Shown here: one piece after another, positions 1 through 64,000 of the stretch
Numbering within the stretch: the stretch's first letter is position 1
Layout: every line of letters begins with the position of its first letter
NCBI RefSeq assembly: GCF_000016605.1
Contig: NC_009440.1
Span: forward strand, 1,958,001 to 2,022,000
Reading direction: 5' to 3'
Origin: Metallosphaera sedula DSM 5348
GTDB taxonomy: Archaea; Thermoproteota; Thermoprotei_A; Sulfolobales; Sulfolobaceae
Length of the DNA stretch: 64,000 nucleotides
Made by a program: the position numbers and the translations under genes
The notes under the pieces: generated by a model
What the model was told of the DNA's origin: nothing
Databases searched by the model: none
What the model saw: the letters and a program-made list of their open reading frames with translations, nothing else

Positions 1-225
1 CTCCTGAGCGTTTACTGCTCCGCTTTCCTGAGTCTTGAAGACGTACTGTTCTGCCACTATCCTAGTATTGATTATGTCCTGAGGCGGATCCTTATTAAGA
101 GCTGAGAGAGTATTGGGAACTCCACCCACTGTGAAGTCCTGGGGAAGAGTCCCAATTATCACAACAGCGAACAAAATGATTACGAATAACGCCCACGCCA
201 ATTCATATTTGTCCTTTTTATCCAT
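1..225 (-). CDS. doxC: Terminal quinol oxidase subunit, DoxC-like, N-terminal part (cut by window edge)
   Basis: The minus strand is open for 75 codons from ATG at 225 to the window edge, so only the N-terminus is present. It begins with a short charged stretch (MDKKDKYE), then a single hydrophobic anchor at about residues 9-26, then a soluble part that would lie outside the membrane. The start lies 38 bases downstream of the doxB stop on the same strand, so the two are probably cotranscribed. In Acidianus, DoxB is followed by the small subunit DoxC, and that order is the main support for the name. The visible 75 residues contain no metal-binding motif, so identity rests on context. Confidence 0.6.
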   Translation of the reverse strand, partial: MDKKDKYELAWALFVIILFAVVIIGTLPQDFTVGGVPNTLSALNKDPPQDIINTRIVAEQYVFKTQESGAVNAQE

Positions 226-263
226 TTTTATCACCTCAACTAAAAACACGCGAAATTAAAAAA

Positions 264-2021
264 TCATAAACTTTTAGCCCCCTTTAATACGGGATACGAG
301 ATCAGCACTATCCCTATGGACAGCAGGACTATCCAGATCCATGGCATTGCGTTGTAAGTGTTACCAGAGAAGGCCAGTGGGAACATGCTAATCACTATCA
401 CAAGTGCACCCAATATTCCCAGAGTCCACAGGCCACTTAATCCTTTCTTTATCATGTTTTTACTGAATAAACTTGGAATATTAATGTTTTCTCCATTCCA
501 CTCTAGTGCAGCTCCCACGGTGCCAATGAGCTGGCCAAGCCCTACTCCCTCTAGGTTCATATTTCTACCCTTAACTAGGGTAAGGACCAGGTTCAGGAAC
601 CAAACTAGGGTAGCAAGCTCTGCTATTACTGCACCCACAGTGGAGATAACCTCTGCCGTAATTAGAGTCGGTACTCTAGGATAGATCTCAGCCCTTCTCA
701 CCAAGCCCTCGAATCCCTGCAATTCATAGCCCACTATGAAGAGAATGGATCCAAACACGTAACCAATCCAATGAACCCACGCCATCTTGGATGAGAACCA
801 CTGCTTCCCAGTCATCATGGGTATCATGAAGTAAAGCACTGCCATTGCTGCTGGAACTATGGACAGCAGTATCATTGCATGGAAGTGGGACACTACCCAA
901 TCGGTGTTGTGAATTATTGCGTCGAAGGCTATGGTTGCGTTAGATATACCGGTAACTCCTGCAGCTATGGCCCCAGAGAAGGATGTCACAGTGAAAGCAG
1001 TTATCACGTTGAACTTAACCTGTGCGCCCTTTACCGTAGCCCATAGATTGAAGAAGGTCAACATTGAGGGGACCACAACTGCATACGTAAGAACTTCCTG
1101 GAGTATCTTGATAGAGACTGGAAGGTTAACCATGTATAGGTGATGAATGGGTACATTGTTGGAAAATATTAAGTAGAGCAGAGCAGAAATTCTACCCATT
1201 CTATCGCTGTAAAGCGGTTTGTTAGCTAGTGTTGGAATAAGAAGATAAAGTGCTCCAACTGCAGGCATCCACGCCATATACACGATAGCATGCCCAAAGA
1301 TCCAGAAGGCTATTTGGTTCGCAATTGCGTTGAGGGGCACCAGGTTATAGAACGCTAGTATGTCCCATACATCAGCTGCGGTTACCCCAGAGTAGCCTAT
1401 CATGAAAAGCAAGGTATTCATGAGGAAAAATACCAGAGGAACAGGTAGCTTCTCCTTAAGTTGCTTGGACGCTATATAATAATGGTACACGATCCATATT
1501 CCCGCTAGATAGGTGAAGGCGTCCAGTAGAAGCCAACCGTAAAAGAATAGCGGAGATACCACGTAATTGGAGTAGTTGGGAATTCCCATGGGAGATATGT
1601 AGTACCAGTCGGTAGCACTGAAGTAGTTGTCATTAAAAGTGGGAGCAACGACAATCGGCCCTTCCATAAACATCATTGAAATGTTAATCAGGATGAAGGA
1701 GATGTTGAGCAACCACTTAGCCCTAGGTTGCAGGTTAAGAAGCTTAATTGTGAAATAAATGAAAATGGCATATATCACCTGCTGAGCGAATCCGAAGAGG
1801 TCCCTCTCAGCATGCAACGTGATGCTGGCGAAGTACTCCTGCGGAGTGAACACTAGGGTTCCACTCAGCCCCCACGCGGTCTCTTGTATCCTCACCATAA
1901 GGGAGTCTATCACTCCCAATAGGCCCCAAATCACTCCCATGACTAGCATAGCCATGACAATCCTAGTAGTCCAGTCCTTGTCCAATTGGAACAACGAAAC
2001 AACAAACTCCTTTAGTCCCAT
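264..2021 (-). CDS. doxB: Terminal quinol oxidase subunit I, DoxB-like (B-type haem-copper oxidase)
   Basis: 585-residue polytopic membrane protein that reduces oxygen with electrons from quinol and builds the proton gradient. All expected haem-copper ligands are visible: His70 in LHAER (haem), His244 with Tyr248 in GHAIVY (CuB and the B-type Tyr), His293-His294 in PIHH (CuB), and His379/His381 in SHFHA (haems). The [11 protein letters not shown] helix resembles B-type oxidases rather than the A-type GHPEVY pattern. Length is close to Acidianus ambivalens DoxB (about 587). A TATA-like TTAAGTATA lies at about 2043-2053 upstream of the ATG at 2021, consistent with a short leader. The DoxC-like gene follows. 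Confidence 0.9.
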
Positions 2022-2400
2022 ATCAATTCACAATAATAGTTAGCCTATACTTAATTCTTATCCTTATTTTTAGTAGAACAGTCGGTATTGATTTTAACAT
2101 AGTTTATCTCAGAATTATCTATTAATTAAATTTAGTCAATAGAGTTAGATGGACCTCCAGGGGACTCCGTTGACTTAAAAATCTTCTTAGATCCTGTCGC
2201 CAAGGAGGGCTGTTTACTGTATATCCCTCGAATATTTCTGAGAACACTAGTACTCAATTAGCAAAATTCTAGCGACGGTTTATCGTAACTATGATTCAAT
2301 GAAGACGTAAGTATTAGGCGTGGCTTTTGACTGTAAATCACAATCTTAACGTGAAAAGACGTCGTGAAAGTTTTTTAATCGTGTTTTCTTCTTAGATATT
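2022..2400. other. Intergenic region between doxB and tRNA-Ser
   Basis: A 379-base stretch with no convincing ORF on either strand. Its left end carries the doxB promoter (minus strand, about 2043-2053). Its right end carries the tRNA-Ser box A, TTTTTTAAT at 2371-2378. The middle is A+T rich without a clear hairpin, repeat or C/D box. I see nothing else there that I can support. Confidence 0.6.
2371..2378 (+). promoter_or_regulatory. Box A (TATA) of tRNA-Ser
   Basis: TTTTTTAA located 23-30 bases before the mature 5' end of the tRNA, the usual spacing for an archaeal TATA box and TBP/TFB start. The weak purine run GTGAAAG just upstream could serve as the BRE. Confidence 0.55.
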
Positions 2401-2497
2401 GCCGGGATCGCCTAGCCTGGTTAGGGCGGCGGCCTGCTAATTAGCGTGGGCAGCCGTTGGGGGAAACCCCGCGTGGGTTCAAATCCCACTCCCGGCG
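2401..2497 (+). tRNA. tRNA-Ser(GCT) with a short anticodon-loop intron
   Basis: The acceptor arm GCCGGGA pairs with TCCCGGC at 2490-2496, with discriminator G at 2497 and no encoded CCA. The T arm is GTGGG-TTCAAAT-CCCAC. The long variable arm (GGGG-AAA-CCCC, 2459-2470) marks a type II tRNA. The anticodon stem GCGGC is followed by loop CTGCTAA, giving anticodon GCT (Ser, AGC/AGU codons). The 3' half of the stem (GCCGT) comes only after about 12 extra bases (around 2440-2452), read as an intron at the canonical position 37/38 that needs the bulge-helix-bulge endonuclease. The exact intron ends are ambiguous by one base because of repeated A residues. Confidence 0.92.
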
Positions 2498-2600
2498 CCT
2501 CATTACCAACACTTAACAATAATATACCACGGGTCACTCTCTACATGGGTGTAGTTTCATCCCGGTAGACAAGTCCACACTCCTGAAAAGGGCACTAGAG

Positions 2601-3314
2601 GTGGTAAATACAGGGAACGAACAGGGTCTTGTATTAAGGTTAATAGGAGGTGCGGCAGTAGCTGCCATAGCACCAGAGGGTGCAAAACTTTTCCCAAGAA
2701 CTTACAAGGATGCTGACTACTTCGGCCTCTCTTCACAAAGGAAAGCCATTATTGAACTTCTTCAGAAACTGGGGATGGAACCAGATAAGAGATTTAATGC
2801 CCTACATGGATATAACCGCCTTCTGTTCTTCGACCCTGTTCTTAACACGAATGTGGACGTTTTCTTGGACGAGTTCGTGATGTGTCACAAGCTAATTTTA
2901 AGGGACAGGCTTAAACTCTACTCCCCTTCCATACCTCCCTCGGACCTTCTTCTGACCAAGATGCAGATCATTAATTTAACCGAGAACGATAGAAAGGATA
3001 TAGCTGCCCTTCTCTACGAGTTTAAGATCTCGGATAGGGACTACGATAAGGAGTTGGATTCAAGGTACATTGCGAACCTTCTCTCCGATGACTGGGGTTT
3101 CTACAAGACCTTCACTATCAACTTTGATAGAATGAGAGAATTCCTTTCCTCGGTTCCCACAGAGGGAAAGGTAATCCTTGAAAAGTTAGAGACCTTGATG
3201 AACCTCATAGAGTCCCACCCAAAGTCCATGAAATGGAAACTCAGGGCAAAGGTGGGTGAAAAGGTAAAGTGGTATGAGGAACCTGAGGAAGTTAAGGCTT
3301 CTGGCGGAACCTAA
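2601..3314 (+). CDS. Nucleotidyltransferase-fold protein (AbiEii-like), orphan
   Basis: 237 residues from GTG. The N-terminal part has the nucleotidyltransferase signature in AbiEii style: RLIGGAAVAA near residue 13, then RTYKDADYF with the paired acids, then NVDVFLD carrying a third acid. Farther on, LLLTKMQIIN and NDRKDIAALL match the helical Lys/Arg-Lys-Asp segments of that family. No antitoxin gene lies beside it, so a toxin-antitoxin role is not supported. The frame stays open upstream of 2601 with protein-like residues (PVDKSTLLKRALE), while the only nearby ATG (2545) is in another frame. The true start may therefore be a non-standard codon near 2583, or a frameshift may have removed the original start. 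Confidence 0.6.
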   Translation: MVNTGNEQGLVLRLIGGAAVAAIAPEGAKLFPRTYKDADYFGLSSQRKAIIELLQKLGMEPDKRFNALHGYNRLLFFDPVLNTNVDVFLDEFVMCHKLILRDRLKLYSPSIPPSDLLLTKMQIINLTENDRKDIAALLYEFKISDRDYDKELDSRYIANLLSDDWGFYKTFTINFDRMREFLSSVPTEGKVILEKLETLMNLIESHPKSMKWKLRAKVGEKVKWYEEPEEVKASGGT

Positions 3315-3420
3315 ACTCATTATACCTCCCGTTAAGTTGAGGTAGATATCTAAGGCAGAATAATTATTTGATCCCAGAAATATTATCTAGAACCTTTAGC
3401 GTTACAACACGCGAGAGGCA

Positions 3421-3511
<91 letters not shown>

Positions 3512-3528
3512 TTTACTTAAAACGCACA

Positions 3529-3538
3529 CTTTAAAAAA
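3529..3538 (-). promoter_or_regulatory. Box A (TATA) of tRNA-Leu
   Basis: TTTTTTAAAG on the minus strand, 24-33 bases before the mature tRNA-Leu 5' end. It abuts the stop of the UPF0147 gene on the same strand, so that gene's 3' end and this promoter share bases. Confidence 0.5.
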
Positions 3539-3811
3539 CTAGTCTCTTATGGTCTCAAGAATCGAAACAACATTCCAAATGGAAATCCTAGTCTGAGAAG
3601 GCATGTTTGGATCCTGGCTTATCTCATCAAGTATGGCAGTCGCGTTAGCCGCCCTTACTGCTGGGCTCAATGACGGATCCTGAAGGTTTCTTATGGCGTC
3701 GCTGGCTGCCCTCCTAATATTTCTTGGAACACTGGTGTCATTAACAACCTTCTGAAGCAGAACTATTGCTTGCTTGATCTTGGCCTCATTGTCATAAAGG
3801 GTTGCCAACAT
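3539..3811 (-). CDS. UPF0147 family protein
   Basis: Small helical archaeal protein of about 90 residues matching the UPF0147 family, including [19 protein letters not shown], the RRAASDAI segment and a C-terminal [10 protein letters not shown]. Function is unknown; the family is nearly universal in archaea and usually sits among information-processing genes, as here. I chose ATG at 3811; an in-frame GTG at 3817 would add two residues. It is divergent from the zinc-ribbon gene, and the roughly 40-base spacer holds AT-rich TATA-like sequence usable in both directions. Confidence 0.85.
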
Positions 3812-3851
3812 TTTCACCCGATATACTTTTTATGTTACCAAATTTAGGTTT

Positions 3852-4223
3852 ATGCTGAATTTAATGTCTTCGGAACAGAGCGTAAAGAAAGCAGCAGAGC
3901 TCCTTAGGCAAGGGGCTACCATGTTAAGCGAGGCCTGCCCCGTGTGCAATAGCCCTTTGTACAGATTAAAGAGTGGGGAGATAGTGTGCCCTATTCACGG
4001 TAGGGTAATAATAGCGAAGGATGAAGAAGAGGAGAAGAAGCTAAAACGTGGAATTACGCTCGACTACATGGAACAGGTTCTAGTTGACTCTATGTCTATT
4101 ATTGTGGAAAAGCTGAAGTCTGATCCCATGAACTCCGAGGTGATTGTCCAGGTAATTAGGTACCTTGACTCCCTCGAGAGGTTGAAGAGGATAAGAGACC
4201 TTGGACAAGCTCAAGAGAAATAG
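3852..4223 (+). CDS. ZNRD2 / Sjogren-autoantigen-1 family zinc-binding protein
   Basis: About 120 residues. The N-terminal helix with KKAAELLRQGATML is followed by a zinc-binding module: CPVCNSPLYR, about 11 residues, then CPIHGR, giving Cys-x2-Cys and Cys-x2-His. This pattern is typical of the Sjogren syndrome/scleroderma autoantigen 1 family found across archaea, whose role is unknown. The C-terminal half is charged and helical (a DEEEEKKLK run, then DSLERLKRI). An ATG at 3864 is an alternative start that fits the TATA spacing better. The last 68 bases overlap the 3' end of thymidylate kinase on the other strand. Confidence 0.8.
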   Translation: MLNLMSSEQSVKKAAELLRQGATMLSEACPVCNSPLYRLKSGEIVCPIHGRVIIAKDEEEEKKLKRGITLDYMEQVLVDSMSIIVEKLKSDPMNSEVIVQVIRYLDSLERLKRIRDLGQAQEK

Positions 4224-4746
4224 AGGTCAGTTTCTCCAAGGGGAGAGTTCCATCCAGGATCTTGAAATTATATCTCCTTGCAAGAGATAGGTAGTTTTCC
4301 CTTACCTGATGCAGGGATTTTCTCTTCTCCTCGAAATCAAGGGAATCACGTTTATTCCTGAGCCTCTCCAGTGCTACGTTGACCGGCACGTCTAGAAGTA
4401 TCGTAAGATTGGGTAGAGGAAAGATTGAACTAAGTGACTCAAGCCAGGTCCGATCAACCCCCACCCCCTGATAGGCTAGCGTGGAGAAGAAGTATCTATC
4501 ACTTATGATGAGATCCACGTTTTGAGATTCCATCCACTTAACATGGATTCTTCTATCTGCAGAGAAAAGCAGGGCTAGGAGTACCTGATCCTTCCATTGA
4601 TACTTCTCAAGGAGTTGTTTAATATCATCAGTAAAGGGCTCCTGGGTGAGCAAGACCTTGAACCTGGGAGAAAGGGATTCAGCGAGTCTTTTAGCTAAGG
4701 TAGTCTTCCCAGATGCGTCGATGCCCTCAATGACCACAAGGTTCAT
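4156..4746 (-). CDS. tmk: Thymidylate kinase
   Basis: 196 residues; phosphorylates dTMP to dTDP for DNA synthesis. The P-loop is at residues 7-15 (EGIDASGKT) right at the N-terminus, as in all Tmk proteins. The mid-protein ISDRYFFSTLAYQG is the family DR(Y/H) motif that contacts dTMP. LTILLDVPVNVALERLRNKR precedes the LID region. Length is near the archaeal norm. The C-terminal 22 codons overlap the convergent ZNRD2-like gene. The upstream gene on this strand, the Clp1-like kinase, ends 53 bases before its start. Confidence 0.92.
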   Translation of the reverse strand: MNLVVIEGIDASGKTTLAKRLAESLSPRFKVLLTQEPFTDDIKQLLEKYQWKDQVLLALLFSADRRIHVKWMESQNVDLIISDRYFFSTLAYQGVGVDRTWLESLSSIFPLPNLTILLDVPVNVALERLRNKRDSLDFEEKRKSLHQVRENYLSLARRYNFKILDGTLPLEKLTSISLELVQGLLSSSTSRGSQGT

Positions 4747-4799
4747 TAAAGACTGTTTGCTTCCTCGAGTTATTAAGGGAGGAGTCTCAATACGTCCGT

Positions 4800-5786
4800 C
4801 TAGAACAATCTACGTTCCGTCCACTCCGCGTCTACAGACACAAAGCCCAAAACGAAATCGTCAAAGCTGGACACAGGTGTTTTAATGGAAGGTCCTTCCT
4901 CCATCTTCATGAGGCCCGCACCTACTATCTTACCTCCGGAGATAATCCCAACCATCAGGCCGTTAAGATGATCGTGAAGGTAACAGGAGCTTCCTGTCAA
5001 CCCTATCCTCCTGCCGAAACTGCTAACGCTTACTTCCTTAGCCCACGCAAAATATCTCTCGTAAAGTGATCTCCTGTTGGCACGTCTATCAGTCCTTGTC
5101 TTCTTTCGCCTAATTTGAACTGGCTTGAGTAGGAAGGTCCTCTGTCTGTAATTCCTCGGCATAAGCCTTAGCGCATCTACGCCTAAAGCTACGACGTAAT
5201 CAGGGTCCAAGAGCTCGATCAGTTTTCTCTTGTGCCACACCCCTGAAGACCTAATCCAGCCGTCGGTGTCCACAACAATGTTCCTGATGTCTTTGACTAG
5301 CCTGAGGGAGAGCTCAAGGTGAAGGTTAGGATCTCGAGACGGGGAAATGTCCCCAAAGAACTCAGCCCTAGTGAAGGATAGCGGATTATGAAACCAGAGC
5401 TTACTTCCTTGTGTCATGGACATGAATGTTGGAAGAAAGAGACTCGACTGACCCAGATCCAGGTCAGCGTAAGCAAAGTCCTTTGCCATATTGTAGAGAG
5501 TCCTAGAAAAATAGCTCTTGCCAGAATCCAAGTCCCCAATCACGATAACCCTTCCGCCCGTCAGGGATATGAGCTCTGCAACTTCTTCCCATCCCGTTGT
5601 TGGCAACGTGGCGAGTGACTCGCAATCGGACTCTATCTCCGCCCCCTTTCTGCTGTATACTGTAAACGTGGTATCTGGAATAAGGTAAAGATCTTGGCTT
5701 AGCCCCATTATCCTGATCTCTCCACCAGTTACCCTAAGCTCGCACGGGCCCCTCATGATCACGTACTGGTTAGGGTAAACCCTCAT
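4800..5786 (-). CDS. Clp1/Grc3-like polynucleotide 5'-hydroxyl kinase
   Basis: 328 residues. A small beta-rich N-terminal domain (about 1-65) precedes a P-loop kinase domain with Walker A GDLDSGKS at 84-91 and the characteristic DLDLGQSSLFLP near 105-116. That is the order seen in Clp1/Grc3 RNA kinases, which phosphorylate 5'-OH ends of RNA, possibly tRNA exons or RNA ends after processing. A basic stretch near 225-240 (RRKKTRTDRRANRR) could bind RNA. Its start overlaps the stop of the upstream RNase H-fold gene by 4 bases (ATGA), so they are translationally coupled. Confidence 0.8.
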   Translation of the reverse strand: MRVYPNQYVIMRGPCELRVTGGEIRIMGLSQDLYLIPDTTFTVYSRKGAEIESDCESLATLPTTGWEEVAELISLTGGRVIVIGDLDSGKSYFSRTLYNMAKDFAYADLDLGQSSLFLPTFMSMTQGSKLWFHNPLSFTRAEFFGDISPSRDPNLHLELSLRLVKDIRNIVVDTDGWIRSSGVWHKRKLIELLDPDYVVALGVDALRLMPRNYRQRTFLLKPVQIRRKKTRTDRRANRRSLYERYFAWAKEVSVSSFGRRIGLTGSSCYLHDHLNGLMVGIISGGKIVGAGLMKMEEGPSIKTPVSSFDDFVLGFVSVDAEWTERRLF

Positions 5787-6331
5787 GTAGTGGACCTGAT
5801 TGCAATGACGTAGGCAGCCCTTAGGTCTTTATCCTTTATCGAGACATATGGTGTCCTGTAGTTGGTTTTGGACTCATTCACCTTCTTAGCGTGGGGGAAG
5901 AATTTTTTGAGGTATTCATAAGCTTTCCTTCCTCCGCCGTTGCCCACTCCAACACCTATGTAAACTCTCCTGTGCGGATACCTCTCGATAACTCTTGTGA
6001 TATAGCCTGGGGTCTCCTCAAGTTCTAACTCCTCAGACTCCAAAAGTTGCCCGTCCGCTACCACAGCGAGGGTTAGCCTATCTTGATTAGTATCGATGCC
6101 AATGAGTAGTTCGTCAAATCTCTCCTTGTTTAACAGCCTTAAGAAAATGGAAACTGCAGTCTCTGAAGGATCTGCCGTTCTAGATATAGGGATATCGCCC
6201 TCTCCGGAATCTGATACCACGAGGCTACCGGAATCGTAGGACACATCCACCCCAAAACTCCTTAGCCTTCTGTACAGGGTGGTGAAAAGCTTAGGATCCT
6301 CAAGCTTGAGGACTACCTTTTTATCTTTCAC
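5783..6331 (-). CDS. Predicted RNase H-fold (RuvC/YqgF-like) protein
   Basis: 182 residues without a family name I can give with certainty. An N-terminal segment of about 80 residues precedes an RNase H-like core: the first strand DELLIGIDTNQDRLTLAVV has an Asp at the usual catalytic place, the fourth strand is RRVYIGVGVGNGGG, and the last helix KDKDLRAAYVIAI matches the RuvC/YqgF pattern of an Asp followed by Ala-Ala. This suggests a nuclease or resolvase-like protein. It is coupled to the Clp1-like kinase and divergent from a RadA paralog only 17 bases away. Fold assignment is inference from these motifs. Confidence 0.5.
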   Translation of the reverse strand: MKDKKVVLKLEDPKLFTTLYRRLRSFGVDVSYDSGSLVVSDSGEGDIPISRTADPSETAVSIFLRLLNKERFDELLIGIDTNQDRLTLAVVADGQLLESEELELEETPGYITRVIERYPHRRVYIGVGVGNGGGRKAYEYLKKFFPHAKKVNESKTNYRTPYVSIKDKDLRAAYVIAIRSTT

Positions 6332-6348
6332 AAATATAACACTTATCA

Positions 6349-6873
6349 GTGGGATATAAACATTTATCAGTAACTGATTTCCTTTTCAATCGAGGTAATA
6401 TTATCTCGATATTTGGTTCCTCGGGAACGGGAAAGACTGCACTGGGTCTTCACGTGATTAGGGAAATGAGAAACGGAGTGTTCATATCGACCACAGGTCA
6501 GGGTTACAAGGGTAGAATCAAGGGAAGATGGGACAGCATGTTTGTAGATGCTAGCGGTGAATATGAGCTCTTTGTGGCCGTTATGGAGGCGGTGGAGATG
6601 GACCCAAGAGTTATCGTGGTTGACGCCATAAACAGATTTTATAGGATAAATAGAAAAATCTCTCAGTTTCTAATGACACTTAACATACTTAAGCTGGCTA
6701 GGCGAAGGGTGCTCATGACCTGGGAGATGTCAACTAACAACAGGGTGAGCGGGCATAAGATAATGACCTTCTACTCAGATGATATCTTCAGAACCACAGG
6801 AAGGTACATCATAGGTAATGGAAGGAGATGTAAGTTTGCCATAAGAGAAGATGGGGTATTGGGATGTACCTAG
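6349..6873 (+). CDS. RadA/RecA-superfamily ATPase (RadA paralog)
   Basis: 174 residues, a minimal RecA-like ATPase. Walker A is GSSGTGKT at about 23-30 and Walker [10 protein letters not shown] near 86-94. It lacks the N-terminal helix-hairpin-helix domain of RadA and is shorter than RadB, so it is best called a RadA paralog. In Sulfolobus a RadA paralog also lies close to the mcm gene, which agrees with this position (recalled, not searched). The start is GTG at 6349, the only upstream start before the P-loop. The last 10 bases overlap carS. Confidence 0.75.
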
Positions 6874-7361
6874 TGGAGTTACTGCTAGGGTTGGTGTATT
6901 ATTTACCAGCCTTTGTGGCCAACGGATCAGGACCCATGGTAAGGAAGGGCAATCCCATAGATTTTGGGAAAAATTTCACGGACGGTAGAAGGATCCTGGG
7001 AGACGGTAAGACCTTTGAGGGATTGCTCATGGGACTAACCTATGGTACTACCGTGGGCGTTGTTCTGTCCTTCTTTCTAGGTATACACTGGATCGTTATC
7101 TCCTTTATGGAATCGTTGGGCGCAATGCTAGGGGATATGCTAGGCGCCTTTATTAAGAGAAGGATGAATATACCTAGAGGTGGAAGGGCTCCTTTCCTGG
7201 ATCAGCTGGACTTCATCTTTGGATCTACAGCCTTAGGGTACCTGGTAGGGCTTTCAGTTACAGTGTACCAATTCCTTCTAGTGGTCGCAATAGCTTTCGT
7301 GGCTCACGTCCTTACAAACATTGCAGCATATCGATTAAGAATAAAAAGCGTCCCGTGGTAA
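6864..7361 (+). CDS. carS: CDP-archaeol synthase
   Basis: 165-residue integral membrane enzyme that transfers CMP from CTP to unsaturated archaetidic acid (digeranylgeranylglyceryl phosphate), giving CDP-archaeol for ether-lipid headgroup attachment. Family features are the FVANGSGP motif near residue 18, the GDGKTFEG motif near 47-54, and a C-terminal [16 protein letters not shown] loop; five hydrophobic segments are visible. It overlaps the RadA paralog by 10 bases, and the next gene starts 7 bases after its stop, so it is in an operon. Confidence 0.92.
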
Positions 7362-7368
7362 TTGTGTC

Positions 7369-7701
7369 ATGGTAAATCCGCAAAGAACGTTATCGCAAAT
7401 ACTTGAGACCTATGTAACAATAATTCTTGTAATAATCTTAATTGTTGGGATAGCAGGAGTTCTAGCAATTCCCTATTACATTTCCCCAATAACCTATTCC
7501 CAAGGAGGCCCAACAAACGGGGGTTATCTGGTCCTTGGAGTGATATTGGTTGGCATGTTACTAGCCGGGACTTTCCTCTTGGAGAGGAAACAGGTAGAAC
7601 TTGGTGCATTTACCATTATTTTCGCAGTTGTTATTCTTTCGATAATAGTATGGGAATTATATGGCGTATCCAGCGTCAATAACATAATCCATAACATCTA
7701 G
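7369..7701 (+). CDS. Small three-helix membrane protein, unknown function
   Basis: 110 residues with three predicted membrane helices (about 15-38, 51-71 and 78-99) and short loops; the loop after helix 1 is rich in Gly, Pro and Ser. No known domain is recognised. It starts 7 bases after the carS stop, so the two are probably cotranscribed, but that does not reveal its role. The downstream 73-residue gene has its own AT-rich spacer. Confidence 0.7.
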   Translation: MVNPQRTLSQILETYVTIILVIILIVGIAGVLAIPYYISPITYSQGGPTNGGYLVLGVILVGMLLAGTFLLERKQVELGAFTIIFAVVILSIIVWELYGVSSVNNIIHNI

Positions 7702-7742
7702 AAGAGAAAGTTATTTTAGGTAATGCATTATTGAATCGAATC

Positions 7743-7961
7743 ATGGAACCAATTAAGGTAAAACTTTCCACGGGCAAGGAAATCGTCATAGACGAAAACG
7801 CGGTGTCAGTTCTTAACAGGTATGCAAGAACTCTTCTCACTTTGGACGGCGTGGCAAAGGAGCTGAATCTAACAGGATGGGAAGAGGCATATGAACTGAT
7901 TAAGGCTGTGCCGTCATGGGTTCTCTGGACCCCTCTAGAAATATACAAGAGATCTGGTTAG
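7743..7961 (+). CDS. Small conserved-looking protein of unknown function
   Basis: 72 residues from ATG at 7743; an ORF start at 7731 would add MNRI, but ATG at 7743 fits the spacing to an upstream AT-rich stretch. The sequence is acidic and helical, with GKEIVIDENAVSVLNRYARTL and a hydrophobic C-terminus (VPSWVLWTPLEIY). It resembles the compact one-helix-bundle proteins found beside replication genes in Sulfolobales, but I cannot name a family. It converges with mcm and overlaps that gene's stop by 4 bases. Confidence 0.6.
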   Translation: MEPIKVKLSTGKEIVIDENAVSVLNRYARTLLTLDGVAKELNLTGWEEAYELIKAVPSWVLWTPLEIYKRSG

Positions 7962-10018
7962 GAAACTTTCTTAAAGCACTCAGTCGCAGCCTCATAAATT
8001 AGGCCGCTTTTCTTCATGTCTGATATTATCTTTTCAGCGCTACTTTTCTCTATGCCTTCTCTTTCAGACTCTTTTATTATATCCTTAAGTTTAGCGCAAC
8101 CCTTATCATTGGATAACTGTTCGATAACCTCCATAATCTTGACCATTTTCTCCCTAGCGCTCTTCGGTTTCCCAGTCATTATTGTATCTATATCGAGCGA
8201 GCCAGACTCAACGTCAATCCCCACCTTTTCAAGGAATATTCTCATAATATTTATCGCCCTCTCTGCATCCTCCCTTGTGGCCTCTTGGCGTAAAGCCATC
8301 CTCGCGTAGGCCTCTGTAATCCTAATGAGTGCCTCTAACTGTCTTGGAGTAATGAGAATTGGTGAGCTAGGGTTTTCGCTACTTTTCCTTCTCATTTCCA
8401 CGTAAAAGTCTGCTAGGAGTTGCTTCGCTTCCTCATTCAACTTCGGGTTCACGAACTTCCTCGCAAAGGCTATGTACTTCTTTAGGTCTTCCACCGGAAT
8501 GAAGTTCCTTATCTCCTTCCCACCATGCATGTCCAGGATGTGGTTTGCCAGGTTCTGGTCCTCCGTTCCGGGCTTATCCACGAGTATGAAGATGAGGTCA
8601 AACCTGGAGAGGATAGTGGGCGGAAGCTCTATGTTTTCTGCAACGGCCCTCTCCTGGATATATCTTCCGAACTTGGGGTTTCCAGCTGCTATGATAGTGG
8701 CTCTGGCATTAAGCTTCGCTAATATTCCCGCCTTTGCGATGGAGACCGTCTGTTGTTCCATGGCCTCATGTATAGCTACCCTATCCTCTTCTCTCATCTT
8801 GTCTATCTCGTCTATCACCGCTATACCTCCATCGGCTAGGACCAGAGCACCGGCCTCCAGATAGTAGTCTCCAGTGTTTTTCTCCCTCACCACCGCCGCA
8901 GTGAGACCAGCTGCAGTGGCTCCCTTACCCGTGGTATAAACAGATCTTGGGGACACCCTAGCTGCGAACTGAAGAATCTGCGACTTCGCGGTGCCCGGAT
9001 CGCCTATAATGAGCACGTGTATGTCCCCCCTTGTCCTCGTTCCATCCTCCATAACTCTTGATACGCCACCGAACAAGGCTAGGGCTATAGCCTCCTTGAT
9101 TTCCCAATGATCGTAAATTGAGGGGGCGATGGAGGATATTATGGCTTCCCTTATCCAGGGATTTTTGGCCATATTCTCTATCTTTTTCCTATCCTCCTCC
9201 GTTATCTCAACCTCATCTAGTACCTTCTGGGATATCTCCACGTTAATTACCTTCAGGTAGATGTCGAAGATAGACCTGCTCCCCTTGCGGAGGAAGGAAT
9301 CCTGCTTTATCATTAGAATCCCGGTAAACCTGACCCTATCCCCCGGTCTCGCTGAGTCCACAAGGTCATCCTCAAATACTGCCTCCAATTGCCTAGGGAT
9401 CTGACCTGGAGGAACCTCCTCTGGCCTTTCTTGGATTATGACCCTCTGCCAGTCGGTCAACTCAGCCTTCTGAGGAATAATATCGAATTGGCCAGGTTTA
9501 CCGCATACTGGACACACAGAGGGCATCTTTATGGTTTCGTCCATTTCCTCGTCCTCTGGCCATCTGAATTCTGCGTTACACTCGGGATGGACATGCTTGA
9601 GGACTATCCTGTAGGCCCTCTCCTTAATTGGGGTCTGCTTGGTAAGTATACCTTCAACCACAACTATCTTATTTATCTCAGAACTTCTGATCCTGCGTAG
9701 TTCCACCAGTCTTGGAACATTTACAAGTCTCAGATGAACCCTCTGAACCTCAGTTACGAACTGTGGGTCTTGCTCCTCCAATAACTTGAGGATCCTGCCC
9801 TCCAGGATGGGCAGAGTTGATAGCGGACTGTTAATTATTTCTGTTGCCAACTTCTCATCAAATTGATAAATCTCATTGAAATCCACTACGAGGCTCCTTT
9901 TCCTAAATGCCAGTATCTCATTGATCTGTTGAAGGTATTTCAGGTTCCCGTCTCTATCCCTAGAGGTTCTGATAAATTCCTCCAGCCTTTCACCTAAATC
10001 AAACTGCTGAGTCTCCAT
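7958..10018 (-). CDS. mcm: Replicative DNA helicase MCM
   Basis: About 686 residues; the hexameric 3'-5' replicative helicase and core of the CMG complex. The N-terminal domain has a zinc site (numbering from the upstream GTG at 10027: His147, Cys150, Cys172, Cys175 in HPEC and CPVC). The AAA+ domain has Walker A GDPGTAKS (342-349), Walker B AVIDEID (403-409) and the Arg-finger segment LSRFD. A C-terminal winged helix ends the protein. It is closely alignable with Sulfolobus MCM along its length. I chose ATG at 10018; GTG at 10027 would add three residues. It overlaps the end of gins23 and is cotranscribed with it. Confidence 0.97.
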   Translation of the reverse strand: METQQFDLGERLEEFIRTSRDRDGNLKYLQQINEILAFRKRSLVVDFNEIYQFDEKLATEIINSPLSTLPILEGRILKLLEEQDPQFVTEVQRVHLRLVNVPRLVELRRIRSSEINKIVVVEGILTKQTPIKERAYRIVLKHVHPECNAEFRWPEDEEMDETIKMPSVCPVCGKPGQFDIIPQKAELTDWQRVIIQERPEEVPPGQIPRQLEAVFEDDLVDSARPGDRVRFTGILMIKQDSFLRKGSRSIFDIYLKVINVEISQKVLDEVEITEEDRKKIENMAKNPWIREAIISSIAPSIYDHWEIKEAIALALFGGVSRVMEDGTRTRGDIHVLIIGDPGTAKSQILQFAARVSPRSVYTTGKGATAAGLTAAVVREKNTGDYYLEAGALVLADGGIAVIDEIDKMREEDRVAIHEAMEQQTVSIAKAGILAKLNARATIIAAGNPKFGRYIQERAVAENIELPPTILSRFDLIFILVDKPGTEDQNLANHILDMHGGKEIRNFIPVEDLKKYIAFARKFVNPKLNEEAKQLLADFYVEMRRKSSENPSSPILITPRQLEALIRITEAYARMALRQEATREDAERAINIMRIFLEKVGIDVESGSLDIDTIMTGKPKSAREKMVKIMEVIEQLSNDKGCAKLKDIIKESEREGIEKSSAEKIISDMKKSGLIYEAATECFKKVS

Positions 10019-10544
10019 CACCCTCACCTATCAAGGTAAGTGAAAGTCTCAAATCTTGAAATACCAAATTTTCCTCTGGTGTCATCTTATTTATAAGGGT
10101 TTGGTCAAACACGTTGAGGCTGGCCAACTGGACTATCTTTCTAATCCTTAGTCTTTGTAGTTCGTTGACCATGTAGGACAGCCTCCTGTAGTTCTCCAGA
10201 TCGCTAGGGGAACTACTCCCTGAGAGTTTCTTGAGAGTATATCTCGCTCTCATGTAAAAGTCCCACGGGATTTGGACAAGGGATCCAGGCACAGTGGCGT
10301 TCTGCTTCTCTTGGTAAAGATATTTCGATATTTCCTCTATGGTAACTGGAATCTGAGATACATAACCTTCGGGCTCCAGAACCTCTATTAACCATGACGG
10401 TAACTCCGATTGACTTCCCTTCGCTAGTTTAACTTCCTCCATTCCAAGATCAATGGTAAAGGTGTCATCTAGAACCTCAACCCTTCTCTTCCAAGTCTTG
10501 ACAAGTCTTCCTAGAGCCCTGTACTTAGCCTTGATCAAACCCAC
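9999..10544 (-). CDS. gins23: GINS complex subunit Gins23
   Basis: 181 residues from GTG at 10544. GINS bridges MCM and the RecJ-like/Cdc45 factor in the replicative helicase complex. The beta-rich N-terminal part and the helical PGSLVQIPWDFYMRARYTLKKL segment match Gins23 of Sulfolobus, which sits directly upstream of mcm as here. The frame is open further upstream to 10760, but those residues overlap the divergent THUMP gene and the promoter, so I reject the longer form. The 3' end overlaps the mcm start. Confidence 0.85.
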   Translation of the reverse strand: MGLIKAKYRALGRLVKTWKRRVEVLDDTFTIDLGMEEVKLAKGSQSELPSWLIEVLEPEGYVSQIPVTIEEISKYLYQEKQNATVPGSLVQIPWDFYMRARYTLKKLSGSSSPSDLENYRRLSYMVNELQRLRIRKIVQLASLNVFDQTLINKMTPEENLVFQDLRLSLTLIGEGDGDSAV

Positions 10545-10570
10545 TACACTAATACATTTTGATGTGTATC

Positions 10571-10580
10571 CTTTAAAAGG
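10571..10580 (-). promoter_or_regulatory. TATA box of the gins23-mcm operon
   Basis: CCTTTTAAAG on the minus strand, 27-36 bases before the GTG at 10544. This spacing predicts a nearly leaderless mRNA and supports the GTG start for gins23. Confidence 0.55.
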
Positions 10581-10635
10581 AAGACAATATTTTACAGCGT
10601 GGACTTTGAACATAAACCGCTCCGTGGTGTAATTC

Positions 10636-11139
10636 ATGGACAAGTTTGAGCAGGTCAGGCTACTGATCACTACTGCCCCTAATAAGGGGAACAAGTGCAG
10701 GACCGATGTCCTAAACAGGCTAATCCCATATGACGTAGAGGTCAGAATTGAAGAACCCATAAAGAACGTGTTGCTGGTTTACTCGAAATTACCAAGCGTA
10801 CAGTGTTATGGGTTAGTCATGTCTGCTCCTCCAGCATGTGCTAGAAAAGTTTATCCTGTGGATCAAGTAACTAGGGCTGAGTATAGAGAAATTATCACCT
10901 CCTCCCTTGCCATGCTACAGGGGAAAGGCGGATCCGTGTATGTGGAATGTATTCTCAGATCTGGTAATCTAGATTGCAGAACCCTTCAGATGGCCTTGGG
11001 AGGATACTTAAGGGATAAGTTCAAAATAGATTCTAAAAATTTCAATCTGAAGCTATCCATTAATGTACTTGGGGAAATCTGTACCATATCGCTCCTCAGA
11101 AAGGATCAGGAGAAAGTTTCGGTTAAGTCTCTCAGCTAA
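10636..11139 (+). CDS. THUMP-domain protein, Tan1-like
   Basis: 167 residues. The start MDKFEQVRLLITTAPNKG resembles the N-terminus of archaeal Tan1-type proteins. The second half has the THUMP pattern: VYVECILRSG, then MALGGYLRDKF, then FNLKLSINVLGEICTISLL, used to bind tRNA. In eukaryotes Tan1 works with an acetyltransferase to make ac4C12 in tRNA; a similar role here is inference. It diverges from gins23, and the Orc1/Cdc6 gene follows after 33 bases. Confidence 0.7.
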   Translation: MDKFEQVRLLITTAPNKGNKCRTDVLNRLIPYDVEVRIEEPIKNVLLVYSKLPSVQCYGLVMSAPPACARKVYPVDQVTRAEYREIITSSLAMLQGKGGSVYVECILRSGNLDCRTLQMALGGYLRDKFKIDSKNFNLKLSINVLGEICTISLLRKDQEKVSVKSLS

Positions 11140-11172
11140 AATATAAGGTATAACCACTAATTTTAGGAATAG

Positions 11173-12426
11173 GTGAAAGTTACGACTAATCTCGAGGACA
11201 TTATAGAGAGTGGCCTATCTGGAAGCACTATCTTCAAGCAACAGAAGGTATTATCGCCAGATCACATACCTAGCCGACTTCCGCATAGGGAAGAGAAAAT
11301 CAAGGAGTTATCCCTAGCATTTAGGGAACTTACCACTAACATGGGTTCCACGTCAGTTAGAGTTGTAGTATCAGGCCCTACTGGTACCGGAAAAACCGTG
11401 ACTACCAAATCCTTCGGGGAAGCGCTCAAGAAAAGGTTAAATGAGAGAGGGTTGAGGCTTGAGTACATTCATGCTAACTGTCATAGTCAGAGGACGCTAT
11501 ACCTGTTAACCATGGAAATAGCCTCCCATCTAAAGTTACCAATTCCAGTTAGGGGCCTTTCGTCTCAGGAGGCTTTCAAGATTATTCATGATTACCTGGT
11601 AAAGAGGAACATTCATCTAATACTGACCCTCGATGAATTTGATTACTTGATAAATACCTCCTCCTATGAGGATATCTATTTCCTTGTGAGACTTTATGAT
11701 GAACTTTCCTCTGCATCTAGGCATATTAGCTATATCTTCATCATGAGGGATGAACAAAACCTGTACACGCTGGACAGGAGTATCAGGGATCACATTCTAC
11801 GAAACGTAATAAGACTTGAACCGTACAAGTCCAACGAACTGAAGGACATACTTATGGACAGAGTTAACGAAGCCTTTTACCCAAACGTGGTTCCAGACGA
11901 GACTGTGGAGTATATCTCCAACCTTTATGGTCACGACAAAGGTGGTAGTGGCAACGCTAGGCTAGCAATTGAGGCACTAGAGGTGGCAGGAAAGATAGCA
12001 GAGGCGAGGAACTCTCCCCTAGTCCTCATTGAGCACGTTAAGGAGGCTAACTCCAGGATAAATGTGGAGGCAGGTGAGATTCTGGACGAAATTCCCTTAC
12101 TCGACTTGCACCTCCTTATCATGTTAAAAGCTTTGATAAATTTACATAATAGATTGAAAGTGGATTCAGTCCCAATAGGTAAACTGGAAAAGGAGTACGC
12201 AGAGTTGTGTGCGGAACTTGGGGAAGAACCCAGGAGACACACGCAGATATACGAATATGTGAGGAGAATGAAACTAATGGGGATCCTAGAAACCCAGCAG
12301 AGTGGGAAGGGAATGAGGGGAAGAACCACGCTAATCTCCCTTTCAGTTCCCATAACCCAGGATTTTGAGGATCTAATAACGAAGAACCTGAGGATGAAAC
12401 TTGATAACAGAGAGGAGCCTGTATAG
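11173..12426 (+). CDS. cdc6-2: Orc1/Cdc6-family replication initiator, Cdc6-2 type
   Basis: 417 residues: an AAA+ ATPase with a C-terminal winged helix. Walker A is GPTGTGKT at 68-75, Walker B LILTLDEFDY near 150-160, and the sensor 2 region contains GSGNARLAIEAL. The winged helix spans about 320-400 (RRHTQIYEYVRRMKLMGILE). Sulfolobus has three paralogs; the one next to gins23-mcm is Cdc6-2, thought to regulate rather than fire the main origins, and context points to this one. The start is GTG at 11173. The next gene overlaps its 3' end by 26 bases. Confidence 0.9.
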   Translation: MKVTTNLEDIIESGLSGSTIFKQQKVLSPDHIPSRLPHREEKIKELSLAFRELTTNMGSTSVRVVVSGPTGTGKTVTTKSFGEALKKRLNERGLRLEYIHANCHSQRTLYLLTMEIASHLKLPIPVRGLSSQEAFKIIHDYLVKRNIHLILTLDEFDYLINTSSYEDIYFLVRLYDELSSASRHISYIFIMRDEQNLYTLDRSIRDHILRNVIRLEPYKSNELKDILMDRVNEAFYPNVVPDETVEYISNLYGHDKGGSGNARLAIEALEVAGKIAEARNSPLVLIEHVKEANSRINVEAGEILDEIPLLDLHLLIMLKALINLHNRLKVDSVPIGKLEKEYAELCAELGEEPRRHTQIYEYVRRMKLMGILETQQSGKGMRGRTTLISLSVPITQDFEDLITKNLRMKLDNREEPV

Positions 12427-12655
12427 ATTAAGGATACTCTCGACGCTCCTCAAGGAGGGTGAAATTCCAATTAGTCTCGTGGCTAGGGAATCAAGGCTAA
12501 GATTTGACATAGCTAAGAGGGAAATAGCGGAGATGGAGAGGAAAGGGCTAGTGGAGATCCTTGATTCAGGAAGGGTTAAGCTAGTGAGAATAAACATGAC
12601 CAATCGAAAGGTTATAATATTGAGGAATCTAATTGAAGAGCTTGAGGACCTTTGA
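12401..12655 (+). CDS. Small winged-helix DNA-binding protein
   Basis: 84 residues from TTG at 12401, inside the end of cdc6-2. The sequence reads as a winged helix: LRILSTLLKEG, then ISLVARESRLRFDIAKREIAEMERKGLV (helix 2 and recognition helix), then the wing EILDSGRVKLVRI. It is probably a regulator, or a helper of the Cdc6-2 protein whose gene it overlaps. The next start (moaC) has a good Shine-Dalgarno sequence just after this gene. No effector domain is present, so the target is unknown. Confidence 0.7.
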   Translation: MITERSLYRLRILSTLLKEGEIPISLVARESRLRFDIAKREIAEMERKGLVEILDSGRVKLVRINMTNRKVIILRNLIEELEDL

Positions 12656-12656
12656 A

Positions 12657-12661
12657 GGAGG
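12657..12661 (+). promoter_or_regulatory. Shine-Dalgarno site that fixes the moaC start
   Basis: GGAGG at 12657-12661 lies 5 bases before ATG at 12667 and favours that start over the in-frame TTG at 12652. Internal operon genes in Sulfolobales use such sites, whereas first genes are mostly leaderless. Confidence 0.6.
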
Positions 12662-12666
12662 CCATA

Positions 12667-13095
12667 ATGGTAGATATCTCCAACAAGGAAGTTGTGTTAA
12701 GGGAGGCTTTAGCTGAGGGTTTCATTAAACTTAGGCCAGAGACTATCCAGCTCGTTAGGGAGGGTAAGATAGAGAAGGGAGACGTCATCACGATAGCCAA
12801 GACTGCGGGAATTCTAGCAGCCAAGAGGACACCCGATCTACTACCATTATGCCATCCTATACCCCTGGAAAAGGTTGAAATGGAGGTCCTTGTGGAAGAT
12901 GAGGGAATTAGGGTGAGGAGTAAGGTTATGGCTCACTACAAAACCGGTGTGGAAATGGAGGCTCTAACCTCAGTTTCCGTTGCCCTGCTGACCATCTGGG
13001 ATATGGTTAAGAAGTACGAGAAGGATGAGAGGGGCCAGTATCCGTCTACCACTATAACTGACGTCAAAGTGATCAATAAAATCAAGGTTTCTTAG
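12667..13095 (+). CDS. moaC: Cyclic pyranopterin monophosphate synthase
   Basis: 142 residues from ATG at 12667. MoaC, with MoaA, turns GTP into cyclic pyranopterin monophosphate, the first step of molybdenum/tungsten cofactor synthesis. Family signatures are [14 protein letters not shown] at the start, [25 protein letters not shown] with the conserved Lys, His and Cys, then [22 protein letters not shown], and the C-terminal Lys-rich end. It is last in the cdc6-2, winged-helix, moaC run. Its 3' end overlaps rfcL on the opposite strand by 14 bases. Confidence 0.95.
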
Positions 13096-14413
13096 ACCTG
13101 GATTTAGAGGTCGTTCTAGACCTAGAAGTTCTCTCAGAGGGCTGTGCAGTAGATCCAGTTTCCTTCAAGGCCACATCCCTTACCTGTGAGGACTGAATGA
13201 ACTCAATCTCCTCTGGACTAAGATCTAGGTTCTTCGCCAGCTCATCCAAGTCCTTTGATGTCATGATAAGGAAGAACGGGAACACGTCGTTGTAAATTTT
13301 AGTCGAAGAGGAATGTAGGTGGAATCCTATCTTCTTGATTATCTGATCCCTAGTATCCCTAGTCCTCTTAGATTTGTACAATTGCTGTACTAGGGTAGGG
13401 AATTGGTACTTCTTCCACTTCGCTTTCCACGAGGGACTCTTCTTCTCCACTTCGGCCATTGCAACACCTGGACCCATAAGGTCAAAGGTGTAACTTAGCA
13501 TATCCCAGCTGGAAAGCTTGGCCCTTGTGAGGAAGATAGATGCCCTAGCTAGGGCGTCGTAACCTCTCCATATATCATTTAACATTTCATACTGAATCGG
13601 TATGTTCTCGGATAACCATCTCATTAGAAGATCATATTCGACCTGGGAGTTAGACACTGCCTGCTTGGCCTGCCAACCATATCTTGCCCAAAACACGCTC
13701 CTGACAGTCTCAAAGGGATCTAGCTCCCTCTCCTTTCTTCTTACTAGCTCACTTACCAGCTTTTCCGTGACCTCTCCATATCCCTCAGCAATGGATTGAA
13801 GGAAATTTATTGCGTATCTAGAGTCGCCGTCTGAGGCCTCTATGATCTGATCCAACGCGTTATCCTCGCACTTAATTTTCTCGCCAGAGCAGATTTTTTT
13901 GAGTAATCTCCTCATAGCGATCTTCCCAAGTTTTTTTACCTCAATCATCTTCACCGCATTTCTAAGATCACGTAGATTCGGATTCCATGGATCGTTAGCA
14001 GCCATCAATATGGGATACTTCGTGTTCTTAATTATCTCTAGAATTGCTGATACTGCTCCGTAGTCTTGCTTTGGTTGAATTCCATCCACTTCATCGAGAA
14101 AGATTAGCTTTCCCCTAATTCCAAAGAGAGAACCACTAATTGAAGCCCGCTCCACTATTGCCCTAAGTGAGGTCAAGTTTCTGGTATCGCTGGCATTGGT
14201 CTCCACGAGCTCAAGTTTGTAGGTATTGGCCAACGCTATAGCCAAGGAGGTTTTCCCGGTCCCAGGAGGACCATATAACATTACTGCCGTGGAGGAGGGA
14301 GATCCCTTAAGCCAAGAATCTATCCAAGACCTCAACTCGTCCTTTACGTCCTCCTGATTCTCCACGTCATCTAGGGTCTTTGGTCTGTACTTAACCACCC
14401 AGGGAACGGTCAT
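13082..14413 (-). CDS. rfcL: Replication factor C large subunit
   Basis: 443 residues. RfcL joins four RfcS subunits to load the PCNA clamp. The N-terminal [18 protein letters not shown] is the RFC box; Walker A is [11 protein letters not shown] near 46-56 and Walker [11 protein letters not shown] near 105-114. The C-terminal part is the collar domain, ending in a Ser/Arg/Lys-rich tail ([14 protein letters not shown]). Its ATG overlaps the rfcS stop by 4 bases, so the two are coupled. The 3' end overlaps moaC. Confidence 0.95.
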
Positions 14414-15390
14414 TTCTTCTCGCCTAAATACTTCTGACCTAGAAGGGCCAGTTTTGCCAGCATTGCAGACAGTTGTATTTCGTCATCTGCCCCCTCTATT
14501 ATCCTGAACTCAACCTCCCCTATGTAATCCGTCAGCAAAACCCTGAGCTCTTCTGGTATTTGATACTCATTTGAGAATATATCTCTGTGAACCTGTTTAA
14601 CAATATCCTCTCCAGAGAGACCGTAATTGATAATCAAGGAGAGTAACTTCGACCTAGCGTCCATGAATCTACCTTGAAGTGCCAGCTTCACCATGTCCCT
14701 AACTTCCTTAGGCTGGGCCAGTCCCAGTACCTTGAAGACTGCCTCCTGCGTCACCTTGCCGTAGGCTGAGGCTGCCTGAAGCACGTTGATTGCCTTTCTC
14801 ATGTCCCCATTGGTCACATCATATATCACGTCAAGCGCCTTAGGATCGTATTGTACCCCCTCCTGCTTCATGATGAATTCTAGCCTTGATATTACGTCCT
14901 CCTTTTTGAGTGGGTAGAACCTAAAGAGAGCGGTACGGGACTGGATCGGATCTATAATCTTACTCAGGTAGTTACAGGCAAGTATGAACCTGGTGGTCTC
15001 GGTGTAGAGCTCCATGGTTCTCCTCAATGCCTGTTGCGCATCCGCAGTCATGTTATCAGCCTCGTCCAGTAACACGGTCTTGAAGGGAACGCTACCCGGG
15101 GTCACTGTTCTTGCGAACTCCTTTACCTTATTTCTGATCACGTCTATACCCCTCTCATCACTGGCGTTCAGCTCGAGAAGATATTGCTCATAGTTCTCGC
15201 CATATAGGTCATGAACCAACGCCAAGGCTGAGGTAGTTTTACCTGTCCCTGGAGGTCCAGCAAACAGCAAGTGAGGCATGTTCTTTTCCTTAACGAAGTG
15301 TTTCAGACGCTCCACGATGTCCCTTTGGTTCACGATATCATCTAAACTTCTAGGCCTGTACTTTTCGGCCCATAATATTTCATCCATCAT
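14410..15390 (-). CDS. rfcS: Replication factor C small subunit
   Basis: 326 residues, the small subunit of the sliding-clamp loader. Motifs in order: RFC box [17 protein letters not shown], Walker [12 protein letters not shown] near 46, Walker [10 protein letters not shown] near 108, and the SRC-type segment near 150 ([14 protein letters not shown]) with the arginine finger. Length is normal. It is the first gene of the rfcS-rfcL pair. An in-frame ATG at 15387 sits one codon after the reported ATG and is an equally possible start. Confidence 0.96.
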
Positions 15391-15445
15391 TATCAGTTGT
15401 AAAATAGGAAGAGCATTATTAAAAAACCGGTTTCCCGCCTTGTAG

Positions 15446-15898
15446 CTAGTCCCTCCTGTATTTACCCATTAAATTACCCACAGCTATAACATGTCCCTCC
15501 ATAGCGTCCCTTAGCTCCTCTGCCGACACCCTCTTCAGTGCCCTAAGCGAGAGTTCCGTATTTAAAGCATAGACGTTGAAGTAATATCTATGATATCCAT
15601 GTCCCTTAGGGGGACATGGGCCGTTATACCCAATCTTTCCGAAATCATTGAGGCCTTGGAGACCGTATTGAGTTTTCTCTCTCTTCTCTATTCCCTCTGG
15701 AAGCTCATTGACCTTCACGTTATAGATTACCCAGTGGACGAAGGTACCACCGGGTGCATCGGGGTCCTCAACTATGATGGCATAGGTAACCGAGCCAGGC
15801 ACCCTCTCCCACTTAAGAGGCGGAGATACGTCTTTACCCTCGCACGTATACTGAAGCGGAATAACTTCCTCGTTCTTGAAGACTGAACTAACAAGCAT
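15446..15898 (-). CDS. YbhB/YbcL-type PEBP (Raf-kinase-inhibitor-like) protein
   Basis: 150 residues, cytoplasmic. The PEBP signature is clear: the short VIPLQYTCEGKDVSPPLKW, then DPDAPGGTFVHWVIYNV, then PPKGHGYHRYYFNVYAL, with the Asp and His residues that form the anion pocket. Archaeal members may bind phosphorylated small molecules; the substrate is unknown. It lies between the RFC genes and the proteasome subunit on the same strand with 31 bases to the latter. Confidence 0.9.
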   Translation of the reverse strand: MLVSSVFKNEEVIPLQYTCEGKDVSPPLKWERVPGSVTYAIIVEDPDAPGGTFVHWVIYNVKVNELPEGIEKREKTQYGLQGLNDFGKIGYNGPCPPKGHGYHRYYFNVYALNTELSLRALKRVSAEELRDAMEGHVIAVGNLMGKYRRD

Positions 15899-15929
15899 GA
15901 AATAAAGTAAGCTTCAATGTATAAAATCT

Positions 15930-16583
15930 TTACATTGCTTCCTTCCTGTTAGGATAAATCTCCCTTTCCACGTGGCCCTCTTTCGTTATCTTCGTCACAA
16001 TTACCCCTGTCCCTGTGAAGGAATCCCTCTTAATTGCTGACATAACAGCCCTTGCTGCCAGATCCATAGCCTGGTCGCCCGTGAGATCAGGACTATAGCC
16101 ATCCTCTAATACGCCCATGGCCACTGGAGAACCTGAACCCGTTGCAACATATGTCTCCTCTGTCATGTCCCCTAGGTAGTCGAGATTGAATAGCCTGGGT
16201 TGGGTATCATAGCCTCCCATGAGTATCTGGACCAGATATGGGAAGTACTTGTTCTGGGATAGGATGTTTGTGAGATAAGTAGCTAGGGACTTGACGGTCA
16301 CTGGTCTATTCCCTGAAATAAGGTTATAGTGGTATATATTCTTCATGTAATTATAGATAAATTGTAGATCTGCAACACTACCCGCGGTAGTCATCCCAAT
16401 GCGGTCATCAATGTACACTATTTTTCTGACCATCTTGTTGGCAACAAAAAACCCTGCACTGGCTCTCCTGTCGGCAGCCAGGATAACGGCATCCTTAACC
16501 ACTAAACCCACAGTGGTAGTGCCCTTGAGGATCTTGATCTTATCCTTTGAGGGTCTGCTCTCAAATTCTCCAAAACCTTCCAT
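15930..16583 (-). CDS. psmB: Proteasome beta subunit, catalytic type
   Basis: 217 residues. After a 21-residue propeptide ending in ILKG, the mature protein begins with Thr22 (TTTVGL), the N-terminal nucleophile. The active-site Asp lies in AADRRAS and the Lys in [13 protein letters not shown] with the later Asp completes the site. Sulfolobales have two beta subunits; the intact Thr/Asp/Lys set makes this a catalytic one, and the position beside rfc genes suggests the PsmB2-type locus (recalled). It is the most upstream gene of this minus-strand run. Confidence 0.95.
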
Positions 16584-16804
16584 CTTGCTCAGAATCTATT
16601 TGATAGGCCCCGTATTTGAAACTTTGTTTAACTCTCACGCGAGTTGCAGTCAGATTCTAGGAAGCTTAGCCCTTACCTCATGACTCCTCGCTGTATTACC
16701 TTCCTGATACTTGCGTTTGATCCGGTACATCGTGCCAAATATCACTTAATTGTACAGCCAAAATGAAGAAAAGTTTTATAGTGTAATTGGGATTCACATA
16801 GCAT

Positions 16805-17203
16805 ATGGAGAGCTTAACAGGGACTAGGCGAAAGATATACTACTATCTTGTGAAGCAGAAGGATCCTGTCCCTCTGAGGAAAATTCAGAGGGAACTTAAA
16901 TTAAGCTCTCCGTCACTCGCTTTATATCACCTGAAGAAACTGGAGGAGAACGGTCTGGTCAAAGAGACAGATGATGGCTACGTGGTTACTAAGCTAATCC
17001 TAGGAGATTTCGTCAAATTAATGAACGTGCTTATTCCCAGGTCGGCGTTTATGGCTTCGTTCCTTATTGCGTCCCTGATACTGCTTTGGGTCATTAACAT
17101 GATAAACCCGTATTCCGTCACCCTTTTCTCCTCTATTGTTATTGCGATTCCTGCTGGTATTTTTATCATTGATGTTGTAAGAAAATACAATGAAATAAGA
17201 TAA
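16805..17203 (+). CDS. Membrane-anchored winged-helix regulator
   Basis: 132 residues. The N-terminal 70 residues form an ArsR/MarR-like winged helix (RKIYYYLVKQKDPVPLRKIQRELK, then SLALYHLKKLEENGLV and wing ETDDGYVVTK). The C-terminal half has two membrane helices (about 82-98 and 105-125) and a short basic tail. Proteins of this layout are common in Sulfolobales and may sense membrane signals. A TATA-like AAGTTTTATAG lies about 35 bases before ATG 16805. Target genes are unknown. Confidence 0.75.
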   Translation: MESLTGTRRKIYYYLVKQKDPVPLRKIQRELKLSSPSLALYHLKKLEENGLVKETDDGYVVTKLILGDFVKLMNVLIPRSAFMASFLIASLILLWVINMINPYSVTLFSSIVIAIPAGIFIIDVVRKYNEIR

Positions 17204-17222
17204 TAGCGATTATTTCCCTTAC

Positions 17223-17510
17223 TTAATATCTAACTAGATAATAATATAGCAGAGACATTGAAAGGGCATCAATGATTGACATAGTTAGCGAAGGATATAC
17301 GTAAAGAGGATCTTTGTCATGGCTCCACATGAAGAAAGAGAATGAATAAGTTATTCCTTGGGCAGTAAATAACACTGCCAACACGGTTAGTATCACAGAT
17401 ATCTTTCCTCCAAAACTCATCCTAAGTCGGCTGAACTCGACTAGAGTAAGAACGGAGAGTATAGCGGCAAATATTGAAAGTCCAATAGTTATATACCAAA
17501 CTTCAAACAT
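17223..17510 (-). CDS. Small three-helix membrane protein, unknown function
   Basis: 95 residues with three hydrophobic segments (about 5-26, 36-60 and 75-95) and a short loop containing MWSHDKDPLYVYP. No family is recognised. It converges with the membrane-anchored regulator with a gap of only 19 bases, so they may share a terminator region but not an operon. Confidence 0.6.
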   Translation of the reverse strand: MFEVWYITIGLSIFAAILSVLTLVEFSRLRMSFGGKISVILTVLAVLFTAQGITYSFSFFMWSHDKDPLYVYPSLTMSIIDALSMSLLYYYLVRY

Positions 17511-17828
17511 CTATGAGTCTATTTTTACTGAAATCTTTATGTGATAATAAGCCTTTGCCCAAATCCTCAGTCACACCATTTTAGGATTCGATACTCCTCA
17601 AATCTACATAAAAATCTCATATAAAAATAATTGCAGGGCTCTGTTATTGAATTGTTTTAGGGAGGAACTCTTAGATCAATCCTTGGGGGCTTGTCTGAGT
17701 ATAGTGGTCATGATCATGTTTGATCATTTTGTCGCCCATATCCATTCGTATCAAAACAGCCTCCTAGTGAACATTATTGCTTGCGTGAATATTTAAACTA
17801 TTTAAACTTGAGAGACATGATACTACTG
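17511..17828. other. Intergenic region upstream of the methylmalonyl-CoA mutase small subunit
   Basis: 318 bases with no supportable ORF. It holds the likely TATA box of the mutase gene (ATATTTAAACTATTTAAAC around 17788-17806). About 70 bases further upstream is a direct 10-base repeat, TGATCATGTT TGATCATTTT (17711-17730), overlapping the palindrome CATGATCATG at 17709-17718. The rest shows no hairpin or C/D box. Confidence 0.55.
17709..17730. promoter_or_regulatory. Candidate operator: palindrome plus helically phased TGATCAT repeat
   Basis: CATGATCATG (17709-17718) is a perfect palindrome, and TGATCAT occurs twice at a 10-base interval (17711 and 17721), one turn of DNA. It is about 100 bases before the start of the B12-binding mutase subunit. 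A regulator site is inference from symmetry only. Confidence 0.35.
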
Positions 17829-18248
17829 ATGGATAAGAGGATAAAAGTAGTAGTGGCTAAACTTGGGCTGGACGGTCATGATAGGGGAGCAAAGGTTATC
17901 GCCAGGGCCCTTAAGGACGCAGGCATGGAGGTAGTTTACACGGGTCTAAGGCAAACGCCCGAACAGATAGTTAGGACCGCTATTCAGGAGGACGCTGATG
18001 TAATTGGTATTAGTATACTAAGCGGAGCTCACCTAGAATTGATGCCAAAAATAGTTGAGGCCTTGAAGAAGGCTGGCTTAGATGATGTAGGTCTTGTGTT
18101 AGGGGGAGTTATCCCACCGGAGGACATTCCCAAGCTGAAAGCTATGGGGGTTGATGACGTATTTCTGCCTGGAACAAGTTTGAAGGAGATAGCTCAGAGA
18201 GTTTCAAAGCTCGCCTCAACCAAGAGAGGTATAAAGGTTGAAGGATGA
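17829..18248 (+). CDS. Methylmalonyl-CoA mutase, cobalamin-binding small subunit
   Basis: 139 residues from ATG at 17829; the frame is open to 17781, but the TATA box lies there. [18 protein letters not shown] carries the DxHxxG cobalamin-binding His, followed by the [15 protein letters not shown] and [11 protein letters not shown] segments of the B12 domain. It pairs with a separate catalytic subunit (not in this window) and interconverts methylmalonyl-CoA and succinyl-CoA, a step of the 3-hydroxypropionate/4-hydroxybutyrate CO2-fixation cycle of Sulfolobales. It is followed by meaB with an 11-base overlap, fitting mutase maintenance. Confidence 0.92.
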
Positions 18249-19182
18249 CCTTCTGAATAGGGCGTTAAATGGCGACGAGTTGGCCATATCAAAGGTCTTG
18301 ACCAATATAGAGTACGCGACTGAGAAGGGACTTAGCTACCTGGGTGAATTGGCTAAATTGTCTGGGAAGGCACATACAGTGGGAATAACGGGTATACCGG
18401 GGGCAGGTAAAAGCACACTGATCTCTGATCTAATTGAAAGTTATACGGCTTCCGGACATAGGGTTGGGGTAATAATGATAGATCCGTCGAGCCCCATTTC
18501 CATGGGTTCCTTCATGGGCAACAGGATAAGAATGCAGGATAAAACACTTCTCAAAAACGTGTTTATCCGCAGTATAGCCTCTAGAGGTCACCTCGGCGGG
18601 TTCTCCTCTGAAGCTATTATGCTAACGGAGGCTTTAGACGGTCTGGGATACGACAGGATAATAGTAGAAACCGTGGGGGCAGGGCAGACTGACACGGACG
18701 TCATGTCCATAACTCACTCCGTGGTAGTGCTTGTTATCCCTGGCACGGGCGATGAAATACAGGCATTGAAGGCAGGCATAATGGAGATTGGGGATGTATA
18801 TGCAATCAACAAGGCTGATAAACCTGAAGCTGAGGCGGTGTATGATGCGGTGAAGTTTGCAATAGATAGCGGAGAGATGATATTCAGGGATGAATGGAAG
18901 CCTAGGATTCTAAAGGTAAGTGCACTGAGAAAGACAGGGATAGACGAGCTTGTTAACACCCTTGAAGAGCATGCGGAGTATCTTAGGCAGAGGGGTCTAT
19001 TTGAACAAAGGATCAAGAATAGAAGGACTAAGATGGTGGAACTCCTGCTTAGGAGAAGACTCTATGATGTGACTTCCAAGATCATAGAGAACAACAGCGA
19101 AGAAATTAACGAGCTAGTAAGGGAAGGCTACATTAACGAGTTACTGACTAAATTGTATCATGAAGTAAAGGAGAAGCTTTAA
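18238..19182 (+). CDS. meaB: Methylmalonyl-CoA mutase-associated GTPase MeaB (G3E family)
   Basis: 314 residues from TTG at 18238, overlapping the mutase small subunit. MeaB loads and protects the cobalamin mutase using GTP. Motifs in order: Walker [11 protein letters not shown] near 53-62, [29 protein letters not shown] (switch region), and NKADKPEA (the NKxD base motif). Adjacent mutase and MeaB genes are the normal arrangement, which supports both assignments. The C-terminal helical part is the dimerisation arm of this family. Confidence 0.93.
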
Positions 19183-19221
19183 GTAAGTTACGTTGAAGTA
19201 GTTTCATTTCTCTTGGGTTGT

Positions 19222-19857
19222 CTACTTTGGTAATATACCCCTCTTTTTCATCTCCCTTACTGTCAATTCCCCTATCCTCGTCAGGCCATAATACTTATGA
19301 TGCGTCCTCGTCTCCTTTTTAGGTTTTGATTTTCTATCCCCAAATTTGATAATTTTCGCATTAACTTCCTCCAGCAACCCCATTTTCACCAATTGCTCCA
19401 GCTTGGAATTGACCTCCTCTAAGTCCTTCTTGGTGAGCTTGGCGTAAGTTAACGCGTGATCTGCGTTCAATTCTTCAGCGAGTCTAACTATGTTCAGTGC
19501 CAGCTCGTCGCCCTGAAGGTACTCTATGTACGCATCTATTAGGTCCTTTTCCTCCAAATATCTAAGAAGATGATCCCCTGCTCTAGTTAATGAGTAGTAG
19601 GTATGATGCTTATGTACCTCCGAGCTCAACTTGAATTTGGCTTCAGTGTTTTTCAGTGTGGCTCCCTTCACTCTCTCTATTAAACCAAGGTTTTCCAACT
19701 TATCTAGAATGATCACCACTTCCTCGATGGGGATCTTCGTATTCAACATTATTGACTTACCGTAATCCACATTTGCCTTTCTCAGATGCTGTAGAACCAT
19801 GAGATATCTTTTGTCTTCAATGAGCTTTTTGAGGTAGTTCTTTAGCTCGGGCTCCAT
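19222..19857 (-). CDS. DUF2250-type protein with two winged-helix units
   Basis: 211 residues built of two similar halves. Each half has a winged helix followed by a Tyr-rich wing: HTYYSLTRAGDHLLRYLEEK in the first and HHKYYGLTRIGELTVREM in the second. This internal duplication resembles the DUF2250 family of archaeal regulators. It may bind DNA as one polypeptide that mimics a dimer. Its ATG overlaps the stop of the upstream alpha/beta hydrolase by 16 bases, so the pair is coupled. The regulated genes are unknown. Confidence 0.65.
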   Translation of the reverse strand: MEPELKNYLKKLIEDKRYLMVLQHLRKANVDYGKSIMLNTKIPIEEVVIILDKLENLGLIERVKGATLKNTEAKFKLSSEVHKHHTYYSLTRAGDHLLRYLEEKDLIDAYIEYLQGDELALNIVRLAEELNADHALTYAKLTKKDLEEVNSKLEQLVKMGLLEEVNAKIIKFGDRKSKPKKETRTHHKYYGLTRIGELTVREMKKRGILPK

Positions 19858-20441
19858 TTTAGGTCATTCATGAATTTCACTATGGTATCATTGAACTTCT
19901 TTGGTTCATCCAGGTAGCACGCGTGCTGGTTTCCAATAATCTCCAGTTTAGCACTGGACACCCTCTCCATGATCTTCTTGGCGTTGCTTAAAGGGGAGAC
20001 GGTGTCCTTAGATCCCCAAATAAGAAGTATTGGCTTGCCGTTTAGCTTCCCCAAATCCTTCTCAAACTCGTCTACACCCACGGCCCCAATCAAGATTAAC
20101 CCAGAGAACTTTCCTCGCTTCACAGCATAACTAAGGACAGCATGACCTCCCATTGACGGACCAAGAAGGACAGCTTCACCAAGGCCCATTTCCTCCAGAA
20201 GGTCACCTATGAATTCCCCAAGATCTCCCCATCTTCCCCTTTCAGACTTCCCATATCCTGGGAAATCCACAGCTATTCCCGGTATCCCCGCCTCCTTAAG
20301 CCGGGTCAGAGTGCCCACCTGGTTCCACGTCTCGGCATTGAACCTTGCCCCATGGAACATCACAATTCTAGGTTTCTCTGAGAGATCATTATTAAGATAG
20401 TGAATTCTCGTACCCTTCACGTTAACCAATAGCTCTGCCAT
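19842..20441 (-). CDS. Alpha/beta hydrolase
   Basis: 199 residues, a compact serine hydrolase fold. The nucleophile is Ser96 in GPSMGG, the acid Asp near 148 in WGSKDTVSPL, and the His near 175 in GNQHACYLDEP; the oxyanion-hole stretch is VMFHGARFNAETW. Size and motif layout resemble small ABHD14-like hydrolases. The natural substrate cannot be deduced. It is coupled to the DUF2250 regulator and diverges from the sulfide:quinone oxidoreductase across a very A+T-rich spacer. Confidence 0.85.
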   Translation of the reverse strand: MAELLVNVKGTRIHYLNNDLSEKPRIVMFHGARFNAETWNQVGTLTRLKEAGIPGIAVDFPGYGKSERGRWGDLGEFIGDLLEEMGLGEAVLLGPSMGGHAVLSYAVKRGKFSGLILIGAVGVDEFEKDLGKLNGKPILLIWGSKDTVSPLSNAKKIMERVSSAKLEIIGNQHACYLDEPKKFNDTIVKFMNDLKWSPS

Positions 20442-20467
20442 GTAGTAAAATATTAGATTGGAAGCTT

Positions 20468-20485
20468 TAAAGTTTTTGAACTTTA
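20468..20485. promoter_or_regulatory. Candidate operator in the sqr/hydrolase divergent spacer
   Basis: An inverted repeat TAAAGTT-TTTG-AACTTTA at 20468-20485 lies 27-44 bases upstream of the alpha/beta hydrolase ATG (20441), where its own TATA box would be expected. It could serve as TATA, operator or both. Evidence is symmetry alone. Confidence 0.35.
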
Positions 20486-20550
20486 TCTTAAAAAATAATA
20501 AGTTTAACTATCTTAAATAGAAATTTTGTTCAGATTTATTGAAATAAAGT

Positions 20551-22397
<1,847 letters not shown>

Positions 22398-22405
<8 letters not shown>

Positions 22406-23204
22406 TTTCCTTTTTTATCAAGAAATCTATGAGTGCAGGACTTCTAGATGTCGCTAATTCCAGGGTATAGGTCTCTGGTTTGAGGAATTTGAATGCCTCC
22501 TCTGTCTTAATCAACCAAGGCGGAAGAGAGGATAGACTGAGGAACTTAGAGTACTCCCGTCCGTCGAAGACATAGGCTCTTCCAGGGACAATGGTGATAA
22601 CGTAGTCTACCCCTGGTGGATAATATGTGGGACAGGAGGCATTATTGTATGACTCGATAAGAACATTCTTGTGACGATTCAATGCACTGATAACGTTGTT
22701 ATGCACGATCTCCCCCGAATTTTCTATGAGTCTCCACACCTCACGTTCCTCCACTGGAACTGGATCAAACCTTGAAATCAGCCTCTCGAGTACATCCCTC
22801 ATGGAGGATGAAATCAAGCGAGAGGGGGCTCGAAGGTACATGCTCTTTTGTTCAACGGTCATTCTCATCATGACGGGATAACCCCTGTCCATTAAAGAGA
22901 GGTAATAGGGGAAGTTCCGCTCGATGCTTTCAGGATCCACAGGGAAAAACAAAACTGCGAACGGATTAATTTCCTCAATACTCTCCCTCGTACTTTCGTA
23001 GTAATTTAGGGCGTCATTGCCCACGAGTACACCAAGTTCCATGCTTCGCGTCAACGTTGAGTAGCTATACCAGCCGTTATGTCCTGCCACAGGTTTCATG
23101 GGAAAAAGGTTTATTCCAACCTCCCTGAGGAGGGAGATGAGAGTTAGCCCAAACCTAGTCTTCCCTGAGTCGTGTGGTAAGCCTCCATTGATCAGGAGCC
23201 TCAT
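22398..23204 (-). CDS. Predicted P-loop ATPase, archaeal family of unknown role
   Basis: 268 residues. The N-terminus MRLLINGGLPHDSGKTRFGL holds a P-loop-like GGLPHDSGKT, similar to the dethiobiotin synthetase/CobQ-type ATPase folds, and FPMKPVAGHNGW fits the second strand of that fold. The C-terminal half is hydrophobic and beta rich, with VDYVITIVPGRAYVFDG. I know this family only as an archaeal predicted ATPase and cannot give a substrate. It converges with the DUF1641 gene and stands alone as a transcription unit. Confidence 0.55.
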
Positions 23205-23268
23205 AAATGAACCGTTACTCTCAAGGGAATAAATGCCTTACATCATAAAGAGGGCTAGATTTGGATTA

Positions 23269-23278
23269 AGTATATAAT
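23269..23278 (+). promoter_or_regulatory. TATA box of the exported-protein gene
   Basis: AGTATATAAT lies 23-32 bases before GTG 23301, the standard spacing for a leaderless archaeal transcript. Confidence 0.5.
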
Positions 23279-23300
23279 CCTAGCAAGGAATCAATGATTT

Positions 23301-23846
23301 GTGAGAACAGGACTTCTGATGCTGGCTGGCATCATAATGGCGGTGGCTCTGGCATATCTTTCCATAATGATAGCCAGCCTACCATTCTATCCCTTTCACG
23401 ATAGGAGTTTCAGAGATGACATGGAGACAGGGATATACTTTGGGGGAAGCCAGCATCAGGTGATCTTCTCGCCCTCCATGGCGTCTTCTGAAAATAGTTC
23501 ATATATGAACCTCAACTTTACTTCATCTATTGAGAACACGGTGACATACACTGTGGATAATTATTCGTTTTTCGTATGCCCCAACACTATCCACGTTTAT
23601 CCAATCAACATGACTTCTTCGCCTAACGGGACAATCACATTCACGGTCATGCTTACTGGTAACGGCTTTGTCCATATGGTTGGCGACAACAAGTTTTACA
23701 GGGTTGTGGAATTCCAAGAGGATTTTACACAAAATAACGTCTCAATAACTGTAACATTACAGCTAAACAATGTGCCTCCTGGAGAACTTTGGATCCCAGT
23801 TTGGAATAATTGTCACACAGAATATGTAGAAGTGGTTGTTGAATAA
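23301..23846 (+). CDS. Exported or membrane-anchored protein, unknown function
   Basis: 181 residues from GTG. An N-terminal hydrophobic segment (about 4-28, LLMLAGIIMAVALAYLSIMI) could be a signal or anchor. The rest is beta rich, with several N-x-S/T sequons (for example NSS, NFT, NVS), as expected for a surface glycoprotein. A TATA box AGTATATAAT at 23269-23278 lies about 25 bases before the GTG, predicting a leaderless mRNA and supporting this start. No family recognised; a role on the cell surface is likely. Confidence 0.6.
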   Translation: MRTGLLMLAGIIMAVALAYLSIMIASLPFYPFHDRSFRDDMETGIYFGGSQHQVIFSPSMASSENSSYMNLNFTSSIENTVTYTVDNYSFFVCPNTIHVYPINMTSSPNGTITFTVMLTGNGFVHMVGDNKFYRVVEFQEDFTQNNVSITVTLQLNNVPPGELWIPVWNNCHTEYVEVVVE

Positions 23847-23848
23847 AT

Positions 23849-23872
23849 TTTCTCTGTGTGATTAGAGAAAGG
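23849..23872 (+). terminator. Hairpin after the exported-protein gene
   Basis: TTTCTCT-GTGTGATT-AGAGAAA forms a 7-bp stem just after the stop at 23846. It lacks a downstream T run, so it may protect the 3' end or help termination rather than be a strong terminator. Confidence 0.35.
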
Positions 23873-24064
23873 TATGCGAGCCAATTTTAAGTGCCAAAAG
23901 TAAGCCCACAAAGATTCTTCAATCTCTAATAGACTAGAGACAACAAATTCTGTATTAACTCAGTCTTAACGAGATTTAGAGTAGAGATATCTCACCGGCA
24001 GAGAGCCGATCCTGGAATGCTGTATCAGCTTGAACTTATTATGCACCACATTCTAGGTGTTTAC

Positions 24065-24928
24065 ATGAAACAGATTATTGTTGCTAACGTTACACCCTTC
24101 GATGAGAAAGGGAACCTGGACCTAGAGGGGTTAAGGACCCTTTACAATTTTGACCTGAGCAGAGGCGCAACGGGTTTCTGGGTGATGGGTACCACTGGAG
24201 AATGTAAGATGCTCACTTATTCCGAGAAGCTAGCTGTGGCTAAGGCGTCAATAGAGACCCTAGGGAACAAGGCTATCATTGGAATAAACGAGGAGTCCAC
24301 TGACAACGCAGTGAAGCTGGCTAAGGAGATCGTCGATATGGGTGCCTCAAAGATATTCTCGCTTCCACCCATCTATCACAAGCCATCAGAACTTGGACTT
24401 TTCAAGTTCTTTGAATCCATTTCCAAGATAGGTATTCCAGTCTACGTTTATAATATACCCAGTTATGTTGGATATAATATAGACCTCAACCTCACTGGGA
24501 AAATGGCAGAGGAGGGCATTATACAGGGAATGAAATACACCACCAACGACTTAGTGTCATTTCACGAGTATACAAGATTAAAACAGGACCATAAGGAATT
24601 TGAGATACTCATGGGTACCGAACACCTCATCCTCCCATCTCTGATGTATGGTGGTGACGGGGTAGTAACAGCAGTAGCCAACTTCGCTCCAGAATTTGTG
24701 AAGAACATTTTTGATTCCTTCGAAAAGGGTGATATCTTGAAGGCCATGGAGGACCAGTATAAGGTCATAAAGTTGGCATCTGTAGTTTCTGGAGAAGACT
24801 ACCCTGCAGGAGTTAAGATTGCCCTTAGGTATAGGGGTATATACGTGGGAAGAGTTAGGGAACCACTCCAGGAAGACATAAATCGTGAGGGGGTAATATA
24901 CGCAACGTTGAAGGAGTTCGGACTCTAA
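24065..24928 (+). CDS. DHDPS/KDG-aldolase family enzyme (DapA superfamily)
   Basis: 287 residues from ATG 24065; the frame is open to 24017, but no TATA fits the earlier start. Class I aldolase of the dihydrodipicolinate synthase superfamily: the GTTGECKML motif (usual GTTGE) near 37, the YNIPSYVGYNI segment with the Tyr, and Schiff-base Lys in QGMKYTTNDL near 155. Its sequence is not close to the well-known Sulfolobus KdgA, so it could be a paralog acting on another 2-keto acid. A candidate C/D box sRNA begins at the stop codon. Confidence 0.7.
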   Translation: MKQIIVANVTPFDEKGNLDLEGLRTLYNFDLSRGATGFWVMGTTGECKMLTYSEKLAVAKASIETLGNKAIIGINEESTDNAVKLAKEIVDMGASKIFSLPPIYHKPSELGLFKFFESISKIGIPVYVYNIPSYVGYNIDLNLTGKMAEEGIIQGMKYTTNDLVSFHEYTRLKQDHKEFEILMGTEHLILPSLMYGGDGVVTAVANFAPEFVKNIFDSFEKGDILKAMEDQYKVIKLASVVSGEDYPAGVKIALRYRGIYVGRVREPLQEDINREGVIYATLKEFGL

Positions 24929-24977
24929 ATGATGAAATCGGTGTAGGTTGAGGGATGAAAGGATTATTCCCGGCTGA
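24929..24977 (+). ncRNA. Candidate C/D box guide sRNA
   Basis: C box ATGATGA at 24929-24935, 12-base guide, D' box TTGA at 24948-24951, C' box GGATGA at 24953-24958, 15-base guide, D box CTGA at 24974-24977. The 12-base C-to-D' spacing is the norm for archaeal C/D RNAs. The C box starts one base after the stop of the aldolase gene. Weak points are the very short D'-C' spacer and poor terminal stem pairing. Targets are unknown. Confidence 0.4.
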
Positions 24978-24995
24978 GGAGAAGCGTGAAATAGT

Positions 24996-26519
24996 TCAAA
25001 TGGAGTTAAGAATTCTTAGAAGTTCCCTCTCGTAGATTGTCTGAACGAGTTTGCCTTCCCTGTTAACTACAGCTATCACCGCGGACTCTGTGGATCTAAA
25101 TTTCCTTAGTGCATCAATGACTTTTTGCGACTCATCCATTATCACTGTTTCGTTCAGCTCCAGATCTCCCGCCCTCAGCACAGAGTACATAGATGGATCT
25201 ATCTCCAATAACTGCTGTACAGTGATGTGTCCCATAGGCCTCATCTCATCATCCACGACTATTATGGCTCTAGCTCCTCTCTCCGTCATTCTGTCAATTG
25301 TCTCTCTCAATGTGGTTTCCGCATTTACGTAGAGGGGAGTTATACCAGGTAGATGCCCAAGTTTCTGGTTGAACCCTGGCCTGTTCTCTATCTCCCTTCC
25401 AACTCCCTTAACCTTTGCCTTGAATAGGAGTGGCACGACGAGAGCAATGAGGGTTATTGCCAATGCGGAGTAGGAGTACTGAGTCTGGCCTAGATACCCG
25501 GAGACTAGAGCTGAGATCAGAAGAGATGAGTCGACGCCTCCCTTCGTCGTAACGCCCAGTCCATTAATTACCCCCTCTTGCTTTACGAGGTAGGAAGAGA
25601 TATAACCTGAGACGAACTTTGAGACGAACACCAACAAGGCTAGAGTGAGACCTATGGAGGCGATGTAGACGTTTAAGGGTGCAAAGTAGAGCCCTATGCT
25701 CACGAAGAACAAAGGTTCAAAGAAACCATAGGTTAAACCATGCATCTTCTCCCTTAAATCAGGCCTATCCTCAAGGTAATTCCTTAGCAGAAAACCCAGA
25801 AAGAGGGCAGCTATGGCTGAGTTGAACCCAAATATCTCGGCCACATATCCTGTGACCATTATAACGGAAAGGAGGAAAGCTAGCTCCACTTCCCTTACCT
25901 TTATAAATCCCTCTATTCCCTCCAAGGCCTTTGCTATCCTGGGGCCTATGAAGATAATTATCAGAAATAATATTACTATTTCTAAGGTCTGCCTGACGAT
26001 TTGAGCTGGTTCACTGGACTTAGATACTATTGCGAAGAGAATGACTGAGATTATCTCAACAAGTGTACCTTGGTAAAATAGTTTACGCCCAACATCCGTT
26101 TTTACAAGTCCAGTGTCCATTAGGAGTCTGGTTAGGGGGCCTACGCTCGTCATTATGAGGGGAAAGACTATTACCAGTGGTGACGTAACGTGAACCATGA
26201 ATAGGTAACCTGCGATCACGATGAAGGGAATTACTAGGAGAACTATGGAGGAGATGAAGACCTTGTAATCAAACTGTATCTCCCCTCCGAACTCCTCCGC
26301 ACCAGCGAGGAAGAGAAGGAACACTATTCCCAGAGACGTAACAAAGGATATGATACTGTTCAGTTGGATTATCCCTAGAACTCCTCTTCCCAAGATTATC
26401 CCGGCCACTATGGCACCAACAAACGGAGTTAATCCTAGTCTAGAGAACCCAGCTTCCATCAACTTTGCTGCAACCAGCATGATACCGATGTAGAGAAGCG
26501 AAACTATTACTGGATTCAT
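24996..26519 (-). CDS. Cation/proton antiporter (KefB/NhaS-type, CPA2) with C-terminal CBS pair
   Basis: 507 residues. The N-terminal ~370 residues form about 12 membrane helices of the Na+(K+)/H+ antiporter fold: ARGININE-free core, GFNSAIAALFLGFLLRN with the conserved Asn/Ala pattern, and TTKGGVDSSLLISALV in the late transport helices. The C-terminal ~130 residues hold two CBS-like units (TLRETIDRMTERGARAIIVVDD and VIDALRKFRSTESAVIAVVN), which probably sense nucleotides. It diverges from the DtxR-like gene, whose upstream region overlaps the start. Ion specificity cannot be read from the sequence. Confidence 0.85.
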   Translation of the reverse strand: MNPVIVSLLYIGIMLVAAKLMEAGFSRLGLTPFVGAIVAGIILGRGVLGIIQLNSIISFVTSLGIVFLLFLAGAEEFGGEIQFDYKVFISSIVLLVIPFIVIAGYLFMVHVTSPLVIVFPLIMTSVGPLTRLLMDTGLVKTDVGRKLFYQGTLVEIISVILFAIVSKSSEPAQIVRQTLEIVILFLIIIFIGPRIAKALEGIEGFIKVREVELAFLLSVIMVTGYVAEIFGFNSAIAALFLGFLLRNYLEDRPDLREKMHGLTYGFFEPLFFVSIGLYFAPLNVYIASIGLTLALLVFVSKFVSGYISSYLVKQEGVINGLGVTTKGGVDSSLLISALVSGYLGQTQYSYSALAITLIALVVPLLFKAKVKGVGREIENRPGFNQKLGHLPGITPLYVNAETTLRETIDRMTERGARAIIVVDDEMRPMGHITVQQLLEIDPSMYSVLRAGDLELNETVIMDESQKVIDALRKFRSTESAVIAVVNREGKLVQTIYERELLRILNSI

Positions 26520-26559
26520 GTGTAAAGACTTTTTACTTTACTTTACTACTATAAGAGTG

Positions 26560-26952
26560 ATGGACATAAGCGAAAGGGAGATTGTTTACCTTTCGGCAAT
26601 AAGGGAAATGAATGATAAGGGCCAGCCTGGTAAATTATCCATAATAGCAAAGCAAATCGAAGTTTCCCCTGCAAGTGCCTTTGAGGAACTGAAACATCTA
26701 GAGAAAAAGGGTCTTATCTCGAAGGAGAACAACAACATCTATATCACTGAGGAGGGGAGGAGAAGCCTAACTAAGGCCTTGAGGGCCCACAGGGTTATTG
26801 AGTCTCTTCTAGTCAGGGTTGGGATTGATCCAGAGACCGCCTGCAGTTACTCGAAACAGTTTGAACTAAAAGTTCCAGACGAGATAATCGAGAAGCTCTA
26901 TGAATATCTCGGAAAACCTAATAAATGCCCTCATGGGAATGGAATCCCGTGA
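26560..26952 (+). CDS. DtxR/MntR-like metal-responsive regulator
   Basis: 130 residues from ATG 26560. An N-terminal winged helix (YLSAIREMNDKGQPGKLSIIAKQIEVSPASAFEEL) is followed by the DtxR dimerisation/metal domain, ending with LGKPNKCPHGNGIP, the family hallmark. In the metal helix the usual Glu-His pair reads Glu-Leu (QFELKVPDE), so one ligand seems lost while the downstream C-P-H-G is kept. It may control DedA and the TauE transporter that follow, or the antiporter divergent to it. The 3' end overlaps dedA. Confidence 0.8.
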   Translation: MDISEREIVYLSAIREMNDKGQPGKLSIIAKQIEVSPASAFEELKHLEKKGLISKENNNIYITEEGRRSLTKALRAHRVIESLLVRVGIDPETACSYSKQFELKVPDEIIEKLYEYLGKPNKCPHGNGIP

Positions 26953-27524
26953 TAAGCGTACAACCGTCTTACATTTACATATTCGCCCTAATGATCTTGG
27001 AGGGAATGTCACTTCCAATCCCAAGCGAAATAGTGATGCCCTTAGTGGGTTACTATTCCACAAAGGGATTACTTGACCCATATCTAGGTATCATAGTAGG
27101 CACGGTAGGTAGCTTAGTTGGATCGTTAATTGATTATTATATCGCCCTTAAACTAGGAGTTCCCTTCCTCCATAGATACGGCAAGTTATTCAAACTCACT
27201 CCTGAAAAATTGGATGCACTATCAAGATGGTTTGCTAAGTACGGTACGCAGTCTGTGTTCTTTTTCAGGTTTATTCCAGCCTTTAGGGCACTCATCTCCT
27301 TCCCTGCCGGACTCAGCAAGATGAGACTACCTTTATTCATATTTGCCACATTCGCAGGTCACTTGATATGGGATACGATACTAGTCTATATTGGGATATA
27401 CTTCTCTAGTACATGGCAGAGTATCATTTCGGTTCTTGATAAGTACCTTTACGGCGTGGCGGCAATAACTGCAATTATTATTGTGGTCTACATTTTGATC
27501 AAAGGAAACTTTTTAAAGTTTTAA
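26925..27524 (+). CDS. DedA family membrane protein
   Basis: 199 residues. The SNARE-associated (DedA) signature is present: GMSLPIPSEIVMPLVGYY, then FFFRFIPAFRALISFPAGLSKM, and a hydrophobic end with several membrane helices. DedA proteins work in lipid or undecaprenyl-carrier transport and membrane homeostasis. Start: ATG 26925 lies inside the regulator gene; GTG 26949 makes a tidy 4-base overlap with its stop and is equally plausible. It is translationally coupled to the regulator, and the TauE gene follows after 14 bases. Confidence 0.88.
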   Translation: MPSWEWNPVISVQPSYIYIFALMILEGMSLPIPSEIVMPLVGYYSTKGLLDPYLGIIVGTVGSLVGSLIDYYIALKLGVPFLHRYGKLFKLTPEKLDALSRWFAKYGTQSVFFFRFIPAFRALISFPAGLSKMRLPLFIFATFAGHLIWDTILVYIGIYFSSTWQSIISVLDKYLYGVAAITAIIIVVYILIKGNFLKF

Positions 27525-27538
27525 CTAGAATAAGGTTT

Positions 27539-28405
27539 ATGATTGAAGTACTACTTTCTCCTTTACAATACTTCCTTGCGGTCATAGCAGGAGTTCTAGT
27601 AGGGTTCAGCTTAGGACTAATAGGAGGAGGCGGATCCATTCTAGCTGTTCCGCTTCTTCTATATTTCGTTGGTCTGGCTAGTATTCCTCCCCAATACTCC
27701 ACTTCTCCTGCACTTGAAGCACAGTACACAAACTTCGTGGACCACATTGCACTAGGCACTACAGCCCTGGCTGTAGGTCTGAACGCGTACATAAATAGTT
27801 ACATGCATTTCAGGAGAGGGAACGTAAAGCTTCTTGAGGGTATAACGTTCACTATTCCGGGCGTTGCGGGAGCCACTCTGGGAAGTTACGTGAGTCACAT
27901 AACGCCTGGAAAATCCTTGCTATTTTTCTTCGGGATCCTTATGATTGGTGTCGCTCTGTTAATGTTGAGGCAGAGGTCTGCAGATAGGGTAAAGACGGCC
28001 TCAGAGGGCGGGTTAGCTAGACTTTCGCTGGTAAAGGTTATACCCACGGGACTTCTTGTGGGATTTGCCTCAGGATTTTTCGGCATAGGAGGAGGTTTCC
28101 TCATTGTTCCTGGTTTACTATTCAGTACTGGTCTTTGCATGATTAAGGCCGTTGGGACCTCCCTCATTGCTGTTGGGACCTTCGGAATCACTTCAGCGAC
28201 AGTCTATTCGATGTACGGATACGTTCTACCTGTAATTAGCGTGCTCTATCTGGTAGGGGGAATTCTAGGAGGGTATGGGGGAGCATCGGTTGCCTCTAGA
28301 TTGCCTAGGGGCACCCTGAGAAAAGCTTTCGCCTTGATCATTATCGCCGTAGCGATATACATCATGGTAGAAAATTACAAGGGGCTATACTTGCTCATAC
28401 ATTAA
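27539..28405 (+). CDS. TauE/SafE family (DUF81) sulfite/sulfonate permease-like protein
   Basis: 288 residues with about 8 membrane helices. GFSLGLIGGGGSILAVPLL and the mirrored GFASGFFGIGGGFLIVPGLL are the two Gly-rich repeats that define TauE/SafE. Members export sulfite or sulfoacetate and other organic anions, which would suit a sulfur-oxidising organism, but the substrate is not shown. It is third in the DtxR-DedA-TauE run. The last 11 bases overlap the convergent coiled-coil gene. Confidence 0.88.
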   Translation: MIEVLLSPLQYFLAVIAGVLVGFSLGLIGGGGSILAVPLLLYFVGLASIPPQYSTSPALEAQYTNFVDHIALGTTALAVGLNAYINSYMHFRRGNVKLLEGITFTIPGVAGATLGSYVSHITPGKSLLFFFGILMIGVALLMLRQRSADRVKTASEGGLARLSLVKVIPTGLLVGFASGFFGIGGGFLIVPGLLFSTGLCMIKAVGTSLIAVGTFGITSATVYSMYGYVLPVISVLYLVGGILGGYGGASVASRLPRGTLRKAFALIIIAVAIYIMVENYKGLYLLIH

Positions 28406-28706
28406 CGTTGGAATCGGCCATTTCCCTATATATTTTTTCTATCTCTTCTTTAAGGAATTTCAAACATGAATCCACATTTATCTTAATTAATTCCCATCTT
28501 TCCTCCCTTATACCCCTAATTATCTCATCACCTTGCTCCTTGCAACCTATCTTGTCATATTTCCTCTGAAACTCGGTAAGCTCCTTGTTAACCCATTGAT
28601 AAACGGTTTTATCCTTCCTCTCATCTACGTGCAATTTTACCTTCTCCAGGGACGTCCTTAGCAGGATGAGATCCTGCAACTGATAAAATTTCTTTGGGAT
28701 CGACAT
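28395..28706 (-). CDS. Small helical protein of unknown function
   Basis: 103 residues from ATG 28706 (an ORF start at 28742 lies inside the promoter of the divergent gene and is unlikely). It is charged and helical, with EKVKLHVDERKDKTVYQWVNKEL and FLKEEIEKIYREMADSN, consistent with a coiled-coil. No domain is recognised. Its promoter and start mirror those of the divergent membrane gene, with the same TATCCACATTA motif on both sides, so the two are probably controlled together. Confidence 0.6.
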   Translation of the reverse strand: MSIPKKFYQLQDLILLRTSLEKVKLHVDERKDKTVYQWVNKELTEFQRKYDKIGCKEQGDEIIRGIREERWELIKINVDSCLKFLKEEIEKIYREMADSNVNV

Positions 28707-28771
28707 CTCTCGTATAATGTGGATAGAGGATAAATAACTCATGCTCCCATTATATCCACATTAGAGATGTG
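28704..28771. repeat. Mirrored repeat in a divergent promoter
   Basis: Read outward, both arms share a nearly identical block: TATCCACATTATACGAGAGATGT on the left (minus strand, ending at the ATG of the helical protein, 28706) and TATCCACATTAGAGATGT on the right (plus, 28754-28771). They form an inverted pair spaced by about 30 bases. A TATA-like TTATTTATC lies upstream of the left gene and CATTATAT upstream of the right one. The arms look like duplicated operators. Confidence 0.6.
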
Positions 28772-28773
28772 CC

Positions 28774-29307
28774 ATGACGTCAGAACCTGGAAAGGAAATT
28801 AACGCCAAGACATATATCTTGTATTCAATAGGCGGAGCTATTGCCCTTATTCTGATTACCTTCCCCTTTGGGGGAGTGGCACCACTTGATGAACCTAAGG
28901 TGTACGCGTCCGATGGGGCATATTATAATCTTGGGGTACCGGTAGGAATTTCCTTCATTGCATTCATTAACCTTCTCATTTTCATAGTGTCGAGCATTCT
29001 CTTCTGGGGGTCTAAGGGTCTTTTCAAAAACTTGATAATAGATTCCTCGGCCCTATCGTTTGTCTTCCTCAATTATTTCAACTATTACGTGCTTTGGCTG
29101 GTATGGCACCCACAGATAACCGTGTTGCCCTTCCTCTTCTTGATAAAGTATAATGGAGCCTCAGCGATTCAGGTTGATTTTGGACAAATGGTCCTAATAG
29201 CTTATATATACAGGATCATTAAAAGAGCAAGAAGGCCCCGCCCTTTATCAGGGCTTGAGTCGGTGAAGCCGGTTGATGAGAGTCCTCAGCCGGGCGGGGT
29301 ACAATGA
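28774..29307 (+). CDS. Four-helix membrane protein, unknown function
   Basis: 177 residues with four predicted membrane helices (about 10-30, 52-75, 90-110 and 116-128) and a hydrophilic, proline-rich C-terminal tail. No domain is recognised. It diverges from the helical 103-residue gene and shares its mirrored promoter repeats. A candidate C/D box sRNA overlaps its stop codon. A sensor or transporter accessory role is possible but not supported directly. Confidence 0.6.
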   Translation: MTSEPGKEINAKTYILYSIGGAIALILITFPFGGVAPLDEPKVYASDGAYYNLGVPVGISFIAFINLLIFIVSSILFWGSKGLFKNLIIDSSALSFVFLNYFNYYVLWLVWHPQITVLPFLFLIKYNGASAIQVDFGQMVLIAYIYRIIKRARRPRPLSGLESVKPVDESPQPGGVQ

Positions 29308-29353
29308 TGACGCCGACATAATCAGATTAGTGACGTGAGGGTCGATAAACTGA
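29304..29353 (+). ncRNA. Candidate C/D box guide sRNA overlapping a stop codon
   Basis: C box ATGATGA at 29304-29310, 12-base guide, D' box CAGA at 29323-29326, 3-base spacer, C' box GTGACGT at 29330-29336, 13-base guide, D box CTGA at 29350-29353. The spacings are those of archaeal C/D box sRNAs. The C box covers the stop codon of the upstream membrane gene, as often seen in Sulfolobus. Terminal stem pairing is weak. Targets not determined. Confidence 0.45.
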
Positions 29354-29397
29354 AGCTAACTCAAGCTTAAAACCTGTTTTAGATATATCTAATCTCC

Positions 29398-30906
29398 ATG
29401 GAAATTCCCAAGGACAAGTCCAGTGAAGGCAAGGATTATGATCTGAAATACGCATATAGGGCTTTGGGCATTCTGGCTCCCTTAGCCATAGTTGTGATGT
29501 ATACAGAAGGAATGTTGATTCCCTCCCTTGTGAAAATCGAAGATGACTTTGGGGTCAACGCTGCCCAAGTTAGCTGGGTTCTAACAGTGTATCTCCTTAC
29601 AGGATCGGTCATGAATCCCATAGCAGGGAAACTGGGAGATATGTTTGGGAAGAAAAGAGTCCTTACCATGATCATCTGGATTTACGCTGTGGGTGTTACC
29701 TTGACAGGATTTGCACCGAGTTTCGGCTTCCTGATATTTGCTAGGGCTATTCAGGGACTAGGTCTTGCCATGTTTCCGTTAGCGTTCAGCCTAATAAGGG
29801 AAGAGTTCCCTCCAAAACTAGTTCCTACTGCTCAAGGTATAGTTAGCGCCATGTTTGGGGCAGGATCTGCAATAGCCCTTCCCATAGGTGCATACATTTC
29901 ACAAAATTTTGGATGGCAGTATACATATCACACTGTTATACCATTCGTGGCCCTGATGGCAATACTGACCTCCACACAGATAAGGGAGTCTAAGTTCAAG
30001 AACCCGAATACCAAGATCGACTTCGTTGGAGCAGGAGTACTCTCGATCTCGTTGGCCTCCTTAATCCTAGGTTTCAGCGAGGCTCCTAGCTGGGGTTGGT
30101 CATCACCCCTTACCATAGGCACCCTTCTCCTCTCCATGATCACTTTTGCCACGTTCATCTATCTTCAGACTATTACGCCATTTCCATTAATATCCGTGAA
30201 GCTATTGAAGAGAAGAAACGTTCTTGTCGCTAACGTGGCCGCAGTGGTTGCAGGATTTGCAATATTTATGGGGTCCCAAACCTTAACTTACTTGTTTGAG
30301 GAGCCTAATCCAGTTGGGTTTGGGCTAGATATCCAGGCAACGGGGCTTGCCCTACTACCCACAGCTCTTATCCAGTTAGTGGGAGGCCCCCTCGCAGGAA
30401 AGGCAATATCTAGAAGCGGACCAAGAAAAGTGATGATAGTTGGTTCCACTGCACTAATTCCGGTGTATCTAGTTCTTTCAGTGTTAACGTCCGCTGGGGG
30501 ATCACAGTCAATTAACCTTGTGATTACCTTCGCCACTTTGGCAATGTTAAGTGCCACGCTTCTGAACGTGAGCCTGGTAAACCTACTCACCTTTTCCGTG
30601 GAGAGGCAGGTCATGGGGACAGTCACTTCAATTAATACAGTCTTCAGGTTGGTAGGAGGAACCATAGGTCCATCTGTAGCCGGAGCTATTATGGGGACTT
30701 ATCAAAGCAGTATCGTGGAGATCATACCGGTAGGAGGAACTACGGTCTACTACCCGGTCATCATTCCTTCGGACCAGGCCTTTAGTCTTATTTATCTGAT
30801 TGCAACTCTTCTGGCTGTAGTTATGACTGGGATTTCCTTCATGACTAAGGACATAAAAATTGGGAATGTAATGAAGGAAAGAAATGAGTTCGTTGCAGGA
30901 CATTAG
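29398..30906 (+). CDS. MFS transporter, DHA2-like (14 TM) drug/efflux family
   Basis: 502 residues with about 14 membrane helices. The MFS signature GKLGDMFGKKRV between helices 2 and 3 and the later motif C-like GFGAGSAIALPIGAY (actual AMFGAGSAIALPIGAYIS) place it with DHA2 proton-coupled exporters. The substrate cannot be inferred. It starts with an ATG 44 bases after a candidate sRNA. Its last 23 bases overlap the uracil-DNA glycosylase gene, so that gene is in the same transcript. Confidence 0.85.
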   Translation: MEIPKDKSSEGKDYDLKYAYRALGILAPLAIVVMYTEGMLIPSLVKIEDDFGVNAAQVSWVLTVYLLTGSVMNPIAGKLGDMFGKKRVLTMIIWIYAVGVTLTGFAPSFGFLIFARAIQGLGLAMFPLAFSLIREEFPPKLVPTAQGIVSAMFGAGSAIALPIGAYISQNFGWQYTYHTVIPFVALMAILTSTQIRESKFKNPNTKIDFVGAGVLSISLASLILGFSEAPSWGWSSPLTIGTLLLSMITFATFIYLQTITPFPLISVKLLKRRNVLVANVAAVVAGFAIFMGSQTLTYLFEEPNPVGFGLDIQATGLALLPTALIQLVGGPLAGKAISRSGPRKVMIVGSTALIPVYLVLSVLTSAGGSQSINLVITFATLAMLSATLLNVSLVNLLTFSVERQVMGTVTSINTVFRLVGGTIGPSVAGAIMGTYQSSIVEIIPVGGTTVYYPVIIPSDQAFSLIYLIATLLAVVMTGISFMTKDIKIGNVMKERNEFVAGH

Positions 30907-31519
30907 CAACCAGGTCATAGCTTGCCATAAATGCTCCCTATCTAGAACTAGGACCCATGCGGTTCCGGGGGAAGGAAATCCAACCAGTGACGTAGTTTTC
31001 GTTGGAGAGGCGCCTGGAGCTAAAGAGGATGAAACTGGAAGACCTTTCGTGGGTTCAGCTGGTCAATTATTGACCGAGTTAATCCGAAAGTACTTGAGGA
31101 GAGATCGCTCCGAGATTTACATTACCAACATAGTAAAATGCAGACCGCCAAATAACAGGGATCCAGAGAAGGAGGAAATCGAGGCTTGTTCACCTTACCT
31201 TCTTACACAGATAAGGCTCATCAAACCAAAGGTGATTGTGACTCTCGGAAGGCATTCCACAGGATTTTTCCAGACGTTAGCGGGACTGCCTCTGACTCCT
31301 ATATCACGTTGTCACGGAAAACCTTTTCACCTGGACCTGGGGTATGGTACAGTTACCGTTTTTCCGACATATCACCCTGCTGCCGCTCTTTACAATCCTC
31401 CTCTCAAGCGAGATTTAGAGGAGGATTTTCAAAGGCTCTCCAAACTCGTTTCAACAGGTTCAAAAGCTACAACTCTTGATAGGTTCCTGGATCTAGATGG
31501 ATCTGGGAATAAGGGGTAA
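30884..31519 (+). CDS. Type-4 uracil-DNA glycosylase (iron-sulfur)
   Basis: 211 residues. Removes uracil formed by cytosine deamination, important at high temperature. The [4Fe-4S] ligands are Cys14, Cys17 (ACHKC), Cys86 (VKC) and Cys102 (EAC). Active-site motif A is GEAPGAKEDETG near 41-52, and the second motif is HPAA near 163. This is the family-4 pattern of thermophilic archaea and bacteria. Start is ATG at 30884 inside the MFS gene; the 3' end overlaps the SDR gene by 23 bases, giving a three-gene coupled run. Confidence 0.93.
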   Translation: MSSLQDISNQVIACHKCSLSRTRTHAVPGEGNPTSDVVFVGEAPGAKEDETGRPFVGSAGQLLTELIRKYLRRDRSEIYITNIVKCRPPNNRDPEKEEIEACSPYLLTQIRLIKPKVIVTLGRHSTGFFQTLAGLPLTPISRCHGKPFHLDLGYGTVTVFPTYHPAAALYNPPLKRDLEEDFQRLSKLVSTGSKATTLDRFLDLDGSGNKG

Positions 31520-32276
31520 AAGGGTTCTTGTAACTGCCTCAAGCAAAGGGATAGGTTTCGCCACAGCAAAAAGGTTTCTGGAGGAAGGGGCTGTAGTCAC
31601 CATTTCGTCCCATAACCTCGAAACGTTGAAATCTGCCTACGAGAAACTGAGAAACTTGGGTCAAGTTTACATGGTCCAGGCAGACTTGACTAAACCAGAT
31701 GAGGCTAGGGAGCTTGTGAAGATGGCCCACGATACCATGAATGGGTTAGACGTAACGGTATACGTCACTGGAAGCCCAAAGCCAGGTAACCTTCTTGAGC
31801 TCACGGATAAGGACTGGATGGACGCATTCAATTTACTATTAATGAGTGCAGTTGTCGTTACGAGGGAATCTGCCAAGTACATGAAACCCGGTGGCAGGAT
31901 AATTCTTTCGACCTCTATGACCCTAAAACAACCAATCGATAACCTGGACCTTTCCAACGTTGTTAGGCTATCCCTTGCAGGTCTCATTAAGTCTGCCTCC
32001 AGAGAACTAGGTCTTAAGGGGATTCTCGTGAATGGGGTCATGCCAGGCTGGACTCTCACAGAGAGAGTTAATCAATTAGCCCGGGACAGGGCAAGAAGAG
32101 AGGGGAAGACTGAGGAACAGGTTATATCTGAGATTGTCAAGGAAGTCCCGCTAAATAGGATAGGCCTTCCAGAGGAAGTTGCTAACGTTATCCTCTTCTT
32201 GAGCTCTTCCCTATCCACATACGTCACTGGAACCCTCATCCCCGTGGATGGAGGACTGATCAGGACAACCCTTTAA
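31497..32276 (+). CDS. SDR-family oxidoreductase with atypical active site
   Basis: 259 residues, a short-chain dehydrogenase/reductase fold. The coenzyme motif reads TASSKGIG instead of TGxxxGIG, and the catalytic Tyr-x3-Lys is replaced: where YxxxK should be, the sequence has SNVVR (Ser153, Arg157). The Ser139/140 strand and the C-terminal PVDGG are preserved. This resembles the BKR-like SDR subgroup known to lack a perfect tetrad. Activity, if any, must use other residues. It overlaps the UDG gene and ends before a terminator-like hairpin. Confidence 0.8.
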   Translation: MDLGIRGKRVLVTASSKGIGFATAKRFLEEGAVVTISSHNLETLKSAYEKLRNLGQVYMVQADLTKPDEARELVKMAHDTMNGLDVTVYVTGSPKPGNLLELTDKDWMDAFNLLLMSAVVVTRESAKYMKPGGRIILSTSMTLKQPIDNLDLSNVVRLSLAGLIKSASRELGLKGILVNGVMPGWTLTERVNQLARDRARREGKTEEQVISEIVKEVPLNRIGLPEEVANVILFLSSSLSTYVTGTLIPVDGGLIRTTL

Positions 32277-32284
32277 AGACATTT

Positions 32285-32306
32285 GGCTGATAATACAGCC
32301 TTTTTT
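32285..32306 (+). terminator. Hairpin plus T run after the SDR gene
   Basis: GGCTG-ATAATA-CAGCC (32285-32300) followed directly by six T (32301-32306), 9 bases after the SDR stop. A T run is the archaeal termination signal, and this one would end the MFS-UDG-SDR transcript. Confidence 0.6.
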
Positions 32307-32375
32307 CTCTTCATTAGGAATTAACGAGTATTAAGGGCCCAATGGTTATATCAATCTAAGGAGTAATACTCTCTA

Positions 32376-33869
32376 GTGATACTGTTGAGGCTAGCTGAGT
32401 TCTACGCTAATAACTTCAGGAGTTTGGAGTCAGTTGAATTAAGGGATGTTGGAGGCTTCAATGTGATTGTGGGGTTTAACGGTTACGGCAAAACTAACCT
32501 GCTGACGGCAATCTACCTATACATAAAGAACCTGTCAGCGGGTATTGAGAAGAGGTCAATAGAAGATAAGAACCAGGAATATCTGTTAATGTGGAACAGT
32601 TATGATACGAGCAAACCCATTCTTTTAGGAGGCAGGTTACAGTTTAGTGAGAAGGAAGTTGAGAAAGTCGTGGGAAAGAGTATGCCCATGAACATCGACC
32701 TAGTGAACAAGTTGAGGTACATTAATGGATACCTTGAGTGGGACCTGGACCTCATCAGAATAAATGGATCTGTCCCATCCAAGGACGAAATAGATCAGGC
32801 CAAAAAGCTGTTGGACTACGCCTCAAGTCAAGTTGAGTATGTTCCCATTTTCGATCAGAACTACTTTGATGACGTACTCAACAGAATTATTGGACTGAAC
32901 AGATCGCCCATCAGCTTGAGAAAGTATTGGTATGACTTTGCGAACCTGGTGAGTAATACTATTCCAGAGGTAAAGGGAATAGAGATCTGGGATTCAAAGA
33001 AGCTAGTTCTAAACGTGTATAATTTGCCAATCTACATTGACTTAGCTGCTAGTGGATTTCAGAGAATAATTCTTATCCTTTTCGTAATATGGTTGAGCGG
33101 AAACAAGATACTCCTGATCGAGGAACCAGAGGTGAACATGCATCCCATCATGCAGTATAAGATGGCGAAGCTCCTGAAGTCATGGACTGAAAGCGATGTT
33201 CTACAGGTTTTCATGACAACACACTCTCCCTTTATTGTATCCTCCGATGTGGATAGCTTCATAGTTCTGAGAAGGGGTCAGACCGCGTCTAAGGCTGTCA
33301 ACTTCCAGCCCACAGAGGATGTAAAATCGGCCTTCTCCATTCTTAACGTAAATATCAGTGATCTTCTCTTTAACAAGACTATTATAGTAACGAGTGAAAT
33401 GGCCGAGCCAAACGTAATCCTGAATTGGCTCAGGAAACTGAACGTGAATCCAGAGTACAACGGAATTGTTATATACACGGTGAGGAACGAACTGGAGTTG
33501 CAGACCTGGCTTAAGTTAAGGAACATGCTGAAACTTGACATGCTATTCCTGGGCCTTTGTGACAAAATAGACATAGAGTTAAAGGACTCCTGTCTTCCCC
33601 TTACCAAGGAGGTAGAGTCATTTTACAGTAAGAGTGGAATGTTAGAGGCACTCAAGAGAATAGGCATTTACCCAGATGAAAAGGAAATGAGGGATCTCTC
33701 TCGGGAAGACAACGCCAGATGGTTGATAAACGTTCTTAAGAGGAGAGGATTGGATTACGGTACCATGAGATCGTCTATAGGTGACATAATATCTAGAATA
33801 GATTCCATTGAGATCCCCAAGGAGATGGAAATCCTCGTGAATAAAATTAAAACCGCGCAGGTTATCTAG
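32376..33869 (+). CDS. OLD-like AAA ATPase with degenerate C-terminal domain
   Basis: 497 residues. The ATPase core has Walker A GFNGYGKT (33-40), an ABC-type signature AASGFQRI near 224-231, Walker B ILLIEEPEVNMHP with Glu249-Glu250, and an H-loop TTHSPF near 286. This order matches OLD/RecF-like SMC-family ATPases. OLD nucleases carry a TOPRIM domain next, but here the expected acidic motif is replaced by IIVTSEMAEPNVIL, so nuclease activity is doubtful. The start is GTG at 32376 after a TATA-like GGTTATATC. It stands alone; a DUF131 gene follows after 5 bases. Confidence 0.65.
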   Translation: MILLRLAEFYANNFRSLESVELRDVGGFNVIVGFNGYGKTNLLTAIYLYIKNLSAGIEKRSIEDKNQEYLLMWNSYDTSKPILLGGRLQFSEKEVEKVVGKSMPMNIDLVNKLRYINGYLEWDLDLIRINGSVPSKDEIDQAKKLLDYASSQVEYVPIFDQNYFDDVLNRIIGLNRSPISLRKYWYDFANLVSNTIPEVKGIEIWDSKKLVLNVYNLPIYIDLAASGFQRIILILFVIWLSGNKILLIEEPEVNMHPIMQYKMAKLLKSWTESDVLQVFMTTHSPFIVSSDVDSFIVLRRGQTASKAVNFQPTEDVKSAFSILNVNISDLLFNKTIIVTSEMAEPNVILNWLRKLNVNPEYNGIVIYTVRNELELQTWLKLRNMLKLDMLFLGLCDKIDIELKDSCLPLTKEVESFYSKSGMLEALKRIGIYPDEKEMRDLSREDNARWLINVLKRRGLDYGTMRSSIGDIISRIDSIEIPKEMEILVNKIKTAQVI

Positions 33870-33874
33870 TACTC

Positions 33875-34153
33875 ATGGATCTAATATCTGTAGCCCTTTT
33901 GTTGATATTTCTTGGGTTCATTCTAGTTTTCGCAGACGTAATCTTAACAGCAGTTAGGGCTATGAGACAGGGAGAAGAAGAAACTAAAGAGGGGGGGAGA
34001 AAAACGGAGGCCGGAGGAATAATATTCATCGGCCCTATTCCTATCATTTTTGGAAGTTCCAAAAAAATTGAGAAATGGATGTTAATTGTAGCTCTATTGA
34101 TAACGATTATTCTGGTTTTACTATTCGTTCTCCCGTTTATATTAACCCTCTAA
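33875..34153 (+). CDS. TIGR00304/DUF131 membrane protein
   Basis: 92 residues: a first membrane helix (about 5-26), a charged loop ([13 protein letters not shown]), the family motif [18 protein letters not shown] near 47-64, and a second helix at the end. These small archaeal proteins have no known role. Start ATG 33875 is 5 bases after the OLD-like gene, so it is cotranscribed with it. Its 3' end overlaps glutamate dehydrogenase by 17 bases. Confidence 0.8.
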
Positions 34154-35402
34154 CCTTCATCGCCCTTACTACTCTTTCTACCGCTACCACCATAGCCGCA
34201 GTCCTCAGGTCTTGGTCACTCAGCGAGTTGTACTTGATATACACCTCGCTAAACGCCTTCTCCATCCTGCTGAGTATTAGTTTCTTGGCGTCTTCCTCAT
34301 TTATTATCTCACCCATTCTGTTGTTGGCCCATTCCACATAGCTCCCCACAACTCCCCCAGAGTTCGCCAAAATATCGGGAACCACTGGAATTCCTCTCTC
34401 CTTAAGGATGGCGTCTGCATCGGCTGTTAATGGTCCATTGGCCCCCTCAACAATAAGCTTGGCCTTTATCTTAGGGGCATTGTATTTATGGATCACGTTC
34501 TCAAGTGCTGCGGGAACAAGTATGTCAGTTTCGGTTATGAGTAGCTCATCATTGGTAACTTTCTTTCCCGACGGATAGTTAACTACAGAGCCAGTGCTCT
34601 TTTTCACCTCTTCTAACTTCGAGTAACTCAGCCCGTTGGGATCTATTACTCCACCCTTTGAATCGCTCACGCCTATGACTATGGCTCCGTTCTCCTCAAA
34701 GAACTTCGCAGCGAAACTTCCTAGATTACCAAATCCTTGGATGATTACCCTCCTACCCTCTAATCCCCCCAGAAATTTCTCAGCGGCGAGCTTTGCAGTA
34801 TGGACCACTCCGAGACCAGTACTGAACTCCCTTACTGCAAGTCCTCCTAGATCTATGGGTTTTCCCGTGAAGGTAGCTGGGTCTATCTTACCTGAAATCT
34901 TTGTGTATTCGTCAAGGAACCACGACATTATCTGTGAGTCCGTGTTTACATCAGGCGCAGGTACGTCTATATCGCTACCGATATACTTGTAGATGGCATC
35001 AATGAAGTTCCTAGATAACTGTTCCAACTCCTCTTTACTTAGGGACTTAGGATCTACCCTAACTCCAGCCTTACCTCCTCCGTAGGGAAGCTGGAGAAGC
35101 GAATTCTTCCAAGTCATTATCATTGATAGGGCTATAACTTCGTCCTGCGTAACGTTGGGGTGGAATCTAACTCCTCCCTTGTAAGGACCCAGCGCACTAT
35201 TATGCTGAGATCTCCAACCGGTGAAGGTCTTAATCGTGCCGTCTTTTCCCTTAATCTGTATCTTTACTTGAATCACCCTTTCAGGGGTGGAAAGAGCAGT
35301 TAGCTGATCCTCATGGAGCCCCAGGATCTCCCCTATTTTATATAATTTTTTAGTTTGTTGTGTATATAAATTCGAAGTTAAAACTTCTTCTACCGAAGTC
35401 AT
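34137..35402 (-). CDS. gdhA: Glutamate dehydrogenase
   Basis: 421 residues, interconverting glutamate and 2-oxoglutarate plus ammonia. Family signatures: [22 protein letters not shown] and [15 protein letters not shown] (active-site Lys), then the dinucleotide motif [12 protein letters not shown] and later VPAALENVI and VEGANGP. Length is that of the hexameric archaeal enzyme. ATG 35402 has a TATA-like AT-rich stretch upstream. It converges with the DUF131 gene. Cofactor preference is not evident. Confidence 0.96.
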
Positions 35403-35472
35403 TAATAATTAGTCATGAAGGATTATTAAAAAATTTTTCCCCTGCTATACTTTAATTACTTATGCCCGAGCT

Positions 35473-36738
35473 CTATCTCCTATGTAGAATTACAAGAATT
35501 GCAATAACAATTAGGGTAACCACAACGGCTATTGTGAAGGACTCAGAGGGGTTAACCGGTTTATAGGGCAGAGTTGTGTTCTGATATCCTGTTAGGTAGG
35601 GGAAGTGAAGGCTGGGATTTATGTAGGAGCCATTGATGAACTCTAGCTTATAACTGGAGAAAGATGGGAATGTTTGATTATAGTTTACCTCAACTACCAT
35701 GTTCTTCAACGCGTAGATCGTAGCAGTGGCAAAGGTAATGTTTCCCCTAGTTACCTTAGATGTATACTCCTCCAAGTTGAACGTGGTACCCTGAACCGTC
35801 TTGGTTACGTTACCCACGTAAGACAGTTTGAGCGAGTTCCATGTCAGTGTGCCGTTCGCGTTACTGATGAAGTTAGTGACCAGGGTGGTAGGTGTTCCCA
35901 CCTGAATAATGAAGTTCACCAGTTGGCCATTCACCGACGTATAACCGCCAAGAGGGAAGGCGTTCAATTCATTGATGTTATACTGAACCATCAAAAGGAG
36001 GTTTCCAGGAAGAAGAGCGGGATAAACGTATTCCACGTACCCGGAGGGTTGGTAGGTTGCTGAGAAATTCGAATATGTCATGTTAACGTAAACATATCCT
36101 GGCCTACTGGTGAAATTGGTTGGTTGTAGAGCGTTAGACAGTTGATAGCCTGTGAGATTCATAACAAAATCGAGACCGGACACGGTCCTGTTAATAGTTT
36201 GAACCAAACCGGAGGGTAATACTAATAGCGAAGAGGTAACAGGGGACAGTTCAGAGTACCTATAAACTGTTTGTCCTGTTACGTTGTTACTGGTCGAGGT
36301 AACAAAGGATAAAATCACTGTGGAAACGTTTGACTCGATGGCATAAGAGGTAGAGTTAGACAGGAATCCTGGGTAAATATAAGGATAACTAAGGTTGAGC
36401 GGATCTAAGGCATAGTTTACAACGTAACTTCCTGGCTGTATAAACGTGACGTTCTTCACAGGAGTATAGTTGGAATTTACGTTAACCTTAACCCATGTAC
36501 CATTAAGCGAGGTCACTTGGTAATTAATCACAGCGCTCTCAACTAGAGAGACAGTCGTGGAATTGCCAACCTTAGTACTGTTATAGACCTTGAGCGAGTA
36601 CGTAAGCTTTGTTGGTACCTGATACGGAATGGGCTGATTCCCATTGGGATAGAACTGGAGAGCGTTAACCAGTGGAGTCAGAGTTAAGGTGAAAGCTAAA
36701 GCCACCAACAGCGCCATTACGAGCCTCAATTGCGACAT
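35473..36738 (-). CDS. Exported surface protein with many N-glycosylation sequons
   Basis: 421 residues from ATG 36738. The N-terminal RLVMALLVALAFTLTLTPLVNA is a classic signal peptide, cleavable after Ala. The body is beta rich and Asn/Ser/Thr-rich, with many N-x-S/T sequons (for example NLS, NVT, NRT). The C-terminal segment AVVVTLIVIAILVILHRR is a membrane anchor followed by basic residues. This is a type-I membrane surface glycoprotein; no catalytic motif is visible. It diverges from the Nudix gene. Confidence 0.7.
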   Translation of the reverse strand: MSQLRLVMALLVALAFTLTLTPLVNALQFYPNGNQPIPYQVPTKLTYSLKVYNSTKVGNSTTVSLVESAVINYQVTSLNGTWVKVNVNSNYTPVKNVTFIQPGSYVVNYALDPLNLSYPYIYPGFLSNSTSYAIESNVSTVILSFVTSTSNNVTGQTVYRYSELSPVTSSLLVLPSGLVQTINRTVSGLDFVMNLTGYQLSNALQPTNFTSRPGYVYVNMTYSNFSATYQPSGYVEYVYPALLPGNLLLMVQYNINELNAFPLGGYTSVNGQLVNFIIQVGTPTTLVTNFISNANGTLTWNSLKLSYVGNVTKTVQGTTFNLEEYTSKVTRGNITFATATIYALKNMVVEVNYNQTFPSFSSYKLEFINGSYINPSLHFPYLTGYQNTTLPYKPVNPSESFTIAVVVTLIVIAILVILHRR

Positions 36739-36788
36739 CAGTATAGAACACTGCGTTGCTTTAATAACTTTTATCCCCACTTAAAAAC

Positions 36789-37214
36789 ATGCAGAGACCT
36801 TTAGTTGCGGTAGGATCAGTAATTTTCAACCGGGATAAGGTGCTATTGGTGAGGAGATTACATCCCCCTAACCAGGATAGGTGGGCCGTTCCAGGGGGTA
36901 AGGTAGAATTTGGAGAATCCATAAGGGAGGCAGTAATTAGGGAAACTATCGAGGAAACGGGATTGCAGGTGGAACCAAGGGTCTTGATGGCTGTCGTTGA
37001 GGTGTTTAGGGAGGGCTATCATTATGTGATCCTGGACTTCATCTCTGAGGTTGTGGGAGGGGAACTGAAGGCCTCGTCCGACGCAGGCGACGCTAGGTTC
37101 TTCTCCCTTGAGGAGATAAGAAAACTTGACGTAAGCTCCACTACGCTAGAGATGCTGGAGAGGTTTTGGAAAGGGGAAAAGATGCCCTATCTGATCACTG
37201 AAATCTCCAAGTAG
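36789..37214 (+). CDS. Nudix hydrolase
   Basis: 141 residues. The Nudix box [23 protein letters not shown] (GX5EX7REUXEEXGU) binds the Mg-pyrophosphate of the substrate. The preceding VPGGK is typical. Substrates range from ADP-ribose to 8-oxo-dGTP, and the sequence alone does not say which. ATG 36789 lies 50 bases from the divergent surface-protein start. The last 20 bases overlap cysS. Confidence 0.9.
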
Positions 37215-38598
37215 AGCCTTCCTTGGAGTCCAGTATTTTTACTCCGCTCCTGGAGAGGATATCCCTGATCTGGTCCGATAGATCGTACATCTGTTTCTTT
37301 CTCAGGTAATTCCTGACTTCTATCACTGCGTCGATCACCTTGGTTAACCTATCTAGCTCCGCCGAAAATTCCTCATCCATAACTGCGAAGACCTCATTGA
37401 ACTTCCTGAATCCGTCCAGCGCTATTAAAGCCCCAAACACGTCTTCGCTGTATTGGAGCTTTGAGAAAACTATTGAGGCTATTTCGTGAATTGATGTCAA
37501 TGCGTTAGACGTATCAAAATCGTTCTCCATGTGTTCGTCGAACCTTGAGATAGCCCTTACTATTTCCTCTTGGACCTTTACGTCCTCCTCCTTCGCGTAG
37601 TGGGCTGGTCCCTTCTGAATTATTTTCCTCAGCACGGATATGGCATCCTTAAGCCTCTGGAGGGACCTAGAGCTTTGTTCTAGGATCTCTTCGCTATACT
37701 CTATGGGGTTCCTGTACTGGGATGATAGAAACCAGTACCTCAGCGTAGATGGCCCATACTTGCTCAGTGCCTCCTTAAGCGGGACAATGTTGCCCTTGGA
37801 CTTGGACATCTTCTCCTTCCTTATTGTGAGAAAGGCCACATGCATCCAATACTTTACCCAAGTTGATCCGGTGAGGGATTCGGTTTGGGCTCTCTCGTTC
37901 TCGTGATGGGGAAACACCAGGTCCATTCCTCCACCGTGAATATCGATCTTTGTTCCTAGATACCTCGTGGACATGGTGGAGCACTCTATGTGCCATCCAG
38001 GTCTACCCTTACCCCAAGGAGACTCCCAGTATGGTTCCCCAGGCTTATACGCCTTCCAGAGCGCGAAGTCGTAGGGGTGTCTTTTTTCCTTAACTATCTC
38101 CTCCCCCTGATCCCACTCCTCCTTCTTCACGTTGGATAGCTCCCCATAACCCGGGTAAGTGTCCACATCAAAATAGACGCTCCCGTTGGCAACGTAGGCA
38201 TGCCCACTGTCAATTAACCTTTGAACGAAGTCGATAATCTCCTTGATGTGGGTAGTGACCTTAGGATGCATGTCTATCTTTACCTTGAGGGCACCGATGT
38301 GTTCCAGGTAGCTCTTCGAGTAGTACTCTGAAACTTCGTTCCAACTCTTCCCCAGTTCCCTTGCCTTATTGATTATTTTATCGTCTATGTCCGTGATGTT
38401 CTGGACCCTTACCACGTTGTAACCCTTTACCCTTAGATACCTGCTCATGGCATCGAAGGCCACAAAGGTCCTACCATGTCCAATGTGAACCTCGTCGTAG
38501 ACGGTGGGACCGCACACGTACATTTTCACGGTGTTGGGCTCGTGGGGCTCGAAGCTCTGGAGCCTCTTTCCCAGCGTGTTAAATACTTGCAACTCCAA
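37195..38598 (-). CDS. cysS: Cysteinyl-tRNA synthetase
   Basis: 467 residues, class I aminoacyl-tRNA synthetase charging tRNA-Cys. HIGH is at the HIGHGRT segment near 38-44, with zinc-binding Cys in YVCGPTVYD near 28, and the KMSKS loop as KMSKSKGN near 267. The archaeal form is shorter at the C-terminus than bacterial ones, and this length fits. It is flanked by PGI/PMI one base downstream of its upstream neighbour's stop, so these may form one minus-strand operon. The 3' end overlaps the Nudix gene. Confidence 0.96.
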
Positions 38599-39540
38599 TC
38601 ACTTCAGGATTAAGTTTGCCAGTTTCCTTGCAATTTTAAGGTTGCTGTCGCTGAAGGCCTCTTCTTCCGTTAATCCCTCTTCCTCTGCAAGCAGGAGGGA
38701 CGTGAGACCTGAGAGAAGAACCAAGTAGGCCACGTTCTTCAGCGGTGTGCTCCCTGCAGGAATTATCTGTTCAGCCTTAATCACGGAAAGCGTTACGTAA
38801 TCAATGTCCTGATCCCCAATCACAAAGGGCTGAAGGCTCTGTGCCCTGACGTATGCCTCTAGGTCATTGTGATTCGATTCAGGAATGGGCCCGTAGAAGG
38901 CTGGATATTTGGCAGTCTCATTCAAATCCTGCTTGAACCTTATTGCTACGGGAAAGTATAGGGAGCCGTAAAAGACCGGGATCCTTCCCCTAATCTTGGC
39001 CACCAACCTCTTAGCAAGGTTAAGAGCCCTCTCCTTACCTTCCTCCACTCCCTCTGCCAGCTCCGAAATCCTGTATTGCCCGCTACTCCTCGTGTTCAGA
39101 ATCTTAACGAGGGCCGTGAAAAGGAGGGGGAACCAGACTCTCGTGGGGTAATCTTGACCGTTGCTCATCCTGGCCTGCATGGACAAGTTAACGTGTCTTC
39201 CGCCCTTCTCTCTGCACAGGTTTGCCAGCTTTCCTCCAGCCGAAACGCATATGACGTCCGCCCCAAGCTCAAAGGCCCTTCTGGTTACGATCAAGGTTTC
39301 CACATTGTCCCCGGACCTGCTAAAGGCTAGCAAAGAGAACTTTCCCCTAGCCTTGAATCTTGTGGGATCCCCATTATACACGAGGTAGTCCAATGGAGGT
39401 TCAAGTATCCTTGCCATTTCACCCGGGATGTAACTTGCCCCCATCCCTGTGTAAATCACGTTATCGTACTTGAGGTCCGGAACCTCTATCCTTTCAGCTT
39501 CTCGAAAAAGTTTATCCCAGTCTAGGAAAACATTATGCAT
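38599..39540 (-). CDS. Bifunctional phosphoglucose/phosphomannose isomerase
   Basis: 313 residues, SIS-domain sugar isomerase of the archaeal PGI/PMI family. The substrate-binding GMGASYIPGEMAR near 33, FSRSGDNVETL near 74, and PESNHNDLEAY near 218 with the catalytic Glu/His match Pyrobaculum PGI/PMI. It converts glucose-6-P or mannose-6-P to fructose-6-P. Its ATG lies 8 bases inside the upstream 145-residue gene, and the cysS start follows directly, consistent with one operon. Confidence 0.88.
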   Translation of the reverse strand: MHNVFLDWDKLFREAERIEVPDLKYDNVIYTGMGASYIPGEMARILEPPLDYLVYNGDPTRFKARGKFSLLAFSRSGDNVETLIVTRRAFELGADVICVSAGGKLANLCREKGGRHVNLSMQARMSNGQDYPTRVWFPLLFTALVKILNTRSSGQYRISELAEGVEEGKERALNLAKRLVAKIRGRIPVFYGSLYFPVAIRFKQDLNETAKYPAFYGPIPESNHNDLEAYVRAQSLQPFVIGDQDIDYVTLSVIKAEQIIPAGSTPLKNVAYLVLLSGLTSLLLAEEEGLTEEEAFSDSNLKIARKLANLILK

Positions 39541-39970
39541 TTTTCATCACAAGGGAAATGTTGAACGATGGAGGAGACGAGTTCATTGAGACGGAGATAT
39601 TGTCCATGTTCATTTCCTTAAGGTTCTTCCTTAGGGTAACTACGAACTCGCCCATCAGTTCTGACATTCCCTCAAGGACACTCTCAACCATGTCCCAAAT
39701 CTTACCTGAGAGCAATGAGCTCAAGACTGAGGGTTGCATAAGGTAAGCGTAGAGTAGGTTTACTCTCTGAACGGAACTCAGGAAGCTAACTATGGCTTCA
39801 TCCCAGTTCTTGACCTCGATCCCCTTTTCAAATTTCTCAGCCAACTCTATTATCTTTTTCAATTGAGCTCTCGTAAAGCTCACTATGCCCTGCTCAGCCA
39901 CGCTGAGACCGGTGAAACTTGTCTTCTCTAAATTACTTAAAATCTCCCCAATCCTGGTTGTGGATTTCAT
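39533..39970 (-). CDS. Conserved-looking helical protein, unknown function
   Basis: 145 residues, mostly helical and acidic/leucine-rich, ending in a Ser/Asn-rich strand-like tail (DNISVSMNSSPPSFNISLVM). No domain is recognised. Overlap of 8 bases with the PGI/PMI start indicates coupled translation, so it may serve the same sugar-phosphate step, but this is only context. ATG at 39970 is the start I prefer. Confidence 0.5.
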   Translation of the reverse strand: MKSTTRIGEILSNLEKTSFTGLSVAEQGIVSFTRAQLKKIIELAEKFEKGIEVKNWDEAIVSFLSSVQRVNLLYAYLMQPSVLSSLLSGKIWDMVESVLEGMSELMGEFVVTLRKNLKEMNMDNISVSMNSSPPSFNISLVMKNA

Positions 39971-40022
39971 GGCTTATCTTTAGTCATGTACGCATAAAAG
40001 TCTTGGCGTAATCAGAGAGATT

Positions 40023-41327
40023 ATGCCTGAGAGTCTTGTGGTACTAGGTGGGGGAGCGGCCGGGATGAGCGCCGCATCCAGGGCGAGGAGACTTAGGCCT
40101 GACCTGAGAATTACGGTTATTGAGTCCACGAAAATGGTGAGTCATGCACCCTGTGGGATACCATACTTCGTGGAGGGTTTGTTCGACGACGAGAACCTCT
40201 TCATGACCTATACTCCCTCATATTTTGAGAGGGAGAGGAAGATAGAGGTGTTAACCAACACCGTGGCCAAGGAAGTTGATCTTGACTCTAGGGTAGTAAG
40301 AACGGATAACGGAAAGGCGCTTGAATATGACTGGCTAGTCGTGTCTCTTGGAGCTCTGCCCAAGACGCTACCCAACGTTAAGGGAAACAGGGTTTATTAC
40401 GTTCATCATCCAGCTCACGCGGTTGAGATCAGAGAGCGGTTGTGGTCCATGAACAAGATAGCCGTGATAGGTGGAGGGATACTTGGGGTGGAAATGGCTG
40501 AGGCGTTGAGCGCTGTGGGGAAGAAGGTTGTCCTAATCCACAGGGGGCCTTACATCCTCAACAAAATGCTGGATCAAGACCTCGGAGACGTGGTCACCAA
40601 ACTTGTTCAGGGCAAGGTCGAGTTACACCTCAACGAGAGCACCGAGGAGATTGGAGAGAATTACGTTAAAACGGACAAGGGGAAGTACCAAGTTGACGGC
40701 GTAGTCCTTGCCCTAGGGGTCACGCCCAACGTGGCCATGTTTAAGGAAAAGCTTCAGCTAGGCACCACTGGCGCAATAAAGACCAATTCACGCATGGAGA
40801 CTTCCGTGAAGGGCGTGTATGCAGCTGGCGATGTGGCAGAGACCACTCACGTGGTATCAAGGAGGGAAGTCTGGATGCCCTTTGCCCCTGTCGCGAACAA
40901 GATGGGGTTTGTGGCTGGTAGTAACATAGGGGGCAAGGTCACGGAGTTCCCAGGTACAGTTGGAAACATGATTACTAAATTCCAGGACATGTTCATAGGA
41001 AAGGTAGGATTAAACGAGATTGAAGCCAAGGAAGTAGGGTTCAGGCCGATCTCTGCAACCATAAAATCAAAAACTAGGGCCAGGTATTATCCAGGTGCTA
41101 AGGACATTTACGTGAAGCTCGTGGCAGATGAGGATAGCAAGAGAATTTTGGGTGGACAAATTGTGGGAGGGGAGGAAGTACTAGGCAGATTGGATTCTGT
41201 TTCTGTGGCCCTCATGAAGCAGTTGACCGTGGAGGAAATGTTCTTTGCGGAGATGGGTTACCTACCAGCGATTTCCCAAGTATGGGATCCGCTAACCGTT
41301 GCTGCTAGGCAACTTCTTAAGGCATAA
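40023..41327 (+). CDS. CoA-disulfide reductase/NADH oxidase-like flavoprotein
   Basis: 434 residues, pyridine nucleotide-disulfide oxidoreductase fold. FAD site GGGAAGMSAASRARR near 9-23; the single redox Cys in SHAPCGIPYF (Cys44), typical of CoA-disulfide reductase and NADH oxidases; NAD site VIGGGILGVEMAEAL near 148-162; second FAD motif GVYAAGDVAE near 263. In Sulfolobales such enzymes keep CoA reduced or oxidise NADH. Start ATG 40023 follows an AT-rich spacer; the NurA-like gene begins 46 bases after the stop with its own TATA. Confidence 0.88.
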   Translation: MPESLVVLGGGAAGMSAASRARRLRPDLRITVIESTKMVSHAPCGIPYFVEGLFDDENLFMTYTPSYFERERKIEVLTNTVAKEVDLDSRVVRTDNGKALEYDWLVVSLGALPKTLPNVKGNRVYYVHHPAHAVEIRERLWSMNKIAVIGGGILGVEMAEALSAVGKKVVLIHRGPYILNKMLDQDLGDVVTKLVQGKVELHLNESTEEIGENYVKTDKGKYQVDGVVLALGVTPNVAMFKEKLQLGTTGAIKTNSRMETSVKGVYAAGDVAETTHVVSRREVWMPFAPVANKMGFVAGSNIGGKVTEFPGTVGNMITKFQDMFIGKVGLNEIEAKEVGFRPISATIKSKTRARYYPGAKDIYVKLVADEDSKRILGGQIVGGEEVLGRLDSVSVALMKQLTVEEMFFAEMGYLPAISQVWDPLTVAARQLLKA

Positions 41328-41373
41328 GTAATACATTATATTTAAATATTTCTATAATTGTTAATATCGTAAT

Positions 41374-42468
41374 ATGGCATCGAGAGGCGGGCTATCCGAT
41401 CTACTTAATAGCATTGTCTCCAAATACATAATCTTCCATTTGGAGAGCCCGCCCTTTAGCCCCATTCTAGACCAAGCACAGGATGTTGACCTTACCTCTT
41501 CCGATGACATAATAAGGGTGGTGGACAGCATACCCAAGGTATCAACAGAGATCGTTGCGGTGGACGGGAGTAGCAGGAGCTTTGTTCTCTCCCAGGGATT
41601 AATTTCGGTCAGCTCCGTGTCTGCAATCTCAAGTTTAAGGGGAATTAAGGGTATGTTCCCCTCATTTGACCCCAGCATGAGTCTTGATCTACAGGAGCCC
41701 TTCATCGCTCTCGCCACTCCCTTTACTGGGCCAGAGAGAATAGAGGACTTTCTTCTTCATCCGGCAGTATCCAGGGTTCAGATGGAGGGAAACCCGTTTC
41801 AACAGGACTTAACTAGGTTAGAGACGGAGCTCCGTTTTTCCTTGGAGACCTCTTCACTGGAGAAGGTGAAGGATAGTCCCCTGGTCCTGGTGGACGGTCC
41901 TCTCTTACCTAAGTTCCTTTACATTAACAAGAGAGTTGCCAATAAACTCCTTCAGAGAAGAAAGGAAGTCCTACAGAAAAATTTTATTGGAATTGTTAAA
42001 AGGGTAAATCACTCTACTGTCTTGATTGAATCACTTAATGAAAGGAAAATCAGAGAAGTCATGATCATGAAATACAAAGTGAATCCAGCCTCATTCTCCA
42101 ACGATGAAGCCTTCTTAATTCACCTTGTGAAAAAGAACTTTAGGTCTCCCTTTAAACCTCTTGTGGTAGGTCCACTCCACGGAAAAGAGGAGGGAACTGA
42201 GATATTTTCCAACTACGTAGTAATTCCATTCCACCCCTTCCTGGAGAGGTTCTCCGTGCTGAGGGTTGAGAGCCTCACTGACTCCCTTGATCCTGGAATT
42301 ATTTTATCTACGCCAATTACCTCTGATGGAATTCCCCTTCCGCTAGCTTTCGCTGATAAGGTGGCCAAGGAGGTATCTAATGCTGTGTTTAACATGTTAC
42401 TCCAGCAGTTGTCAAGGGAAGGTATTCAGTCGAGTTTCTACAGCAGACTGGAGGGATTGGGAGCTTGA
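41374..42468 (+). CDS. NurA-like nuclease, paralog outside an Mre11-Rad50 locus
   Basis: 364 residues with the NurA domain. The metal-site strand EIVAVDGSSRSF carries Asp64, and a second acidic strand, PLVLVDGPLLP, carries Asp174; these are the NurA catalytic positions. NurA proteins resect DNA ends 5'-3' together with HerA. Sulfolobales keep the standard nurA beside rad50, mre11 and herA; here only herA-like follows, with a 4-base overlap (TTGA). It is therefore likely a second NurA. A TATA-like TTTAAATA sits about 30 bases before ATG 41374. Confidence 0.75.
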   Translation: MASRGGLSDLLNSIVSKYIIFHLESPPFSPILDQAQDVDLTSSDDIIRVVDSIPKVSTEIVAVDGSSRSFVLSQGLISVSSVSAISSLRGIKGMFPSFDPSMSLDLQEPFIALATPFTGPERIEDFLLHPAVSRVQMEGNPFQQDLTRLETELRFSLETSSLEKVKDSPLVLVDGPLLPKFLYINKRVANKLLQRRKEVLQKNFIGIVKRVNHSTVLIESLNERKIREVMIMKYKVNPASFSNDEAFLIHLVKKNFRSPFKPLVVGPLHGKEEGTEIFSNYVVIPFHPFLERFSVLRVESLTDSLDPGIILSTPITSDGIPLPLAFADKVAKEVSNAVFNMLLQQLSREGIQSSFYSRLEGLGA

Positions 42469-44267
42469 TTGATGAACTCTACAAGGGCATGAAGGAGAGA
42501 ACCAGTAGGGCCAGAGCCTTGGCAGTAAGCCTAGGGAAGATGATAGGAAAGATTTCCAAGTATATGCCAAACAGGATAGACCAGGAGAGCCTTTACGTAA
42601 ACGCAGTAGTTGATGCTGAAACGTATTACTCTAACGAATACCTTGGTAGGATGGGAATCCTTCTGGGTGCAGTGGACATTAGAACTCTAGAGTTCATACT
42701 GCTTCAAGTTGTTGGGTATGAGAGAAGTGATATCACGTCATCGCTGTTCAACTCAACTGACATCACTCCAAAACTGGTTGAGGACGACGATCCAGGAACC
42801 CTGATAGGAAACGTTATACTTAAGTGCGAGATGCTCACTAGACTTGACCCTCTCGGTAGAGGGGAACCTGTGCCCGCGGACATAATACCTGAACCCCAGT
42901 CACCCGTGATAATCCCCTATCCTGAGATGGTCGAGAGGGCCATGGGGATCAATCGCGGGAAATTGAAACTTGGCTTTCTCGACATTTCCAACTCCGAGGC
43001 AAGGGTCAGTATCCCTCCTGAGGAGTTGAACTTTCATAGTCTGGTCATAGGCACCACAGGGGCCGGGAAGACCTCATTCATTAAGGACGTGATAACCTCA
43101 TTGGTCACTACGGTTGAAGACGAACAGGTGATCATCTTTGATGCCACAGGGGATTATTACCACTCATTCCTCCCACCTGATTTAACCTCAGAACATGTTA
43201 GGAGAGGGATAGAGGACTTCAATAAGCTGAACGGTCCAGTCAACGGGCTACACGAAGATATTCTCTTTCCGATTACTAGTCGTTGGCTAAGGAAGTATAC
43301 TCAGGAGAGAACGGAAGAAGAAATAACCAAGACCTACTATGATCTCTACATCAAACCCCTAGTCAATTACATAGAGAGGAAGGGGATGAAGATTGATGTT
43401 CAGATTAGCGGAAGGAGGATTGAACTCGCCTCAGATTACTGGAAATCCAGCGCCGAGGTCCACCCCTTCTACCTGTCGTTCAGGGAAAACAGACGGATAG
43501 TTCATAAGTTAAACCCATACTTTAGTGAGCAGGCATCCCATTTCCTGAAGATAATTACCTCTCAACTGAAGGACGTCGAGAGCCTGGACGAGTTCATTGA
43601 GAACATGAACGAGGAGAACTTTGAGAAACTGCAGGTCCACAAGAGCACGCGTGAAAATATACTTCGTGGGCTCTACTTGCTCAGGGAAACTGGACTTTTT
43701 GATCTGCGTTCTCCTAGGACGTCCTTGGGAGACCTACTTTCCACCTCTAAGATGTTGACAATTGACCTCTACAATCAGGAGCTCGACGATTTCGCCCAGA
43801 AAATACTCACCTACTATTTCCTGGATAGAATCTTCCAGCTTAGGGAGAGCAAGATGAGAAAGGGCGAGATTAACAGTAAACTGCTCATTATCATAGATGA
43901 GGCCCATAGGTTCTTTCCGTCAAACAGAGGAGGGGAGGAGGACAGCAACTACGTGAGAAGGGTTGCGGGAAAGATATCTGTAATGATGAGGTTAGGCCGT
44001 AGGAGAAGAATAGGGTTCATGTTCTCCACTCACAATCCCTCCGATCTAAGTGATATTATTGTTCAGTTAGCTAACACCAAGTTTGTTTTCAGGACATCTC
44101 TGGACATTGCGGAGAGTTTAGGCGTTCCTAGATCGGAGGGGAAAATATTAAGCTGGGAGAGGAATGGTGTAGCATATATGATTTCGCCATGGCTGAAACA
44201 AGGAAGATTAAAGGTCAGGGTTCCTGTTCCTCCTCCCATTGGCCATTACGATCTCTCTAGGACTTAG
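42465..44267 (+). CDS. HerA-like DNA translocase ATPase, paired with the NurA-like nuclease
   Basis: 600 residues from TTG at 42465. A beta-barrel (HAS-like) N-terminal region precedes Walker A GTTGAGKT (196-203); Walker B LLIIIDEAHRFFP has Asp478-Glu479; an ARRRR-like arginine stretch (LGRRRRIGFMFSTHNPSDL) gives the Arg finger and sensor. HerA of Sulfolobus is about 500 residues, so this one carries roughly 70 extra residues between the Walker motifs (a helical part near 270-410). HerA pumps DNA into NurA's active site. It is followed directly by a third small gene with no gap. Confidence 0.78.
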   Translation: MIDELYKGMKERTSRARALAVSLGKMIGKISKYMPNRIDQESLYVNAVVDAETYYSNEYLGRMGILLGAVDIRTLEFILLQVVGYERSDITSSLFNSTDITPKLVEDDDPGTLIGNVILKCEMLTRLDPLGRGEPVPADIIPEPQSPVIIPYPEMVERAMGINRGKLKLGFLDISNSEARVSIPPEELNFHSLVIGTTGAGKTSFIKDVITSLVTTVEDEQVIIFDATGDYYHSFLPPDLTSEHVRRGIEDFNKLNGPVNGLHEDILFPITSRWLRKYTQERTEEEITKTYYDLYIKPLVNYIERKGMKIDVQISGRRIELASDYWKSSAEVHPFYLSFRENRRIVHKLNPYFSEQASHFLKIITSQLKDVESLDEFIENMNEENFEKLQVHKSTRENILRGLYLLRETGLFDLRSPRTSLGDLLSTSKMLTIDLYNQELDDFAQKILTYYFLDRIFQLRESKMRKGEINSKLLIIIDEAHRFFPSNRGGEEDSNYVRRVAGKISVMMRLGRRRRIGFMFSTHNPSDLSDIIVQLANTKFVFRTSLDIAESLGVPRSEGKILSWERNGVAYMISPWLKQGRLKVRVPVPPPIGHYDLSRT

Positions 44268-44672
44268 GTGAGCATGATGGAAAGATTGGAAAACTTGAAA
44301 TTATCACTTGATCAGTTAAAATTGAGTGGAACAAAGGAGAATTTGATCAAGGTCCTGATTGAAATTAGCAAATTGTTACCACCTTCGGATGACGTTGCAA
44401 TAACCTTGGGAAAGAAGGGAACACACGAATACGTTATAGACAGAAGGGGGTTAGCCATAATCACCACGTCACAGGATGAGTATCTCCCCTTTCTCTCCTC
44501 TTCGGAGAAGAGAATATCCATGGAACAGCTACCAGACGACGTAGCCAAGAAGGTCATGTCTGATATTTCAAGTCTCCTCATTCAGCTAAGGGACATACTC
44601 AAGGCTCAGGCTAGACGCAATCCTTCCTATGGATCGTTAGCCTCAGAGGTAGACTTGATTGTTAAGGGTTAG
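44268..44672 (+). CDS. Small protein in the NurA-HerA cassette, unknown function
   Basis: 134 residues from GTG at 44268, placed immediately after the HerA-like stop with no gap, so it is almost certainly cotranslated with that gene. ATG at 44274 is an alternative start. It is helical at both ends, with a central strand-rich part EYVIDRRGLAIITTS and later KKVMSDISSLLIQLRDIL. No known domain. It overlaps the next (thioesterase) gene. A regulator or adaptor of the NurA-HerA pair is a guess from position. Confidence 0.55.
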   Translation: MSMMERLENLKLSLDQLKLSGTKENLIKVLIEISKLLPPSDDVAITLGKKGTHEYVIDRRGLAIITTSQDEYLPFLSSSEKRISMEQLPDDVAKKVMSDISSLLIQLRDILKAQARRNPSYGSLASEVDLIVKG

Positions 44673-45594
44673 TGATACTGTAGTTAGAACAATAAACATG
44701 GTCCACTATCAACAGACCAACTTCATGGGAAGGCTTCACGGGGGCGATATGCTGAAGTTCCTGGCAGATGCGGGCATGCTAGCATCCATGAAGGTGAGCA
44801 AGGGCCTAACCGTACTGGCCTCCCTAGATCAGGTTCTCTTCAAGAAGGGGGCAAACCTAGGGGACATAGTCTTCGTGGACGCTCGAGTTCTATACGTAGG
44901 TAATTCATCCATGGAGGTGGAAATGAGGGCATCTAGAGGATCTGAGGTTATAGTAACCGCCAGTGGAACTTACGTTAAGGTTAACCAGGACTTCAGGCCT
45001 GTCCCAGTGGGCGAGAAGGTGATGGGTGAGACGGAGGAAGAAAGAGAGGCAATTGAGCTTGCCATACAAAGGAGAAACGACAAGATTCAGAAAATCAGAA
45101 ACAAGAAAGAAATTGCCTGTTCTGAGGACCCAACCAATTTTTTGAGGTATAGGCTGAGTAACACTATCTTCGTCGGCCCAAACATGACCTATGACGGAAG
45201 GGTGATGTCGGCTGGAATGCTCCTCAAGGCCATGGATGACCTAGGAGGGACACTGGCGTTAAGATATAACGGCATAGAAAACTACAGACCGGATCAGGAC
45301 GGAGTTGTCACTGTTGCGGTATCCGACATTTTCTTCTATTCCCCCATAAGGCTAGGGGATATAGTGGAAATGAACGCGGGGATAACATACGTAGGCAAGA
45401 CGTCCATAGACCTCCTGATAAATGTGAACAGGTTAGATGAAACCACACAAGAGTGTAAACACGTGACAACGGCATACTTCACGTATGTGAGGGTAGATCC
45501 TCAAGGAAATAAGAAGGAAATGCCCAGATACGTTCCACAGACGCCACATGAAATAGAGCTGTGGAACGAATCAGTTAGAAGAAGGGGAAGATAA
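44659..45594 (+). CDS. Acyl-CoA thioesterase with two hotdog domains
   Basis: 311 residues from TTG at 44659. Each half is a hotdog fold: RLHGGDMLKFLADAGMLAS in the first and RVMSAGMLLKAMDDLGGTLALR in the second, the helix that contacts the CoA substrate. The C-terminal half carries the matching strands. It hydrolyses acyl-CoA to free acid and CoA, probably of branched or medium chain. It overlaps the small NurA-HerA partner gene but belongs functionally to lipid or acyl-CoA metabolism with the nearby acyl-CoA dehydrogenase. Confidence 0.85.
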   Translation: MLRVSDTVVRTINMVHYQQTNFMGRLHGGDMLKFLADAGMLASMKVSKGLTVLASLDQVLFKKGANLGDIVFVDARVLYVGNSSMEVEMRASRGSEVIVTASGTYVKVNQDFRPVPVGEKVMGETEEEREAIELAIQRRNDKIQKIRNKKEIACSEDPTNFLRYRLSNTIFVGPNMTYDGRVMSAGMLLKAMDDLGGTLALRYNGIENYRPDQDGVVTVAVSDIFFYSPIRLGDIVEMNAGITYVGKTSIDLLINVNRLDETTQECKHVTTAYFTYVRVDPQGNKKEMPRYVPQTPHEIELWNESVRRRGR

Positions 45595-46683
45595 CCTCCT
45601 GGTAATGAAGCTGTACAAGGTAACTGCAGATAGTGCAAAGGAGTAGAAGGCCACCAGGTAGTCCAGGTTTAGGTCACTTCCTAGAAAGCTGACCGTCGCG
45701 CTTCCGCCTATATTAGCCACGTCCTCGACCGCGTTAAATACTCCTATGATGGATCCCCTGTTCCTCTTCAAGTTCCTGAACATGAATGAGAAGAATGAGG
45801 TTCCGAACAAGGGATAGAATGAACCAAAGGTCACAAAGAGTGGTATGGTTGCTTCACTTGATCTGATCCCAAGTTTCAGAATTAGTGATATGCCTAACAC
45901 TAGCATGGCACGCCCCATGATTGAGAGATGCATCAGGAAGGCCTCCCTCCCAGGGGACCATTTACCTGCCACGTAATATATGCCCTCGTCAAGCAAATAT
46001 AACACGAAATAGCTCACATAAATGTAGGACCCAGGATTTCCCATGAGGTAATTGAAGGGAACAAAGGTTGTGAAGAATATCTCGGCACCGAAGTTAAAGG
46101 CCGTGAATGACGTTAAAGCCCCTGTTAACTCCCTTATGCTCCTTAGTCTAGAGGGTTTATCTATGTTGATTTTACCGTGGGCACCTCTCAAGGACATAAC
46201 CGTAAGAGGAATGGATGCAACACACACTAAGAGAGGAAAGAGAAATGAGCTCACAGCGATAGCTGAAATGCTTCCCACGGCATTTCCCAACAAAGTTAAT
46301 TGAGACAGCCTCGAATTCATCTTAGGAATCTCCTCAAAGCTGTAATTTTCTAGAAGAAGGAGAGAATAAAGTGGCGAGTTCAGGGCCGACGCGAACCCCG
46401 TGATGGTATAGCCAAGCAGACTCTCCTCTAGTTTCCCTCCCAAAAGTAAAGCCGAGATGGCCAAAGACACAGGGAGTAAAATCCCGTACTCGAACCTTCT
46501 CTCCGTTTTGTCCAATAGATCCCCCCAGAAATAGGAACCAATAGCGTTACTCAGATTGTACAGCGTCGTCGCTAATCCCAGCAGAAAAATAGACTTGGTC
46601 TGAGAATACAGGGTTACTGGGTACCATATTCCCATATAAGTCGTGGCCGTGATTAGCAACGGTTGCGAAAGAAACCTTCTCAT
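45571..46683 (-). CDS. MFS-like membrane transporter, short form
   Basis: 370 residues with about 10-12 membrane helices. The loop GDLLDKTERRFEYG is near the MFS signature position between helices 2 and 3, but the motif is degenerate. Substrate unknown. It converges with the thioesterase (24-base overlap) and diverges from the anion transporter with 57 bases between starts, a shared promoter region. Confidence 0.65.
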   Translation of the reverse strand: MRRFLSQPLLITATTYMGIWYPVTLYSQTKSIFLLGLATTLYNLSNAIGSYFWGDLLDKTERRFEYGILLPVSLAISALLLGGKLEESLLGYTITGFASALNSPLYSLLLLENYSFEEIPKMNSRLSQLTLLGNAVGSISAIAVSSFLFPLLVCVASIPLTVMSLRGAHGKINIDKPSRLRSIRELTGALTSFTAFNFGAEIFFTTFVPFNYLMGNPGSYIYVSYFVLYLLDEGIYYVAGKWSPGREAFLMHLSIMGRAMLVLGISLILKLGIRSSEATIPLFVTFGSFYPLFGTSFFSFMFRNLKRNRGSIIGVFNAVEDVANIGGSATVSFLGSDLNLDYLVAFYSFALSAVTLYSFITRRLSSPSSN

Positions 46684-46740
46684 TATGAACCCTTATCGTA
46701 AATGGAAGCCCTTTAAATCAGACTACTTATCTTTAATGCC

Positions 46741-47958
46741 ATGAACCTGTTAGCGTTTGCTGTTGTTATAGTCACCTACGCACTAATAGCAACTAGGGGA
46801 GTTTCTGGAATACCCCCTTGGGCCTCCATGTTTTTCGGGGGTGTAATGATGATAGTGACGGGTGTTATTACTCCTCAGGAGGGATTTGCGTCTATCAACC
46901 TTGACGTCGTCCTTTTCCTCATTACCCTCTTCACCTTCGCCTCTGCCCTGGAGGTTTCAGACTTTCTAAAATACTTAGGATTTTATATTGTAAATAAGTT
47001 CAAGACGCCCTCTAGAACTCTTTTTGGGGTGTTGCTCTTCTCCGGTTTGCTGTCAAATCTGGTGACCAATGACGGTGTCTCGGCTAGCTGGACGCCAGTA
47101 ATACTTGAAAGCAGTAAGAAACTTGGAGTGGATGAGAAACCATTCCTGTACGCGCTAGCATTTGGAGTTACAATTGGAAGCGTAATGCTCCCCACCGGAA
47201 ACCCACAAAATCTTCTAATAGCCCTAGATGCCGGTCTGAAGAATCCCTTCATCGAGTTTGCGATGATCTTGGTACTGCCCACGCTGATCAACCTTGTCCT
47301 ATCGTACCCCATTTTACTCCTACTATTTAGGAAGGAACTTAAGAGTGACGGAGAGATTGGCCATTTTCAGGAAAAAATAGAGGACCCTGTCACTGCCTAC
47401 ACATCTCTGGCTCTACTGGGTATTACTGTAGTTTTATTTTTCTCACTTAGTTTTCTCGGAATAGACATAGTCCTAGGTTCCCTTACCACTTCGTCTATCC
47501 TTATCCTAGTCTCCAAAAGGAGGAGAGAAATCATTAGGAGGATGGATTGGTCTACCATTTTGTTCTTCATAGGATTGTTCATGTTTACAGAGGGCATGAT
47601 AAAGGGTGGGGTCCTGAGTGCCATAGTCCGCTATCTTCCATCCCCGTCGTCCGTCTTTACCATTATGCTGGTAAGCGTTCTGGTTAGCCAATTGCTTAGC
47701 AACGTACCCCTGGTCGCAATATACATCCCTGTGATGATTTCCTCTGGTGCCACGTCTCCGCTGGATTGGCTCGCCCTAGCCGCAGGTAGCACAATAGCTG
47801 GCAACTTCACGTTAATAGGAGCAGCTAGTAATGTGATAATCTCAGAGTCTTCAGAAAGTAGGGGAGGAAAAGGATTTGGATTTATAGAGTTTATTAAAAA
47901 CTCTGTTCCTCTGTTGATAGTAAATTTTCTAGTTCTCTACCTATTTCTTAGGCTGTAG
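46741..47958 (+). CDS. Anion transporter of the ArsB/NhaD/SLC13 (IT) superfamily
   Basis: 405 residues with about 11 membrane helices. The helical hairpin motif LLSNLVTNDGVSASWTPV, then LPTGNPQNLLIALDAG (Asn/Pro loop), and the repeated SNVPLVAIYIP near the end match IT-family carriers, which move dicarboxylates, arsenite or sulfate. The exact substrate is uncertain. ATG 46741; the last 18 bases overlap the convergent acyl-CoA dehydrogenase. Confidence 0.8.
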   Translation: MNLLAFAVVIVTYALIATRGVSGIPPWASMFFGGVMMIVTGVITPQEGFASINLDVVLFLITLFTFASALEVSDFLKYLGFYIVNKFKTPSRTLFGVLLFSGLLSNLVTNDGVSASWTPVILESSKKLGVDEKPFLYALAFGVTIGSVMLPTGNPQNLLIALDAGLKNPFIEFAMILVLPTLINLVLSYPILLLLFRKELKSDGEIGHFQEKIEDPVTAYTSLALLGITVVLFFSLSFLGIDIVLGSLTTSSILILVSKRRREIIRRMDWSTILFFIGLFMFTEGMIKGGVLSAIVRYLPSPSSVFTIMLVSVLVSQLLSNVPLVAIYIPVMISSGATSPLDWLALAAGSTIAGNFTLIGAASNVIISESSESRGGKGFGFIEFIKNSVPLLIVNFLVLYLFLRL

Positions 47959-49077
47959 GGCCCTGGATACCGCTATAAGCTGCATCTCATTTGTTCCTTC
48001 TGCAATCTCCATAATCTTAGCGTCCCTATATAGCCTCTCAACCTTCGAGCCTCTGTTTAGCCCATGTCCTCCAAATATATGTAAGGCAGTCCTACTAACT
48101 TCAGCTGCGGTTATAGCAGCCATATACTTGGCCATACTGGCCTCAGTTAACGCCTCTATTCCCTTGTCGAGCATGTAGGCTGCCCTCATGGTCAGTAGCC
48201 TTGATGCCTCAACCTTTACTAGTGCATCTGCTAGGTTAAAGGATATCCACTCCTGTTCAAGGAGAGATTTTCCAAATTGTTTTCTCGATGCAGCCCTGTT
48301 AACTGCATCTTCTAAAGCCCCCCTGGCTATACCCACAGCTATACCGGCATAACCGTTTCTGCTTACCATCAATGCCTTTATTGCCCCCCTGAAGGCGTCT
48401 CCTTCCTTGCCTATAATTGAGTCCTTTGGAACCCTAGCGTTGTTAAACTTCACGTAGGACACTCCAGCTCCCCTGATCCCCATAAGGTCTAGTTTGTGAA
48501 CCTCTATCCCAGGGGTCTTTGTGTCCACAAGTAGCATTGAGATGCCCTGCCTATCTCCCGGATTACCGCTTGTCCTTGCCAGAACTACCATCTTCGTGGA
48601 AAACGATGCCCCACTCGTGAAGATTTTCTCCCCATTAATGACTAGCTCGTTTCCTTCTAACTTCGCTGTCGTCTGAAGCGCACCAAGATCAGATCCAGCG
48701 CCAGGCTCTGTAAGTGCTACAGCGTAAATTTCCTTTCCCTTAACCCCTTCCTCTATCCACGTCTTGGCTGAGTCCCCTCCAACTGAGACTAGAAGCTGAA
48801 GGGCATTCAGCTGGGTATGAAGGCTGTGTGACGCTCCGCCACTCTCCGCACCCAGTTCCTCCGTGGCAATGGCGAAGGCTACCTCACCTAGCCCCAGGCC
48901 ACCATATTGGGGTGGAATCTTCATTCCTAGAAGTCCCATTTCTCCAAAGTCCTTTACTATCTTCTCTCCTCCTTCGTTCTTTTCATCCATAGCCTTGGCG
49001 TACTCCCTAACAACTTTCTGGGCGTAGTCCCTCACTTTCTCCTTGTACTCAAGTTGTTCCTTTGTTAACTCGAACAT
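47941..49077 (-). CDS. Acyl-CoA dehydrogenase
   Basis: 378 residues, FAD enzyme that makes the 2,3-double bond in acyl-CoA. Motifs: YAVALTEPGAGSDLGALQT (FAD/substrate loop), then RQFGKSLLEQEWISFNLADAL, and the C-terminal LYRDAKIMEIAEGTNEMQ with the catalytic Glu base in EGTNE. The acceptor would be an ETF not in this window. It pairs in theme with the acyl-CoA thioesterase, pointing to acyl-CoA turnover. Chain preference is not deducible. Confidence 0.94.
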   Translation of the reverse strand: MFELTKEQLEYKEKVRDYAQKVVREYAKAMDEKNEGGEKIVKDFGEMGLLGMKIPPQYGGLGLGEVAFAIATEELGAESGGASHSLHTQLNALQLLVSVGGDSAKTWIEEGVKGKEIYAVALTEPGAGSDLGALQTTAKLEGNELVINGEKIFTSGASFSTKMVVLARTSGNPGDRQGISMLLVDTKTPGIEVHKLDLMGIRGAGVSYVKFNNARVPKDSIIGKEGDAFRGAIKALMVSRNGYAGIAVGIARGALEDAVNRAASRKQFGKSLLEQEWISFNLADALVKVEASRLLTMRAAYMLDKGIEALTEASMAKYMAAITAAEVSRTALHIFGGHGLNRGSKVERLYRDAKIMEIAEGTNEMQLIAVSRALQPKK

Positions 49078-49127
49078 GGCTATCAGTCTCTGAAAGGTAT
49101 AAATGATATTAAACTTTACCTTAACCT

Positions 49128-50930
49128 CTAGTGCAAATTATCTACAAAATCTGATCCACGTAATAAGAGGCCATGAGCTCTCTCAGCAAGCGTGGGATTG
49201 AAAGAGGGCTGATAGGGACTTCCGGTGTCTATCACGATGAACTTAGAAACTTCACCTAACTTGATAGAAAAATACTCTAGCTCTTGGAGAATATTTCCTC
49301 CAAGGGAGACGTTGGCCTTACCATCCGAGATCAAGAAGACTAGGGGATTTAGCTTTCTTCTGGATCTCCTCTCCCTGTTCACGATTTGCAAGGCTAGGTA
49401 CAGGGCCATGGACATGGGGGTCTTACCAGCAGGACGAACCCCGTTGACGAACTCCTCGACTTTTCTCAAGTTTCTGGTTAGGGGAACGTCATATCTGGCC
49501 TCCGATCCTGAGAAAGTTACGAGACCAACCTTGCTCCTCACTTGGTATGCCTTCTGGAGCAACTCCCTAAGTATGGCCTTTGCGACTAGAATTCGCCTGG
49601 AAAAGTCCATGGACCTGCTAGAGTCCAGGAGAAGTAGGATGGGTATCGCTCCCTGGGTCTCCAGGCTCTTCATGACTAGGTCATCTGGGTTAAGCCAGTT
49701 CCTTCGATCTAGGGCCATGTTAATCAGGGAGGAGTGAAGATCCAGATGAATCCCGCCACCCCTAAACCTGCCGGTGATGGTATCGAATATTCCACCTTTT
49801 CCGAAGCCAGTTCCAGGTGACTTCGTCTTGGGTAAATCTGGCTTTATTGAGAGGTTAATTTCTTGTTCCTGTTTTTCCTGCCTACTGCCACCTGAGGAAT
49901 TGGTGTCACTCGTAGTGTTGCCTTGAACCTCTCCTTGATTCCTGGGGAGACTACTGGAGCGAGCTGAGGCACGCCTCTCGCTTACCCTGTGATGTAACAC
50001 GAATTCCAGGGCTTGCTTCGCTTCCTCCTCATCCACCTCCGTCTTACCACTTAGGGCTGCGAGGGCCTTTGCTACCTTTACCGCTGCTATCATTGCCCTG
50101 GTACTGGAGGATTGAGACAGAATCTCCTCTGCCAGATATTGCATCAGCTTATCGGGAATTTTAACTGTGGGCAAGATCTCCTTTGCCTTAAGGATTTTCT
50201 CCCTGAGTTGGGCTTCCTCTTCTTGGTACTTAGAGAGAAACTCCTCTGGATTTCTCTCAAATTCCTCAACTCGCTTTGAGATCTCTATGAGCTCCTCAGG
50301 GCTCCCAGGGGACTCTGCCTCCACGGATATGGCAAATCTATCCAGTAGCTGTGGCCTTAATTCTCCCTCTTCCGGGTTCATGGTCCCGATCAGGATGAAA
50401 TCTGCAGGATGAATGATGGAGATGCCTTCTCTCTCCACCACGTTAAACTTAGAGGCCGCGGCATCTAGAATTGCGTTCACCACCTCGTCGGGAAGTAAGT
50501 TCACTTCGTCTATGTATAGAATCCCCCTGTTCGCGAGGGCCAATAGACCTGGTTCAAGACCCCTTTCCCCTTCCTTTAGGACCCTCTTTATGTCGAGGGT
50601 GCCCACAACCCTGTCGAGGGTGGCACTCACAGGTAACTCGACTATCCTCATTCTTCTCCTAGCCCTGGGAAGTCTCTGGCCTTGATCTACCCTCGCCCTG
50701 CACCCGTTGCACATCCTTTCCCTATGGTCTGGATCGCAGGAAAAGGGGCAATCAGCTACCACCTCTATCTCTGGCAAGAGGTTGGCCAGAGCCCTTACAG
50801 CCGTGGACTTGGCTACTCCCTTGGGTCCCTTGATTAGCACACCTGTGATGGTTGGATCAACTGCAACGAGGAGAAGGGCTTTCTTTAATCTCTCTTGACC
50901 CACAATGGCACTGAAGGGAAAAGACCTCAC
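49128..50930 (-). CDS. ChlI-ChlD fusion, ATPase component of the metal chelatase
   Basis: 600 residues. The N-terminal ~320 residues are an AAA+ ChlI/CobS module: Walker A GPKGVAKS (35-42), Walker B LYIDEVNLL near 137, and a Cys cluster (61, 65, 74, 77; CPFSC and CNGC) typical of archaeal ChlI. The C-terminal ~200 residues are a VWA domain with MIDAS LLLDSSRSMDFS and GKTPMSMAL. An acidic/Ser-rich linker joins them. With CobN just upstream (4-base overlap) it forms the cobaltochelatase that puts Co into the corrin ring. Confidence 0.9.
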   Translation of the reverse strand: MRSFPFSAIVGQERLKKALLLVAVDPTITGVLIKGPKGVAKSTAVRALANLLPEIEVVADCPFSCDPDHRERMCNGCRARVDQGQRLPRARRRMRIVELPVSATLDRVVGTLDIKRVLKEGERGLEPGLLALANRGILYIDEVNLLPDEVVNAILDAAASKFNVVEREGISIIHPADFILIGTMNPEEGELRPQLLDRFAISVEAESPGSPEELIEISKRVEEFERNPEEFLSKYQEEEAQLREKILKAKEILPTVKIPDKLMQYLAEEILSQSSSTRAMIAAVKVAKALAALSGKTEVDEEEAKQALEFVLHHRVSERRASARSSSLPRNQGEVQGNTTSDTNSSGGSRQEKQEQEINLSIKPDLPKTKSPGTGFGKGGIFDTITGRFRGGGIHLDLHSSLINMALDRRNWLNPDDLVMKSLETQGAIPILLLLDSSRSMDFSRRILVAKAILRELLQKAYQVRSKVGLVTFSGSEARYDVPLTRNLRKVEEFVNGVRPAGKTPMSMALYLALQIVNRERRSRRKLNPLVFLISDGKANVSLGGNILQELEYFSIKLGEVSKFIVIDTGSPYQPSFNPTLAERAHGLLLRGSDFVDNLH

Positions 50931-53900
50931 TCTAGCTCTCCCTCTATCTGCGAGTAAACGTTTAACAGTTGCTTGTCAATCTCCTTTGAAGGCCTCCATA
51001 TGCCCCTGTTTTTTGCCTCTATCAGCCTTCTCGTTATCTCCTCGAGGGCGTATGGATTAACCTCATTGAACCAGTTTCTCATTCGTTCATTCAACACTAT
51101 CTTGGAGGCAACGTTATTGAAGATCTGATCATTTACCAGTCTAGTGGTAGCTGCCCATCCATAAAGATGCTCAACTTTCTTGAGGATCTCTGTGGCTCCC
51201 CTGTACCCAAACCTCATCTGCGAGTTAAGCCATGAGTCGTTGAGAAGCTTTCCAATGCTTACCCTCTCTATCTCCTCCCTGAACAGCCTAAGCTGAGGCC
51301 TGTTAGGATTGGAGGTATCCTCATACATCAGCTCAGGGTTCCTGCCTATCTTCTTACAAGCTAGGTAGAGCCCTCCCACGTAGCTGTAGTTACAGCTATC
51401 GTCCAGGATGTCTATCTCGTCTATCTCCCTCTTGTGGACTATCATTTCCACGTTCTCAATGGCCCTCTTCAACGAGTCTGTGGCCCTTATACCGTTCTTC
51501 CCTTTCCCGTATGCGTATCCTAACCAGTCAAGGTATACGTCCCCAAGCTCCGATTCCTGGTTCCACACCCCAGACTCTATGGCGTGGCTCACCCCAGAAC
51601 CGTAAGCCCCTGGCTTAGCTGAGAACACGTGATATTTGAGGGAGTTGGCCCTTGGATAATTAAGGCTTTCTGGCTCGTTAAGGGAGGATACCAATTGCGT
51701 TGCCTCGTCCAACAGCTCCACGATGTTCATTAGGTTATCTCTCACGATACCGCTAACGTTGATTACCACGTCAATTCTAGGTCTCTGGAGTTCATCTAAT
51801 GGTATTGGTTTAACTCCCTGAACCCTCTTGGTTATGGGGTTCCACACAGGTGTCACGCCCAGGGTCCTGAGAATTTGGGCCACTAGCTCTCCGTCTGATC
51901 TGAAAACGTCAGTTGACCAGAGTATGAAGCCTATTGCCCTTGGATACCTGCCGTTCTTCCTGTAGAAAGTATCTATCAGTTTCTCAGCTAACAAGGCACC
52001 CGTTTGCCAGGCCGACTGCGTTGGTATCTTCCAAAGGTCAACTGCATAGAAGTTCCTCCCAGTGGGGAGGACGTCATACCTTCCCCTGGTAATTGAGCCC
52101 GATGGACCAGGCTCCACAAATCTCCCATTTAGCGCCTCCATTAGACTTTCCCTCTCCAGGTTCACGGACTCGAGAACCTTGGTGAGGACGTAATTCTCCT
52201 TTTCGGGTAACTTAGTTTGGCCTTGAATGGCACTGATCACCATCTCCTTAGCCTTCTCCCTACCATATGTCTTTACCAAGGAATCCTCCTCGAATCTCGT
52301 CGCCGTAACAACATATTCCGCTAAGTCCTCCTCAGACGGCACATCCCCCAGTACGTGAAGTCCCTTGGAGATGGTTGAATCCTTAAAGATGTTGAGCCTG
52401 TGCTCGATCTCGTGTGTGGCCTTATCTGGATCAGTGAAGTCCACTGTCAACCCTATCTTCTCAGCGGTCTCCTTGATCTTGTTAAGTACCAGCTTCTGCC
52501 TAACCTCGTTATCCGCCCTTTCCGCCTCCTCGTATTCCTCTATCATGTCCTCTAGTTTCCTAGCTTCTTCAGGTATCTCATCGAACATGGTGGGAGGAGA
52601 GAGATGATCCACTAGAACTGCGTAACTTCTCCTCTTTGCAGTTATGCCCTCCCCAGGCACGTTCATGGAATATATGTAAAGGTGGGGTAACTCGCCCACG
52701 GAAATTTGTGGGAAGCAGGCAGGGGATAATCCCACCCCCTTACCGGGCGTAAACTCTAAGGTACCGTGAGTCCCCACATGGATTATCACATCAGCCCCAA
52801 ATCCCTTAGCTATCCACCTGTAGAAGGCTAACCAGAAGTGGGGAACCGGCAGATCAGAGTTATGAACTAACCTGATCGCGTTCTCCTCGTCCTGCCACGT
52901 AACCCTCTTTGGTTGAACCCCCACAAACACGTTGCCGAAAACGAGACCAGGTATGATGAACTTCTCGCCGTCAAACATGTATTCCCTGGTTCCAGGCTTC
53001 AGCTCTCCCCAGGTTTCAATCACCCTCTTTCTGGCCTCTTCAGGGAGGGTACTGAATAATTCCATGTAGTCTTTGTAGCTAAGGGTTCCAGCTGTGCCAG
53101 CCCTGAGGATATCCTCGAGGGAGTTCCACCTAGTTTCTGGAAAGGCCCTGCTCAATATGATTTGCTTGACCAAATCCTCCCCACTAGAGGGAAGATCCTT
53201 CACGGTATATCCACGTCTCTTCAGGAGGTGCATGATCTCAACGGTCGTCTGTAGCGTATCCAATCCCGTGGCAGTGCCTATGTTTGCCTCCAGGTCCTTG
53301 TATGCTGAGGCGCTATGGAGGATGATGGCAATTCTTTTCTCGCTGTTAGGTTTATACCTGAGGTCTATCCATCTCCTTACCCTGGAAACCAGGTACTCAA
53401 CTTGATCCCTCGCAGGGCTCAAAATCCTGTAGGTGTAGTTGCCAGACTTAACAACCTTTATCGTTCCCACTAGGATGGGTTCTATGGTCCCGTTGAGCTC
53501 CGGCATCATGACGCTCATCATGGTTCCTATGGGATCTAGACCCTTGGAGGAGAGCCACTCGTTCTCAGTCTTGTAATAATCTATAACTCCTTGGAACACG
53601 GGAACGTTTAGCCTTTGAAGGATAGTGGAATCCCAGTTCTTGATAAGGGAAAAGGATAGAAGACTTATCACCGCGTCCACTATGGGCTTCCCATCAATCA
53701 TGAAGTACCTCTGAATCGCCTCGTCATTTCCCTCTATTCCCCTATCCTTGCTCCCAAATCCTTGCACGAAAACTGGTATAGGGGTGATTCCGTGCCTCTC
53801 CAAACTTGAAATTATTGCATCAACCACGCCCAGGTCCCTGTCAGTCCAGGCTGTCCTGTAGAAGAGAATTCCCACCCTTTTCCCAGAATCACCAACCCTA

Positions 53901-54385
53901 TCTAGAAAGTCCCTCACTTCACTGAAGGGTTCTGCGAACCTCGGGTGGTATATCCCCGAGAAGGGGAGTGGTTTAGGCTCCTGTGCGGTGATGTCAGGAT
54001 ACTTTAGACTAAGCAGGTAAAGAATGAGATTCTTGATGTTTACCTCTCCGCCATACGAATAGTAAGCCGATACCTTCCCAAGGGCCTCTGGAGGAGCCTT
54101 GTTGTAGTTACTTAACGCAGGATCTACGACCACCACGACCTCCTTTCTTCTCAGGATTGGGGAAAGCTTCTCCATTATTTCCTGGTAAAGCTGTTCGCTC
54201 GAGAAGTGGTGAATGAAGACCACGTCAGCGCTCTCAAGAAATCTCATGAAGTTATCGTCGATGGGATCCAGCCTGGGATATTTGATCCTTAACTCGACTC
54301 CCAGTTCCTGGGCCTTCTCCACGAAGGTTCTTATCACAGAACCGTTCCAGCCTATGAGGATGGCTAATTTCCTATCCTGGATCAT
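50927..54385 (-). CDS. cobN: Cobaltochelatase CobN subunit
   Basis: 1152 residues, the large subunit of the ATP-dependent cobalt (or Mg) chelatase. Matching segments include VIIHVGTHGTLEFTPGKGVG, AIGFILWSTDVFRSDGELVAQ and LKYHVFSAKPGAYGSGVSHA, hallmarks of CobN/BchH. In bacteria CobN works in the aerobic B12 route with CobS/CobT; here the ChlI-ChlD fusion takes that part. CobN is the first gene of the operon; start ATG 54385, with pibD divergent. Cobalt rather than Mg is preferred because cbi genes lie nearby. Confidence 0.93.
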   Translation of the reverse strand: MIQDRKLAILIGWNGSVIRTFVEKAQELGVELRIKYPRLDPIDDNFMRFLESADVVFIHHFSSEQLYQEIMEKLSPILRRKEVVVVVDPALSNYNKAPPEALGKVSAYYSYGGEVNIKNLILYLLSLKYPDITAQEPKPLPFSGIYHPRFAEPFSEVRDFLDRVGDSGKRVGILFYRTAWTDRDLGVVDAIISSLERHGITPIPVFVQGFGSKDRGIEGNDEAIQRYFMIDGKPIVDAVISLLSFSLIKNWDSTILQRLNVPVFQGVIDYYKTENEWLSSKGLDPIGTMMSVMMPELNGTIEPILVGTIKVVKSGNYTYRILSPARDQVEYLVSRVRRWIDLRYKPNSEKRIAIILHSASAYKDLEANIGTATGLDTLQTTVEIMHLLKRRGYTVKDLPSSGEDLVKQIILSRAFPETRWNSLEDILRAGTAGTLSYKDYMELFSTLPEEARKRVIETWGELKPGTREYMFDGEKFIIPGLVFGNVFVGVQPKRVTWQDEENAIRLVHNSDLPVPHFWLAFYRWIAKGFGADVIIHVGTHGTLEFTPGKGVGLSPACFPQISVGELPHLYIYSMNVPGEGITAKRRSYAVLVDHLSPPTMFDEIPEEARKLEDMIEEYEEAERADNEVRQKLVLNKIKETAEKIGLTVDFTDPDKATHEIEHRLNIFKDSTISKGLHVLGDVPSEEDLAEYVVTATRFEEDSLVKTYGREKAKEMVISAIQGQTKLPEKENYVLTKVLESVNLERESLMEALNGRFVEPGPSGSITRGRYDVLPTGRNFYAVDLWKIPTQSAWQTGALLAEKLIDTFYRKNGRYPRAIGFILWSTDVFRSDGELVAQILRTLGVTPVWNPITKRVQGVKPIPLDELQRPRIDVVINVSGIVRDNLMNIVELLDEATQLVSSLNEPESLNYPRANSLKYHVFSAKPGAYGSGVSHAIESGVWNQESELGDVYLDWLGYAYGKGKNGIRATDSLKRAIENVEMIVHKREIDEIDILDDSCNYSYVGGLYLACKKIGRNPELMYEDTSNPNRPQLRLFREEIERVSIGKLLNDSWLNSQMRFGYRGATEILKKVEHLYGWAATTRLVNDQIFNNVASKIVLNERMRNWFNEVNPYALEEITRRLIEAKNRGIWRPSKEIDKQLLNVYSQIEGELE

Positions 54386-54417
54386 TCCTGGTTAGCCTAT
54401 CCATACAATACGGAAAA

Positions 54418-55219
<802 letters not shown>

Positions 55220-55255
55220 TGTTTAATAAGGGGTGAGCTTAATCAAGTATTTGAC

Positions 55256-56173
55256 TTGTATGTATCTAAGATTAAGATAGTTTCTGATCCCAGTAACGAG
55301 CTGGCTAAAACACTGGCCAAAAGATTAGAGGAGCTTGGATACTACGTGGTCAATGAGAATCCTGAGATCTACGTGTTCTTCTATCCCCTGGGAATTACTG
55401 TGAGAAAGATTCTAGGGTTGATAAGGGATAAGGCCACTGACCCGGTAGTCATCAGTGTGACAGATGACGGTAGTTATGTGATACCCGTCATCAAGGAACA
55501 TCGTGGTGGCTCCATCCTCGGAGGCATAATTGCAGATTTGATGGGGTCTCAACTTGTTCTCACGTCACGTACCTCACAGATGGGTATTTACAGCGTAGAG
55601 GAATTCGCGTGGATGAATGGGCTTGAGATAGACCCGAAGGTGGCAGACTCGCTGAACTTCAAACTTGTTAAGAACGGGAAGCTGAGGTTCTTCGTGGAGG
55701 ATAGGTTAGACCTTAAGGTGGTTGAGGGTTTCGAACCCGCGGACAGGTTAGAAAACGCTGACCTAGTCATAGGTGAAGAGTGCTCGGATCTTCCCACCTT
55801 AAGGCCCAAGAGACTGGTAATAGGGCTTGGATACTCCACAGGGGTTCCGCTTGAAGTCCTCTACTTTTCAATAGTTAGCACGATGAAATCGCTTCATGTG
55901 TATGAAAGGAGGTTGGATTTTATTGCTGTTCCTGAGATAAAGCAGGGAGATGAAAGGATCAAGAAGATAGGTAACATGCTAGGTGCGTCAATTATCTACG
56001 TTCCACTGGATCAGATTCGAGGTAGGAGTCAATCTACTCCATCCAGGGTTGCCAGGGATAGATTTGGTATTGATGGTGTATGCGAACCTTCGCTCGAGGC
56101 ACTTGGAACTAGAATTGTTCTTAAAAGAACTAAAAGGGCATATGGAGTAGTTACATGCTTGGGGGTTAAATGA
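55256..56173 (+). CDS. cbiG: Cobalt-precorrin-5A hydrolase CbiG
   Basis: 305 residues. CbiG opens the delta-lactone ring in the anaerobic corrin pathway. The N-terminal domain has PLGITVRKILGLI, then ISVTDDGSYVIPVIKEHRGG, the family's N-terminal core; the C-terminal part contains RLVIGLGYSTGVPLEVL, close to the CbiG C-terminal (CobE-like) domain. A 4-base overlap with CbiH (ATGA) shows a coupled pair. Start ATG at 55259 (MYV) is also possible. Confidence 0.87.
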   Translation: MYVSKIKIVSDPSNELAKTLAKRLEELGYYVVNENPEIYVFFYPLGITVRKILGLIRDKATDPVVISVTDDGSYVIPVIKEHRGGSILGGIIADLMGSQLVLTSRTSQMGIYSVEEFAWMNGLEIDPKVADSLNFKLVKNGKLRFFVEDRLDLKVVEGFEPADRLENADLVIGEECSDLPTLRPKRLVIGLGYSTGVPLEVLYFSIVSTMKSLHVYERRLDFIAVPEIKQGDERIKKIGNMLGASIIYVPLDQIRGRSQSTPSRVARDRFGIDGVCEPSLEALGTRIVLKRTKRAYGVVTCLGVK

Positions 56174-56814
56174 TCAAGGTTGTGGGGATAGGAGCTGGTG
56201 GAGACACCCTTACGCTTAAGGCAGTAAAGGAGCTGAGAAGTGCTAGCGTAGTTATAGGCTACTCTAGTTACGTTGATCTAGTCAAGGATTTCCTTAATCC
56301 CGACGCTCAGATCATGGAAAGCAAGGTAGAGGAAATAGAGTTGAGGGTTGCTCAAGCTCGCGAAATGAAGGACAGGAACACCGTAGTGATCAGTTCTGGC
56401 GACCCTATGGTTTTTGGCATGGGATCTCGCCTGTATGGAGACGCTGATGAGGTGATTCCAGGGATCACCGCAATTAGCCTCGCCGCTAGCCTGCTAAAGA
56501 TACCTCTTGATGATTACGCCGTGATAAATGCTAGCACATACTCAACAACTCTGGACAAAATCCTAGAGAAACTGAGGGCGACAATAGAGGCAAATTTCAC
56601 AATAGGGATATACAACCTTAATCCCGTGGGAAGGAGAGGGGACGCAAAGATGATAGAGAAGGAGATTAAGGATAAGGCGAGGGGATGGAACTTCTACATA
56701 GTTCGCAACGCTATGAGGAGAGAACAACGGGTTATTCATGGAAAGGTCGAGGAGTTGAACATTGACTACGTGGATATGAACTCGCTTCTCGTGCTCAAGA
56801 GATGGTTCAGATGA
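56170..56814 (+). CDS. cbiH: Cobalt-precorrin-3 (C17)-methyltransferase CbiH/CobJ
   Basis: 214 residues, SAM-dependent tetrapyrrole methylase. Motifs: VVGIGAGGDTLTLKAVKEL at the start, VVISSGDPMVFGMGS near 76, VIPGITAISLAASLLKIPLDDYAVI, and IGIYNLNPVGRRGDAKMIEKE near 146. It methylates C17 and contracts the ring in the anaerobic route. It is coupled to CbiG and overlaps the BtuF-like gene. Confidence 0.9.
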   Translation: MIKVVGIGAGGDTLTLKAVKELRSASVVIGYSSYVDLVKDFLNPDAQIMESKVEEIELRVAQAREMKDRNTVVISSGDPMVFGMGSRLYGDADEVIPGITAISLAASLLKIPLDDYAVINASTYSTTLDKILEKLRATIEANFTIGIYNLNPVGRRGDAKMIEKEIKDKARGWNFYIVRNAMRREQRVIHGKVEELNIDYVDMNSLLVLKRWFR

Positions 56815-57638
56815 GGAAAAAGATATTCAACGATGTGCTGAACGACTTCGTAGATGTGGAGAATCCCCCAAGGAGAGTGGTGAGCCTAGATCCTGCCTCC
56901 ACAGAAACCCTGTTCATGATAGGGGCAGGCGATCTGGTAGTGGGAACAGATGCCTTCAGTTACAGACCTCCAGAGGCCAGAAACAGGGTAAAGCTGGGAA
57001 GCTACACCCACGTTAAGTTTGAGATTTTGGATCAACTTGAGCCGGACATAATCTTCACCACGCTAGGAGCTCAAAAGGACCTTACATCAGAGCTAGAGCG
57101 AAAAGGTTATCCAGTTTACCCCTTGAGGGTGGCTACCACGGTTGGAGAAATCCTGAATAATATCCTTCTGGTTGGCAATGCCTCTGGTCATCAGGAAAGT
57201 TCTAGGTTACTTTATCTGGACCTCTTAAACAAATTGAACAGCTTACCTCACCCCGAGGTGAGGCCTCGGGTTTACGTAGAGCTTGACCTAGGAGGTCCCA
57301 TAACTCCTGGCTTCCCGTCACACATCAGCGACGGAATTTGGCTGGCCGGAGGAAAGAACGTATTTGACAGCCTAACTGATGCCTACGTGGAGCCAAGGGC
57401 AGATCAACTTAAGGAATTACAAGTAGACTTGATAATATATGAGCCCAAGAGGGAGAGACCAGAGGAATTGCAACGCTTTAGGGACTCTCTTAAAACTAGG
57501 GGACTTTCTCACATGTTAAATCTTCCGGTATACGTGAGCAGGGGAGATTTCCTAGCACATCAGGGACCTAGCTTTATTCAGGAGGTAATCCCGTGGATTA
57601 ACAAGGTCATTTTTTCCTGGTTACAAACCAAGAAATAA
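56811..57638 (+). CDS. BtuF-like corrinoid-binding protein without signal peptide
   Basis: 275 residues from ATG 56811 (overlap ATGA with cbiH; an in-frame ATG at 56802 is also possible). The fold of periplasmic B12/iron-siderophore binding proteins is recognisable: RVVSLDPASTETLFMIGAGD, then VKFEILDQLEPDIIFTT, and ISDGIWLAGGKNVFDS in the second lobe. No signal peptide or anchor is present, so the protein is cytosolic. Position after cbiH suggests it handles corrinoid intermediates or cobalt. The 3' end overlaps a membrane gene. Confidence 0.7.
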   Translation: MRKKIFNDVLNDFVDVENPPRRVVSLDPASTETLFMIGAGDLVVGTDAFSYRPPEARNRVKLGSYTHVKFEILDQLEPDIIFTTLGAQKDLTSELERKGYPVYPLRVATTVGEILNNILLVGNASGHQESSRLLYLDLLNKLNSLPHPEVRPRVYVELDLGGPITPGFPSHISDGIWLAGGKNVFDSLTDAYVEPRADQLKELQVDLIIYEPKRERPEELQRFRDSLKTRGLSHMLNLPVYVSRGDFLAHQGPSFIQEVIPWINKVIFSWLQTKK

Positions 57639-58107
57639 CGTACCAAAGTATCATTGCGACACCGGCCAAGACTACAACGTCTAGGAAGGTTTGAAGAATT
57701 CCCAGGGAGTAATAGAAATTACTAATTGTCCGTGCGTTAAATAGTCCATATGTAAAAGAGATATTTGAGGTTTGATTATCTAGGTTTATTATCTCGATTT
57801 CGTACCTTGACTGATTTAATTCTATGGAGACTTCCTTTTGTTGATTAAGAATTGGTTTACCAGTGGAGCTTAATAGCGAAACGTTTGCATTTCCCTTGAG
57901 AACTAGAAATATTATTGCCTGCCCACTTTGCGCGGTGAAGTTCTTGACTACGACGGATTGATCAGGACCTACTATCACATACCCCTGGTTAGATTTGTAT
58001 ACATTGTTTACTGAAGAATAACCTGGATAATACAATGGTAAAGAGACGTAAAGTGACGAGCCAATAACTAGAAACACCAACCCAACGACCAGTAAGTTGA
58101 GGTTCAT
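57607..58107 (-). CDS. Membrane protein with two terminal helices, unknown function
   Basis: 166 residues. An N-terminal hydrophobic segment (about 5-27) and a C-terminal one (about 141-161, then basic KK) bracket an outside domain that is beta rich and has several N-x-S/T sequons (NFT, NVS, NQT). No family is known. It converges with the BtuF-like gene, whose 3' end it overlaps by 32 bases, and diverges from cimA with 61 bases between the starts. Confidence 0.55.
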   Translation of the reverse strand: MNLNLLVVGLVFLVIGSSLYVSLPLYYPGYSSVNNVYKSNQGYVIVGPDQSVVVKNFTAQSGQAIIFLVLKGNANVSLLSSTGKPILNQQKEVSIELNQSRYEIEIINLDNQTSNISFTYGLFNARTISNFYYSLGILQTFLDVVVLAGVAMILWYVISWFVTRKK

Positions 58108-58168
58108 AATTGCACATCTCTATAGTCAAGTTTATATAATCAGTTTAAACATTACCTAACCATGGCCG

Positions 58169-59740
58169 GTGGCCAAGAAATCCATAGAAATACTTGACAC
58201 GACCCTTAGGGATGGTTCTCAAGCAGCAACTATTTCCTTCACCCTAAGGGATAAGATAAAGATAGCCCTTCTCCTAGATGAGCTAGGAGTGGACTATATA
58301 GAAGGTGGATGGCCTGGATCTAACCCTAAGGATTACGAGTTCTTCAGGGAGATTAAGAACTACCACCTTAAGCATTCAAAGATTGCAGCTTTCGGGAGCA
58401 CTAGAAGGAAGGATTTAAGGCCAGAGAACGACCCGAGCCTATCTTCAATTCTAGAGGCAGACGTCAAGGTTGCGGTGCTCTTCGGTAAAACATGGACGCT
58501 TCACGTCAAGGAAATATTGAGGACCACCTTGGAAGATAATCTCTCCATAATAGCTGATAGCATCCAATTCCTGAGGGATCATGGACTGGAGGTTATATTC
58601 GATGCTGAACATTTCTATCAAGGCTTCAAGGAGGATCCAGATTATGCAATAAGGGTAGTTAATACTGCAGGTGAGGCTGGGGCAAGAGTTGTCGCCCTAG
58701 CGGATACCAACGGGGGCACGCTACCCCATGAGGTACTAGAAATAACCAGACGAGTGGCCGAAAACACTAGGGTGAAGCTTGGGGTTCACATGCACAATGA
58801 TTCGGGTACAGCGGTGGCCAACTCATTGATGGGGGTAGTAGGAGGGGCTAGACACGTTCAGGGAACTATTAACGGAATTGGTGAGAGAACTGGAAATGCT
58901 GACCTAATTCAGATAATACCCAGCCTCGTTCTAAAAATGGGGTATAGGGTACTCAAGAATGAGGATGGTCTTAAGAAGCTAAAACAGGTGTCCTCCACAC
59001 TCTATGAATTGGCAGGATTACATCCCAACCCCTTCCAGCCCTATGTGGGAGATAACGCATTTACCCATAAGGCAGGAGTTCACGCCGATGCGGTAATGAA
59101 GAACACCAGAGCATATGAACATATAGACCCGTCCCTACTGGGCAATCAGAGAAAGGTAGTAATCTCAGAGCTTTCTGGGACGTCAAACCTAGTGAATTAC
59201 CTTGAGAAACTGGGAATCAAGGTAGAAAAGAAGGAGGAGAAATTGAAGAAGGCATTAAAGGCCATCAAGGAGATGGAGGCCCGCGGATACAGCTTTGACC
59301 TGGCACCTGAATCGGCTATGTTAGTGGCCTTCAAGGAAATGGGAATATATGAAAAGTTCTTCGACGTGCAGTACTGGAAGGTTATAAACGAGAACGGATT
59401 AGCCCTTGCCGTAGTCAAGGTTAACTCTAGAGTTGAAGCTGCTGAGGGTACGGGACCAGTTCACGCAGTGGACGTGGCGCTGAGACGGTGCCTCTCAAAG
59501 GATTTTCCTGAAATAGAGAGAGTTAAACTCACGGATTACAGGGTCGTTCTACCAGGCGAGGTAAAGAACACGGAGAGCGTAGTACGTGTGACCATCGAGT
59601 TTAACGACGGAGAAAGGTCTTGGAGGACTGAAGGTGTCTCAACTAGCGTTATAGAGGCATCGATAATGGCACTTGTGGATGGGCTGGACTATTATCTTCA
59701 ACTTAATAAGAAATTAAAGCCTCTAGTTGCAAAAGAGTAG
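58169..59740 (+). CDS. cimA: (R)-citramalate synthase
   Basis: 523 residues from GTG 58169; the nearby ATG 58163 reads into a stop. A TIM-barrel DRE-TIM metallolyase: LDTTLRDGSQAA at the start, GVHMHNDSGTAVANSL (metal His), INGIGERTGNADL, and a C-terminal regulatory domain. The TLRDGSQ pattern with this length fits CimA, which condenses pyruvate and acetyl-CoA to citramalate for isoleucine synthesis. A TATA box TTTATATAA at about 58130 precedes it. UbiA follows after 2 bases. Confidence 0.88.
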   Translation: MAKKSIEILDTTLRDGSQAATISFTLRDKIKIALLLDELGVDYIEGGWPGSNPKDYEFFREIKNYHLKHSKIAAFGSTRRKDLRPENDPSLSSILEADVKVAVLFGKTWTLHVKEILRTTLEDNLSIIADSIQFLRDHGLEVIFDAEHFYQGFKEDPDYAIRVVNTAGEAGARVVALADTNGGTLPHEVLEITRRVAENTRVKLGVHMHNDSGTAVANSLMGVVGGARHVQGTINGIGERTGNADLIQIIPSLVLKMGYRVLKNEDGLKKLKQVSSTLYELAGLHPNPFQPYVGDNAFTHKAGVHADAVMKNTRAYEHIDPSLLGNQRKVVISELSGTSNLVNYLEKLGIKVEKKEEKLKKALKAIKEMEARGYSFDLAPESAMLVAFKEMGIYEKFFDVQYWKVINENGLALAVVKVNSRVEAAEGTGPVHAVDVALRRCLSKDFPEIERVKLTDYRVVLPGEVKNTESVVRVTIEFNDGERSWRTEGVSTSVIEASIMALVDGLDYYLQLNKKLKPLVAKE

Positions 59741-59742
59741 TC

Positions 59743-60648
59743 GTGTCTTGGGATCCTGGAGGAGCGACAGCTAGTCACGGTAAACTCTACATCTATTTGA
59801 AGTTCCTTAGAATGGAGCAGACATTTTTTAGTCTGCCCATGGCATACATGGGGGCGTTCGTAGCCGTTAGGGGTATACCATCTCCAAGCGTTTTGTTACT
59901 AATATTTTCGGCCCTCTTCTTCCTTAGGATAGCAGGGATGACTAATGATAACCTAGCTGATAGGGAGATAGACTCGAGAAATCCCAGAACAAGGACGAGG
60001 CCCCTTGTCACTGGAGCTATAACCACTAAAGAGGCCAAGGTATTGATAGCCATAGGCCTCGTGGGTTTCTTCGCGTCTGCCTATCTTGTGAATAGATGGG
60101 CCTTCCTTCTTTCACCCATAGTGGCACTGGTTACAATGACCTATCCTTACATGAAGAGGTTCACTGCCTTCGCGAATTATCAAATAGCCACAGTGCAGGG
60201 CCTGGCAGTATTTAGCGGAGCTGTGGCCAGCGTGGGAGTAGATGCAACATCCCTGACCCAGGTGTTGGGATCCGTTCCTTGGTTGTTCGTGATTGCAACG
60301 ATACTTTGGGCCGTTGGATTCGATCTTTACAATCATATTCCGGATGCAGATTTCGATAGAAAGATGGGTCTACATAGTTTCGCTGTAGTGCTGGGTAACA
60401 GGGCATTAACCTTCGCTGGACTAAATCAGTTGTTCTCAGTGCTCCTCGATATCCTTGCTGATTTCATGTATAACCTAGGACCTATTTCCTATGCCTCAAC
60501 GGTGTTGCACGGCCTCGTTATGGCCTACGCCTTCTATTTGGCCTCCAAGGGGATGTTTGGGAAGGCTTTCTACTATAATATTTACTCCTCAATTATACTG
60601 GGGTTAGGCATAGACTTGGATATTCTTCTTGGGATACCATTCACCTAA
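59743..60648 (+). CDS. UbiA-family prenyltransferase
   Basis: 301 residues with about 8 membrane helices. The two Asp-rich motifs are NDNLADREIDSRNPRTRTRPL and DLYNHIPDADFDRKMG, which bind Mg-prenyl diphosphate. The family transfers a prenyl chain to an aromatic ring or geranylgeranyl-glycerol phosphate. In Sulfolobales it may act in caldariellaquinone or lipid synthesis; the neighbouring flavoprotein hints at quinones. Its GTG start is 2 bases after the cimA stop, so it is cotranscribed. Confidence 0.85.
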   Translation: MSWDPGGATASHGKLYIYLKFLRMEQTFFSLPMAYMGAFVAVRGIPSPSVLLLIFSALFFLRIAGMTNDNLADREIDSRNPRTRTRPLVTGAITTKEAKVLIAIGLVGFFASAYLVNRWAFLLSPIVALVTMTYPYMKRFTAFANYQIATVQGLAVFSGAVASVGVDATSLTQVLGSVPWLFVIATILWAVGFDLYNHIPDADFDRKMGLHSFAVVLGNRALTFAGLNQLFSVLLDILADFMYNLGPISYASTVLHGLVMAYAFYLASKGMFGKAFYYNIYSSIILGLGIDLDILLGIPFT

Positions 60649-60751
60649 AGAAGGGTGACGAGTTTATCATGTCAACGTAAATATGACGCAAAGTGAAAAC
60701 TCTTACGCTAAGCAAATTAACCCCATTATGCAAATTTTATACAGGACTCTC

Positions 60752-60817
60752 AGGGACCTCTGAATGAGGAGGAGTTTTCCCCCAGACACCCCCCGGGTCC
60801 CTGGGTGTCCTAGAGGT
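60752..60817. ncRNA. Candidate structured RNA element with two exclusive folds
   Basis: Downstream of a TATA-like TTTTATA (about 60736). Fold A: ACCTCT (60756-60761) pairs AGAGGT (60812-60817) around an inner stem GACACCC/GGGTGTC (60785-60791 with 60803-60809). Fold B: AGGGACC (60752-60758) pairs GGTCCCT (60796-60802). A and B share bases and cannot form together. It overlaps the stop of the minus-strand flavoprotein, so it may be that gene's terminator rather than an RNA gene. Confidence 0.35.
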
Positions 60818-61700
60818 TAATTAGAAATCCCATTTTACCCTTTCTCCAGATGTAATATCTTTCAATAAACCGCTTAAATAGTGGTCTGATCCTCGACTTA
60901 GTAATGGATAGCTGTCTGCCTCCCCACGGAAAGGTAGATCTCACATGAAGACCTGTCCCCCTTCCATTGTCCAAAATAAAAATGAAGATCGGTTTAAATT
61001 CCCCTGCATATCCCCTTATTCTTTGACCAATGTATATGCCAGTTCTCATGGCCAATTCACCTAACTTGGGCCATCCCTTGATAATATCACCCGCTGCAAA
61101 GACCCCTTGCCTCACCTCTAGGAACTGATTTACCTCATAAAACGAAAAGGGATGAGGTGGTGTACACTCGTCTAGGACGAGATCAGGAGACTCAGTGGTA
61201 CCAATCCCAGCTTGCTCAAGGAGAGCAGACACTTCGCTCACCAGTGGCTCACCCAACCATTTTAGGTAGGAAGTTTTGACTTTGACATCCTTTCTTAGTT
61301 TCTTGAGGTAGAACGCCAGTTGGAGAACTAAATACTCGTCTCTTTCATCCTGGCTCCCCAACGTCACTCTGGATAACTTGACCGACTCTCCCATGATTTC
61401 ATTAAGGTTCTCCCTAACACAACCTGGAGCGATAACTAGATTAGTGACCTGGATTCTCTCACCATTTACCTGAACTACCCTAGAGGAAAGATCCACGTCC
61501 TTTACCTCCCCTATCTCCACAAAGGGTACCTTTGTCCGCGTGGCTATTTGGGGCTCTACGACTTTCCTCAGTTCGGCTGTCCAGAACCTAAACTCGTCGC
61601 TCCTTGAGAGTACTGTTGCATTTCCCTTCAACGAATAGTAAGCGTTGAGCCCAGCATATCCTCCGCCTATAATTAGTGTGCCTACAACCCTATCGTTCAT
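60810..61700 (-). CDS. Short NDH-2/SQR-like flavoprotein lacking the NAD-binding motif
   Basis: 296 residues, much shorter than NDH-2 or SQR (about 400). The FAD motif GGGYAGLNAYYSL is at 13-25 and the late FAD site GVFAAGDIIKGWPKLGELAMRTG is kept. The middle part, where NDH-2 has a second GxGxxG for NADH, has none. Two Cys remain (near 93 and 187), so an SQR-like disulfide or unknown donor is possible. A basic amphipathic C-terminus ends it. It converges with UbiA and diverges from the Cys-rich gene. Confidence 0.7.
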   Translation of the reverse strand: MNDRVVGTLIIGGGYAGLNAYYSLKGNATVLSRSDEFRFWTAELRKVVEPQIATRTKVPFVEIGEVKDVDLSSRVVQVNGERIQVTNLVIAPGCVRENLNEIMGESVKLSRVTLGSQDERDEYLVLQLAFYLKKLRKDVKVKTSYLKWLGEPLVSEVSALLEQAGIGTTESPDLVLDECTPPHPFSFYEVNQFLEVRQGVFAAGDIIKGWPKLGELAMRTGIYIGQRIRGYAGEFKPIFIFILDNGRGTGLHVRSTFPWGGRQLSITKSRIRPLFKRFIERYYIWRKGKMGFLINL

Positions 61701-61738
61701 CTAAGCTTAATAGATGATGGAGAACTAAATGTCTAATC

Positions 61739-62371
61739 GTGAAATTATCCCTAGGATACTCAAACGAGGCTGATCTGATACCCTTAACTCCCCTGCTTGA
61801 AGGTAAACTTGAGAGAGATATAACCATAGAGCCTGTCAAGGTAAAGGAGGATGATCTAAAATTCGTGTTTCAGAAGTTCGATCTGATCTACGTTCCTATC
61901 CCAATAATAAATTATATTCCAGATATCAAATTTATTTCAAATGGAGCAAGAGTTGCGGAGAAAATTGGGATTAAGGGTGAATGCGAAGGAGGTCCTGTTT
62001 GTGTCAAAAGTTCCAATTCTACAGAGTATTATTTCATGAAAATGTTCGATCCTAAAAGAACGGTAACTAGGGGCGATTGTAAATGTTTCGTTAGTACAGA
62101 TGACTTAGACGAAGATCTGACTCCGCTCTGGAGAGAAGAGTGCGGGGATGTTCCCTTAGTGCTCAAGTTAATAGCCGTTAACCTTGACGAATCGCAAGCC
62201 TCTAAGGTGAAGATTGCCATTAGGGAGTCAGCCTCGATAGTGGCATCCAGCAAGGGTATTTCGCAATACTCCAAAGAATTAGGCCTTAAGGGAAGACAGG
62301 GTGTGGAATGCTTTGTAAACAGGTGTAGAGAGGTTGGGCTCTGTTCGAAAAATAGATACTTTATGCTTTAG
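61739..62371 (+). CDS. Cys-rich MqnA/MqnD-like protein, unknown function
   Basis: 210 residues. The start KLSLGYSNEADLIPLTPLL and the alternating strand/helix pattern resemble the type II periplasmic-binding fold of MqnA/MqnD menaquinone enzymes. It has nine Cys in clusters (ECEGGPVC, GDCKC, REEC, VECFVNRCREVGLC), unusual for that family and suggesting a metal or Fe-S site or disulfides. Sulfolobales do not make menaquinone by that route, so the function is uncertain. It diverges from the short flavoprotein with 38 bases between starts. The 3' end overlaps the 48-residue minus gene. Confidence 0.55.
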   Translation: MKLSLGYSNEADLIPLTPLLEGKLERDITIEPVKVKEDDLKFVFQKFDLIYVPIPIINYIPDIKFISNGARVAEKIGIKGECEGGPVCVKSSNSTEYYFMKMFDPKRTVTRGDCKCFVSTDDLDEDLTPLWREECGDVPLVLKLIAVNLDESQASKVKIAIRESASIVASSKGISQYSKELGLKGRQGVECFVNRCREVGLCSKNRYFML

Positions 62372-62507
62372 CCTTTCCTGACCTTACTATCCTTATCAGC
62401 CTTAGCGTGAAGTACAAAGCAGGTATATACATCACGTCATCGAGGGAAGACCCCTTGAACGCCAGTATCAGTGCGATGAGTAAGAGGGAAATAATTTCAT
62501 CTTTCAT
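62361..62507 (-). CDS. Small membrane protein (48 residues)
   Basis: Open from ATG 62507 (or ATG 62513, two codons upstream) to TAA at 62361. Sequence MKDEIISLLLIALILAFKG has one membrane helix, followed by DDVMYIPALYFTLRLIRIV and a basic tail. It overlaps the Cys-rich gene at its 3' end by 11 bases, and its start is close to the CbiC gene, with which it could share a divergent promoter. No family known. It is too short for typical gene callers. Confidence 0.5.
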   Translation of the reverse strand: MKDEIISLLLIALILAFKGSSLDDVMYIPALYFTLRLIRIVRSGKAKA

Positions 62508-62569
62508 ATACATAATTGTTTCACCAACATTTTATAGCCGGCGATCCTGAACACAAATATGACCATGTG

Positions 62570-63133
62570 ATGGGGCTCATTGATAATATCAGTGAAGAGG
62601 GTGAAAGGAGGATCAAAAGTGTGTTAAATGAAATCCTAGAGCTAATGGAGGAAAGGGAGAGAAGGGTGATTCTAAGGGCCATAAGGAGCACCGGTGATCT
62701 AGACCTCGTGGGAACCCTTAGGTTTTCAAGGAGAGCTCTAGATGTGGGACCGGAACTGGTTAGGAGAGGTGTGCTTGTGGATACGAGGATGGCTAGGGAA
62801 GGTTTAGGAGGTTTAGGGGAGTATATTGAGCCAACTTCCAGGAAACACAGGTACCTGGCGCACGACATAGTTGAGTCATGGAGGGATAGGTTGGAGGGAA
62901 AGGCGGTGCTAATTGGAACTAGCCCCCTAGTTCTCGAGAGGCTACTGGACTTAATTCGTGAGGGAGTAAGGCCAGCGCTCATCATAGGCGTTCCGGTGGG
63001 TTTTGTCAATGCTCTTCATGCAAAGTATAGGCTAACGAAACAAACCGACGTTGAATACATAACTAACATAAGTGTGAAGGGTGGAGTTGCCCTAGGCGTC
63101 AGCATAGTGAGGGCTTTGATGGAAATTGAGTGA
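62570..63133 (+). CDS. cbiC: Precorrin-8X methylmutase CbiC (active-site His replaced)
   Basis: 187 residues from ATG 62570; an in-frame TTG at 62516 and GTG at 62567 are alternatives, but a TATA-like ATTTTATAG at about 62529 favours the later start. It moves the C11 methyl to C12 in corrin synthesis. Family segments are clear: GVLVDTRMAREGL, LIGTSPLVLERLLDLI, IIGVPVGFVNALHAKYRL and KGGVALGVSIVRAL. In the usual RVIHATGD motif the His is an Arg here (AIRSTGD, codon 62684-62686). Either activity is low or another residue serves. Confidence 0.8.
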   Translation: MGLIDNISEEGERRIKSVLNEILELMEERERRVILRAIRSTGDLDLVGTLRFSRRALDVGPELVRRGVLVDTRMAREGLGGLGEYIEPTSRKHRYLAHDIVESWRDRLEGKAVLIGTSPLVLERLLDLIREGVRPALIIGVPVGFVNALHAKYRLTKQTDVEYITNISVKGGVALGVSIVRALMEIE

Positions 63134-64000
63134 CGTGGTGGATTTCCTGTCATCGGTGCTACACTTCTGTGAGAGAGGAGACCCCTTACCGGTGGCCTTC
63201 TCCAAGGCCAAGTCCATCAAAAGAGTTCGAAACGTGGATTATGATGAGATGTTCGAGCTCTCTAGAAAACTTGTTTTGTCTTACTATGCCCTGGAGGGAA
63301 AATCGGCAAGAAAGAAGGTGACCTCATTCCTGAACAAGGGAAGTAAGGTATCTCTCCCTCCATGGATGAGCGAGGAACTCAAGGAGCTAATTGACCTGGA
63401 CGCATATCTAAAGAGTGCCGAACTTGGAAGGTACAAATGGTTTAGGGTGAACAGAATATTGGCTGACGAGGACGACGTCCTCAGTTCCCTTGAGACACAG
63501 GGTATCAAGTTTGAAAGGGATGAAGACTTTAATTACCTTTTTAGAGTTATATCAGGAAATATTACTAAAACAAAAGAATTTGATGATTTCAAGATAATAG
63601 TCCAGGATAAGGCCAGCGTTGCGGTAGTGCAAGCCTTGGGGCCAGAGAAGGGAGACGTAATACTTGAGCTGGCTTCCGCTCCCGGCTTGAAGGCAGAACT
63701 TATCTACGAACTTACCCAAGGAGATGTTTACCTCATCCTTGCTGAACTGAACCATAAAAGATTGGACAAGGAAATCAAGTTATTGTCAACACTGGGTGTA
63801 GATCTGGGAAAGGTGGACTTTATCAACCAAGACTCCACCAGGAATTCAGTCCTAAGGGCTGACAAGGTACTCATAGATGCACCCTGCTCATCCTCAGGGA
63901 TATTCTACAAGGAGCCCACTGTGCTCTTAACTCTCAGGGATAGGGATAAGGTGGAGAACTTTTCGAAACTGCAAAAATTAATGATAAAAGAGGCATTTAA
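63126..64000 (+). CDS. RsmB/NSUN-type RNA m5C methyltransferase, N-terminal part (cut by window edge)
   Basis: 291 codons from TTG 63126 (or GTG 63135) to the window edge, with no stop reached. The N-terminal ~150 residues are charged and helical, a likely RNA-binding region. The SAM-binding motif I reads ELASAPGLKAELIYEL near 178, and motif IV is DAPCSSSG near 249, with the Cys that releases product in this family. The catalytic TCS motif VI would lie beyond the edge. It overlaps cbiC by 8 bases (TTG inside its end), so they share a transcript. The target (rRNA or tRNA) is unknown. Confidence 0.85.
   Translation, partial: MSDVVDFLSSVLHFCERGDPLPVAFSKAKSIKRVRNVDYDEMFELSRKLVLSYYALEGKSARKKVTSFLNKGSKVSLPPWMSEELKELIDLDAYLKSAELGRYKWFRVNRILADEDDVLSSLETQGIKFERDEDFNYLFRVISGNITKTKEFDDFKIIVQDKASVAVVQALGPEKGDVILELASAPGLKAELIYELTQGDVYLILAELNHKRLDKEIKLLSTLGVDLGKVDFINQDSTRNSVLRADKVLIDAPCSSSGIFYKEPTVLLTLRDRDKVENFSKLQKLMIKEAF

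What the first reader, a model, noticed from the sequence alone, without database searches (positions are those of the whole stretch)
41374..44672. NurA-like and HerA-like genes plus a third gene, without Mre11-Rad50
NurA-like (364 aa) and HerA-like (600 aa) genes overlap by TTGA and a 134-aa gene follows with no gap. In Sulfolobales the known NurA-HerA pair sits with mre11 and rad50; neither is here. The HerA-like protein is about 100 residues longer than Sulfolobus HerA, mostly between the Walker motifs, and the third protein matches nothing I know. This could be a second, specialised DNA-end or defence-type processing module.
Basis: partly seen in the sequence, partly recalled or inferred. 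Interest (0 to 1): 0.72.

Follow-up and report, generated by a model that had tools for sequence, protein, structure and literature searches.

The report
Second NurA-HerA operon of Sulfolobaceae
This hot-spring archaeon carries, besides its standard DNA-break-repair nuclease and motor, a separate ancient copy of that pair with its own conserved switch and a small companion protein of unknown fold, which suggests a dedicated but still untested DNA-processing job.

Summary
The window (Metallosphaera, single 2.19 Mb contig) has an intact NurA-like/HerA-like gene pair and a 134-aa gene. The canonical herA-mre11-rad50-nurA operon lies 1.3 Mb away, so this is a true paralogue; the genome has four NurA-HerA pairs. 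The window pair forms its own clade, present in 31 of 31 Sulfolobaceae sampled, vertically inherited, in fixed synteny with housekeeping genes, under strong purifying selection, with all catalytic motifs kept. The 134-aa gene directly follows herA in 29 of 31. It is not NurA-HerA-specific: outside Sulfolobaceae its family sits elsewhere and the pair's relatives mostly lack it. In one Sulfolobaceae genome it sits with the downstream thioesterase gene, away from the pair. It matches no known family or PDB fold. The operon has a private promoter element, GTAWTAC-N3-TATA, nearly unique in each genome; the UV-response hexamer is absent. Most likely this is a second, dedicated NurA-HerA translocase-nuclease with a core genome-maintenance role distinct from the Mre11-Rad50-linked pair; the third protein is probably an accessory recruited in the Sulfolobaceae ancestor. 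Paralogous NurA-HerA pairs are already known, so this is a variant, not a new kind. Its function remains inferred.

The parts
41328..41350 (+). Private promoter element: GTAATAC (GTAWTAC palindrome, 41328-41334), 3 nt, then TATA box ATATTTAAATATT (41338-41350), 23 nt before the nurA ATG
   Evidence: Only match in the window, 0 expected; GTAWTAC within 100 nt upstream of nurA in 27/31 genomes versus 2.8% of background windows; in the whole own genome only this site matches GTAWTAC-N3-ATATTTAAA with up to 1 mismatch
41374..42468 (+). nurA-like gene (NurA3), 364 aa; candidate metal-binding residues D64 (41563-41565), E158 (41845-41847), D174 (41893-41895)
   Evidence: Pfam NurA 1.7e-18; D64/E158/D174 invariant across 23 NurA copies including the canonical one; D58 of S. 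solfataricus NurA is catalytic (PMC4641729)
42465..44267 (+). herA-like gene (HerA3), 600 aa, TTG start; Walker A residues 196-203 (43050-43073), Walker B D478-E479 (43896-43901)
   Evidence: Pfam DUF87 2.7e-11 and HerA_C 3e-7; Walker A/B and arginines R509/R512 conserved across 21 HerA copies
43251..43472 (+). Part of the inter-Walker region of HerA3 (residues 263-336), predicted strand-helix-helix-hairpin-strand, the main source of the extra length
   Evidence: Walker spacing 282 versus 209 in the canonical copy; locally confident (pLDDT about 75-90) in an otherwise poor AF2 model
44268..44672 (+). Third gene, 134-aa orphan family (motifs PPSDD, EYxxDRxG, DEYLPF, EKR); predicted alpha2-beta4-alpha3, mean pLDDT 87
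   Evidence: 31/31 Sulfolobaceae; AF2 model; no Pfam, NCBIfam or PADLOC family; no PDB or viral fold match at E<=0.001
44659..45594 (+). Double-hotdog acyl-CoA thioesterase-like gene overlapping the third gene by 14 nt; probably co-transcribed, functional link unknown
   Evidence: 4HBT 1.3e-22; adjacent to the third gene in 28/31 genomes

Best explanation
This is a second, dedicated NurA-HerA translocase-nuclease of the Sulfolobaceae. By analogy with characterised NurA-HerA complexes, a HerA3 hexamer pumps double-stranded DNA from an end into a NurA3 nuclease dimer, which cuts it. The pair split from the Mre11-Rad50-linked pair before the order diversified and has been kept in one chromosomal place in the family with a private promoter, so it most likely does a standing genome-maintenance job on a class of DNA ends that the canonical pair does not serve. 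The 134-aa protein is most likely a small accessory or regulator that came under the same promoter in the Sulfolobaceae ancestor. Shown: paralogy, conservation, intact motifs, operon-like structure, conserved private promoter element. Inferred: complex formation, DNA substrate, physiological role, role of the third protein.
For: Four NurA and the matching HerA genes in the genome, the canonical operon intact elsewhere. NurA3+HerA3 in 31/31 Sulfolobaceae, one 18-row clade in both trees (SH-aLRT 100 for HerA, 91 for NurA), pair types matching between the trees. Catalytic motifs conserved. A 4-nt nurA/herA overlap in 22/31 genomes suggests translational coupling. dN/dS 0.02-0.06. Fixed synteny with cysS, a sugar-phosphate isomerase-like gene and an FAD oxidoreductase; G+C equals the window. 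Canonical herA and nurA are each essential in S. islandicus (PMC4351679), although every Sulfolobaceae genome sampled has this second pair, so it cannot substitute. Exact GTAWTAC-N3-ATATTTAAA occurs at 22 nurA3 promoters and only 2 other places in 31 genomes. The third protein's distances covary most with NurA3 (residual r=0.67; with FAD oxidoreductase -0.11; weak evidence).
Against: No expression, genetic or biochemical data for this pair were found. The UV-response hexamer ANTTTC is absent from the promoter in nearly all orthologues, so a DNA-damage-induced role is not indicated. A 2026 study of T. kodakarensis HerA-NurA questions end resection altogether and suggests degradation of foreign DNA (PMC12977600). 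The third gene's link is broken in G399 and loosened in G405, and its family is separate from nurA/herA outside the family.
Confidence: 0.55

Rival explanations
1. The pair is an antiviral dsDNA-degrading machine: HerA3 threads foreign linear DNA into NurA3, which destroys it, as in CRISPR-linked or stand-alone HerA-nuclease defence systems.
For: HerA3 and NurA3 match the PADLOC 'Type III coevolved' HerA/NurA models (154 and 53 bits) far better than the canonical pair does (74 bits and none). T. kodakarensis HerA-NurA cleaves both strands and was proposed to be antiviral. Bacterial DUF4297-HerA is an antiphage complex.
Against: No cas gene, CRISPR-like repeat or defence neighbour; fixed in all 31 Sulfolobaceae amid housekeeping genes; vertical inheritance and low dN/dS. 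The Csx1-linked pair is another clade. The PADLOC model scores pair 2 of this genome (204 bits) and non-CRISPR pairs of other families (159 bits) as well or better, so it is not specific.
Confidence: 0.2
2. The third gene has nothing to do with NurA-HerA; it works with the overlapping acyl-CoA thioesterase and shares the operon by position only.
For: Third and thioesterase genes overlap in most genomes and are adjacent in 28/31; in G399 they lie together away from nurA-herA. In family f6 the third-family gene neighbours an acyl-CoA dehydrogenase.
Against: In genus g8 (G119, G405) and in G400 the thioesterase is absent next to the third gene, while the third gene stays with or near nurA-herA. 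In other families the third-family gene overlaps an XPF/ERCC4 nuclease gene (6 of 9 f35 loci) or lies near an MGMT-like gene, which points back to DNA repair. Distance covariation is higher with NurA3 (0.67) than with the thioesterase (0.56).
Confidence: 0.35
3. The pair prepares or pumps DNA for export in the Ced/Ups DNA-exchange system, whose donor-side ATPase is unknown.
For: Thermus TdtA with a NurA-like partner is needed for DNA donation (PMC5365140); authors propose HerA-NurA makes the ssDNA for Ced (PMC9905601); the donor ATPase of Sulfolobales is unknown (PMC11868833).
Against: No link to ced/ups genes; the UV-response hexamer of ups promoters is absent; matches to CedD and CedB are far below cut-off (32.8 versus 600 bits, 27.5 versus 700).
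Confidence: 0.07

Closest known systems
Canonical HerA-Mre11-Rad50-NurA operon (S. solfataricus / S. islandicus)
   Same: NurA family with the same D/E/D residues, HerA-type ATPase with Walker A/B, adjacent genes
   Different: No mre11/rad50, gene order nurA-herA, separate clades in both trees, about 73 extra residues between the Walker motifs, about 20% identity for HerA, own promoter, additional third gene
CRISPR-linked nurA-csm6/csx1-herA cluster of Thermoproteales (PMC3396285), a similar one seen here in L114/L115
   Same: Paralogous nurA-herA pair; same broad HerA superclade with long inter-Walker region; better match to the PADLOC 'Type III coevolved' models than the canonical pair
   Different: Different clade; no Csx1/Csm6, cas gene or CRISPR array in or around the window locus
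Other paralogous NurA-HerA pairs of the same genome (pair 2 at 1.025 Mb, pair beside pcm at 2.08 Mb)
   Same: nurA-herA gene pairs without mre11/rad50
   Different: Separate clades; none has the 134-aa gene or the GTAWTAC-TATA promoter element
Thermus TdtA with NurA-like TTC1878 (transjugation)
   Same: HerA-superfamily ATPase beside a NurA-like gene, not for standard repair
   Different: On a mobile element with integrase, restriction enzyme and methylase; homology to HerA3 in particular not tested here
CedB / CedD DNA-import ATPases
   Same: HerA-superfamily ATPases of Sulfolobales
   Different: Far below the NCBIfam cut-offs; no ced genes nearby; CedD and CedB carry transmembrane segments (PMC11868833)

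Membership tests
NurA nuclease | NurA domain (PF09376) above the curated cut-off | tested here: met
   67.5 bits versus cut-off 21
NurA nuclease | Conserved acidic catalytic residues (D58 of SsoNurA and partners) | tested here: met
   D64, E158, D174 invariant across 23 copies (D58 catalytic)
NurA nuclease | Mn-dependent nuclease activity, dimer bound to HerA | not testable with these tools
   Needs biochemistry
HerA (FtsK-HerA superfamily) | HerA central ATPase domain with Walker A, Walker B and arginines | tested here: met
   DUF87 44.4 bits versus cut-off 23.2; motifs conserved
HerA (FtsK-HerA superfamily) | N-terminal HAS barrel | tested here: inconclusive
   N-terminal 150 residues predicted with several strands, but the model is poor (mean pLDDT 59)
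HerA (FtsK-HerA superfamily) | Hexameric ring, DNA translocation | not testable with these tools
   Needs biochemistry or cryo-EM
Canonical HerA of the Mre11-Rad50 operon | NCBIfam HerA equivalog score | tested here: not met
   39.6 bits versus 800 (NF040937) and 37.9 versus 970 (NF040819)
Canonical HerA of the Mre11-Rad50 operon | Operon with mre11 and rad50 | tested here: not met
   Neighbours differ; the canonical operon is elsewhere
CRISPR type III-associated NurA-HerA | Linkage to cas genes, Csm6/Csx1 or a CRISPR array | tested here: not met
   Syntenic housekeeping neighbours in 21 loci; no repeats in the window; the Csx1-linked pair is another clade
CRISPR type III-associated NurA-HerA | Match to the PADLOC 'Type III coevolved' models | tested here: inconclusive
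   154 and 53 bits, but the models match the whole superclade
CedD / CedB | NCBIfam equivalog cut-off | tested here: not met
   32.8 versus 600 and 27.5 versus 700 bits
Three-gene module nurA-herA-third | Third gene adjacent to the orthologous pairs within Sulfolobaceae | tested here: met
   29/31 Sulfolobaceae
Three-gene module nurA-herA-third | Third gene adjacent to the related pairs outside Sulfolobaceae | tested here: not met
   Third-family genes and related pairs are unlinked and rarely in one genome outside the family

The most novel reading that the evidence does not exclude
A three-component NurA3-HerA3-third complex with its own dedicated regulation: the 134-aa protein, whose predicted fold has no match in the PDB, gates or targets the translocase-nuclease and perhaps controls the operon through the private GTAWTAC operator, giving Sulfolobaceae a second DNA-end-processing pathway independent of Mre11-Rad50.
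Probability: 0.2. Interest if true: 0.75.

Novelty: new variant of a known kind. Interest (0 to 1): 0.47.

Why it matters
The NurA-HerA studies of Sulfolobales found here deal with the Mre11-linked pair, but Sulfolobaceae genomes carry 2-7 NurA genes and the pair described here is universal in the family. Whether HerA-NurA really does end resection, defence or DNA transfer is now disputed. A conserved second pair, with a private promoter and an orphan companion protein, in genetically tractable Sulfolobaceae makes division of labour between the pairs directly testable.

Tried and rejected
(1) Main pair merely moved: rejected, canonical operon present. (2) Defence island or CRISPR association: rejected by synteny, lack of repeats and the separate clade of the Csx1-linked pair. 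(3) CedD/CedB membership: rejected by score. (4) Third protein by fold: PUR/whirly-like hits appear in the PDB list, but with TM-score below 0.3 and E near 1, so discarded; a lipothrixvirus protein hit in BFVD (E=0.1, TM 0.40) is not significant. (5) Third protein in viral contigs: none found. (6) UV/DNA-damage promoter motif ANTTTC: absent in nearly all. (7) HerA3 structure: AF2 with 6 sequences too poor (pLDDT 59), so no fold search was run on it. (9) A genome-contig scan with the broad third-family alignment failed for lack of conserved stretches; the narrow one gave 5 named loci. (10) No orthologue locus tag or essentiality call could be found in the open papers; supplements were not available.
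Full report
WHAT IS THERE. The window is C1:1958001-2022000 of a single-contig 2,191,517-base genome. The three ORFs are exactly as reported: nurA-like 41374-42468, herA-like 42465-44267 overlapping it by TTGA, and the 134-aa gene 44268-44672 starting directly after the herA stop. Pfam assigns NurA and the HerA central domain; nothing matches the third protein.

THE CANONICAL PAIR IS ELSEWHERE. The genome has four NurA matches, each with a HerA-type gene near by: herA-mre11-rad50-nurA at 692-699 kb (L013; mre11 and rad50 recognised from their sequences), a nurA-herA pair at 1.025 Mb (L014), a nurA-herA-pcm run at 2.08 Mb (L015) and the window pair. All 31 Sulfolobaceae genomes available have 2-7 NurA matches or more fragments thereof. 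Paralogous nurA-herA pairs are already described for Pyrobaculum, one of them CRISPR-linked with csm6 (PMC3396285). In S. islandicus the canonical herA and nurA are each essential (PMC4351679). Since every Sulfolobaceae genome searched also has the window-type pair, that pair cannot replace the canonical one; this is an inference from two separate results.

PHYLOGENY. In a tree of 45 HerA proteins the window type from Sulfolobaceae is one clade (SH-aLRT 100), far from the canonical and pcm-linked copies, and nested in a larger group with pairs from other families of the order (f2, f4, f6, f10). The NurA tree shows the same pair types, with weaker deep support (window-type clade 91). Both were quick searches with long branches, so deep branching order is not claimed. 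Within Sulfolobaceae the groupings follow genus, as expected for vertical inheritance.

INTEGRITY. NurA D64, E158 and D174 are invariant across all copies; D58 of S. solfataricus NurA, in the same VAxDGxS context, is catalytic. HerA Walker A, Walker B and R509/R512 are conserved. dN/dS against M. javensis is 0.055 (nurA), 0.020 (herA), 0.059 (third) and 0.015 (thioesterase), with dS high, so the absolute values are rough. HerA3 has 282 residues from Walker A to Walker B against 209 in the canonical copy; long regions also occur in the other non-canonical copies (236-353), so this marks the wider group and is not unique to the window. A six-sequence AF2 model gives this region locally confident strands and helices but is poor overall.

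THE OPERON. In 21 of 21 further genomes the order cysS - isomerase-like - 145 aa - FAD oxidoreductase - nurA - herA - third is kept with few exceptions. Over all 31 genomes: nurA and herA overlap by exactly 4 nt in 22; herA and the third gene are adjacent in 29 (gap -32 to 368 nt); the third gene and the thioesterase are adjacent in 28, mostly overlapping. The exceptions cut both ways. In G399 the third gene and thioesterase lie 124 kb from the pair. In G119, G405 and G400 the thioesterase is not next to the third gene. So synteny alone does not decide whether the third protein works with NurA-HerA, with the thioesterase or with neither.

THE THIRD PROTEIN. The family is present in 31/31 Sulfolobaceae, as a single copy apart from one marginal match, and occurs in other families of the order and phylum. 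There it is never beside nurA/herA in the loci read; in f35 it overlaps an XPF/ERCC4 nuclease gene in 6 of 9 loci, in f5 it lies near AK6- and MGMT-like genes (named from sequence), in f6 beside an acyl-CoA dehydrogenase. Conversely, window-type HerA relatives in f2, f4, f6 and f10 are mostly in genomes without it. AF2 gives a good alpha2-beta4-alpha3 model (pLDDT 87) without significant match in the PDB or BFVD, and sequence searches against PDB give only chance hits. After removing a background of neighbouring genes, its evolutionary distances covary most with NurA3 (r=0.67), then the thioesterase (0.56) and HerA3 (0.48), not with the FAD oxidoreductase (-0.11); fast genes can give such correlations, so this is weak evidence.

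A PRIVATE PROMOTER. Upstream of nurA lies GTAATAC-N3-ATATTTAAATATT (41328-41350), with the core TTTAAATA starting 33 nt before the ATG, as for a leaderless transcript. GTAWTAC, itself a palindrome, is found within 100 nt upstream of nurA3 in 27/31 genomes against 2.8% of background windows. Several genera have two copies with a 6-nt spacer; that double site occurs at 9 places in 31 genomes, 8 of them this promoter. The exact GTAWTAC-N3-ATATTTAAA string occurs at 22 nurA3 promoters and 2 other places. The element is not shared by the other pairs, apart from isolated GTAWTAC matches. It is thus a locus-specific cis element and not a regulon signature: a dedicated regulator or autoregulation are the simplest readings, neither tested. 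The UV-responsive hexamer ANTTTC (PMC5817253) is missing in nearly all orthologues.

MECHANISM AND STATUS. By the established biochemistry of NurA-HerA, a hexameric HerA ring feeds duplex DNA to a NurA dimer. With every motif kept, the window pair very probably does the same. What DNA it serves is open. Universal presence, fixed chromosomal place, vertical descent and purifying selection favour a core genome-maintenance role over defence; the wider group's similarity to CRISPR type III-associated HerA/NurA models and the T. kodakarensis results keep the antiviral reading alive. A DNA-export role, suggested by Thermus TdtA-NurA and by the missing donor ATPase of Ced, is possible but has no positional or regulatory support.

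VERDICT. It is a conserved, uncharacterised variant of a known kind of system.

Noticed in passing
window 41324-41373: Locus-private conserved promoter element GTAWTAC-N3-TATA upstream of nurA, with a double-site form in several genera; nearly unique per genome.
   Followed up: yes
L152, L154, L155, L157, L158, L161 (about 6.5-8.1 kb): In another family of the phylum (f35) the third-protein homologue overlaps, in the same direction, an XPF/ERCC4 nuclease gene; a possible second DNA-repair partner of this orphan family.
   Followed up: partly
L114:5248-9527 and L115:4349-8628: Saccharolobus-like genomes have a Csx1 (CARF-HEPN) gene directly followed by a nurA gene with a herA gene convergent to it, resembling the nurA-csm6-herA cluster of Pyrobaculum.
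   Followed up: partly
L209:2-4324 (G078 C1:744-748 kb): A further nurA gene follows a 903-aa protein with a P-loop-like start (WGQGKTTLL, no Pfam hit) and a 211-aa coiled-coil-like protein, overlapping like an operon; possibly an uncharacterised defence or DNA-processing system.
   Followed up: no
window 39533-39970 (-): A 145-aa gene without Pfam hit, divergent from the FAD oxidoreductase gene and conserved in synteny across the family.
   Followed up: no
L015:5646-8693 (own genome, 2.08 Mb): A third paralogous nurA-herA pair is followed by pcm (protein-L-isoaspartate methyltransferase) with overlapping genes; its NurA is short (244 aa).
   Followed up: no
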